In this document: positions 1 to 37,060 of the stretch, piece after piece
Numbering within the stretch: the first letter of the stretch is position 1
Layout: every line of letters starts with the position of its first letter
Origin: a virus
DNA length: 37,060 bases
Direction: 5' to 3' (one strand)
Virus record (IMG/VR): IMGVR_UViG_3300018080_000355
Location: 1-37,060 of that record
The notes under the pieces: model-generated
Seen by the model: only the letters and a program-made list of their open reading frames with translations
What the model was told of the DNA's origin: nothing
Database searches by the model: none
Translations under genes and position numbers: made by a program

Positions 1-1
1 A

Positions 2-220
2 AAGCAAAAGAAAATTGCACTAGCCCAGAGCGACCACGCTCCGGTAGTTCTTGAAATTTTAAAAGACTGTATGAAGAACACTTCGTTGGTTGATAAAAAA
101 TCTCAATGGGCTACGGTTGTAAATGCAATTACTTTAGACGTTCAAGGAACTTTATTAAGAGACGTTGCTGATTACCTGGAAAATATAAGGAAGGGTAGTT
201 TGCACGAACCTAAAGAATAA
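2..220 (+). CDS. Hypothetical protein, C-terminal part
   Basis: The reading frame is open from the left edge of the window to TAA at 218-220, so only the last 72 residues are visible. I do not recognise the family. The piece is mostly helical-looking and mixed in charge, with a run of hydrophobic residues alternating with charges (LEILKDCMKN, then LRDVADYLENI). It lies 3 nt before the next start and is co-directional with the virion genes, so it is probably part of the late operon. A portal or terminase C-terminus cannot be excluded, but nothing in the visible part supports it. Confidence 0.7.
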   Translation, partial: KQKKIALAQSDHAPVVLEILKDCMKNTSLVDKKSQWATVVNAITLDVQGTLLRDVADYLENIRKGSLHEPKE

Positions 221-223
221 TAT

Positions 224-700
224 ATGAAAGCAAAAGAACTCAAACGGGATAATTATACTGTACAGGTTGGCTATTCTAAAGAAGCAAAGAAAAAGAAGCT
301 GGTTAAGTTTATCTCTAAATCAGGTGATGAATTTGTTATCAGTGCTGACGAATTAGCCGGTATGCTTATTGGTGGTGTAAATTCAGAAACACTGGAAGCC
401 ACTTTTGTTGATTCTGAAAAGATAAACGTGGTTGAAGTTGGCAGACAGCTAGAAGCTGTTTTAGATAGAGATATGAAAAAAGGAGAAAAAATTCGAATGA
501 ATTATACTCATCCTTACCCACTTGAATTTGCTTTGATTGAACAAATCTGGGGAATTGCTAAAATAAAGATGGACGCTCCTTCTTTAACATTGTCTGAAGA
601 TTATATTGCTAAAAAGATTAAAGAAATTAAACCAGAACAGGAAGAGTTCTTAAAGAAATTTTATAAATCATTTAAAAACGTCGACTTAAAAGATAAATGA
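224..700 (+). CDS. Hypothetical protein, 158 aa
   Basis: The start is chosen on the A/T leader (AATATATG) 3 nt after the previous stop. The N-terminal third is Lys-rich and basic. The middle (about residues 30-75) looks beta-rich, and the C-terminal half is helical and charged with many Lys/Glu. There is no signal peptide, membrane segment or recognised motif. The stop overlaps the next start as ATGA, so the homing endonuclease gene is coupled directly onto its end. From its position before the scaffold and capsid genes it may be a late packaging or assembly accessory, but this rests on location only. Confidence 0.75.
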   Translation: MKAKELKRDNYTVQVGYSKEAKKKKLVKFISKSGDEFVISADELAGMLIGGVNSETLEATFVDSEKINVVEVGRQLEAVLDRDMKKGEKIRMNYTHPYPLEFALIEQIWGIAKIKMDAPSLTLSEDYIAKKIKEIKPEQEEFLKKFYKSFKNVDLKDK

Positions 701-1170
701 AAAAAATTAAACTAACACAAAATAAATTTGCTTTAGTTGATGATATTGATTTTATTACTTTAAATAAATATAAATGGTACACTTTTAAAAGTGGTAGAAA
801 TTTTTATGCAGCAACTAATCTTAAATTAAAAAATAATAAATTTAAAACAATTTTAATGCACAGGACTATAATGAACACACCTAATAGTAAAGATACTGAC
901 CATAAAGATGGAAATGGTTTAAATAATTGTAGAAATAATTTAAGAGTTTGTACTAGGTCAGAAAATTTAATGAATCAAGGAAAACAAAAAAATAACAAAA
1001 GCGGATTAAAAGGCGTGTCTTGGAATAATCTTAGAAAAAAATGGGTAGCTAGAATTTATTTTAATAACAAAAACAAACAATTAGGTTATTTTAAAAATAA
1101 GGTCGATGCTTACAAAGCATATTGTGATGCTTGTATAAAATATCACGGTAAATTTTATAAATTAAGTTAA
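697..1170 (+). CDS. HNH homing endonuclease with AP2 DNA-binding domain
   Basis: A 157-aa protein with the layout of free-standing phage HNH/AP2 endonucleases. An N-terminal section (VDDIDFITLNKYKW) leads to an HNH_3-type core with DHKDGNGLNN and NLRVCT around residues 65-90. An AP2-like domain follows (about 100-150), with SGLKGVSW, KKWVARI and QLGYF. Such enzymes nick or cut at an insertion site and spread their own gene. The DNA is visibly more A/T-rich, with more AAT/AAA/TTA codons than the neighbouring structural genes, which fits recent arrival. It starts by an ATGA overlap with the upstream gene. No intron boundaries are apparent. Confidence 0.9.
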   Translation: MKKIKLTQNKFALVDDIDFITLNKYKWYTFKSGRNFYAATNLKLKNNKFKTILMHRTIMNTPNSKDTDHKDGNGLNNCRNNLRVCTRSENLMNQGKQKNNKSGLKGVSWNNLRKKWVARIYFNNKNKQLGYFKNKVDAYKAYCDACIKYHGKFYKLS

Positions 1171-1193
1171 ATAATTAACACCCTATTACGGGT

Positions 1194-1232
1194 TAACCAT
1201 CGTCACCAGCCACGATACGGCTAGGAAAACAT
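1194..1232 (+). promoter_or_regulatory. Structured leader A (hairpin with ACGATAC loop)
   Basis: Directly before the 1233 start. CCAGCC (1206-1211) pairs with GGCT-A-GG (1219-1225, one bulged A) around the loop ACGATAC (1212-1218). The upstream ATCGT (1199-1203) is complementary to ACGAT in the loop, so either a compact H-type pseudoknot or an alternative hairpin is possible. The 3' side of the stem ends 7 nt before ATG. The second copy at 1871-1909 keeps the loop but changes the stem. Confidence 0.6.
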
Positions 1233-1835
1233 ATGGGAAACACAACAAAAACTCCAGAGGAGTTAAAAAAAGAAGAAGAAAAAAAGGCAGATGCAGAGGC
1301 TAAAAAAGCCGAAGCTGATGCAAAAAAGGCAGATGCGGCTGCTAAAAAAGCTGAAGAAGAAGCCAAAAAGGCGGAAGAAGAAGCTAATTTAAAGGCTGAA
1401 GAAGCCAAAAAAGCAGAAGAAGAAGCAGAAGCTAAGAGATTAGCCGATGCTGAAAAGCTTAAGAATGAAGTATCTTTATACAACGTTCTTGGGAAAAAGG
1501 TCAAAACTGAAGACTATTTTTTTAAAAATATTATTCCAGCAGGTTTTGCTGGGACTTGTGGAAAACCGGTCGACAGAGAAGATTTAATCAGCGTGTTTCA
1601 TAAGGTTTTTAAACCGGAGGACAATATATTGTTCTATAAACAAGTTGATAAAGAGGTATACATTGTAATTATTCCTCTAAAATATGCTACTGAAGTTGGT
1701 GATTCAGAAGATTCTCTCGAAGGAGATTTCCAGAAACACGCAATCTCATTTATCAATGAGGGTTCTGTGAACCTAGATACTATGAGACAGAAGTTAGAGA
1801 AAATTAACAAATTCGTAAAATACAGCGATAGATAA
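1233..1835 (+). CDS. Coiled-coil virion-region protein, 200 aa
   Basis: Starts at an AAAACATATG context. Residues about 8-75 are an almost pure Ala/Lys/Glu heptad run (repeats of KKAEEEA and KKADA), a long single helix or coiled coil. Residues about 80-200 form a separate mixed domain with hydrophobic strands such as VYIVIIPLKY. The exact function is unknown. Its position ahead of the scaffold and capsid genes suggests an assembly or head accessory role. Its leader closely matches that of the scaffold gene, suggesting the two are expressed in the same way. Confidence 0.8.
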   Translation: MGNTTKTPEELKKEEEKKADAEAKKAEADAKKADAAAKKAEEEAKKAEEEANLKAEEAKKAEEEAEAKRLADAEKLKNEVSLYNVLGKKVKTEDYFFKNIIPAGFAGTCGKPVDREDLISVFHKVFKPEDNILFYKQVDKEVYIVIIPLKYATEVGDSEDSLEGDFQKHAISFINEGSVNLDTMRQKLEKINKFVKYSDR

Positions 1836-1836
1836 T

Positions 1837-1865
1837 TTGCGAAGGAGTTTAAAACATTGTATAAT
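1837..1865 (+). promoter_or_regulatory. Sigma70-type promoter for the scaffold/capsid genes
   Basis: TTGCGA (1837-1842), a 17-nt spacer and TATAAT (1860-1865). The predicted transcription start is near 1872. That would place the structured leader (TAACCATCGG onward) at the very 5' end of the mRNA, about 38 nt before the 1910 start. The -10 is perfect and the -35 matches at TTG and the final A. Confidence 0.55.
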
Positions 1866-1870
1866 TAAAT

Positions 1871-1909
1871 TAACCATCGGAGCCGTTCACGATACGAGCG
1901 GATAAACAT
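1871..1909 (+). promoter_or_regulatory. Structured leader B (hairpin with ACGATAC loop)
   Basis: Shares TTAACCATCG, the exact loop ACGATAC and the final AAACATATG with leader A. Its stem is different: CCGTTC (1883-1888) with GAGCGG (1896-1901), including one G-T wobble. Upstream ATCG (1876-1879) complements CGAT (1890-1893) inside the loop. The stem ends 8 nt before the scaffold start. Stem change with loop conservation is what a selected RNA structure would show. Confidence 0.6.
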
Positions 1910-2902
1910 ATGGATAATATAAAAGAAGAACAAAAGATAGAGACACCTTCAACTCCACCAGTAGAGGAACCTGTAAAGGAACCTGAAGTGGAGGATGAAT
2001 CAGAGCTTGATAAAGAGCTCGAGGAATCAATTGAAGCTGTTAAAGCTGGAAAAGAGCTAGCACCAGAACCTGCAAAGGAACCGGAGCCAGCCAATCCTGA
2101 AGAACCAAAGGTGGAGACACCGGAGGAACCAAAGGTGGAGGACCCCAGCACCCCTCCAGCTGCTGAAGAACCAGTTGAGGAAGAAAAGCCAGGTGAATAC
2201 GATTATCGTATTCCCAATAAGGGTAAATTCGAGTCTGACGAGTCTTATGAAAAGCGAATTGAGCTTTTAGACCTCGTTAAGAAACGAAAGCTTGCCAAGA
2301 CTGAAGAGCAAAAAGCAGCAATATCAGAAGAAATTAAGACTGCCAAAGGGCAACTAAAAACTCTTAATGGAACTGATAGGTTCGTCAATCCTCTAAATGA
2401 AAAAAAAGAGGAGAAGCCAACCACCCCGGTAGAAGAAAAGACGGAAGAAGAATTAGCTTTGGAAGCTGACAAAGAACGTCTTAAACAGCTGGGTGGAGCG
2501 ACGAAGGAGGACATCGAAGAGATTGTCAAACGCGAACGCTTAGCCTCGGAAGTTAAGACAACATTGGATACTTTTATTGATAGACACGATGAGCTTAAAG
2601 ATGAAGACGCGAGAGAAGTTTTCTTTGACTTTGTGGACAATAACTACAAATGGCAAGGAAAATCTGGTAAAGACCTTATGACGGTCTTAGAACTAGCTCG
2701 CGAAAGTATGTTTAAACCATCTGAAACTATTCAAGAGAGGGTACTGAAAGGTGCCAACGTCCAAGAAAAAGTTAATGCTATGCAGTTCCCAGGTGGAACA
2801 GTAGCAAAGACAGAGGTCTCACCAGAGATGCAAAAGTCCATTGATGAACTTGTTGCAACTGGTATGTCAGAAGAAAAAGCCATTGAACTTCTATCGGATT
2901 AA
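1910..2902 (+). CDS. Scaffolding-type capsid assembly protein
   Basis: A 330-aa, strongly acidic protein lying two genes before the major capsid protein. Residues 1-90 are rich in Pro/Glu with repeated EEPKVE-type units and look disordered. Residues about 95-200 are charged helices, and 200-300 are further helical. The C-terminus (MQKSIDELVATGMSEEKAIELL) resembles the small helix pair at the end of many phage scaffolds. Scaffolds of this kind template the procapsid and then leave or are cleaved. No protease motif is visible. It has its own promoter-like sequence and structured leader. Sequence similarity alone is weak; position and composition carry the call. Confidence 0.7.
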   Translation: MDNIKEEQKIETPSTPPVEEPVKEPEVEDESELDKELEESIEAVKAGKELAPEPAKEPEPANPEEPKVETPEEPKVEDPSTPPAAEEPVEEEKPGEYDYRIPNKGKFESDESYEKRIELLDLVKKRKLAKTEEQKAAISEEIKTAKGQLKTLNGTDRFVNPLNEKKEEKPTTPVEEKTEEELALEADKERLKQLGGATKEDIEEIVKRERLASEVKTTLDTFIDRHDELKDEDAREVFFDFVDNNYKWQGKSGKDLMTVLELARESMFKPSETIQERVLKGANVQEKVNAMQFPGGTVAKTEVSPEMQKSIDELVATGMSEEKAIELLSD

Positions 2903-2931
2903 ATTAACTAATCCCTTAAAGTACAATTTAT

Positions 2932-3345
2932 ATGGCTACTGTAAAACAGGCTACTATAAAGAATACTCGAGATATTCGTACAGCTAATAAAGCGTCTGAT
3001 GTGGCTACTACTCTTGGTAATATAATGGCAATAACCGCTGGGTTAGCCGTTGATGCCGATAGTGGTACTGTCGCAGCAGATTTCTTGGGTATCTGCAATC
3101 AAACAATTGCAGCCGCTGCCGCTGAAACTCGAGTGGACTATATAGTTCCATCAGATGAAGATACCTTCATCATCTCAACAGCTAATAATTCAGATGCAGA
3201 CCATAACGGTCAGCAAATGGTTCTTAGCAATGCTACAACTGCAAATAACACAGGGACTACTGATACCGATGGTATTGTAGTACAAGTCGAACCCTATGGA
3301 GCAGCTTCAGACAAGCTTATAGTATGTAAGTTTGTGACTTTATAA
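2932..3345 (+). CDS. Probable head decoration/stabilisation protein
   Basis: A 137-aa protein rich in Ala, Thr and Asp with an alternating beta pattern and few charged helices, directly before the major capsid gene. Small beta-rich proteins between scaffold and coat genes are usually decoration or cement proteins that bind the outside of the shell. A segment of the type DSGTVAADFLGI resembles the DUF2190-like layout, but I cannot assign the family firmly. The leader (CAATTTATATG) has no Shine-Dalgarno sequence. Confidence 0.6.
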   Translation: MATVKQATIKNTRDIRTANKASDVATTLGNIMAITAGLAVDADSGTVAADFLGICNQTIAAAAAETRVDYIVPSDEDTFIISTANNSDADHNGQQMVLSNATTANNTGTTDTDGIVVQVEPYGAASDKLIVCKFVTL

Positions 3346-3369
3346 TTCATTTAAAATAACTACAAATAT

Positions 3370-4407
3370 ATGCAAGGTACAATAAATGATTATGCAGTCA
3401 TCGTTAACAATGTCTTGAAGCACATCGCCCCAAAAACTTCTCCAACTGTTAGAAGTGAATACTTAGACTTTATGTATAAGGTATCTGACAGTGAAAGAAC
3501 TTATACTGACGTAGGTGTTACAGGACTTGGAATGGCTCAAATAATCCCAGATGGTGGTATCGGAGCTTCTGATGCCCCAATTCAAGGTTACTCAAAAAAT
3601 TACGTTCAAATGCACTTTACTAAAAAAGTACGTTTGACTTTCCAAAGTAATTTCTTCTTGTTTGAATCTGCAGCCGCTAAAATTAAAGGCTCTGTCAAAT
3701 CAAAAGTTTTAGAAGGAAAAAATGCTATCGAACACGCTAAGAATTATTTGGCTCAAAGTTTGTTAGCACAAGGATTCGATACTTCATTCACTTGGACTCC
3801 AATTAACGCAGTAGGAACTTCAACTCCTGTTGCAACTGTTGGTGCCGATGCTGTTGAATATTGGTCACAGGCTCACCCTCGTGAAGACGGTGGTACAGCT
3901 TGGTCAAATGTTATTGTGGACGGTGCTACTAGCTCACCACAATTCACTTATTCATCTCTATTAGCTGCTCGTAGATTACATTCAGTTAAGAAAGATGGTC
4001 GTGGTATGCCTTTAATCTCTGAATTAGACACTTTGGTCTGCCGAAGAGGTTCAACCACAGCTCAATATGCCAAAACTATTAAAGGTACTATTGATAAAGG
4101 TTTGGCTCCACAGCAAACCAACTTATTCAATAATGCTCCTGCAACCGAAACATTCAAAATCGTTGAATTGTCTCCTTACCAAAATCTTGGTTTGGACGGT
4201 CTAATGTGGGGTATGTTTGATTCTAAGATGGTTAATGAAGATTACGGCTTCAAATATATCGAGGCGTTACCAACTCGTGCAGAACCTGCAGTAGTTGACT
4301 TGCTAGGCAATCAGGACTTGGTACTTAACTTTAACTCTCTTGCTGTTATGGGTGCTTCTGACCTTCGAGGTTGGATGTGGTCTGACGGTGATGGTGCTAC
4401 TGTTTAA
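3370..4407 (+). CDS. Major capsid protein (HK97-fold, probable)
   Basis: 345 aa, following scaffold and decoration genes. The segment SSLLAARRLHSVKKDGRGMPL resembles the Mu gpT/HK97-like coat pattern in which a long helix is followed by a basic loop ending in G-x-P. A conserved-looking C-terminal region (LGNQDLVLNFNSLAV, LRGWMWSDGD) would form the axial domain. The N-terminal 60 residues lack an obvious cleaved delta domain. Codon choice is clean and the gene is followed by a strong hairpin, as expected for a highly expressed coat gene. The exact coat lineage is uncertain. Confidence 0.75.
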   Translation: MQGTINDYAVIVNNVLKHIAPKTSPTVRSEYLDFMYKVSDSERTYTDVGVTGLGMAQIIPDGGIGASDAPIQGYSKNYVQMHFTKKVRLTFQSNFFLFESAAAKIKGSVKSKVLEGKNAIEHAKNYLAQSLLAQGFDTSFTWTPINAVGTSTPVATVGADAVEYWSQAHPREDGGTAWSNVIVDGATSSPQFTYSSLLAARRLHSVKKDGRGMPLISELDTLVCRRGSTTAQYAKTIKGTIDKGLAPQQTNLFNNAPATETFKIVELSPYQNLGLDGLMWGMFDSKMVNEDYGFKYIEALPTRAEPAVVDLLGNQDLVLNFNSLAVMGASDLRGWMWSDGDGATV

Positions 4408-4414
4408 GTTAGCC

Positions 4415-4463
4415 TTTCTCTTGAGCTCCCGAATTATCGGGAGTTCAGATAGGAAGTAAGTTA
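4415..4463 (+). terminator. Post-capsid hairpin element (copy 1)
   Basis: Nine-bp stem GAGCTCCCG (4423-4431) with CGGGAGTTC (4438-4446), one G-T wobble, loop AATTAT. It is flanked by TTTCTCT (4415-4421) and GATAGGAAGTAAGTTAA after it. No T-run follows, so it is a weak intrinsic terminator. It may instead be an mRNA 3'-end stabiliser or processing site. A matching element follows the collagen-like gene at 14797-14845. Confidence 0.5.
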
Positions 4464-4489
4464 ACTTAATATAACTAATTTAAAAACAT

Positions 4490-4819
4490 ATGTTACAAGA
4501 CGCACACACAGCCAAAACATCAATTTCTGTTACAGCAACAGCAGGGGCAACCACTGCTATCGTAGCTGCACAAGCAGATGCGTGGATTTATATTCACGAA
4601 TTAGTTGGCGATTTAGCCGCTGATGGTACATTAGCTATCAAATGTGGAACTGACACTGTAGCTACTTTTAATTTGGATGCCGGTCAAGGTATAACGCTTC
4701 AAGATGAGGCAGGACACGATGGTGTGCCAAGATTCAAGTGTAAACCAGGCGATGCTTTCAATTTAACGGTAACTGGTGGAGACTTTATTGGTTCCTGCGA
4801 CTACAGTTTAAGATACTAA
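4490..4819 (+). CDS. Small beta-sandwich virion protein
   Basis: 109 aa, starting at AAAACATATG. The alternating pattern (SISVTATAGATTAIVA, then WIYIHELVGDL, TLAIKCGTD, FNLTVTGG, CDYSLRY) is that of small all-beta phage proteins often found near capsid or fibre genes. It has no signal peptide or catalytic motif. It could be a second decoration protein or a head-fibre base. The sequence supports the fold type better than the role. Confidence 0.6.
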   Translation: MLQDAHTAKTSISVTATAGATTAIVAAQADAWIYIHELVGDLAADGTLAIKCGTDTVATFNLDAGQGITLQDEAGHDGVPRFKCKPGDAFNLTVTGGDFIGSCDYSLRY

Positions 4820-4834
4820 ACTAACTCTAAAAAT

Positions 4835-5446
4835 ATGGCAGAAGAATTCACTACTGAACAAAAGCAACAACTCAAAACTTGGGCTGAACAGAGAGATGAA
4901 CTTCTTTCTGGTATTAGTGTTTTAAAAACAGAAAAAGAAAAACTTGAGTCCAAAAACAAAGAGTTAGCTAGTTCACGTTCTGAAATCGAAGCCGCGATGA
5001 ATGTCATCAAAGGCAGGATTGAAGAACTAAAAATTAAAGAGAAGGAATTACCAGAGGTTATTTCTAAAGAAGTTGCATTTTTTCAGTCCAAAAAGACTTC
5101 TCTGGAATCTGAAATTACTGTTTTGCAAAAATTACTTAATGTTCTACAACCACAGAAGGAAGGATTGGAAGCAGACATTGCAAACGCTCTTGCTGTTTTT
5201 GAAGTTATCAAAGGTGAGACACTTTTGTTAGATAAAGTTGTAGACAAAGTAACCGTTGTTAGTAAACAAAATACTGATAAAATCAATACATTGGTAACTG
5301 GATTAGCAGCTAGTCTTGAAGAGATTATTGCTGTGAATAAAAAGAACGTCCAAGAAACCAATGTTGTTTTAGATAAATTACCAAGATTGTTAATGGATAT
5401 GCAGAAGAGAGGATTGATTAAACCAAAACAATCAATAACTAAGTAG
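4835..5446 (+). CDS. Coiled-coil protein, 203 aa
   Basis: Two long helical stretches rich in Lys/Glu/Leu (about residues 8-75 and 80-120) are followed by a helical segment with DKVVDKVTVVSKQNTDKINTL and a basic tail (KRGLIKPKQ). There is no membrane segment. Coiled-coil proteins between coat and fibre genes may form a fibre stalk or a tail accessory, but nothing more specific can be read. The leader AAAAATATG follows 16 nt after the previous stop. Confidence 0.65.
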   Translation: MAEEFTTEQKQQLKTWAEQRDELLSGISVLKTEKEKLESKNKELASSRSEIEAAMNVIKGRIEELKIKEKELPEVISKEVAFFQSKKTSLESEITVLQKLLNVLQPQKEGLEADIANALAVFEVIKGETLLLDKVVDKVTVVSKQNTDKINTLVTGLAASLEEIIAVNKKNVQETNVVLDKLPRLLMDMQKRGLIKPKQSITK

Positions 5447-5462
5447 CATAGAGATTAAATAT

Positions 5463-5948
5463 ATGAGTAATCTAGCAAACAAATCAGTAGCTTCTCCTGT
5501 GTGGTTGTTTCCTCCAATAATAGAGTGGTATGACCCAACAGGAGGTTTACCAGTTGACCCAGAAATTGGGGATAGATATGGAGCAGATGCCACAGCAGAA
5601 GGCTGGACTATTGATTATATTTATGAATGGGATGGTGCAGAATGGGTTGAATACCCACCAGAAGAAGGGTGGATGATTTGGGACTTATTAGGGTTGATAT
5701 TTTGGGTTTTCTTTTCAGGTGGTTGGATGGAGGTTGGTGCTGGTGTATTTATTCCATATACAGGAGCTACTGATGATATAGATTTAGGAACTCGTTCATT
5801 AAGCACATCTGGAAATTTAGGTTTTTATGGAGTTACCCCTGTTGACCAACCAGATACAGTTGTAGATGCTAATGGAACATTAGAAGATGCAACTACAAAA
5901 ATAAATCAAATAATAGACAGATTACAGGAAGTAGGATTGATAGCATAA
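5463..5948 (+). CDS. Fibre protein with DUF2793-like domain
   Basis: 161 aa. Residues about 10-100 match the DUF2793-type pattern of phage fibre subunits: Pxx[22 protein letters not shown], then [10 protein letters not shown] linker [17 protein letters not shown] leads to the C-terminal motif [15 protein letters not shown] and a short helix ([12 protein letters not shown]). That closing motif is common at fibre ends and probably drives trimer formation. Its first residues (MSNLANKSV) resemble those of the next fibre (MSYLANQV), which may be a shared attachment peptide. Confidence 0.65.
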
Positions 5949-5967
5949 ACATTTAATTAAAAATCAT

Positions 5968-6741
5968 ATGAGTTACTTAGCAAATCAAGTAGGCGACCCA
6001 TTCAACCTTGGATGGTTTGCCACACCAGAGGCTTTAAGAGCCGCTTATCCTGTCGCAGCTGACGGTTATTTTGCTTTTGTTGGGTCTACCGATACAGTTT
6101 GGACTTGGGATTCTGATACTAATGATTGGGTTGATACTGGCACGGCTGGTCCTCAAGGTCCTACTGGTCCTACTGGTCCTACTGGATATACTGGTTCAGC
6201 TGGCTCTGCTTCAAATACTGGTGCCACTGGTTATACTGGCTATACTGGTCCAGATGGTAATACTGGTGCAACAGGTCCTACCGGTTACACTGGTCCAGAT
6301 GGTTCAGCTTCAGCCACTGGTGCCACAGGTCCTACTGGTCCTGACGGTCCTACAGGTCCTACTGGCTATACCGGTCCTCAAGGTTTTGCAACAAATACTG
6401 GTGCGACTGGATATACTGGTCCGACAGGCTATACTGGTCCACAAGGAATACAGGGAGACACTGGAGACACTGGTCCCGATGGTCCAACTGGTCCAACCGG
6501 TCCAACTGGTTATACTGGTCCAGATGGTCCTCAAGGTGCCACTGGTCCAACTGGTTATACTGGTCCAGATGGTCCTCAAGGTGCTACTGGATATACCGGA
6601 TATACTGGTCCTATTGGTCCAACTGGATATACAGGTCCTACAGGTCCAACTGGTTATACCGGAGATATCGGTCCAACTGGATATACTGGTCCCGCAGGAG
6701 CTGGTTCAGGAAGTAATGCTTTCTCTTGGTTTATTAATTAA
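5968..6741 (+). CDS. Collagen-like fibre protein 1
   Basis: 257 aa. An N-terminal domain (residues 1-58) contains [12 protein letters not shown] and [18 protein letters not shown], a typical attachment domain of phage fibres. About 190 residues of Gly-X-Y triplets follow, mainly GPT, GYT, GPD and GAT, then a short end ([11 protein letters not shown]). Phage collagen-like proteins form triple-helical rods that extend adhesins from the virion. Pro lies in X and Thr in Y. Three breaks of the form G-x-A-S/T-x-T-G recur. Part of the coding DNA is identical to part of the next gene. Confidence 0.85.
6148..6711 (+). repeat. Collagen-like repeat tract 1
   Basis: In-frame 9-nt based repeats (GGT-CCT-ACT, GGT-TAT-ACT and variants) coding for Gly-X-Thr triplets. 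Higher-order 45-nt units coding for [15 protein letters not shown] occur near the 3' end. Because the repeats lack stops in other frames, long false reading frames run through the same DNA on both strands. Confidence 0.85.
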
Positions 6742-6756
6742 AATAATTAAAAATAT

Positions 6757-7704
6757 ATGCAAACTTTAATTTTAGATGCAGTTACAAAAACAATATCATT
6801 AGTCTTAGCCGGGGCTAAAGATACTAATGACTGTGACATCGTCGCAGCTTGGGCTGACGATGACGGCACTGATTTTGTAGAGGGGTCAACTGATTTGGTA
6901 TCTAATGGAACCACACCAGTGACCGTTGTTGCAGCTCCTGGTGCTGATACTCGCAGAGTCATTAAATCAATATCTGTTTATAATGCCGACTTAGCACCGG
7001 TTACTTTTTCAATTAGTTTAATTAGTGCAGGTGGTACTAGGGTAGTAGCTAAAGTTACTTTAGCAATTGGCGATACTTGGACGACGGATGGAACTTATGA
7101 TAGTGCCGGACAATTAAAGTGTGTTGGTGGAGACACTGGTCCAACCGGTCCAACTGGTCCTCAAGGTCCAACTGGTCCAACCGGATATACCGGTCCTCAA
7201 GGTGCCACTGGTCCAACTGGTTATACTGGTCCAGATGGTCCTCAAGGTGCCACTGGTCCAACTGGTTATACTGGTCCAGATGGTCCTCAAGGTGCAACCG
7301 GATATACTGGTTACACTGGATATACTGGTCCAGAGTCAGTAACTTTGACTAATACTGTAACTCTAACTAATAAGCGAATTACTCCACGAGTAAGCACGGA
7401 AGCAAGTTCGGCAACACCGACAATCAATACAGATAATGTGGATGCTCACTCAATTACAGCTTTAGCAACAGCAATTACATCAATGACAACTAACTTAAGT
7501 GGAACACCGACAAATTTCCAAAAACTTATTATAAGAATAAAAGATAATGGAACGGCTCGTGCAATAGCTTGGGGTGCTTCATTTGAAGCAAAGGGTGTAG
7601 ATTTACCAACTACAACAACAATATCAAAGGTCTTAACAGTCGGATTTATTTACGACACAGTTACTTCTAAATGGGGATGTGTAGCAAAATCAGAAGAAGA
7701 ATAA
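6757..7704 (+). CDS. Collagen-like fibre protein 2 with globular ends
   Basis: 315 aa in three parts. Residues 1-122 form a beta domain ([34 protein letters not shown]). Residues about 124-192 are Gly-X-Y collagen-like triplets. Residues 193-315 form a C-terminal domain starting [10 protein letters not shown] and including [13 protein letters not shown] and [14 protein letters not shown], a widespread fibre end domain in environmental phages. It probably assembles as a trimer beside fibre 1. An 86-nt stretch (7210-7295) is identical to 6499-6584 in fibre 1, indicating recombination between the two genes. Confidence 0.8.
7129..7335 (+). repeat. Collagen-like repeat tract 2
   Basis: Gly-X-Y coding repeats, mostly 45-nt units for [15 protein letters not shown] in near-perfect tandem. 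The stretch 7210-7295 equals 6499-6584 base for base. Confidence 0.85.
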
Positions 7705-7725
7705 AAAAACTAATATAAATAATAT

Positions 7726-8829
7726 ATGGCATTTCCAACAGGGTGGGGCAGAAAATGTTCCGTAACAATAGACAATACAAAAGTTAGTGGTTCAGCAAAT
7801 CATTCAGATTTTCCTGTTCTTTTAACAGAAGATAATTTGCCGAGTGAAATGTTTGATGCAGATGGAAGTTACCCAGCAAATTCAGATGGTGGAGATATTA
7901 GATTTACAAGTGATGAAGCAGGCACAACAGAATTAGCAAGAGAGGTGGTAGAATTTACAAGAGATAATGACCCAGCAAATGGAACAGCTCAAATATGGGT
8001 AAAAGTACCAACCCTAGACTATAATGACGACACTGTAATTTATGTTTTCTATAACAATTCAGGTGCAAGTGAGCCTGCAGCTGATAGCACTTATGGAAGT
8101 GAGGCAGTATGGAGTGGATATGATGGAGTTTGGCACTTAGAAGAAGACCCCAGTGGAAGTTCACCACAAATGATAGATAGTTCAGCTAATGATAATGATG
8201 GCACAAGTTCAGGGTCTATGTCTTCTGGCGATAGCATTAGTGCGAAAATAAGTAATGGATTAGACTTTGATGGTTCAAATGACCTGATTACAACAAGTGA
8301 TACTGCAATAGGCAATGGATATACATCTTTATTTATGAGTGTTTGGGTAAAAAGTTCAGATACATCTGGATATCTTGTTGCAAAAAATAATGGTTCAATT
8401 GATAATTTACAGGTCTATATTAGCGGTGGAAATGTTATTGCAAAAATTAGAAACACATCAACCAGCTATAATTTAACAGTTGGCACAACAGCCTCTATAA
8501 TGGATGGGAATTGGAAAAAAATAGACGTTCTCTGGAGTGGCTCAACATTCTCTGTTTTTCTTAATGGTTCATTTGTGACATCAGCTTCAGTAAGTGGAAC
8601 GATGACAACATATACAGAGCCACTTGAGTTTGCAGGAAGGGGGTCAGATAACGACCAATATATGGCGGGTGTTTTAGACGAAATTAGAATAGCGGAAAAA
8701 AGTGTTTCTTCTGATTGGATAGCAACAGAATATGCAAACCAAAACGCACCTGACACTTTTTCAGAAGCTGGAACACCAGAAGACGTTGATGGAGTAACAA
8801 ACACATCTAACTTCTTTCAATTATTTTAA
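7726..8829 (+). CDS. DUF2341/LamG-type adhesin
   Basis: 367 aa. Residues about 10-110 fit the DUF2341 pattern (CSVTIDNTKVSG, SDFPVLLT, GGDIRFTSDEAGTTEL, VIYVFYNN). A Trp-rich joint (GVWHLEED, DSSANDNDGT) then leads into a concanavalin/LamG jelly-roll (about 160-340) with GLDFDGSNDLITTS, WVKSSD, KKIDVLWSG and the closing MAGVLDEIRIAEKSVSSDWI. Such modules bind carbohydrates. Beside the collagen-like fibres it is a good candidate for the receptor-binding or surface-adhering component. It has no signal peptide, as expected for a virion protein. Confidence 0.8.
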   Translation: MAFPTGWGRKCSVTIDNTKVSGSANHSDFPVLLTEDNLPSEMFDADGSYPANSDGGDIRFTSDEAGTTELAREVVEFTRDNDPANGTAQIWVKVPTLDYNDDTVIYVFYNNSGASEPAADSTYGSEAVWSGYDGVWHLEEDPSGSSPQMIDSSANDNDGTSSGSMSSGDSISAKISNGLDFDGSNDLITTSDTAIGNGYTSLFMSVWVKSSDTSGYLVAKNNGSIDNLQVYISGGNVIAKIRNTSTSYNLTVGTTASIMDGNWKKIDVLWSGSTFSVFLNGSFVTSASVSGTMTTYTEPLEFAGRGSDNDQYMAGVLDEIRIAEKSVSSDWIATEYANQNAPDTFSEAGTPEDVDGVTNTSNFFQLF

Positions 8830-8840
8830 AAAATAAACAT

Positions 8841-9164
8841 ATGCTACAAGAAAACAACAACGGAGAAAGCAAAATTAGGAAAGTAATTTTCAACGAAGTA
8901 ACGCTCGTTATTGCTTTGGTAAGTATGATTTCCGGAGTTATTTTCTGGGTTACTAACCCTCAATATGAAATGGAGCTCAAAATAGTTAAACTTGAAACTC
9001 AAATGGAAAGCAATCAAACCATAGTTAAGGAGTTAGAAAAAATAAAGAATAACGATTTTGTAGAAATTCATAAGGCGATAGAACAGGTAGAGAGTAGACA
9101 AATTGAAATTTTACAGTCATTAGCAGCTATTAGTCAGGAATTAAAAATGCACGATAGACAATAA
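8841..9164 (+). CDS. Membrane protein with coiled coil, holin/spanin candidate
   Basis: 107 aa. After a short polar N-terminus there is one hydrophobic span (about residues 20-41, VTLVIALVSMISGVIFWV), then a long Glu/Lys/Ile coiled coil to the end. One membrane span plus an extended helix is seen in XhlA-like holin partners and other phage lysis accessories. It lies just before another tiny membrane protein and a cysteine peptidase, so a lysis cassette is possible. It could equally be a virion membrane-contact protein. It starts at AAACATATG. Confidence 0.65.
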   Translation: MLQENNNGESKIRKVIFNEVTLVIALVSMISGVIFWVTNPQYEMELKIVKLETQMESNQTIVKELEKIKNNDFVEIHKAIEQVESRQIEILQSLAAISQELKMHDRQ

Positions 9165-9168
9165 ATAT

Positions 9169-9300
9169 ATGACCAGTAAAGCCACAAAAGTAAAAATGAA
9201 ACAGTGGAAAAGAGAACAAGAGTCAATAGGTAATACTGGTTGTGGATGTGTAATAATAATTTTAATAGTAATAATATCAATCATATGGACAATCAAATAA
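9169..9300 (+). CDS. Small membrane protein, 43 aa, holin-like
   Basis: Start at AAATATATG, 4 nt after the preceding stop. A basic N-terminal half (TSKATKVKMKQWKREQE) precedes GNTGCGC and a highly hydrophobic Ile/Val segment (about residues 28-42) running to the C-terminus. The tail-anchor layout with a positive cytoplasmic side suits a small holin or membrane anchor. It overlaps the next gene by 16 nt, showing tight coupling. The gene is short, but leader, spacing and composition support it. Confidence 0.6.
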   Translation: MTSKATKVKMKQWKREQESIGNTGCGCVIIILIVIISIIWTIK

Positions 9301-10199
9301 AGCTAGAAGGTGCATTTATCGGTCGTCAACCTACTGACTTTGCAGGAGGAACTATTCCTTTTGAGGTTAGGGTTCCAGATAGTGACTGGAATAAACCAGC
9401 CTTTTTACCAACCGGAGAAAAACAATACGGTACTAATGGAGATAAATTAAATTGTGTAACTCAAAGTGAACACAATGATTTTGAACTTCAGCTTAACCAA
9501 ATGATTGATGCTAGGACTTTGCCTATTGGTCATATCAATTGGCTTTCAGAAAAAGGATATAAGGATGAAAATGGTAAGCCAAATTTTTCAGAGAAATTTA
9601 ATAGTATTTTAAACGACACTGCTAAATACAAAGGTAATTGGTTATGGAGAGTAGCTGACGATGCAAAGCATAGTGGTTTAATTCCACAATCAATGTTACC
9701 AGAAAAAGTGGATGAAGATTGGGATACTTATTATAATCCGGCTCAAATAACTCAAGAGATGAAAGATTTAGGACAAGAGTTTTTAGAGTGGTTTGATATA
9801 GCTTATGAATGGGTTGACGATACCAGTTTTGAAAATCTTGTTAAACAATTACAACATACACCACTTCAGGTTGTATTCCCTAATCACGCTGTTGTTCAAA
9901 TAAAGAGTCTTCAAGATTTAGTTAAGTACTATGATAGCTACCAACCTTGGGTTAAGGATAAGGATAGAGATAAATTTACATCGTTCTTTAAGATTGTAAT
10001 AACTCCAAAGGTAAAGAAACCAGAGTTGGCTAAAATTCTTAAGGATGCAGATGGTAAAGCAGTAGGAGTGTGTGTTCTTGCAAGAAACCCTGAAGAGTTA
10101 ATTGCTATGGCTGAAGAGGCTGGATTCCCAATTCCAAGGAAATCAGACGGTTCATTAGATTGGAATAACTTTATTCAAGGTGATTATAAATTAAGATAA
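9285..10199 (+). CDS. Papain-like cysteine peptidase (C1/C39-like)
   Basis: 304 aa from the ATG in TCATATG; an upstream in-frame TTG would add 15 residues rich in Asn and is rejected. The pattern fits papain-like phage peptidases: an N-terminal RQPTDFAGG, a nucleophile candidate Cys57 in KLNCVTQS, then His201 in PNHAVVQI and Asp217 in YYDSYQPW as the second and third catalytic positions. It may cut peptidoglycan cross-links (lysin) or process virion proteins. Placement after two small membrane proteins favours lysis. Family assignment rests on the spacing and context of Cys/His/Asp, not on overall identity. Confidence 0.6.
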   Translation: MDNQIKLEGAFIGRQPTDFAGGTIPFEVRVPDSDWNKPAFLPTGEKQYGTNGDKLNCVTQSEHNDFELQLNQMIDARTLPIGHINWLSEKGYKDENGKPNFSEKFNSILNDTAKYKGNWLWRVADDAKHSGLIPQSMLPEKVDEDWDTYYNPAQITQEMKDLGQEFLEWFDIAYEWVDDTSFENLVKQLQHTPLQVVFPNHAVVQIKSLQDLVKYYDSYQPWVKDKDRDKFTSFFKIVITPKVKKPELAKILKDADGKAVGVCVLARNPEELIAMAEEAGFPIPRKSDGSLDWNNFIQGDYKLR

Positions 10200-10222
10200 T
10201 TAACTAATTAAATAACAAACAT

Positions 10223-10468
10223 ATGGGTTTAATTTCAAATCTTCTTAAAAAAAGAGAAGAAACAAACGAAGAGTCAACACCCGTTGTTGACAACAATGAG
10301 CGAGGTGCGGCTAACCCAGAGGAAAGCCAACCTGCTCAAGAAGTAGAGACTCCAAAAAATTCAGTTCTTACACCGGTCACTTATGACCCATCAACTGAAA
10401 AACCAGTAGACCTTATTCACGACCCTGATTCAAACGTGAAGGACCCTGCTACACCGAGTTTCTTATAA
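10223..10468 (+). CDS. Disordered acidic protein, 81 aa
   Basis: After a short amphipathic start (MGLISNLLKKREE) the whole chain is Pro/Glu/Asn/Asp-rich and low in hydrophobic residues, so probably disordered. It has the standard AAACATATG leader and lies between the cysteine peptidase and glycosyltransferase genes. No family is recognised. The N-terminal amphipathic helix might bind a membrane or a partner. Confidence 0.55.
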   Translation: MGLISNLLKKREETNEESTPVVDNNERGAANPEESQPAQEVETPKNSVLTPVTYDPSTEKPVDLIHDPDSNVKDPATPSFL

Positions 10469-10475
10469 AATAAAA

Positions 10476-10492
10476 AAATAATCCGCAAAATT
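10476..10492 (+). promoter_or_regulatory. Shared leader motif AATAATCCGCAAAA
   Basis: The 15 nt at 10476-10490 (AAATAATCCGCAAAA) lie 2 nt before the glycosyltransferase ATG. The same 15 nt, on the other strand, are at 26151-26165 immediately before the 26147 start. Its use in one late and one early gene suggests a translation-initiation element rather than a promoter. Confidence 0.4.
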
Positions 10493-12265
10493 ATGAACAA
10501 ACCAAAATTTACAGTGGCTGTTATAGCCAAAAATGAAGAAGAGACATTACCTAGACTTGTTGGTTCTCTAAAAGAGTTCCAAGAAAGAGGTGGTGAAATT
10601 TGTGTTTTAGACACAGGCTCAACTGATAAAACAGTTGAAGTAGCTAAAAGCTTAGGTTGTAAGGTCGAAGCTGTTGGTGATAAGTTTAAAATCACCATCG
10701 ACGAGGACTTGGCTAACAAAATCAATGAAAAGTTTATTGTTGACGGAGAGGTTCCAGTAGTCAACCCAGGTGATACGTTATTCGACTTTGCTTCTGCTAG
10801 AAATTATCTAGCCACAATGCCGGAAAACGATATGATTGCTATGCCAGATTGTGATGAGATTTACACTAAGATGGATATTGATAAACTTAATCAAGTAATT
10901 GAAGACGGCTTTGAACAGTTAGAGTATAATTTTGTATTCTCTCACGATGAGCTTGGAAATCCAGTTATTAAGTTTAGGCACTGTAAGTTTTACGACCGCA
11001 GAAAGATGAGCTGGAGTGGTGTGATTCACGAAATTTTGGGTGGTCAAACAAAGAATATCTTTTTAGGTGAAGATGTTATCAAGTTGGAGCATTACCAAAA
11101 TGAAAAAACAAACCGTTCCGGTTATATCAAAGGTCTTGCCCTGGATTGTTATAACAATCCAGATAATGATAGAAACTCTCATTACTTTGCAAGAGAAATG
11201 CTTTACTTAGGTAGAACAAGGTCAGCAATCAAGGAGTTCAAGAACCATATTGCAATGGATAAATGGGCTACAGAAGCTGCACAGTCAATGTTGTATATCG
11301 GTGATTGCTATAAAAAACTTGGAGATACCGGAGAAATGCTTAAGTGGTATGCACTATCAATAGATAAAGAGTTAAGACGTGAACCGTTAATGAGATTAGC
11401 TGAATACTATTTTGGAAAAGGTATGCACAAACAATCGATTGCTTATGGTGAAGCCGCTTTAACAGTTACTCAATTACCTTTTTATTCTAATCATCAACCT
11501 TATTATGAACACGCTCCTCACGAGATGCTTTATGTTTCTTACTGGGCAATTGGTGATAAGGTTAAAAGTAAAGAGCATTGGCAAAAAGCACTGTCATTTA
11601 TTCCTAATCATCCTAAGTATTTATCAGACGCTCAATTTTATAATGACGTTGCTGTAGAGAAACCAGTTGAAGAAAAGAAAGAACAGCCTTTAATTTCATT
11701 TGTTATTCCAACACTTGGGAGAGAGGAAGGATTGAAGAGGTGTTTGCAATCAATTAGTAAGATAAATTATCCAAACAAAGAAACGATTGTTAAACACGAT
11801 AGTTTTGAAAACAGGATTGGTGTTCCAGAACTTGTTAAACAAGGCGTAGAAGAATCACACGGTGAATGGGTTGTGTTCGCTTCGAACGATACTGAATTTA
11901 CTCCAGAGTCAATCAATGAAGCATTAAAGGTTGGAGATAAGGGTTACGTTGCTTTCAATACTGGACCAGTCGGACCAGATGAAGGAAATATCAACGAACA
12001 CTTTATGATTCGAAGAGATATTATTGAAAAGATTGGAGAAGTTTTTGACACAGACTTCTATCACGTTGGTGTAGATAATTTATTATTAGCTAAAATGAGA
12101 AAGCTTGGTATTTTTAAGAGAGCTGAAAAAGCTATCGTTAATCATTACCATTTTTCAAAAGGAGCTAAAATGGACGAGGTCTACAAAATCGGTTGGGATG
12201 AAGTAAAGGTCGAAATGGACCGAGCTTTATTAGACAGAAAATTAAAAGAATTAAATAATTCATAA
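10493..12265 (+). CDS. Double GT2 glycosyltransferase with TPR-like middle
   Basis: 590 aa in three parts. Residues 1-190 are a GT-A family 2 domain: TVAVIAKNEEETLPRLVGSL, CVLDTGSTDKT, and a DxD-type MPDCDEIYT near residue 120. Residues about 200-390 are helical TPR-like repeats (YFAREMLYLGRTRSAIKEF, YIGDCYKKLGDTGEML). Residues about 400-590 are a second GT2-like domain (LISFVIPTLGREEGLKRCL, GEWVVFASNDTEFT). GT2 enzymes use nucleotide sugars. Among fibre genes it could glycosylate the Thr-rich collagen-like rods, or alter host surface sugars. Acceptor and sugar are unknown. Confidence 0.85.
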   Translation: MNKPKFTVAVIAKNEEETLPRLVGSLKEFQERGGEICVLDTGSTDKTVEVAKSLGCKVEAVGDKFKITIDEDLANKINEKFIVDGEVPVVNPGDTLFDFASARNYLATMPENDMIAMPDCDEIYTKMDIDKLNQVIEDGFEQLEYNFVFSHDELGNPVIKFRHCKFYDRRKMSWSGVIHEILGGQTKNIFLGEDVIKLEHYQNEKTNRSGYIKGLALDCYNNPDNDRNSHYFAREMLYLGRTRSAIKEFKNHIAMDKWATEAAQSMLYIGDCYKKLGDTGEMLKWYALSIDKELRREPLMRLAEYYFGKGMHKQSIAYGEAALTVTQLPFYSNHQPYYEHAPHEMLYVSYWAIGDKVKSKEHWQKALSFIPNHPKYLSDAQFYNDVAVEKPVEEKKEQPLISFVIPTLGREEGLKRCLQSISKINYPNKETIVKHDSFENRIGVPELVKQGVEESHGEWVVFASNDTEFTPESINEALKVGDKGYVAFNTGPVGPDEGNINEHFMIRRDIIEKIGEVFDTDFYHVGVDNLLLAKMRKLGIFKRAEKAIVNHYHFSKGAKMDEVYKIGWDEVKVEMDRALLDRKLKELNNS

Positions 12266-12276
12266 TTAACAAACAT

Positions 12277-12471
12277 ATGGATAACAAAACATTAACATTA
12301 AATGAAGCCGCTAGCCTTTTGTTAGGTGCCGGCTTAGTCCAAGTAGCCGCTAATGTAGGCGTTGGTTTAACCTTAGTAGTTCTTGGTGCAATTATTAAGA
12401 TTGGTGTAGCTGTTTTAGACAAGTATGGGATAGTAGTTTCTGGTAAACCAAGACGACCAGAACAAGAGTAA
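12277..12471 (+). CDS. Small membrane protein, 64 aa, holin candidate
   Basis: AAACATATG start, 12 nt after the glycosyltransferase stop. After a short acidic N-terminus (DNKTLTLNEA), residues about 12-50 are hydrophobic and Gly/Ala/Val-rich (LLLGAGLVQVAANVGVGLTLVVLGAIIKIGVAVL), giving one long or two short spans. A basic tail follows (GKPRRPEQE). Size and layout fit small phage holins, but similar proteins are also virion components. It ends just before a predicted promoter. Confidence 0.6.
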   Translation: MDNKTLTLNEAASLLLGAGLVQVAANVGVGLTLVVLGAIIKIGVAVLDKYGIVVSGKPRRPEQE

Positions 12472-12472
12472 A

Positions 12473-12513
12473 TTGATTATACGCCCCTAAAAGGCTATAA
12501 TTAAAGTATAATC
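12473..12513 (+). promoter_or_regulatory. Sigma70-type promoter with overlapping inverted repeat
   Basis: TTGATT (12473-12478), a 17-nt spacer, then a perfect TATAAT (12496-12501). Expected start is near 12508, giving a leader of about 26 nt before ATG 12534. An 8-bp inverted repeat, GATTATAC (12475-12482) and GTATAATC (12506-12513), brackets the core from the -35 to the start site, so a regulator could bind it. Confidence 0.65.
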
Positions 12514-12533
12514 ATAAGTAAAACATAAAAATT

Positions 12534-13925
12534 ATGTACCCTCAAATTAAAATTACAAACAATATAGGTAATACCATTGAGATTCCAAATGAGTTGGATG
12601 TCAAGGCAAATACTTATATGAGCAGCAATATAGCTGCGGGGGTACTCGCTGTCCCCGTAGACAATACATCTGACTTCACTGATGGAAGTTCAATTCTTTT
12701 GTTGTTATCAAGTGTGGGTGCTGAAAACGCCGAAATTGTAACTTCGTCATCTAACACTATTAACAGCTTTGTGACATTGGCAACAACAATGTCTCATAAT
12801 CGAGGAGATTCTGTCAGTGAACTTAAGTGGGACCAGATAGTTGTTTCAAAAAGTACAACCATTGATGGAACCTACTCTGTTTTTGCTACACAGAATATAT
12901 TTGTGACCCAGCAAAACACTATAGTTTATGACACTACGGGTCTAACCACTGATTATTATAAAATTCAGTGGAAGAATTCTTTAACAGGATTGCTCTCCGA
13001 GTACTCTACGGCTATTAGTGTTTCTGCTTACCCAACAAATTCTGTTTACTCTGTTATTGCTCCAGTACTTCAAGCAATGGGTATTAAAAAAGATGATAAC
13101 AGGATAACTTACCCATTTTGCATTGAAGCCATCAACGATGCTAGAAAATTCACAGCAGCTAAACTTTATGGTATTCGACACCCTTGGCAACAAGAATTTG
13201 AATATCCAATTAAAGTATTAGCAGGAACTAACTACATTGATTTACCAAGTGATATTGATTTCTCGAATACTGACCGGTCAGTTTTGGCTGCCAGATTCTT
13301 GATTGATAATATATTAACACCCTATAACTTAAAATATATAGACAAAAGAGATTGGAACCAAGTTTCATTTTCTGTTATGGGTGGTTTAACGTCAGCGGCT
13401 GCCCTAACAGGTGCAACATCATTGACGTTAAATTCTGTTGGGGATTTCCCTGATAGTTCGTCAGGTGTAGCTTATGTAGCAACCACAGATTATGATGAAG
13501 AGATAATGGAGATTGCTTACACCGGCATAGATAAAACCACAAATCAATTGACTGGAGTAACGGGTATCACTCGTGATATTCCATCCGGAACTAGGGTTTG
13601 GTCGAGACCCACAATTTCACAGCCTATCTACTATACTGTATATGATGACAAATTGTATTTCGATAGAATTATTCCGGACTCAATGCAAGGATATAATCTT
13701 TACGTTGATTACTACAAGAAAATTGGTGAGGTAACAAGTCTTTCTCAAGAGCTCCCAGAGCACTACAGAGAGATTTATAAGTGGTATTTACGTTATGCTA
13801 TTAAGTATCGTAAGGATACTTCTATCGGTAGCGACGACCCTGATTTGAAAAAGTTTGAGTCATTGGTTCAAGCTTTGTATAACAATCTATATACGGGTCA
13901 GACAACTACAATAATAACAAGTTAA
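12534..13925 (+). CDS. Virion neck/adaptor-region protein (probable)
   Basis: 463 aa. The N-terminal half is beta-rich with repeated Ig/fibronectin-like strands (residues 1-165). The middle contains AINDARKFTAAKL and a second beta insertion with DEEIMEIAYTGI and TGVTGITRDIPSGTRVW, a motif common in phage proteins. The C-terminal helices (LPEHYREIYKWYLRYAIKYRKD, DPDLKKFESLVQALYNNL) resemble helical adaptor proteins that join portal and tail. I place it at the head-tail joint with moderate confidence. It is the first gene after its own promoter. Confidence 0.5.
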   Translation: MYPQIKITNNIGNTIEIPNELDVKANTYMSSNIAAGVLAVPVDNTSDFTDGSSILLLLSSVGAENAEIVTSSSNTINSFVTLATTMSHNRGDSVSELKWDQIVVSKSTTIDGTYSVFATQNIFVTQQNTIVYDTTGLTTDYYKIQWKNSLTGLLSEYSTAISVSAYPTNSVYSVIAPVLQAMGIKKDDNRITYPFCIEAINDARKFTAAKLYGIRHPWQQEFEYPIKVLAGTNYIDLPSDIDFSNTDRSVLAARFLIDNILTPYNLKYIDKRDWNQVSFSVMGGLTSAAALTGATSLTLNSVGDFPDSSSGVAYVATTDYDEEIMEIAYTGIDKTTNQLTGVTGITRDIPSGTRVWSRPTISQPIYYTVYDDKLYFDRIIPDSMQGYNLYVDYYKKIGEVTSLSQELPEHYREIYKWYLRYAIKYRKDTSIGSDDPDLKKFESLVQALYNNLYTGQTTTIITS

Positions 13926-13942
13926 AATAATAAAAGACGCAT

Positions 13943-14794
13943 ATGGCAAAAACAAATCCGTTGATTCCTCGAGTTGATATTCAGCAACAGGAACAACCAA
14001 GCAATACAAGTGCGTATCAGTTGATTACTTTCGGTACTATTACTGGTGGCAGTCCTTATGCTGGTACTGACTATGCAAACATTTTTGCATTAGAATGTTT
14101 GCTTCAAGACACAGATGGTTCAGCTGTTTACCAAATGACTGGTACAGTTGCTAACCCATCTTGGTCTACCATTGGTTCTGGTGCTGCTGGTGCTACTGGC
14201 TATACCGGTCCTACTGGTTACACTGGTCCTACTGGCTATACTGGTTACACTGGTGCTGGTAACTTTACTGGTTATACTGGTTACACTGGTCCAGATGGTT
14301 CAGATGGTGCCACTGGTGCAACTGGTCCTACTGGTTACACTGGTCCTGACGGCGCCGCTGGTGCGACTGGCTATACTGGTCCTACTGGTTACACTGGTCC
14401 TGACGGTGCTGCTTCAGACACTGGTGCTACTGGCTACACAGGTCCTGATGGTCCTACTGGTGCTACTGGCTATACCGGTTACACTGGTGCAGATTCATCT
14501 GTAACAGGTCCTGACGGTCCTACTGGTCCAACTGGTTACACAGGTCCTGACGGTCCAACCGGTCCTACTGGTTACACTGGTCCTGACGGGGCAACTGGTC
14601 CTACTGGTTATACTGGTGCCGATGGAGCTGCTACAGCTACAGGTGCAACTGGTCCAACCGGTTACACTGGTCCAATCGGTGCTACTGGTTATACCGGTTA
14701 TACCGGTCCGGGAAACGGCTACAATGCTGGTCCTACTGGTCCTGTTCAAACAATTACTGTTGTGGACGGTCTAGTGACTGACATTCAAGTTTAG
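13943..14794 (+). CDS. Collagen-like fibre protein 3
   Basis: 283 aa. An N-terminal attachment region of about 78 residues ([18 protein letters not shown], then [24 protein letters not shown]) precedes about 190 residues of Gly-X-Y triplets ([12 protein letters not shown]). A short C-terminal domain follows ([16 protein letters not shown]), a frequent phage end motif. It carries the same style of Gly substitution as fibre 1 ([18 protein letters not shown]). Its codon choice differs slightly from fibres 1 and 2 (more GGTTACACTGGT), so it is an older paralogue or separately acquired. Confidence 0.85.
14180..14745 (+). repeat. Collagen-like repeat tract 3
   Basis: Gly-X-Y coding repeats dominated by GGT-TAC-ACT and GGT-CCT-ACT. 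There are two G-A-A-S/T-x-T-G breaks (14405-14434 and 14624-14653) and one longer break coding for GADSSVTG near 14488. Confidence 0.85.
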
Positions 14795-14796
14795 TT

Positions 14797-14845
14797 TTTC
14801 TCTCCCCTGCTTTTTTTGCGGATGAGCAGGGGGATAGGAAAGTTA
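14797..14845 (+). terminator. Post-collagen hairpin element (copy 2)
   Basis: CCCCTGCT (14804-14811) pairs perfectly with AGCAGGGG (14825-14832). As at 4415, it is preceded by TTTCTCT (14797-14803) and followed by GATAGGAAAGTTAA. The loop contains a T-run but none follows the stem, so classical termination is unlikely; a 3'-end stabiliser or processing site is equally possible. Confidence 0.5.
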
Positions 14846-14855
14846 AAACAAAACT

Positions 14856-16310
14856 ATGTCTGATGCAATTAAAAACATTATAATTCCATATCCAACGGAG
14901 GGAGTAATACGGTCAGCTCAATTAAGTGACACTGTTTGCCCAGAGAATTCTGTTCAATTGGCGGTCAATATGCACTTCGATAGAATTGGTTCAGTGCAAA
15001 CTCGCCCTGGAATCACAAGTTATGCTGACGATTTGTCAGACAGTGTAACTTCTTTTGGTACTCTCAATATCCTGGGTGGAAATAAAAGATTGTTCGGACA
15101 AGTAGGTACTGATATTTCAGTTTGGGATGGTACAAATTGGACTTCAGTTAGAACATTAACCAAAACCAACAAAGCAAGATACAGCCAATTTTTAAATAGA
15201 GTGTGGATGGTAAACGGTAATGATGGTGACGTTCCAAAAACTTCTAATGGTGGTGCCTTCGATACCACAGATGTGCCGGCTACATTTCCTAAAGCTGATT
15301 TCATCGAAGCTGGCTTTGATGGTAGGGTTTGGGTAGCTGATTCCTCAAAAGATATTTTATACTTTACGGATATTGTTCAATCAACAAACGGAACTACTTA
15401 TATTACTCCGTTGACTTTTGATATTACAACAAATTTCATAGCAAAATTTTCTCCTCAAGATGGTGAGTCAATTACCGGATTGTTTAGAGTTCCTAAAGCA
15501 CTGTTAGTTTTTAAGCAAAATCATATTTATAGAATTTACAATACATCAAACGTTGACCCCTACCCTGCCTACAACGTGGGGACATACTCTCAAGAGTCAA
15601 TCGTTCAAGGAAAAGATGGTGTTTATTTCCATCACTCTTCTGGTTTTTATAAATTTACATATGATAGCCAACCAACTGAAATTTCTCGAAGAATAAGCGA
15701 TTTTGTAAAAGCTATACCTAGAGCTAATTATGAGAACATAATTGGTATTTATGACGGCGTAGACGCTATAAAATGGTCCGTAGGAGCTCTTACAGTGGGA
15801 GGGGTGACATATTCTAATTGTCAGTTAAGATATACTCTCTCAACACAAATTTGGACTATTTATGACTTTGCTGATAGAGAAATAACAGCGATGATTAGAT
15901 ACGACGACGGAACCACTATTGAACAAATTGCTGGAACTTCTGATGGGGAAGTTGCAAAACTTGATTGCGGAAACACTGACCTGGGAGATAAAATATCATT
16001 TGAATTGATTGACAGGTGGCGTTCTTTTACAGAGGCTTATGCTCGTACAAAAGAAATTACCGGAGTTGCTGTGATGAATATAAACGGTGGTGGAACCAAG
16101 GTTCAATATCAGGTAAATAAAGATACTGTTAATAAGTGGGCTGACTTAGGAACATTGGATTCAGCTTATGCTGGATTGATTTCAAACGACAAAACCAATG
16201 ATTTTAATATTGTTAGATTTAGACTTACAGGAAACTCCACCGGTGAACCTATAATTTTTAATGGAATCGAGGTTCTAAACTTAGAAGATTCCGGTTACGA
16301 AGAAAACTAA
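14856..16310 (+). CDS. Propeller-like tail protein (nozzle/stopper candidate)
   Basis: 484 aa. Repeated beta blades of similar pattern recur (KRLFGQVGTDISVWDG, NRVWMVNG, GRVWVADSSKDILYFTD, ALLVFKQNHIYRIYN, DGVYFHHSSGFYKFTY). A C-terminal part reads DGEVAKLDCGNTDLGDK and KEITGVAVMNINGGG. This blade pattern and the opening (TEGVIRSAQLSD...VNMHFDRIGSVQTRPG) are typical of podovirus tail nozzle or tail-tube B-type proteins built on a beta-propeller. Its place after the adaptor candidate and before the tail-tip fibre fits. The role is inferred from fold and order. Confidence 0.55.
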   Translation: MSDAIKNIIIPYPTEGVIRSAQLSDTVCPENSVQLAVNMHFDRIGSVQTRPGITSYADDLSDSVTSFGTLNILGGNKRLFGQVGTDISVWDGTNWTSVRTLTKTNKARYSQFLNRVWMVNGNDGDVPKTSNGGAFDTTDVPATFPKADFIEAGFDGRVWVADSSKDILYFTDIVQSTNGTTYITPLTFDITTNFIAKFSPQDGESITGLFRVPKALLVFKQNHIYRIYNTSNVDPYPAYNVGTYSQESIVQGKDGVYFHHSSGFYKFTYDSQPTEISRRISDFVKAIPRANYENIIGIYDGVDAIKWSVGALTVGGVTYSNCQLRYTLSTQIWTIYDFADREITAMIRYDDGTTIEQIAGTSDGEVAKLDCGNTDLGDKISFELIDRWRSFTEAYARTKEITGVAVMNINGGGTKVQYQVNKDTVNKWADLGTLDSAYAGLISNDKTNDFNIVRFRLTGNSTGEPIIFNGIEVLNLEDSGYEEN

Positions 16311-16311
16311 T

Positions 16312-17886
16312 ATGAAACTTAGTGACTTATATTTAGATAGATACCTTTATCGGGACAACAACCAGAGTCTGGAGACTAAAGGGTCAGCTTTTGTTTCACA
16401 GGATTCTTCGGAGGCAGAGCCATCATTCATCCCCTCTGGTGGTGCTGCCGAAGATATAAACACTGGAAATGTTCCTATCAACCCAGGAGCTTTGCCTGAC
16501 AATTTAGTAAATCTTGGTGATTGGGGGTGGACTCAAAGTTGTGTGTTTTCTTCTACAGATACTGATACTGTGTCTTGGGGAGCTGGTACTTTTACAGCCG
16601 CTGACGGAACTGCTTATTCGATTGGAGCTGGGAATACTGGCAATATGGCAGCCAAGACTTACATTTATTTAGATATAAACGTTTCAGAGACAGCTTATCA
16701 AACCTCCACAACATCTTCTGATGCGGTTGGAGTTGGTAAAGTATTGATTGGTGTGGCAAAAAATGAATCAGATGCAGCTACTTATAACCTTACAGAAGCC
16801 GAACAAATAGTTGGTGACAATATTTTGGTAAACACCATTGATGCCGGGAAGATTGTAACCGGTTCAATAACTGCTACCCAAATAACAGGCAGTACTTTGT
16901 CAGCAATATACGCTGACTTGGGAACGATTACAGCTGGTTCTATTACTGTTGTGAATGGTGGCAATACTGTTGGGTTTACTCCGAATGGTACCAATGCTAT
17001 TTTTTCAGGAACAACTGGTTCGCCACAATTTAAAGTAACTCCTGCTGGAGTCCTTACGGCAACAGGTGCAAATATCTCTGGAAGTGTAACTATTACCGGG
17101 GGTTCAGGTATATCAAATTTAACAGACGCTGGGAGTTTAGCTGTTTTAGACGAGGTTGGTGCTTCTAACTGTGATACAACAATTATCAGCGGGGGCAAGA
17201 TTATAACCGGACTGCTCACTGCCTCTAATATTCAAACAGGAACCTTGAACGCTTCAGTTGTTACGGTTACTAATATAAATGCAAGTAATATTTCAACCGG
17301 CACACTTAGTGCTGACAGAATTGGAGCCTCTTCAATTACTGCCACTAAGCTAAACGTTACTTCTTTATCATCAATTACTGCTAGCTTAGGTACTATCACT
17401 TCAGGAACAATTAAAGTTTCAACTAGCGTGGCTGTTCAGAAGTCTGACACTACAGCTGTTGCTTACTTAGGTAGAGACCCAGATGCTTTAGGACTATGGG
17501 GATTTATTGCTAACAGAGGATATGGGTTGATGTGTAGATATGCAAGCAATAACTATTTTCGTATTTTTATGGATAGCGGTTCCACTGATGCAGTTATAGA
17601 CTTGCCAAGTCCAGATAAGTTGAAATTTCAAGACAATAGTGGAGCTGCAATTGCAAGAATGTATGGAAATTCATCTTGGGGTGGAAGCCCGGGAGGTTTA
17701 TTCGATTTATTCCATCCAATGCGTTTGTATACTTATGACTATGGTGGAGGCACTTCTGGTGGTCCTGAAGCTGGTTCTTATGCAAGTGAAGGTATGATGT
17801 ATGTCAGATTGAACTATGGAGGAAGTGCTTTAGACAATATCAGAGTCTATGTGGGAGGAGCTTGGAGGTCAGTAACTACGTCATAA
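16312..17886 (+). CDS. Tail-tip/fibre protein
   Basis: 524 aa, starting 1 nt after the previous stop. Residues 1-60 are polar. Residues about 70-160 form a beta domain with KTYIYLDINVSE and VGKVLIGVAKNE. A repetitive section follows, with TGSITATQITGSTLSAIYADLG, SNIQTGTLNASVV, SNISTGTLSADRI and ITASLGTITSGTIKV, the S/T/I-rich beta pattern seen in tail-tip (J/DUF1983-like) and fibre shafts. The C-terminal 110 residues are globular and Gly/Tyr-rich and may bind the receptor. I see no catalytic motif or intramolecular chaperone. Confidence 0.65.
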   Translation: MKLSDLYLDRYLYRDNNQSLETKGSAFVSQDSSEAEPSFIPSGGAAEDINTGNVPINPGALPDNLVNLGDWGWTQSCVFSSTDTDTVSWGAGTFTAADGTAYSIGAGNTGNMAAKTYIYLDINVSETAYQTSTTSSDAVGVGKVLIGVAKNESDAATYNLTEAEQIVGDNILVNTIDAGKIVTGSITATQITGSTLSAIYADLGTITAGSITVVNGGNTVGFTPNGTNAIFSGTTGSPQFKVTPAGVLTATGANISGSVTITGGSGISNLTDAGSLAVLDEVGASNCDTTIISGGKIITGLLTASNIQTGTLNASVVTVTNINASNISTGTLSADRIGASSITATKLNVTSLSSITASLGTITSGTIKVSTSVAVQKSDTTAVAYLGRDPDALGLWGFIANRGYGLMCRYASNNYFRIFMDSGSTDAVIDLPSPDKLKFQDNSGAAIARMYGNSSWGGSPGGLFDLFHPMRLYTYDYGGGTSGGPEAGSYASEGMMYVRLNYGGSALDNIRVYVGGAWRSVTTS

Positions 17887-17925
17887 ACTATCAAAAACAG
17901 TAAAAAAGTAATATAATTAAACTAT

Positions 17926-18927
17926 ATGTATCCAACAACAAACTTACAACCAGGTGCTAGAGGTCCTGAAGTCGAAAAACTTCAGCAGTTTCTGTTGGAA
18001 CAAGGATTTCTTACAGCTGAACAAATTGCTACAGGTCCTGGAATTTATGGACCACAAACAACCAATGCTGTTAAGCAGTGGCAAGCTGCAAATGGAGTGG
18101 ATAATACTACCGGTCCAGGATATTGGGGACCTCGTTCCAGAGCAGCCGCTTCTGGCATTTCGACAGGAGAAAGTCCTAGTACCGGCCCAGAAACACAAGA
18201 ATCTGTGGATAAAAGATATATGGATGCGGCGGCTAAAAACCCCGTAATTAGCGAGTTATCTCAAGGTGGAAGTACCATTGAGGAAATTGTTAATGCTTTA
18301 TCCACAGGTAATTTAGCAGGAATTTATGATTGGAATGGGCAACCTTTCAGTGCTCAAGACCAACAAGAGGCTCTTAAAAAAGCTAAAGAAGATAACAGAT
18401 TATACTATGAAGCCTTACAAAAGAAAGAACAGGCTGACGCTGAAGCTAATATGGCTGCACAAAAAGCCGATTTTCAGGATTATTTAGTAAATGCAGGTCA
18501 GTCTTTCGAGGCGGACAAAACCAAATCAGACCAACAGGCAGCTAATCAAGGTATCTTATTTTCAGGTAGTCGAGTTCAAAAAGAAAAGAATTTAAAAAGA
18601 GCTTATGAGCAAGACGAAGCTTCTTATAGAAGAAGAATTGGCAGTAATATCGGTAATACGGCTAGAGATTTTCAATATAAATACGGAACCGATGCCGCTA
18701 AAGGTCTTAATCAATACTACAATTTAGGTGGTAATACTTTTAATCCAAACGTTGCTAGAGGAGGAGTGGGGTCATCTGGATTGTCTCAAGTTTATAGCCC
18801 GGGCAGTTATGCCTACCAAGGAACCAGAAATACCGAAAGATTGGCTGATGCAAACACTCGAGCAGCTGGTTATCTTTGGAATAAGGGCAATAAGCTAATG
18901 AGTACAAGTTATAAAAATCAATACTAA
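17926..18927 (+). CDS. Virion protein with peptidoglycan-binding domain
   Basis: 333 aa. Residues about 5-75 are a PG_binding_1 domain: LQPGARGPEVEKLQQFLLEQGF, then IYGPQTTNAVKQWQAANG and YWGPRSRAA. The rest is helical, charged and Gln/Ala-rich, with RRRIGSNIGNTARDF and a Gly/Asn/Tyr-rich C-terminus (YNLGGNTFNPNVARGG). Cell-wall-binding domains on virion proteins help tails dock onto or pass through peptidoglycan. Next to a giant ejection protein it may be ejected with the DNA. No hydrolase motif is visible, so it probably binds rather than cuts. Confidence 0.75.
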   Translation: MYPTTNLQPGARGPEVEKLQQFLLEQGFLTAEQIATGPGIYGPQTTNAVKQWQAANGVDNTTGPGYWGPRSRAAASGISTGESPSTGPETQESVDKRYMDAAAKNPVISELSQGGSTIEEIVNALSTGNLAGIYDWNGQPFSAQDQQEALKKAKEDNRLYYEALQKKEQADAEANMAAQKADFQDYLVNAGQSFEADKTKSDQQAANQGILFSGSRVQKEKNLKRAYEQDEASYRRRIGSNIGNTARDFQYKYGTDAAKGLNQYYNLGGNTFNPNVARGGVGSSGLSQVYSPGSYAYQGTRNTERLADANTRAAGYLWNKGNKLMSTSYKNQY

Positions 18928-18931
18928 ACAT

Positions 18932-19966
18932 ATGATAAACAACAACCCATTAGCAAATATCTTCAACTCACCTCTAAGTTTTAAAACTGGAGGTCAAACC
19001 ACACCAGCTTTTATCGGTCAGCCAGCAGTTGAAACTAAAACTCAAACACTTCCTTATGGTGGTGGGACTTTTAATCCTTCTGGTGGTGCTGAAATCAAAC
19101 CAACTCCAATTTTTAGTGGTGCTGCAGCCGCAGCTCCTGCAGTTGCTCCTGCCACCGAACAAGTAGATTTGTATGAAAAATATAGAGACCCTAAGACTGG
19201 TGAAATAATGACTCCTGAAGAGTATGCAATTTATTTGGCTGATAGAGTTCCAAAGGGTAGCGGTCAAATTCCTAACTATGCTGGTGATGCAATGACAAAT
19301 CCTGATGAGTCTCAAGAAAGTTTAATGAATAGAGCAAGAAATCTTACAAACGCTAGGAATGATATTGCTACAGGAACAGAAGACCCATATGGAGTCGGTA
19401 ATAAATCAGGGATTGCTTACAGTCCTGCAGAGCTTCGAGCAATTGAAAAAGCTTATGCTGGTGTTTACGACCCAGCCTTGAATGATGTTTTTGCTAGATT
19501 AGAAAAGAAACAAAAAGAAGAAGATGCTAAGGCAGCCAGAGAGGAAATAGTCTTTAGAACAAATGAAGCTATCAGACAGTGGAGAGCAACAACCGGAACA
19601 AAAAGTTCTGGTTCTGGTGAGAAGAGTTTATTTACTCAAAGCCAACTTAATGATGGGGCTAGCAATGCTGGCTTAGGTATCGATGCTTTCAAATCTTTGG
19701 ATAATGATATTAAAAACTTCTATATTAACCCTCCAATGGGACTTAATGATGACGAAAAGAAAGTCCCAATGTATTCTATCTTCGAAGAAGACTTGTTAGC
19801 CATTGCTAATGGTGACGCTGACCCAGAGGAAGTTATTAGCAACATCAATAGCAGTAATCTTCCTGCACCGGTTAAGCATTATTTTATAGACCAAGTACCA
19901 GACGTTCCTGAAAAAGAAAAGGAAGGTTGGTTTAAGCGAGTCTGGGGTGCAATAACAGGGAAATAA
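18932..19966 (+). CDS. Internal/ejected virion protein candidate, 344 aa
   Basis: AAACATATG start, 4 nt after the previous stop. The N-terminal 90 residues are Pro/Ala/Gly-rich and flexible. A middle part (EKYRDPKTGEIMTPEEYAIYLADRVPKGSGQIPNY) and a helical part (IEKAYAGVYDPALNDVFARLEKKQKEEDAKAAREE) follow. It ends with a short basic-aromatic tail (GWFKRVWGAITGK). I do not recognise the family. Location between the wall-binding protein and the large ejection protein suggests it belongs to the same injected set. Confidence 0.6.
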   Translation: MINNNPLANIFNSPLSFKTGGQTTPAFIGQPAVETKTQTLPYGGGTFNPSGGAEIKPTPIFSGAAAAAPAVAPATEQVDLYEKYRDPKTGEIMTPEEYAIYLADRVPKGSGQIPNYAGDAMTNPDESQESLMNRARNLTNARNDIATGTEDPYGVGNKSGIAYSPAELRAIEKAYAGVYDPALNDVFARLEKKQKEEDAKAAREEIVFRTNEAIRQWRATTGTKSSGSGEKSLFTQSQLNDGASNAGLGIDAFKSLDNDIKNFYINPPMGLNDDEKKVPMYSIFEEDLLAIANGDADPEEVISNINSSNLPAPVKHYFIDQVPDVPEKEKEGWFKRVWGAITGK

Positions 19967-19976
19967 AAAATAAAAT

Positions 19977-22900
19977 ATGGCTGCAGTAAACAAATACAAC
20001 ATATTACCGATAGACCCTAAAAATAAATACAACGCAGTCTCTCCAACAACAGTTAGTCCAAGTCCAATAGTTCAATCACCGATTCCAACTGAAACAAAAC
20101 CTCAAGTTGGTCCGGTTATTCCAAAACAACAATCTGTTGCCGAGAGATACGGTCTACTAGAATCGACAATTTCAGCGGCTAAACCTCAAGAAGAAAAAGA
20201 ACCTAGCCTATGGAATAAGATAGCCAGAGCTGTGCTACCGAAAGGAGCAGAGGAGTATTTTGGTTTGAGTCAACCAGAACCTACTATCAGAGACAGAGTT
20301 ATGCAAGCCGAAGATGCTAAGCAATCTTATTTCAGACAGCAAAGAAAAGAAGAAAATATTGCTAAGGTTGATATGCCTGTCGAAGAATATACACCACCAA
20401 CTACTTTCTGGGGCAAATTAAAAGACGCTCGAGACCAAGGTAACTATGCTAAAAATGTGTGGTCTGGTTTTATTAAGCCAGCCATTGGTACTGTTGCTGA
20501 ACAGATTGGTGTGTCAATTGATAGCCCAAAAATTAGAGAATGGGGCGAACAGTTTTCTGATAGAGTTTTAGAAGAGGAGTCTCGAAGAGCCAGTGCCCAG
20601 TCTATGGCTGATGTCCCTGGGATTTTTGAAGGTGGATTAAAAGACCCTCGTTATTATCCAAAAGTAATGTCACAAGCTATTGGTTTTTTTACCGCTATTT
20701 TAGGAACCTCTGTAGCTGTAACTGCAGCGACAAAGAATCCAGTAGCTGGTGCAACTGCCGGTTATGGGGTTGGTGCCGCTCTTGAGAGTTCAAACGCTTA
20801 TCAGTCTATGCTCGATAAGGGTGTGGCTCCCGATGATGCAAATACAGCAGCTCAAATTTACGGTGTGGCAGCTACTATGATTGAAAACGCAACTGGTCTT
20901 AGACCGGCTGGAGGAACAAAGGCTCTGGTAGAAGACTTTGCGGTTGACGCAGCTAAAAACGCTGGCATTAAAAATTTCTTTAAGAAGTGGGCAGAAGAAG
21001 GTATTTTAGAAGAAGGCTCACAACAATTAGTTCAAAATGTAATTACAAAATTTGTTGATAAAAATACCGGGATATTCGATGACGTAGTTGAAAGTATGGT
21101 TTCCGGTACTGTAGGTGCGTTACCTTTAGCGGGTGGAGGTGCCGTTATGAGCAATAAAAAAGTTCAAAGAGCTGTTAGAGACACTCAACTTGGTTTAAGT
21201 ACTAAAGATGTTTCTGGTGAAGAAACATTTTATTCCGGTGCTAATGGAAAGGTTTCAGAGAAGCCTATTGATATGTCAAAAGAAAAGGTTGTTACTATTC
21301 AGGGAGACCAAAAAGCTCTAACAAATAGCAGTTCCTATGTGGAGGCTGACCAAAAACTTTATGAACAATACTCACCTGACTATGACTTTATTGAAATCCA
21401 ACATCCAGAAATGCCAAGTAAACCTACTGAATACTATGATTTAGTAGACAGAAAGTGGTATAGCAAAGACCCAGCCGTTGCCGAAGCTTATGCAATGCAG
21501 TCTCGGTCAGCAAAATATGACGAACTTAAGGTTGAATTAGACTCTTTAACACAACGAAAGCAAGCTCTTGAGGTACTTAGAAATGCGAATCCGGGTGATA
21601 ATAAGATAGTTAAGGCAATAAAAAAGGTTGATGAGCAGATTAAAAAGCTACAAAAAACAGTCCAAGCGACTCCTCAAAGTATTTTTCCTAGCAAAAAAAC
21701 TACCCCAACACAGGTTGCAAAGGTAGAAGCAAAGCAAAATGACTACACAATTCCTAAAAATGCACCGGTTGTTGCTGCTAAAACTTCGATGGAAGAGTTT
21801 GAGGCTTCATTAAATGCTTCGGACCCTCGAGTAGCACAGGGCGAATCAACAATAGACGCTAGTGAAAATATCCGAGAAGAAGCTACTCAAAACTTACCTC
21901 CAGATATTGCTTCAACTATTGAACCTTTAGAGGAAGTAATCGAAGGTGACAAACGAACACCATTAAGTCAAAGAATTAGGTGGATGGATTATCTTAGAAC
22001 ACCTTGGAGAGTATTTGAAAGAATGGGAATTCGACCAGCCTATGAAAAACTCTTAGCGGGTTACACTGCTTATGTTCAAGAACTTCCTGGAAATATAGAC
22101 AAGATAACCGAATGGTCAAAGCGAGTAAGCAAAGAAAGCAATGAAAGAATTTTTAGATTTTTAGATGGTGAAGATATTCAGCTTCAAGGAGAAGAAGTTC
22201 AAGTTGCTGCTGAAATTAAAGCTTGGTTAGCTGAATGGGCTGACAGGCTTGGTATGTCACAAGATGAAAGAATTTCAGAATACATTACTCATATTTTCCC
22301 GATTAAAAAAGGTGGAGAAATTCCAGAAGAGATTGCTTTCTTAATCAATAAGAAGATACCGGGAAGTGTTTATAACCCATTCCTGTTGCAACGTAAAGGT
22401 GCTGAAGGCTATATAAAGGATACTTGGAGAGCTCTTGATGCCTACACAAAACGTGCAACTCGTAAGGTTAATATGGACCCAGCTTTAGAGGAATTAAAAG
22501 AAGCAAGCTCCCATTTAACCGATACCAGTCAACTAAACTACCTAAATAAGTACTTAGGAGCCGTTAATTTACGTCCTACAGAGCTTGATACACTTATTGA
22601 TAACCATATTAAAGAGAGATTTGGTTTCCTTTTTGGTGCTAGACCTACCGCAGCTATCACTAGATTTATGAGAAAAATGGTTGCTCGAGCAAAAATCGGT
22701 GGTTCAGTAACTTCTTTTGCGAAGAACTTAACACAGGGAGTTAATACTTTTTCAGAGTTAGGAACATTCTATACCACCAAGGGGTATATGGATTTGGTAA
22801 AGTTCGGCGGTAAAGAGTTGAACGAGAATGGTGTATTGATTGCTCCATTTATTGAAGATAGAACCTACAGTGCTGTTAAAAAGGTTGCTGAAAAATTCGA

Positions 22901-23708
22901 CAACGCTCTATTTTTAAATATGAACGCTTCAGAGTTAGTCAACCGTGGTGCAGCCTATTATGGTGCGAAAGCTAAATTTGCAGCCAATAAAGTAACTCCT
23001 AAAGAATTCAAACAAGCATTTGGAAGAGAGAAGCCAGCCAACTATTCACCAACAATGGAGGATGCTGTAAAGTATGGAAAATTTGTCGCAGCTAAAACTC
23101 AATTTTTATTCGGTGCTCTTGATACTCCAGTAGCTTTAAATAGTGACATAGCTAAAATGGTCGCACAATTCCAAACCTTTGGATTAAAACAAGCTGAATT
23201 CGTTATGAGTATGGTTGGTGATAAAGAATACAAAAAATTAGTCAGATATATCTTCAGCTCAATGTTGTTATTCCAATTTATAGGAAGTGCGTTCGGTATG
23301 AAATGGGACGACTCTTTCAAAACTTTAAGATTTGGTGTTCCGCCAGCAGTCAAATTCTTTGTTGACCTTTGGAAAACTTTAATCACTGGTGAAGATAGGT
23401 ACGGCAATAAGCTTGATACTGAAGACAAGGTTAAAGCCACAACAAAAACATTATTTACTAACGTAGTGCCAGCCGGAGCTCAACTCGAGAGAACTTTCAC
23501 TGGTTTGGGAGTTGTAGGCGAGGGAGCCTCAAGGACTAAGTCCGGTACCCTTCAATATAAAGTAGACCAAACACCGGAGAATTACATTAGAGGTGGTTTG
23601 TTTGGCAAGTATAATCTACCGGCTAGTAAAGAGTACTACAAGAAAAAAGAAGATAAGCAAAAAGGTAAGTCTAAATCTAGCGGACGAAACAAATACAACT
23701 CATTATAA
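19977..23708 (+). CDS. Giant internal/ejection protein, 1243 aa
   Basis: The largest protein in the window and last of the + block. A flexible Pro-rich start leads to a Gly/Ala hydrophobic stretch at about residues 225-275 (AIGFFTAILGTSVAVTAA, AGATAGYGVGAAL), which could insert in a membrane. Helical coils and a linker rich in T/P/K occupy about 500-650. A conserved-looking helical region follows (about 660-1060, from RIRWMDYLRTPWRVFERMG), then a second hydrophobic span near 1090-1108 (IFSSMLLFQFIGSAFGM) and a basic tail. This matches large polyvalent or ejection proteins of podoviruses, which form a channel for DNA entry. No lytic transglycosylase motif is seen. Confidence 0.7.
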   Translation: MAAVNKYNILPIDPKNKYNAVSPTTVSPSPIVQSPIPTETKPQVGPVIPKQQSVAERYGLLESTISAAKPQEEKEPSLWNKIARAVLPKGAEEYFGLSQPEPTIRDRVMQAEDAKQSYFRQQRKEENIAKVDMPVEEYTPPTTFWGKLKDARDQGNYAKNVWSGFIKPAIGTVAEQIGVSIDSPKIREWGEQFSDRVLEEESRRASAQSMADVPGIFEGGLKDPRYYPKVMSQAIGFFTAILGTSVAVTAATKNPVAGATAGYGVGAALESSNAYQSMLDKGVAPDDANTAAQIYGVAATMIENATGLRPAGGTKALVEDFAVDAAKNAGIKNFFKKWAEEGILEEGSQQLVQNVITKFVDKNTGIFDDVVESMVSGTVGALPLAGGGAVMSNKKVQRAVRDTQLGLSTKDVSGEETFYSGANGKVSEKPIDMSKEKVVTIQGDQKALTNSSSYVEADQKLYEQYSPDYDFIEIQHPEMPSKPTEYYDLVDRKWYSKDPAVAEAYAMQSRSAKYDELKVELDSLTQRKQALEVLRNANPGDNKIVKAIKKVDEQIKKLQKTVQATPQSIFPSKKTTPTQVAKVEAKQNDYTIPKNAPVVAAKTSMEEFEASLNASDPRVAQGESTIDASENIREEATQNLPPDIASTIEPLEEVIEGDKRTPLSQRIRWMDYLRTPWRVFERMGIRPAYEKLLAGYTAYVQELPGNIDKITEWSKRVSKESNERIFRFLDGEDIQLQGEEVQVAAEIKAWLAEWADRLGMSQDERISEYITHIFPIKKGGEIPEEIAFLINKKIPGSVYNPFLLQRKGAEGYIKDTWRALDAYTKRATRKVNMDPALEELKEASSHLTDTSQLNYLNKYLGAVNLRPTELDTLIDNHIKERFGFLFGARPTAAITRFMRKMVARAKIGGSVTSFAKNLTQGVNTFSELGTFYTTKGYMDLVKFGGKELNENGVLIAPFIEDRTYSAVKKVAEKFDNALFLNMNASELVNRGAAYYGAKAKFAANKVTPKEFKQAFGREKPANYSPTMEDAVKYGKFVAAKTQFLFGALDTPVALNSDIAKMVAQFQTFGLKQAEFVMSMVGDKEYKKLVRYIFSSMLLFQFIGSAFGMKWDDSFKTLRFGVPPAVKFFVDLWKTLITGEDRYGNKLDTEDKVKATTKTLFTNVVPAGAQLERTFTGLGVVGEGASRTKSGTLQYKVDQTPENYIRGGLFGKYNLPASKEYYKKKEDKQKGKSKSSGRNKYNSL

Positions 23709-23711
23709 ATA

Positions 23712-23743
23712 AAAAAACACCCGGCAACTACTAGGTGTTTTTT
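23712..23743. terminator. Bidirectional rho-independent terminator
   Basis: AAAAAACACC (23712-23721) pairs perfectly with GGTGTTTTTT (23734-23743) around a 12-nt loop. The run of A on one side and T on the other makes it work on either strand. It sits exactly where the + strand late block and - strand early block meet, 4 nt after the stop of the 1243-aa gene. It also includes the last codons of the - strand gene at 23731. Confidence 0.9.
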
Positions 23744-24030
23744 AGTTCTTTTGCTTCCAGTGCTGCAAGCACTAGAGGGACGAAATTGATAGCGGTCTGT
23801 CTAACTCCTTTTGTTTTGAGTTCGTTCAAGAGTATATCTTCTGCTCTCACAGAAATCTCTCTGGTTAATTCAACATTTCTTTTTTTTGCAGTTTCTGATA
23901 GTACTAATCCAAACTCAAACGCTAACTTAACAGTCTTATCTCCATAAATTGGAGGTCTACGCAGGTTCTTTATCGCCCTCTGGAGTCTTATCTTCAGCTT
24001 CTGGAGCTGGTTCTGTAGTTGTTTTTTCAT
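23731..24030 (-). CDS. Hypothetical basic protein, 99 aa
   Basis: Last gene of the - strand block. The N-terminal 25 residues are a basic helix rich in Lys/Gln/Leu/Arg. The rest contains YGDKTVKLAFEFGLVLSE, a Glu/Arg helix and VLAALEAKEL. It overlaps the upstream gene by 74 nt in another frame, much more than the 1-4 nt overlaps elsewhere, so the true start may be further in. No ATG exists in frame after the overlap. Its stop lies in the terminator hairpin. Function unknown. Confidence 0.55.
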   Translation of the reverse strand: MKKQLQNQLQKLKIRLQRAIKNLRRPPIYGDKTVKLAFEFGLVLSETAKKRNVELTREISVRAEDILLNELKTKGVRQTAINFVPLVLAALEAKELKNT

Positions 24031-24226
24031 CTTGTTTAGTGTTTTCCTCGCCGGCTATGTCGTACTGTTCATTATCAACATAGTAAACGATTTGTTTAAT
24101 TATACCTTGAGGTGTCACAACTTGTTCAGCTGAAAGAGTTACTTCCAACTGCTTGCATAAAGTTTCGATTGCCTTAACTTTTTCCTGTGTTTTTTGTTTA
24201 GCTTCAGCTTGTGTTATCTGTGCCAT
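23957..24226 (-). CDS. Hypothetical protein with acidic tail, 89 aa
   Basis: Start placed at the ATG of MAQITQAEAK, 4 nt after the previous stop; the longer upstream extension runs through the neighbouring gene and is not credible. Residues 1-60 are a helical/mixed domain (KAIETLCKQLEVTLSAEQVV, IKQIVYYVDNEQYDI). Residues 62-89 are a Glu/Lys/Pro/Thr-rich disordered tail. No family is recognised. Confidence 0.65.
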   Translation of the reverse strand: MAQITQAEAKQKTQEKVKAIETLCKQLEVTLSAEQVVTPQGIIKQIVYYVDNEQYDIAGEENTKQDEKTTTEPAPEAEDKTPEGDKEPA

Positions 24227-24230
24227 AAAA

Positions 24231-24560
24231 TTATATTTCAATATTAAATGTTGAGTTATTGCTATCACTACACAACATAATGTTATTATCCTGACCACCA
24301 TCAGCGAACGTATAATTATCTGGGAGTGGAGTTGTTGTGCCGGAAGTATTGTAATAATACCACGGATAGTAGGGTTTTGTCTCAATATAAATTGGATTAA
24401 CCCAGGTGGTGTTGTCTATGACCTTTGGCTCAAGTTCAAACTCTTTCCATTCACCGTTTGGAAGAATTTGTTTTAAAGCTTTTAATAGTTCGGCAATCTT
24501 GACTTTATTTTCAATTTGGAGAGTTTTTTTCTCTGTATCTAATCTTATTTTCATAATCAT
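24231..24560 (-). CDS. Hypothetical protein, 109 aa
   Basis: The first ATG overlaps the preceding stop as TAATG. A second in-frame ATG two codons later (24554) is also possible. Residues 1-55 carry a helix-strand pattern (AELLKALKQILPNGEWKEFEL), then an aromatic run (IYIETKPYYPWYYYN) and an Asn/Asp/Ser-rich C-terminus (GGQDNNIMLCSDSNN). The aromatic and polar C-terminal half looks more like a surface or virion protein than a replication enzyme, which is unusual in this block. No function assigned. Confidence 0.65.
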   Translation of the reverse strand: MIMKIRLDTEKKTLQIENKVKIAELLKALKQILPNGEWKEFELEPKVIDNTTWVNPIYIETKPYYPWYYYNTSGTTTPLPDNYTFADGGQDNNIMLCSDSNNSTFNIEI

Positions 24561-24847
24561 TATGTTAATCTTATTAAATTGTTTGATACTGTAATAATAG
24601 CATCTCTATATTTTGAGTCCAGTTCTTGGACTTCTTCAGTCAACCCTTCAAAAAAGGTTAAAGACTGGTGTGTTGGGTCAATTTTATTTTGCCAAACACT
24701 CCAAGCATCGTGAACATCTTCGTTGGTACAGTCAATTCCTTTAATTAAAACCAATAAAGTATACACTTCTAGTAGGTCTTCGTATTCTGTGCCGGACATT
24801 TTTAGCTTCTCATCCAGCATTTCTTTAACTTCTTGAATATAATTCAT
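24560..24847 (-). CDS. Hypothetical protein, 95 aa
   Basis: A fully helical, acidic protein (VKEMLDEKLKMSG, LLEVYTLLVLIKGIDC, VHDAWSVWQNKI, LTEEVQELDSKYRDAI). The layout resembles small phage proteins of unknown function seen near nuclease genes. The Glu-rich helices recall MazG-like folds, but the metal-binding Glu pattern is not complete enough to claim it. It is coupled to the next gene by a 1-nt overlap. Confidence 0.65.
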   Translation of the reverse strand: MNYIQEVKEMLDEKLKMSGTEYEDLLEVYTLLVLIKGIDCTNEDVHDAWSVWQNKIDPTHQSLTFFEGLTEEVQELDSKYRDAIITVSNNLIRLT

Positions 24848-24886
24848 ATAGTACTTGCTAATTTAGTTAATAAATTTTCAAACCTT

Positions 24887-25531
24887 TTAAATTTCTTTTA
24901 AGAAGTCTTGGTAGGCTTCGCTTATTTCCCAAGCAGACTTCTCAATCAAATCTTCCATTTTTTCAATCTCTCTCTCATCAAATTCCCGATAAAAACTTTT
25001 AACATTACCAGTGACCTGTAAAGCTTTTTCATTTTCCCTCCAGAAGTCATCTACCTCAATCGAGCCTTCCTTTGTTTCAATCCAATCTAGGTGACAATAC
25101 TCCGGCATTTTACCGGTGCTATGTTTTAATGCTGTTGCATAAAACACCAGCTGACCGTGCTTAATAACCTTTGCTGGGGTCCACGGTGTTTTGCCTGTCT
25201 TAGACCTTTTGCCAGTCTTCTTCTCCCTGAAAACATTGTTGACTGGGTCGTAATCATCAAGATAGGACAGAATTGGAACTCCACGAATGGTCGTTCTTAT
25301 CTCGTGTTCATTAACTTCATAAACTTCCAAGTCTGGCAAGAGCTTTTTGTATGTTCCTTTTTCAATCATTTCGGCAACACCTTTACCGAAGCGAAGGTAT
25401 TTTGTATCAAGCTTCTTGCCACACTCAAAGTATTCCCTGCGAAATCTAGCTGGACTTTTAATCCAACAATTCATCGCAGACCACGACAAGTGAGGGCGAG
25501 GCAATATTAACTTTTTGTTTTTATCAGTCAT
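24887..25531 (-). CDS. PD-(D/E)XK nuclease, RecB/Cas4-like
   Basis: 214 aa. The opening LSWSAMNCWIKSPARFRREYF is the usual first helix of RecB-like nucleases. The catalytic core follows as SYLDDYDP (Asp92/93) and, ten residues on, FREKKTGK (Glu103, Lys105), then a helix with GQLVFYATAL. The His often found in the earlier G-x-x-x-H helix is replaced (FGKGVAEMIE). Such phage enzymes process DNA ends in recombination or replication. The Cys cluster of true Cas4 is not evident. It sits just downstream of the Lys/Pro-rich protein gene (1-nt gap). Confidence 0.8.
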   Translation of the reverse strand: MTDKNKKLILPRPHLSWSAMNCWIKSPARFRREYFECGKKLDTKYLRFGKGVAEMIEKGTYKKLLPDLEVYEVNEHEIRTTIRGVPILSYLDDYDPVNNVFREKKTGKRSKTGKTPWTPAKVIKHGQLVFYATALKHSTGKMPEYCHLDWIETKEGSIEVDDFWRENEKALQVTGNVKSFYREFDEREIEKMEDLIEKSAWEISEAYQDFLKEI

Positions 25532-25532
25532 T

Positions 25533-26147
25533 TTATTTTTCAGTTAGCTTCTCATAACGTTCGGCTAACAATGGTTGTAATTTTACTTTATCTTCTTCAG
25601 TTAGTTTAACTGATTTCTCAACCTGTTGGTTAATCAATTCGAAAGCTTCTAAGCTTAAACAAGCTTCGATTGCTTGAGTTGCTTTAACATAAGCTACACT
25701 GCTTGGAGGTGGGGCTGTCTCTACTTCAGGTTTTTTAGCGAACTCATCGCCTTTAAACGGTTCAACTTCATCAACTGTTGGCTTTGGAGTTTCAACCTTT
25801 GCTGGTTCGGGTTTAGTAGGTGCAGGTGCGGGAGTAACCGGAGTTGGTGTTGGAGTAACTGGTTTAGGAGATGACACTGGTGCAGGTGTAGATTCTTCTA
25901 CTGGTCTCTTTCCGTCAACCATATAGTATTCTTTCCAAAGTTTATTCATATGAGGCACGATGAAGTCGTGAGCTTCCTCAACTGAATTAGCTTTTACAAT
26001 AATCTCTGGTTGGATATTACCATAAGCAATAGTTGGGATAACCATTTTAATTGCGTAGCTGATAATTTCTGGTCCTTTTTTAGCTACGGCTTTTTTTCTT
26101 TTAGCCGGCTTCTTCTTAGGAGCTGGCTTTTTCTTTGTTTCTGCCAT
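25533..26147 (-). CDS. Lys/Pro/Ala-tailed protein, possible DNA-associated factor
   Basis: 204 aa. Residues 2-28 are a histone-H1-like tail of Lys, Pro and Ala. Residues about 28-78 form a small alpha/beta domain (IISYAIKMVIPTIAYGNIQPEI, VEEAHDFIVPHMNKLWKEYY). Residues 80-150 are a Pro/Thr/Val linker, and 150-204 form a helical domain (AIEACLSLEAFELINQQV). Together with the adjacent nuclease it may act on DNA, but no enzymatic motif is present. Its leader holds the AATAATCCGCAAAA motif shared with the glycosyltransferase gene. Confidence 0.7.
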   Translation of the reverse strand: MAETKKKPAPKKKPAKRKKAVAKKGPEIISYAIKMVIPTIAYGNIQPEIIVKANSVEEAHDFIVPHMNKLWKEYYMVDGKRPVEESTPAPVSSPKPVTPTPTPVTPAPAPTKPEPAKVETPKPTVDEVEPFKGDEFAKKPEVETAPPPSSVAYVKATQAIEACLSLEAFELINQQVEKSVKLTEEDKVKLQPLLAERYEKLTEK

Positions 26148-26150
26148 ATT

Positions 26151-26165
26151 TTTTGCGGATTATTT
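26151..26165 (-). promoter_or_regulatory. Shared leader motif AATAATCCGCAAAA (copy 2)
   Basis: On the - strand AAATAATCCGCAAAA runs into AATATG at the 26147 start. The same 15 nt occur before the glycosyltransferase start at 10493. Similar distance to the ATG (2-3 nt) suggests a translation signal. Confidence 0.4.
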
Positions 26166-26167
26166 AA

Positions 26168-26464
26168 TTATAATTTAACTTGGCTGAAACGTAATGACGG
26201 TTTCTCTTCACAGGTAGCGTCACCAGTTGATTGTTCTTTGGCTTTTTGAGCCTTAAACCTTTCTTCAAGCTCGGAAACTTTATCTGTGTAGGTCCAAGTT
26301 TTAATACTTGCTATAGCAAACTTACCAACGGCAGTGTCGACGTTCTTCTGCTCGTTAGCAATCATATCCTCTAGGATTTGTGCTTTTAGCTCGTCTTTTT
26401 GGTTATTTAATGCTTTAATTTTTGCGTCAAGGACGGCATAGTCCTCGTATAGTTTTTCTTGCAT
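26168..26464 (-). CDS. Coiled-coil phage protein, Gp157-like layout
   Basis: 98 aa. A coiled coil (about residues 4-35, LDAKIKALNNQKDELKAQIL) is followed by a strand pair around VGKFAIASIKTWTYTD, then a second coil and the end LRFSQVKL. This helix-strand-helix arrangement is frequent in small phage proteins encoded next to RecB-like nucleases and ssDNA-binding functions. I cannot assign a specific activity. Confidence 0.65.
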   Translation of the reverse strand: MQEKLYEDYAVLDAKIKALNNQKDELKAQILEDMIANEQKNVDTAVGKFAIASIKTWTYTDKVSELEERFKAQKAKEQSTGDATCEEKPSLRFSQVKL

Positions 26465-26470
26465 AGTTTT

Positions 26471-26650
26471 TTAGATTAGTTTTTTATCAGACCTCATAGC
26501 AACATCAAGTGCGGCTCGAAATATCTCACCTTCAGTGGCATTGCACTTCTTCGCCTGCGACTTAACATACTTTTGTTGGTCTCGTCTAATCCTCGTGTTA
26601 ACTCGAGCCATTGCTTTAGCTCGAACCTTTGGGGCTTTTACTTCTTGCAT
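26471..26650 (-). CDS. Ribbon-helix-helix DNA-binding protein, 59 aa
   Basis: A short open frame starting at AAGAATATG. The sequence ARVNTRIRRDQQKYVKSQAK followed by KKCNATEGEIFRAALDVAM fits the RHH (Arc/CopG) fold: a basic strand with alternating R-N-R, a helix starting RRDQQ, a turn, and a helix with EIFRAALD. RHH dimers bind palindromic operators and usually repress promoters, so it may be the phage's early regulator. It lies downstream of the promoter at 27125-27153. Palindromes at 33211-33257 are possible targets. Confidence 0.8.
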   Translation of the reverse strand: MQEVKAPKVRAKAMARVNTRIRRDQQKYVKSQAKKCNATEGEIFRAALDVAMRSDKKLI

Positions 26651-26664
26651 ATTCTTTTTATAAT

Positions 26665-26747
26665 TTAATTATTTTCTCTGACAATTTTACGACCTTTTAT
26701 TTTTAAGTGCTCCAATTTATGGTGCACAGGACACAGCCATTCTTCAT
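26665..26747 (-). pseudogene. Possible frameshifted small CxxHH protein gene
   Basis: An ATG (26747) overlaps the stop of the upstream nuclease gene as ATGA, the normal coupling here, but its frame ends after 14 codons. One base out of frame, the DNA encodes EEWLCPVHHKLEHLKIKGR and on to a stop at 26665. That resembles the end of small phage HNH or zinc-knuckle proteins. Loss of one base near the start would explain it. A sequencing error or chance is also possible. Confidence 0.35.
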
Positions 26748-27118
26748 ATTTTTATTATTTTTTCAGCAATTTCATTCGCTTTTTTTCTTGATATAGAGAT
26801 GATACCTTCATCTCTTAGTTTAACTATCTCTTCAAAACGGATTAAACAAAACTCGTTTTTGAATTTGATAATTAAATAAGATGGCATTGGTGGTGCACTT
26901 AAACCGTCTACTGGTTTTGGGCGACTGACTTCATCAGATAACTTCCAGACCAGACCTTCTTTTTCTGTTGCTTGTAGTCCGTCCCATTGTACTTTTCTTA
27001 TTTTACTGAACTGAAATGACTCTGTGTGTGTTTGTTTTAACTCGTAGTAGCAATAGAAATTCTTTTCTCTAAGATACTGGTTTAATATAGTGTTCCATTT
27101 TTGTTCTTTTTTTCTCAT
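26744..27118 (-). CDS. Resolvase/VRR-like nuclease family protein (ELK-T type)
   Basis: 124 aa. The N-terminal helix WNTILNQYLREKNFYCYYELKQ leads to ELKQTHTESFQFSKIRKVQWDGL, then SRPKPVDGLSAPPMPSYLIIKF and a C-terminal helix. E-x-K plus a following Gln helix recalls the PD-(D/E)XK fold of RecU-like Holliday-junction resolvases and related phage nucleases. The first catalytic Asp is not obvious, so activity is uncertain. It is close to the shorter protein at 34854-35084 (shared W-x-x-L, ELK-x-T, Q-x-D-x-L). The mRNA probably starts at its ATG. Confidence 0.6.
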   Translation of the reverse strand: MRKKEQKWNTILNQYLREKNFYCYYELKQTHTESFQFSKIRKVQWDGLQATEKEGLVWKLSDEVSRPKPVDGLSAPPMPSYLIIKFKNEFCLIRFEEIVKLRDEGIISISRKKANEIAEKIIKI

Positions 27119-27124
27119 ATCTTA

Positions 27125-27153
27125 ATTGTATCATATGGCGGTGTCGCCGTCAA
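27125..27153 (-). promoter_or_regulatory. Sigma70-type promoter giving a leaderless mRNA
   Basis: On the - strand, TTGACG (27153-27148), a 17-nt spacer and TACAAT (27130-27125). The predicted start is at or within a base of the ATG at 27118, so the transcript would be leaderless. The spacer holds GGCG-ACAC-CGCC, a GC-rich inverted repeat unusual for this A/T-rich genome and a possible operator. It would drive the resolvase-like, RHH, nuclease and downstream genes. Confidence 0.7.
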
Positions 27154-27165
27154 CGGTGGATAACT

Positions 27166-27306
27166 TTAAAAAATAATAAAAAGTCCAACTATAAACCAAC
27201 CAATACCACTGATACCTCCTGAAAAATACATCCAAGCAACACAAGCAATGGCTAACCCTATTACTGCTAACCCTTTGTCCATATTTATTTGTCCATTGTT
27301 GGTCAT
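27166..27306 (-). CDS. Small membrane protein, 46 aa
   Basis: Start placed at the ATG in TTAAATATG, which overlaps the helicase stop as ATGA; the longer frame would need a TTG start. After a short polar N-terminus there are two hydrophobic segments (residues about 13-29, GLAVIGLAIACVAWMYF, and 33-46, GIGWFIVGLFIIF). Two-span proteins of this size are often holins or membrane modulators, but its place in the replication block gives no firm clue. Confidence 0.6.
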   Translation of the reverse strand: MTNNGQINMDKGLAVIGLAIACVAWMYFSGGISGIGWFIVGLFIIF

Positions 27307-28580
27307 ATATTTAAGGTTAATTTTTCTTGAAAATCTTGCCCGCTCATAATAGTATCGTGGCAATCTTTGTCACACCCCTCGACTACAAGGTGGATATATA
27401 AATTTTTCTTCAAGGCGTTAGACCTTAATACTCTGCCCAGTGATTGTTCATAGTCAACATATCTCCAAGACTTGCTGGCGTAGATAACACAAGGGAAAGT
27501 TGGGAGTTCGTATCCGGAAGAGATTGAGCTTTGAGCAATGATGATATGAGGTTCAGGACTGTCGTTTACTTTTTGAATGAAACTTCTATCTTTAGTGGCT
27601 CCGGTTAAAGTTGAAACTTGATAGTCTTCCTTGCGAAGAGCTTTAGCAATCTCTTCAATTTGAGCTGTGTAGTTAGCGAAGATAAGTAACTTGGGAAACT
27701 CTTGAGCCCTCTCGAGGATATAATCTATCTTTTTTGACTTGAAAATCTGGGTTGAGTCACTCATTTTATCTACTTTGCCGCCAACTTCCTCAATTTTCTT
27801 GCCATATAGCACTCCATTCTCTATTGTACGCATCCTAGCACGCCGTACGAGCGGGTCTGCCTCCGTAAAGGCTAAATTAGCCAGTGCTTTGTTTTGCTCG
27901 CCTGTAAGCTCAATTTCAACGGTTTTATGGGTCTGGTCAGGGACATCAAAGAAGTCATTTAATCCACCGGTATAACCAAATCTTTGAATAAGGTTGACTA
28001 GGCGTTGTTTTGTAGCCTCATCTTTCTTTGGCACCCAAATTCTCCTGACTCCACCAATCCTAATTTCAACGTAATAGGTTCTTCTAAACTCATCAAAATC
28101 CCAGTTCTGCCCAAACAAAACTCCTATTGCCCACATACTCATTGGCTTTGGTACTGGAGTAGCTGACAATAAATATAATCTAGCTGGTTGGTGCTTTTCA
28201 ATATAGTTTTTAGTAGCCTCGAAAATCTGTGAAGTTTTTGGTTTTTGTATCCGGTTCTTTTGAACATACGCTGGCATAACTCCCAAGTTATTGTGGCACT
28301 CATCAATAATAACTGTTTTGAAGTAAGGTAAGTCGTCCCACATTTTACGAATATCTTCTTTACTGATTACTTTAAGCTTCACATTTGTCTCCCACTTCTC
28401 ATTTTCTCTCTCCCAAGTCTTGTCATCACGCTGTTGCTTCGGACAAATTACCAGAGTACTACCTTTGGCAAGGTGAAGAGCGGTTCTAGTTTTACTAGCA
28501 CCGGTTCCCAAAAACAACCCGCATTTTTTAAGGTCTTCTCTAATGATTTTTTTTTGGTGTTCGTAAAGTGGTGGGAGCAT
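27303..28580 (-). CDS. SF2 DEAH/SNF2-like helicase
   Basis: 425 aa. Motif I is LGTGASKTR (residues 24-32), an unusual Walker A with Ala-Ser before the Lys-Thr. Motif II is DECH (93-96) and motif III SATP (139-142). The C-terminal RecA-like domain has LLIFANYTAQIEEIAKAL, VSTLTGATKDR and motif VI near residue 390 (QSLGRVLRS). This type of phage helicase remodels DNA during replication or recombination. It lies between the small membrane protein and exonuclease genes and starts 4 nt after the exonuclease stop. Confidence 0.85.
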   Translation of the reverse strand: MLPPLYEHQKKIIREDLKKCGLFLGTGASKTRTALHLAKGSTLVICPKQQRDDKTWERENEKWETNVKLKVISKEDIRKMWDDLPYFKTVIIDECHNNLGVMPAYVQKNRIQKPKTSQIFEATKNYIEKHQPARLYLLSATPVPKPMSMWAIGVLFGQNWDFDEFRRTYYVEIRIGGVRRIWVPKKDEATKQRLVNLIQRFGYTGGLNDFFDVPDQTHKTVEIELTGEQNKALANLAFTEADPLVRRARMRTIENGVLYGKKIEEVGGKVDKMSDSTQIFKSKKIDYILERAQEFPKLLIFANYTAQIEEIAKALRKEDYQVSTLTGATKDRSFIQKVNDSPEPHIIIAQSSISSGYELPTFPCVIYASKSWRYVDYEQSLGRVLRSNALKKNLYIHLVVEGCDKDCHDTIMSGQDFQEKLTLNI

Positions 28581-28584
28581 AGGT

Positions 28585-29067
28585 TTAAGTTAGTCTGTCG
28601 ATTGCTTCAGTGCAATACTCGACTTGAAATTTTACATCGTCTAAAGCGTCGTGAGTTTTTTTATCCCAGTCAAATTTTTTAAGGTCTATTCCGGACAAGG
28701 CGACTAGGGTTCTAATGTCTCGAAACTTTTTATAGTGATAAGGGATTGGCACATCATAAGTTCTACAAACTGTGAACAATATTTCGTGGTCGAAATTGTG
28801 ACACCAAACCTCATCAGCTTGTTTTAGGAAAGCCCGTAGCTTAAACAAGCTCTGGACCAAATCGTCATCACCAACCGGCATTTGCTTATCACTCCACCAT
28901 TCAATGGTGCTTTCAGTGGTGATTGATTTTGGCTGTTTATCAGGATTAAGTTTAACGTTAAATTCTTCTTTCCCGTCAAAACTTATTGCTGAAATTTGAA
29001 GCAAGACAGAGCAACCGTAGTTGCCTAGAGTCTCAATGTCTAACATATATCTTTTTGGTTTTTTCAT
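28585..29067 (-). CDS. DEDDh 3'-5' exonuclease
   Basis: 160 aa. The opening MLDIETLG supplies Asp10 and Glu12 (ExoI motif). WCHNFDHEIL gives Asp93 (ExoII), and THDALDDV gives His139 and Asp144 (ExoIII, H-x-A-x-x-D). All five DEDDh residues are present. Phage homologues (DUF5051-like/ExoX-like) trim DNA or RNA 3' ends. The start overlaps the upstream stop as ATGA. Confidence 0.85.
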   Translation of the reverse strand: MKKPKRYMLDIETLGNYGCSVLLQISAISFDGKEEFNVKLNPDKQPKSITTESTIEWWSDKQMPVGDDDLVQSLFKLRAFLKQADEVWCHNFDHEILFTVCRTYDVPIPYHYKKFRDIRTLVALSGIDLKKFDWDKKTHDALDDVKFQVEYCTEAIDRLT

Positions 29068-29273
29068 AATTTTGTTTCTAATTCTATTAACATCTCAATG
29101 AAATGTTTTGCTTTTTTAAGGTCATCAAGTCCACCTTTATCACGCCAGCGACTGACGTACTTGATAACTGACCCCTCCATATAAGGGATATTGTTTGCGT
29201 GGCAATACTCAACTACCTGAATTTTCATCTTCTTGTAGTGATTGCCGGCTACTTGTTCTTTTAGTGATTTCAT
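29064..29273 (-). CDS. DUF3310-family protein
   Basis: 69 aa with the family signature: GNHYKKMKIQVVEYCHANNIPYMEGSVIKYVSRWRDKGGLDDLKKAKHFIEMLI. DUF3310 proteins are common in phage early regions and sometimes annotated as nucleotide kinases without good evidence, so I assign the family only. Both ends overlap neighbours by 4 nt (ATGA), so it is translated in a tight chain with the exonuclease. Confidence 0.85.
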   Translation of the reverse strand: MKSLKEQVAGNHYKKMKIQVVEYCHANNIPYMEGSVIKYVSRWRDKGGLDDLKKAKHFIEMLIELETKL

Positions 29274-29419
29274 CTTACGTAATCTTTTAATTTTTCTAAA
29301 AAGCCATTCTCTTCAAGTTCCTGTTTAGTTTGGTCTGTCAGTAAAATTTTTCTACCAACATCGTCGACGTAGTATTTTGCTAGGGCGATTGCTACTCGCT
29401 CCCAAGTGACTTCATTCAT
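29270..29419 (-). CDS. Small hypothetical protein, 49 aa
   Basis: Start in ATAAATATATG, 9 nt after the primase stop; the end overlaps the next ATG as ATGA. The sequence is mainly two helices (VTWERVAIALAKYYVDD, then TKQELEENGFLEKLKDYV). No family is recognised. Standard leader and coupling on both sides support a real gene even though it is short. Confidence 0.7.
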   Translation of the reverse strand: MNEVTWERVAIALAKYYVDDVGRKILLTDQTKQELEENGFLEKLKDYVR

Positions 29420-29428
29420 ATATTTATC

Positions 29429-31822
29429 TTAATTATTATTATGCCAACCATTAACCTCATTAGCACTTTCATAGTCTCTTGTCTGTTTAATCCATTGAGG
29501 ACTTAAAGCAATACCCTGAAAACGAGACTCTTCACCACCGTGACCTCGAGGGATAAACTCGAAGCGATTATTTTTCTTTCCATAAGCAGTAACTTCTTTA
29601 GTGAAAGTGATGTTAGCTTTTGTTTTTCTACCACCTTCAGTGGCACTCCACCTCTTGTATTCGCTGTAAAGTACTGGAGTTTCAATACTACTAAACTCAT
29701 TAAGCACAACACATTGAGATAAAAAGCCCTCAACTGATGAGTTCTCTTCGCGGTATTCGTCAAGCATTTTGGTCTGTTCTTTTGTTACTATAAAATTTCC
29801 ACTTTCGGCTAAATCAATAGCTCCTTCAACCATCCAGTTTAGAATTCCGGACAATTCTTTAGCCAACAGTCCAACACTTGAACGAAGTTTAGTGTTTGGA
29901 TTATCGCGATAGTTATTTAAGAATTGCAAACAGCAAATTCTACGTTCGGTAGCAGTGCTAGTATCGTCAACTCTAGGGAGCAGGTTAACCGAGAATACAA
30001 ATTTAGCTTGCGGTCTAAATGTAAACTGCGGTTTATATTTTATATCTATAGTCACCTGTTCCCCAGATATTAACTTCTTAAGTTTGTTGCTTTGGTAGTA
30101 GTTTCCGTGAACCTCTTCAATAATATTCAATCTTTTACCAATCAATCCGTGCATACCAAATGCTCCATATAAACTTTCAAGGTCTATATGAGAAGTGGCT
30201 TCCGGTCCGATTATCATTGCGATAGTATCAATGAACGTTGATTTACCGTTTCCACCGTCACCAACCATAAATAAAGCACGGTCATAAAGCATTGAAGATG
30301 ATAAACAATAGCCAGAAAATTGCTGTAAAAGTCTAGCCTTATCTTCTTTTTCCTCACCTTCCATCCAGCTATCCAAACATTCTATCCACGTTGGGCAGGT
30401 AGCTTCAGGGTCATAGTTAACCGGATACTGAATTAACGAGACATAATCAGGGGTGTGTGGTCTCAACTCTTTTGTATAAATATTTAGTAATCCATTTTTT
30501 ACATTAGCAATATAACCACCGTCGTCCGATATTTTTAAAGGGGGAATAATTGAAAGTAAACAAGCAATTTTATCTGCTACATTTCTCTTGGTTCTGTAAC
30601 CCCAGAGCATATCATCATAGAGACCATTCAAAATCATATCGGAAATTTCTTGGTCTGACATCATTTTGTAAACGCCATTCCTATATTGAAAAATAATTCC
30701 AATTTCATTTTTTCTTAAGTGAGGGTGCTTAACTAAAATCTCTCGCTCATAATTCGAGAACCGGACCTTGTCTTGCTCCCGACGTTCCTTCATCACTTTT
30801 GTGTAAGTCTGTTGAATTTTCTGGTTCTCCGTTGGTGACATATTATAGGAGATAACCTCGTTCTTGTAAGAGTAGGAATACTGACCGGCGTAAGCACTCT
30901 GGAGTGTTCTCATAATTTCACCAGCTCCTCCGGCTTCGCTCTCCATTCCGTGCCAACCTATCTTGTCGATATGTTTAACAGCTTTATCAAAAGACCAACC
31001 AGCCTCCCTCATTAAGCAGGCGGTGATATGCAGTGTGGTATTTCGACCAACTGTTGGATATAAAGTTTCCGGTTTACCACTAATCAATGCTTTAAAACTA
31101 TCACGCTCTTCGATAGGGTAAAGTTCGTTGACTTGTTTGAAGAAGTTTGTGCGTTCAGCTTCAGCAAATTGTTTGGTTTTTTCAGCTTTCACCTCCACAA
31201 CGGTGTTTAAAGTTTGAGTCAAATCTTTGACATCAATAATTTCTTCAACATCGTTCATTGAGTATACTTTAGCAGGCATTTTGTGAATACCTTTTATCTT
31301 AAAGATACCTTTAGTTCCTTCTTTCCACTTATCTACTCCTGTCTTTTTCCAATACCAAGTGTTAGGCACCCTTAAGATACGAGGCACGTCTTTCACGACT
31401 GGGTCTGCGTCAAATTCTTTTACTATAGATTGTTCAATTCTTTCCCACCTTGCTACGGTTTTATTCCACTCCTCTGGAGGTAGTTCATCCTTATAAACAG
31501 GCTCATCTAGTAACCAATAAATATGGTAACCATTTTGAGTTTCAGTGATGAACGTTGGGCAGAACCTATCCTTAATTCTCTCAAGCTCGTCAAGGTCTTT
31601 TCGACCGTCAATGTCTACAAAAAAAGCATTTAAGTTTGTGCAATTTTCTTTTTGAGCATTTGGAGAACCGGCAAATCCGTTAACCGTAAAATAACTCTCA
31701 TAGCCTTCGAGATTTAATTGCGGTTTAATCTCCGTGCTTGAAACGGGAGGTCTACCAGCACCGGACTGGTCTATATATCTATAGACGTGGTCAGGGAAGA
31801 ATGTTAAAAATTTATCGTTCAT
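29429..31822 (-). CDS. Primase-helicase fusion (AEP primase and D5/SF3 helicase)
   Basis: 797 aa. The N-terminal archaeo-eukaryotic primase-like domain (RepB/primpol type) shows FFVDID (Asp70, Asp72), GYHIYWL (His100) and PRILRVPNT. A linker (about 160-320) leads to a D5_N-like region and an SF3 helicase with Walker A GDGGNGKST (521-529), a Walker-B-like NIIEEV and the sensor region FSVNLLPRVDDTSTATERR. This is the layout of phage and plasmid replication initiators that prime and unwind at their own origin. A long hairpin lies just 14 nt upstream of the start and may be that origin. Confidence 0.9.
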   Translation of the reverse strand: MNDKFLTFFPDHVYRYIDQSGAGRPPVSSTEIKPQLNLEGYESYFTVNGFAGSPNAQKENCTNLNAFFVDIDGRKDLDELERIKDRFCPTFITETQNGYHIYWLLDEPVYKDELPPEEWNKTVARWERIEQSIVKEFDADPVVKDVPRILRVPNTWYWKKTGVDKWKEGTKGIFKIKGIHKMPAKVYSMNDVEEIIDVKDLTQTLNTVVEVKAEKTKQFAEAERTNFFKQVNELYPIEERDSFKALISGKPETLYPTVGRNTTLHITACLMREAGWSFDKAVKHIDKIGWHGMESEAGGAGEIMRTLQSAYAGQYSYSYKNEVISYNMSPTENQKIQQTYTKVMKERREQDKVRFSNYEREILVKHPHLRKNEIGIIFQYRNGVYKMMSDQEISDMILNGLYDDMLWGYRTKRNVADKIACLLSIIPPLKISDDGGYIANVKNGLLNIYTKELRPHTPDYVSLIQYPVNYDPEATCPTWIECLDSWMEGEEKEDKARLLQQFSGYCLSSSMLYDRALFMVGDGGNGKSTFIDTIAMIIGPEATSHIDLESLYGAFGMHGLIGKRLNIIEEVHGNYYQSNKLKKLISGEQVTIDIKYKPQFTFRPQAKFVFSVNLLPRVDDTSTATERRICCLQFLNNYRDNPNTKLRSSVGLLAKELSGILNWMVEGAIDLAESGNFIVTKEQTKMLDEYREENSSVEGFLSQCVVLNEFSSIETPVLYSEYKRWSATEGGRKTKANITFTKEVTAYGKKNNRFEFIPRGHGGEESRFQGIALSPQWIKQTRDYESANEVNGWHNNN

Positions 31823-31835
31823 ACATTTTTGTTCT

Positions 31836-31946
31836 AATGTCGGGAGAGAGCAAACTAAAAGCAGTCAAGGACGCGGGTCAGGGAGGAATGTAGAAACCCA
31901 CCTGTTCGCTGTTATGACTGCTAATAGTCTGCTCTCCTCCGACATT
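31836..31946 (-). other. 111-nt extended hairpin before the primase gene
   Basis: Arms 31836-31867 and 31915-31946 pair over 32 positions: a 17-bp outer section (AATGTCGG...GAGCA), a 4-bp ACTA/TAGT block and an 8-bp AGCAGTCA/TGACTGCT block. On the - strand only one A-C mismatch and a double U-U interrupt them, with two G-U wobbles. The 47-nt centre has smaller stems AGG/CCT and GGGT/ACCC. It fills most of the 163-nt gap. It could be a replication origin, a structured RNA or an RNase III site. No T-run follows, so simple termination is unlikely. Confidence 0.7.
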
Positions 31947-31985
31947 CTTATTAGAATTCTACATTATCGGGGGAGATTTGAATTG

Positions 31986-32555
31986 TTATTCCTTTGGAGG
32001 CAATGCCTTTTTTCTAATTATCACTTGAGAATTCTTTTCTAGTACTTCCAACTGGTCACCATAGACAAGTAAGAAAGCGTCAATTCCGGTACGAGGGATT
32101 TCATAGTACCCCATTCCAACACCCCAAGTGTAGTCGTCGAATATCATTATACCATTTGACTTCAATAATGGGAACGCCAGGATTGCGTCTTCAAGTGCAT
32201 TTTTTGCTAGGTGTGAACCGTCAATGTAGATAAAGTCAAACTTCTTGTCAGAAACAGCTAGTACTTTTAGCATATCACCAGAAGCACCTTCAATAATGTC
32301 TACTCTATCTTTATAAGGCTCAATATTCTCTTCAAACCTTTCAAGCAAGTTCTTTTCATCAGGGAGGTCTTCACCACCTGCGAACGTATCAACTACAGTT
32401 AAGTCTGCGGAAGTATTTTTTAACATCCAGACAGAAGCTTGACCCTCATAGCAACCTACTTCTAGGAAGCTAGTATTGGGAGCTTGAGCTAGTGGTAATA
32501 AGTACTTCTCGAAGTTCTTTATACCTGTAATTTCGAACCAGTTATTAGTAAACAT
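31986..32555 (-). CDS. Class I SAM-dependent methyltransferase
   Basis: 189 aa from ATG 32555 (an upstream TTG would add five residues). Motif I is SFLEVGCYEGQAS, then LTVVDTF at the end of strand 2, RVDIIEGAS, and KFDFIYIDGSH followed by GIMIFDDYTW, as in the Methyltransf_24 group. These usually methylate small molecules, sugars or proteins rather than DNA bases. With a glycosyltransferase elsewhere in the genome, a role in modifying a glycan is possible, but its position in the early block gives no substrate. Confidence 0.8.
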   Translation of the reverse strand: MFTNNWFEITGIKNFEKYLLPLAQAPNTSFLEVGCYEGQASVWMLKNTSADLTVVDTFAGGEDLPDEKNLLERFEENIEPYKDRVDIIEGASGDMLKVLAVSDKKFDFIYIDGSHLAKNALEDAILAFPLLKSNGIMIFDDYTWGVGMGYYEIPRTGIDAFLLVYGDQLEVLEKNSQVIIRKKALPPKE

Positions 32556-32576
32556 AAGCTTAAAAGTCAATGTCTT

Positions 32577-33194
32577 CTACAGCATTCCGTCTTGAGGTTC
32601 TGTAGGAAACGGTGCTTCTTCAGAAGCTGGGGCTTCCGGAGTAGCGTTCTTAATTTGTTCAAGTTGAGGGATAATTTGAGTATTAACCATATTCTCTAAG
32701 AAGGCTAATCTCTTTGTATCGTCCCAAACCATTTTACCGTTGACTTGAACCTGCTCCATATCCGGCATACCATTTGGATTTTCTCTAGTGTAAGCGTGCT
32801 TCAGTACTTGACCGTCTTGATTGATAAACAAGGTACTCTTGTTTTTACCGTCTACTTCTTTAACGCTAGGAGATAATCTCATCTCTTTAGTTAAGTCAAC
32901 GTTAGGCAACATTTTTAGTAAAGCTGTTGCAAAACTGTTGGAGTAAGATAGTTGAAGAGTATATGGCTCTTCTTTATCTTGAAAGGTGAAGTTCCAAGTT
33001 TTGCCGTAGTCACCTTCTTGCGTTTTAATGTCTTTAAGTTTCCCTGTAAAGCTGTCATAGAATTTCTCGTGAACAACGTTCCCGATTTTATTAGTTCTAG
33101 TGACTGCTCCTTCAGTACCTTCCGGTACTCTTTGGCAGAATTTTCCGCCTAGTATGGTGATATAGTTACCACCTTGTCTTGTTTCTAGTCCCAT
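32577..33194 (-). CDS. Phage single-stranded DNA-binding-like protein
   Basis: 205 aa. Start at AAAAAACATATG (33194); an in-frame ATG at 33227 would overlap an operator palindrome and is less likely. The N-terminal beta-rich domain (GGNYITILGGKFCQRVPEGTEGAV, HEKFYDSFTGKLKDIKT, YGKTWNFTFQD) is OB-fold-like. A helical middle follows (LSYSNSFATALLKMLPNVDL), then an acidic flexible C-terminal tail (ASEEAPFPTEPQDGML), as in SSBs that recruit partners. It is close to replication genes and has the strongest promoter/operator region seen here. Confidence 0.6.
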   Translation of the reverse strand: MGLETRQGGNYITILGGKFCQRVPEGTEGAVTRTNKIGNVVHEKFYDSFTGKLKDIKTQEGDYGKTWNFTFQDKEEPYTLQLSYSNSFATALLKMLPNVDLTKEMRLSPSVKEVDGKNKSTLFINQDGQVLKHAYTRENPNGMPDMEQVQVNGKMVWDDTKRLAFLENMVNTQIIPQLEQIKNATPEAPASEEAPFPTEPQDGML

Positions 33195-33210
33195 ATGTTT
33201 TTTGGTTAGT

Positions 33211-33226
33211 TGATAGTTTACTATCA
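33211..33226. promoter_or_regulatory. Operator-like palindrome 1
   Basis: Perfect 7-bp arms TGATAGT (33211-33217) and ACTATCA (33220-33226) with a 2-nt spacer. A 2-nt loop is too small for a stable RNA hairpin, so a DNA site for a dimeric regulator is likelier. It lies in the 5' leader of the SSB-like gene. Confidence 0.6.
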
Positions 33227-33241
33227 TTGTTTAATTAAGTA

Positions 33242-33257
33242 GTTCGATAAATCGAAC
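33242..33257. promoter_or_regulatory. Operator-like palindrome 2
   Basis: Perfect 7-bp arms GTTCGAT (33242-33248) and ATCGAAC (33251-33257) with a 2-nt spacer, the same geometry as the palindrome at 33211 but with a different sequence. It is 15 nt away from the first, measured between their nearest ends. Confidence 0.6.
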
Positions 33258-33273
33258 CAAATTTTGCGACCTT

Positions 33274-33286
33274 TACTTATTAAGTA
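33274..33286. promoter_or_regulatory. Palindrome over the promoter -10/start
   Basis: TACTTA (33274-33279) and TAAGTA (33281-33286) around one base. It overlaps the -10 box and predicted start, a typical repressor position. Confidence 0.45.
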
Positions 33287-33311
33287 TACACCAATGTTGA
33301 TGTCGGCACAA
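33283..33311 (-). promoter_or_regulatory. Sigma70-type promoter of the SSB-like gene
   Basis: On the - strand, TTGTGC (33311-33306), a 17-nt spacer and TATACT (33288-33283). Predicted start near 33276, about 82 nt before ATG 33194. Three palindromes follow in or next to the leader. It probably drives the SSB-like gene, methyltransferase and perhaps the primase. Confidence 0.65.
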
Positions 33312-33327
33312 GGGTATAACCTGTGTA

Positions 33328-33867
33328 TTACTTTCCAGTGTATTTCCAGTGCCACTCTTCAGCCGGTATTCCGGTCTTTTCTTCATTATCTGCAGTGTAA
33401 CTTTGAACAAAATTATATCTTTCGGCGTTCTCCTTCAGCCATTGATATTCTGGCAGTGTGGAAAATTCGTTGCGAAGTTCTAATCTTTCAGCACTATCAT
33501 CACGCACTCCGTCTTTCATCGGGCAAGCCATAAAGTCAACTGCAATACCCTGAACGTGTTCAGACTCTTCTGGCTTAGCAACTAGCCCAGTTTCATCTTT
33601 AAGATATAAGTTCTGTTGGCGTTCATAACTTCTATATCCGGACGCTACAACTAAACACATACCGTCTTTTTCTGCGTCCAATATCATATCTTCTAATGGC
33701 TGGGCTACTTTTCTCTTGATGTATTCTGTCTCGTGAAGATAGCTAGCACGTGGAGAGAGGGTTATTATCTCATTATTCCACACTTCTTGCTTGTTCTTCT
33801 CTGTGATGTAGTACCCACCAATTACGATAGTTAAAACAATCACTGTAAGTATTATTGCTTTTTTCAT
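33328..33867 (-). CDS. VanY-type D-Ala-D-Ala carboxypeptidase, membrane-anchored
   Basis: 179 aa of the LAS/M15B family. SGYRSYERQQ (residues 76-85), SEHVQGIAVDF (His104, Asp111) and EEWHWKYTG (Glu171, His173) give the zinc ligands and catalytic Glu. An N-terminal hydrophobic segment (about 4-20, AIILTVIVLTIVIGGYY) acts as a signal anchor and would export the enzyme to the cell-wall side. That suits a signal-anchor-release endolysin, or a host-wall-modifying enzyme. It is odd that it lies in the early block rather than with the late genes. It follows its neighbour by ATGA overlap. Confidence 0.85.
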   Translation of the reverse strand: MKKAIILTVIVLTIVIGGYYITEKNKQEVWNNEIITLSPRASYLHETEYIKRKVAQPLEDMILDAEKDGMCLVVASGYRSYERQQNLYLKDETGLVAKPEESEHVQGIAVDFMACPMKDGVRDDSAERLELRNEFSTLPEYQWLKENAERYNFVQSYTADNEEKTGIPAEEWHWKYTGK

Positions 33868-34358
33868 AAATCTTTTTTATGCTGATTTTTTAATCTCTCA
33901 AGGGTAACCGGCGACCTTTTATATCTTCCTGCGGTTTTATCACCCTTTTTAAATCTAAATTTTGCACCTTTTTCAAGGTTTTTATACGTCTCATTGTCGA
34001 GAGCTTGGTCTCCTTTTAATTTTCTATACCACTCTGGCACAATGCCACGTTTAACTTCCAGCTCAAAATACTCTCGGTATTCTCTAGCTGTCATCTTATG
34101 AACCTGATAAACGTGGGAGCCTAGTTGAACATACCACTTGCCACAAATTAAGCACTGACATTTATCCGGACTTGGAATACTGGCTTCAGCGTCTCGTTTT
34201 TTGCGGTTCCATTCGACATTGTACCCTGACTCTTTCTGTTTTTGATTGTTGCGTTTTTCTCGGCACTCTTTACTACAATAAGTCCTATACCTTGCATTAG
34301 GTAGAGGTTTACCACAAATTTTGCAGTTGTCTCTAAGTTCGACTTTCCAGTTTCCCAT
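33864..34358 (-). CDS. Zinc-finger protein with Ros/MucR-like domain
   Basis: 164 aa with two metal-binding units. CKICGKPLP...YCSKEC (Cys12, 15, 28, 32) is a treble-clef-like finger. CLICGKWYVQLGSHVYQVH (Cys68, Cys71, His81, His86) with MTAREYREYFEL matches the Ros/MucR C2H2 finger. The C-terminal third is basic (KFRFKKGDKTAGRYKRS). Ros/MucR proteins are DNA-binding regulators, so this is probably a phage transcription regulator. Starts at AATAATATG 1 nt after the upstream stop. Confidence 0.8.
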   Translation of the reverse strand: MGNWKVELRDNCKICGKPLPNARYRTYCSKECREKRNNQKQKESGYNVEWNRKKRDAEASIPSPDKCQCLICGKWYVQLGSHVYQVHKMTAREYREYFELEVKRGIVPEWYRKLKGDQALDNETYKNLEKGAKFRFKKGDKTAGRYKRSPVTLERLKNQHKKDL

Positions 34359-34359
34359 A

Positions 34360-34539
34360 TTATTCTTCCTCTCCTAAGGGGTCATAAAAATCTTTAGCCC
34401 GATATTTATTTTTAGCTTTGGCATATCCTTCGGCAAAACCTTTATCATGTCCATCTTTAAAACCTTCTTCCCAGCCTTGCCGGTATTCAATACTTTTGGT
34501 TGACGATTTTGCTACTTTGTCTAAGATACTTTCGGTCAT
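34360..34539 (-). CDS. Small glycine-periodic helical protein, 59 aa
   Basis: Starts by ATGA overlap with the upstream gene. The central helix has Gly every four residues (QGWEEGFKDGHDKGFAEGYAKAK), with aromatic and charged residues between. Such G-x-x-x-G helices pack tightly against each other or a partner. The end is acidic (DPLGEEE). Function unknown; leader and overlap support a real gene. Confidence 0.7.
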   Translation of the reverse strand: MTESILDKVAKSSTKSIEYRQGWEEGFKDGHDKGFAEGYAKAKNKYRAKDFYDPLGEEE

Positions 34540-34847
34540 AGTCTTTTAGTAATTAAGGCTTTAATGTCTTCTAATCTTTTATTTATCAAGTCCGCTAAAT
34601 CGCTATCTTTATAAGGTTCACCACAATCACAAATAACCGTATCAACTTCTAGCTTTAACCTTTCCAAAAACTCCAGTTCAGCTTTAACAATCTTCTCTTG
34701 TTCTTCTCTGATGAATTGTTTGATTTCACCTGCGGTTTTTAGGCCACTTGGCATAGGTTTGTCTTGGTGAACACTACCAAACTTTTCATCAAATCTTTCC
34801 TCCCAGCCTTCCGCTGTTTTATTTAGTTGTTTGTCTTTTTGTGTCAT
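34536..34847 (-). CDS. Hypothetical charged helical protein, 103 aa
   Basis: Residues 12-25 contain the WEERFDEKF motif seen at the start of many small proteins in environmental and candidate-phylum phages. Long helices follow (AGEIKQFIREEQEKIVKAELEFLERLKLEV) and a CDCGEP segment which might hold a metal or be chance. There is no enzymatic motif. It is coupled to the next gene through ATGA. Confidence 0.7.
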   Translation of the reverse strand: MTQKDKQLNKTAEGWEERFDEKFGSVHQDKPMPSGLKTAGEIKQFIREEQEKIVKAELEFLERLKLEVDTVICDCGEPYKDSDLADLINKRLEDIKALITKRL

Positions 34848-34853
34848 AAAGTT

Positions 34854-35084
34854 TTATTCTACTTCTGTATAATCTAACCTCAAACTAATAATCTTAATAT
34901 CTTGCCCTACGTCTGGTATTTTATAAACTAAGACTTTAGCTTTTAGAGCGTCTACTTGATGTTCTGATACGGCTGAGAATGGCAGTGATTTACCTTTAGT
35001 TAATTTAAGTTCAAACTTAAAAGTCCCTTTAAAATTATGCTTGAGCCATCTTGAAAATTTTACTTGGAAGTTTTTTTCTTTCAT
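34854..35084 (-). CDS. Short ELK-T type nuclease-like protein, 76 aa
   Basis: The N-terminal 55 residues match the 124-aa protein at 26744-27118 in outline: FSRWLKHNF, FKFELKLTKGKSLPFSAV and EHQVDALKAKVLVYKIPD. The C-terminal half of that protein (the P-x-D and strand segment) is missing and replaced by DIKIISLRLDYTEVE. So it is either a minimal or a truncated resolvase-like nuclease. Both ends follow the normal spacing, so it is translated. Confidence 0.6.
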   Translation of the reverse strand: MKEKNFQVKFSRWLKHNFKGTFKFELKLTKGKSLPFSAVSEHQVDALKAKVLVYKIPDVGQDIKIISLRLDYTEVE

Positions 35085-35611
35085 TTGATTAATTTAGGAT
35101 AAAAATGATTAAATATTTCTTCAGATAAATAACAAAATGTTTCATTATTTTCATCTAATCTAATAGTTATCCCTTTATCTTCAGCTATAATAAATATTAA
35201 ATGATTTAATTCATGGATAAATACCCCTAAATCATAAATATTATTTTTTCTAATTTTTTTTAACCATACTATTCTTATTAATTCTTCACTCTTTTTTGTT
35301 TTTCTAGTAAATCTAATAACTGTTCCATCCAACTCATCAATGGTTACATAGTCTTTGAAATTCCTATAAAGCCTGTCAGTCTTTTCAACAAGTATTGTGT
35401 CTACATCTTTACTTTTTTTAAGAAATTCGACCATTTGGCCGAACCCTGTTCTTCCTGCAGATTTTGCTGTTTCGTCATCCTCAAATTCTTTGACTATCTT
35501 AAAATCATTTGCTCTGGCATACTCCTGAAGCAATTTCTTTTGAGCAGGGATTGAATAACCTTCTTCTTTCTGCTCTTTTGATGAAACTCTAACGTAAATT
35601 ACTGTTCTCAT
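35081..35611 (-). CDS. Serine-recombinase catalytic domain fused to HExxH domain
   Basis: 176 aa. Residues 1-101 are the resolvase N-terminal domain: YVRVSSKEQ (Arg8, Ser10 nucleophile), EGYSIPAQKKLLQEYA, ILVEKTDRLYR (Arg80, Arg83) and IDELDGTVIRF. The long DNA-binding part of large recombinases is absent. Instead, residues 125-176 hold DLGVFIHELNHLIFIIAEDKG with an HExxH motif (133-137) and NETFCYLSEEIF (Glu157), which resembles small phage metallopeptidase-like proteins. The result is a domain fusion or the remains of two genes. DNA-binding activity is doubtful. Confidence 0.75.
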   Translation of the reverse strand: MRTVIYVRVSSKEQKEEGYSIPAQKKLLQEYARANDFKIVKEFEDDETAKSAGRTGFGQMVEFLKKSKDVDTILVEKTDRLYRNFKDYVTIDELDGTVIRFTRKTKKSEELIRIVWLKKIRKNNIYDLGVFIHELNHLIFIIAEDKGITIRLDENNETFCYLSEEIFNHFYPKLIK

Positions 35612-36521
35612 TCTGCTTATAAATAAAAAGGTTATTAGTTTTTTTTACTCTGCTATTAGCAAGTTCGCAGTAATGCTTATTTATTTCAAAACCTATAAAC
35701 CCTCTATTAGTTAATTTTGCAGCGACTGCAGTAGAGCCAGACCCCATAAAAGGGTCAAGAACAATATGACCTTCGAGTGTAGTTAACTTAATTAAATAAC
35801 TAAGTAGAGATACAGGTTTTTGTGCTTCGTGAATTCTTCTCTCACCCTTATCAAAAGAAAATTCTAATAGGTTTGTAGGACTAACACCATTGATTTTACA
35901 GTTATCAATGTTCATCGCTCCGACTTCATTTTTTAGAACATTATCGGTAACTGTGTAATTATAAGGCTTGAAAAACCAAGCTATAGGCTCATAAATTGGG
36001 GCGAGATTACCAAGCCTCCAGCCTTCCCATTTTTTTGCCTCATCTATCTCTCCCCTTTTTTCAAAAATACCACTGATTTTCTGAGCTCTATGGTGTGCGC
36101 TATCCTTTTTCCACGCCAATACGTCCTTAAGAATAAAACCACTATCTTCAAAAGCATTTATTACCCTGTGCAGAGTTCTACGTGCACCAAAAACAAAAAC
36201 TGAGCCTCCCTCCTTTATAAGAGGGAAAACTGATGCTGACCAAGAATAAACCCAATCCTGATACTCTTTTCCTATATTCTTATCACTTGAACTCCACCCA
36301 TTTATTGGCTTACCACGCCTTCTAAATCCAGATTTTTCTTCCTGAGCTGGAGACTTACCAAGTAGCGCAGAATTAGTATTATTATGCAGAACATCCCATT
36401 CATCTAAACTAATACCATAAGGTATGTCAGACAAAAATAAATGGACAGAATTACTCTCAACATCACCCAAAAATTGACGACAATCGCCTAAAATAATTTT
36501 ATTGATAAACTTTTCATTCAT
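35589..36521 (-). CDS. DNA N6/N4 methyltransferase (beta-type order)
   Basis: 310 aa. Motif IV is SDIPYG (a D-I-P-Y variant of DPPY, residues 32-35) near the N-terminus. The SAM-binding motif FMGSGSTAVAA lies near residue 258, followed by FIGFEINKHYCE, giving the beta-class order. The middle carries a large target-recognition region with GKPINGW and WRLGNLAPIYEPIAW. Phage enzymes of this type modify adenine or cytosine to resist host restriction. It overlaps the recombinase fusion by 23 nt. No restriction nuclease partner is visible, so it is a solitary methyltransferase. Confidence 0.85.
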   Translation of the reverse strand: MNEKFINKIILGDCRQFLGDVESNSVHLFLSDIPYGISLDEWDVLHNNTNSALLGKSPAQEEKSGFRRRGKPINGWSSSDKNIGKEYQDWVYSWSASVFPLIKEGGSVFVFGARRTLHRVINAFEDSGFILKDVLAWKKDSAHHRAQKISGIFEKRGEIDEAKKWEGWRLGNLAPIYEPIAWFFKPYNYTVTDNVLKNEVGAMNIDNCKINGVSPTNLLEFSFDKGERRIHEAQKPVSLLSYLIKLTTLEGHIVLDPFMGSGSTAVAAKLTNRGFIGFEINKHYCELANSRVKKTNNLFIYKQNENSNLR

Positions 36522-36523
36522 AC

Positions 36524-36730
36524 TTAGGTCAAATTTTTAATATCCACTGCTTTACGTATTTGTTTAATTTTTTGGTCTATCTTATGTGCCTTAATAAGCA
36601 TAGTAATAGCTTTATCTCTTGGGAGTTTCTGATATTCCTTTATCTTAGATTCCCAATAATTTATACCTTCTTGACCGAGTATTTTAGTTCTTTCAATTGC
36701 AGAATTTTTATACTTTACTAAATCAATCAA
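36524..36730 (-). CDS. Hypothetical helical protein, 68 aa
   Basis: No ATG start is available; TTG at 36730 directly follows an in-frame stop and overlaps the upstream gene end by 8 nt. The chain is basic and fully helical (VKYKNSAIERTKILGQEG, YWESKIKEYQKL, AHKIDQKIKQIRKAV). No family recognised. The TTG start is unusual for this genome. Confidence 0.5.
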   Translation of the reverse strand: MIDLVKYKNSAIERTKILGQEGINYWESKIKEYQKLPRDKAITMLIKAHKIDQKIKQIRKAVDIKNLT

Positions 36731-36893
36731 CTCTTTTCCTGACTTTCAGTTCGTTTCTTATTTCTCCAGCCTGTCGTTTCATATCAAAATATCCGGAAGA
36801 ACGCCAGTTCTTTTGTGCGATATTTTTTTCTATGTTTTCAAGCATTTCTTGTAATTGCTCGACCTTTAAATTTTTTAAAAATATATTATTCAT
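36723..36893 (-). CDS. Hypothetical coiled-coil protein, 56 aa
   Basis: ATG 36893 is taken as the start; GTG at 36908 would add five residues (MAKKK). It is helical and charged, with EQLQEMLENIEKNIAQK and KRQAGEIRNELKVRKR. The start lacks the A/T leader and lies inside a tiny upstream frame coding for nine residues (36886-36915), so it may be translated by coupling. Function unknown. Confidence 0.5.
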   Translation of the reverse strand: MNNIFLKNLKVEQLQEMLENIEKNIAQKNWRSSGYFDMKRQAGEIRNELKVRKRVD

Positions 36894-36917
36894 CTTCTTC
36901 TTCGCCACTTATCATAT

Positions 36918-37060
36918 TTAACCTATCTGATTTGAGGTCGTTTTCCCGTTAGGGTATTTAGCTACAAAATTTAATTCGCCACACTCTAAACAAATAGCTG
37001 TGCTGTCCCAATAACCTTTGGAACTAACATCTTCTTCGTTTGGTATCCTACAAGGAATAT
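36918..37060 (-). CDS. Partial zinc-ribbon-like protein
   Basis: Open from the right edge of the window to a stop at 36918-36920; 46 residues are visible. It contains PCRIPN, then GYWDSTAICLECGELNFVAKYPNG. The CLECG knuckle with an earlier Cys suggests part of a zinc ribbon, with further ligands possibly beyond the edge. No fuller assignment is possible. Confidence 0.55.
   Translation of the reverse strand, partial: IPCRIPNEEDVSSKGYWDSTAICLECGELNFVAKYPNGKTTSNQIG

What the first reader, a model, noticed from the sequence alone, without database searches (positions are those of the whole stretch)
31836..31946. Long near-perfect hairpin directly before the primase-helicase gene
Thirty-two positions on each side pair with few defects, in three blocks (17, 4 and 8 bp), and the 47-nt centre holds further small stems. 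In a genome with gaps of only a few bases, this 111-nt element fills most of a 163-nt gap beside the replication initiator. It is much longer than a terminator and has no T-run. It could be the replication origin, a phage non-coding RNA or an RNase III control site. I know of no matching named RNA family. TTCTAAT and ATTAGAA outside the arms may extend it.
Basis: partly seen in the sequence, partly recalled or inferred. Interest (0 to 1): 0.85.

Follow-up and report, generated by a model that had tools for sequence, protein, structure and literature searches.

The report
Covarying self-complementary RNA hairpin beside phage primase
A little-known group of phages keeps a long hairpin next to its DNA-copying gene; the hairpin's sequence changes freely, but its shape and the match between its tip and the DNA just beside it are kept, which points to an undescribed RNA-based control or start site for phage replication.

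Summary
The hairpin at 31836-31946 is real. It is the strongest inverted repeat in the window (RNA z = -9.5 on the primase coding strand). About 40 related viral contigs exist, and nearly all examined carry a counterpart in the same orientation next to the same primase-polymerase/helicase gene. The arms diverge, but pairing is kept: in ten aligned relatives 19 of 34 pairs change on both sides, and no shuffle equals this. Non-Watson-Crick pairs are G.U rather than A.C on the coding strand (85:20; control hairpins 278:352), so the folded molecule is single-stranded coding-strand nucleic acid, most likely RNA.

New here: the ~8-nt loop is exactly complementary to a stretch just 5' of the hairpin (window: TTCTACATT / AATGTAGAA), in many relatives with a second box matching the 3' strand of the internal loop. 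Loop and flank change together: about 19 changes on the primase tree. In the window's clade a third copy overlaps the primase start codon. Genes are inserted on either side without loss of the element.

Nothing matches in Rfam or the papers searched. The nearest known thing is the pRN1 stem-loop origin, which lacks the strand signature. I favour an RNA element of replication initiation (0.4); leader control and a DNA-only origin remain possible. No transcript or origin activity has been shown.

The parts
31836..31946 (-). long imperfect hairpin, about 39 pairs, main stem interrupted by internal loops
31887..31896 (-). apical loop TTTCTACATT; its TTCTACATT (31887-31895) is complementary to the 5' flank
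31881..31902 (-). apical stem and loop, GGTGGG...CCTCCC
   Evidence: apical stem covaries in the group B relatives
31957..31965 (-). 5' flank box 1, AATGTAGAA, exact complement of the loop; about 10 nt from the stem base
31822..31827 (-). 3' flank copy AATGTA, overlapping the first base of the primase start codon (AATGTATG)
   Evidence: covaries in L127/L132 (AATGCTATG)
29429..31822 (-). primase-helicase gene; D5_N and DUF5906 (SF3 helicase-like) domains by Pfam, N-terminal archaeo-eukaryotic primase (PrimPol) motifs by inspection
31986..32570 (-). methyltransferase-like gene (Methyltransf_24) between the probable SSB gene and the hairpin; present in this and some relatives only
32577..33227 (-). 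probable ssDNA-binding protein: relatives end in SSB-like acidic tails such as NPDDIPF; weak OB-fold matches

Best explanation
SHOWN: a conserved, covarying coding-strand hairpin sits in the replication module (SSB-like gene, element, PrimPol-helicase gene). Its unpaired apex is kept complementary to its own flank(s) through about 19 sequence changes. INFERRED: the element is transcribed with the early operon and the hairpin RNA acts in initiation of phage DNA replication at this locus. The folded RNA presents its loop (and, in many relatives, the 3' side of the internal loop) to the flank sequence in trans, most likely the coding DNA strand at its own locus. This would mark or open the duplex next to the hairpin so that the PrimPol-helicase can load and prime, so the site acts as an origin with an RNA component. 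The PrimPol is the presumed partner only because the element stays next to its gene.
For: Fixed place and orientation beside the PrimPol gene in nearly all ~38 loci examined. Hairpins of this strength are at that place in 34 of 38 loci in 287 kb, with few elsewhere. Compensatory changes, 0 of 500 shuffles. G.U:A.C 85:20 against 278:352 in control hairpins, Fisher p 8.5e-13; 26 loci favour G.U, 1 A.C; an invariant U.G pair in 10 of 10 relatives. Loop/flank complementarity, mean 11.2 against 6.4 +/- 0.54 with flanks permuted among loci, never reached in 5000. Two boxes pair with the unpaired parts while the spacer does not match the apical stem (e.g. L027, L036, L030, L042, L043), as expected if the folded hairpin does the pairing. 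Loop motif and flank change together about 19 times on the tree. The loop-flank match tolerates almost no wobble (2 G.U: 6 A.C), unlike the stem, leaning to a DNA partner. Intramolecular pairing with the full stem would need a median of about 7 bp of fraying. The element survives a methyltransferase gene inserted on its 5' side (e.g. W, L010, L028) and HNH or other genes on its 3' side (L014, L020, L024, L036, L043), so it is not tied to one start codon. In the archaeal plasmid pRN1, with a related replication protein, a ~100-nt stem-loop is required for and can restore replication (PMC4234260).
Against: No transcript, protein binding or origin activity is shown. GC skew gives no origin signal. 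pRN-plasmid hairpins show no coding-strand G.U excess (2 G.U: 8 A.C) and no consistent loop-flank match, so the analogy is loose. Kissing RNA interactions are also often strictly Watson-Crick, so the lack of wobble does not prove a DNA partner. The start-codon copy in the window's clade suits translational control better. A single-stranded coding DNA strand would also favour G.T over A.C.
Confidence: 0.4

Rival explanations
1. RNA leader that controls expression of the primase (or the neighbouring operon genes): the hairpin loop pairs with the start-codon region or the upstream flank, in cis with a partly frayed stem or between two mRNAs, and so represses or switches translation or RNA stability.
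For: Sense-strand G.U signature; hairpin ends 4-35 nt before the primase start in most loci; in the window's superclade a loop-complementary copy overlaps or abuts the start codon, and in L127/L132 it changed together with the loop (AATGTATG to AATGCTATG).
Against: HNH or other genes separate element and primase in L014, L020, L024, L036 and L043 while the element stays intact. The other superclade mostly lacks the start-codon copy and keeps the 5' boxes. Cis pairing is strained.
Confidence: 0.27
2. DNA-only stem-loop origin of the pRN1 type: the hairpin forms in single-stranded or extruded DNA, and the loop and flank copies are recognition sites of the PrimPol on opposite strands, like the 8-nt template site of NrS-1 polymerase.
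For: pRN1 stem-loop needed for replication, structure kept without sequence (PMC4234260); NrS-1 polymerase needs an 8-nt template sequence, with copies reported on both strands (PMC7102993), and the copy found here lies in a hairpin-rich stretch just 3' of its primase gene. Loop-flank identity is strict, as for a recognition site.
Against: Strong one-strand G.U excess and an invariant U.G pair, absent in pRN hairpins and in hairpins of more distant phages. The two-box match skips the apical-stem spacer, which a simple duplicated site does not explain. The motif changes about 19 times within one family of closely related primases.
Confidence: 0.2
3. Trans-acting phage RNA that self-assembles: each flank pairs with the loop of another copy, giving dimers or chains, with a structural or counter-defence role unrelated to replication initiation.
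For: The loop-flank match is unique within the locus in most cases; antiparallel rods would place flank and loop together; structure without sequence conservation recalls phi29 packaging RNA.
Against: Strict link to the PrimPol gene; near absence of wobble in loop-flank pairs; no precedent in this gene context.
Confidence: 0.1

Closest known systems
Stem-loop replication origin of Sulfolobus plasmid pRN1 (ORF904 PrimPol-helicase), with a similar loop reported in phage BIP-1 (PMC4234260)
   Same: ~100-nt stem-loop beside a PrimPol/D5-type helicase gene; structure kept without sequence
   Different: Lies 3' of the gene there, 5' here; no coding-strand G.U excess; loop-flank match only in pRN2 (TTAACACGG/CCGTGTTAA), not consistent
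NrS-1 phage polymerase recognition site (TTTGGTTA; PMC7102993, PMC8718748)
   Same: PrimPol-helicase phage; short motif beside the gene, inside a repeat- and hairpin-rich stretch
   Different: Known as an ssDNA template site; no equivalent loop-flank architecture found
Bridge RNA of IS110 elements (PMC11208160, abstract only)
   Same: Structured RNA next to the gene of its enzyme, with unpaired loops complementary to nearby DNA
   Different: Guides a recombinase; different fold with two programmable loops; no recombinase gene beside the element here
phi29 packaging RNA (pRNA; from memory)
   Same: Phage RNA of ~120-170 nt, structure kept without sequence, intermolecular loop pairing
   Different: Loop-loop pairing, packaging motor; no Rfam match here
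ssiA/ssiB of RSF1010 (as described in PMC4234260)
   Same: Stem-loops recognised by a plasmid primase
   Different: Short, two sites, ssDNA; no loop-flank pairing known to me

Membership tests
pRN1-type stem-loop origin | beside a PrimPol plus D5/SF3 helicase gene | tested here: met
pRN1-type stem-loop origin | structure conserved, sequence not | tested here: met
pRN1-type stem-loop origin | located 3' of the replication gene | tested here: not met
   5' in all loci with the element
pRN1-type stem-loop origin | required for and able to restore replication | not testable with these tools
   needs genetics
Any Rfam 15 family | covariance model match at gathering score | tested here: not met
   (only weak miRNA-type hairpin matches and one sub-threshold match elsewhere)
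Structured RNA (general) | compensatory base changes beyond shuffles, strand-specific wobble | tested here: met
Structured RNA (general) | is transcribed | not testable with these tools
   no expression data
IS110 bridge RNA | associated IS110 recombinase gene | tested here: not met
   no such gene beside the element; the adjacent genes match primase-helicase, methyltransferase and SSB-like proteins
Intrinsic terminator | G+C-rich stem directly followed by a T-run | tested here: not met

The most novel reading that the evidence does not exclude
A phage replication origin that is addressed by its own transcript: a hairpin RNA with a two-part guide (loop and internal loop) base-pairs with the flanking DNA of its own locus and recruits or positions a primase-polymerase/helicase, i.e. 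RNA-guided initiation of DNA replication.
Probability: 0.18. Interest if true: 0.95.

Novelty: new variant of a known kind. Interest (0 to 1): 0.75.

Why it matters
How PrimPol-helicase replicons of phages and plasmids start replication is poorly understood; pRN1 needs a stem-loop but how it works is unknown. This element supplies a testable rule: a folded coding-strand hairpin whose unpaired parts match its own flank, changed together about 19 times. Swapping loop and flank separately and together would show whether base pairing drives initiation. If the partner is DNA, it would be an RNA-guided origin; if RNA, a new class of phage regulatory RNA.

Tried and rejected
Rfam at gathering and permissive thresholds: only sub-threshold matches, mostly miRNA-type hairpins. 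tRNA/tmRNA: none. DNA similarity in named phages: none; protein matches there are at most ~30% identical. Genomes of bacteria and archaea: only unrelated or weak matches, no host. Intrinsic terminator: no T-run. GC skew as origin signal: follows gene direction. Simple cis pseudoknot: linker too short and does not lengthen with the stem. Primer templated on the loop and moved to the flank (hepadnavirus-like): the spacer between the two boxes is not copied, so not favoured. Loop as an sRNA against other phage genes: motif unique to the element within each locus in most cases. Element detached from the PrimPol: two DNA pattern scans found real hairpins only in family contigs. Stem-loops in more distant D5 phages and in pRN plasmids: no G.U excess.

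Full report
Observation. On the coding strand of the primase (minus strand) it folds to -61.9 kcal/mol, z -9.5; on the other strand to -58.7, z -8.1; as DNA, z -6.7. By a strand-neutral score it is the strongest inverted repeat in the 37-kb record (28.3 against 19.8 for the next). The record is a virus record of 37,060 bases.

Context. The gene 3' of the element is a primase-helicase with D5_N and DUF5906 domains and, by inspection, PrimPol motifs at its N-terminus. On the 5' side lies a methyltransferase-like gene and then a probable single-stranded-DNA-binding protein: relatives end in acidic tails such as NPDDIPF, and a model (pLDDT 82) has its best, weak matches among OB-fold DNA-binding proteins (best E 0.0099, low TM-scores). 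The SSB assignment is therefore probable, not shown. Gene starts mostly lack Shine-Dalgarno sequences.

Relatives. Primase searches of viral contigs found about 40 contigs with proteins about 56-80% identical to the window's, then a sharp drop to 37% or less. Nearly all with sequence upstream of the gene carry a long hairpin in the same orientation. Hairpins scoring 20 or more lie at that place in 34 of 38 loci in 287 kb, with few elsewhere. L029 carries the element with a weaker stem; no counterpart was recognised in L033; L035 is unclear; L034 lacks the upstream sequence.

Structure is selected. In ten alignable relatives, 91.5% of cells pair, 19 of 34 pairs change on both sides, 0 of 500 shuffles reach either value, and sliding the partner destroys the signal. 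Over 31 loci the stems hold 85 G.U and 20 A.C pairs on the coding strand; hairpins elsewhere in the same loci hold 278 and 352 (p 8.5e-13), and 26 loci favour G.U against one. One U.G pair is invariant in all ten aligned relatives. This says that the coding strand folds as a single strand. RNA is the natural reading; coding-strand ssDNA is not excluded.

The loop matches its own flank. In the window, loop TTCTACATT is the exact complement of AATGTAGAA, 10 nt before the stem; this 9-mer occurs nowhere else in the record. Across loci, summed complementarity averages 11.2 nt against 6.4 +/- 0.54 with flanks permuted among loci, and 5000 permutations reach at most 8.1. In many loci there are two boxes: the second pairs with the 3' strand of the internal loop below the apical stem, while the A-rich spacer does not match the apical stem. 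Examples: L027 TATGGCACA-taata-CGATCAAA with TTTGATCG-ggg-TGTGCCATA; L036 ATATGGCCC-aaaata-CTACTAAA with TTTAGTAG-cgca-GGGCCATAT. The match thus fits the folded hairpin's unpaired parts. Most members of the window's superclade have a copy 3' of the hairpin at the primase start codon, and in L127/L132 loop, 5' copy and 3' copy all changed together. Nineteen motif classes need 19 changes on a primase tree. A few loci (L016, L025, L041) have only the 3' copy.

Who pairs with whom. Cis pairing with a full stem would need a median of about 7 bp of fraying, and linkers are not longer where stems are longer. The loop-flank match has almost no wobble (2 G.U, 6 A.C), unlike the stem. Both lean to pairing in trans, perhaps with DNA, but neither is decisive: the wobble count depends on the scoring used to find the boxes, and kissing RNA loops are also often strict.

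Independence from neighbours. A methyltransferase gene lies on the 5' side in W, and proteins with the same C-terminus in L010, L028 and some others. HNH or other genes lie between hairpin and primase in L014, L020, L024, L036 and L043. The element is intact in each. This argues against a function only as a primase leader.

Comparison. In pRN1, with a PrimPol-D5-type protein, a ~100-nt stem-loop 3' of the gene is required for replication and can restore it when moved; its sequence varies and its structure is kept; similar stem-loops were reported in phages (PMC4234260). The present element resembles this but lies 5', has the coding-strand G.U excess that pRN hairpins lack (2 G.U, 8 A.C), and has a loop-flank rule found clearly only in pRN2. 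NrS-1 polymerase needs an 8-nt template site (PMC7102993, PMC8718748); the copy found here lies in a repeat-rich stretch just 3' of its primase gene. No paper on this element was found in the library, which lacks most subscription journals.

Verdict. The structural finding is firm (about 0.95 in my judgement): a conserved, covarying coding-strand hairpin with a co-evolving match between apex and flank. The function is inferred: an RNA component of replication initiation 0.4, leader control 0.27, DNA-only origin 0.2, self-assembling RNA 0.1.

Noticed in passing
31877-31897 versus 31791-31812: The sequence around the loop (TTTCTACATTCCTCCCTGACC, minus strand) resembles the primase codons FLTFFPDH (TTTTTAACATTCTTCCCTGACC). 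It looks like chance, but it was not tested.
   Followed up: no
L031, L037, L038 upstream of the primase: A second long hairpin follows the first in tandem before the primase gene.
   Followed up: no
L145-L169, about 100 nt 3' of the D5 gene: More distant D5-helicase phages (many contigs of ~17 kb) carry inverted repeats with GTAGTTAACTAC-like cores just 3' of the gene, without G.U excess: possibly DNA-type, pRN1-like origins.
   Followed up: partly
31940-31975: In the window's clade the 5' flank (CTCCCCCGA) can pair with the base of the 5' arm (TCGGAGGAG), an alternative small hairpin that would show AATGTAGAA in its loop.
   Followed up: no
1-23708: None of the plus-strand proteins scanned matched a terminase, portal or capsid family in PHROGs or Pfam; not all were scanned. 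The record may lack the packaging genes or they are very divergent.
   Followed up: partly
10493-12265: 590-aa protein with glycosyltransferase matches among the structural genes.
   Followed up: no
13943-14794: Collagen-like (GPTG repeat) tail fibre protein matches.
   Followed up: no
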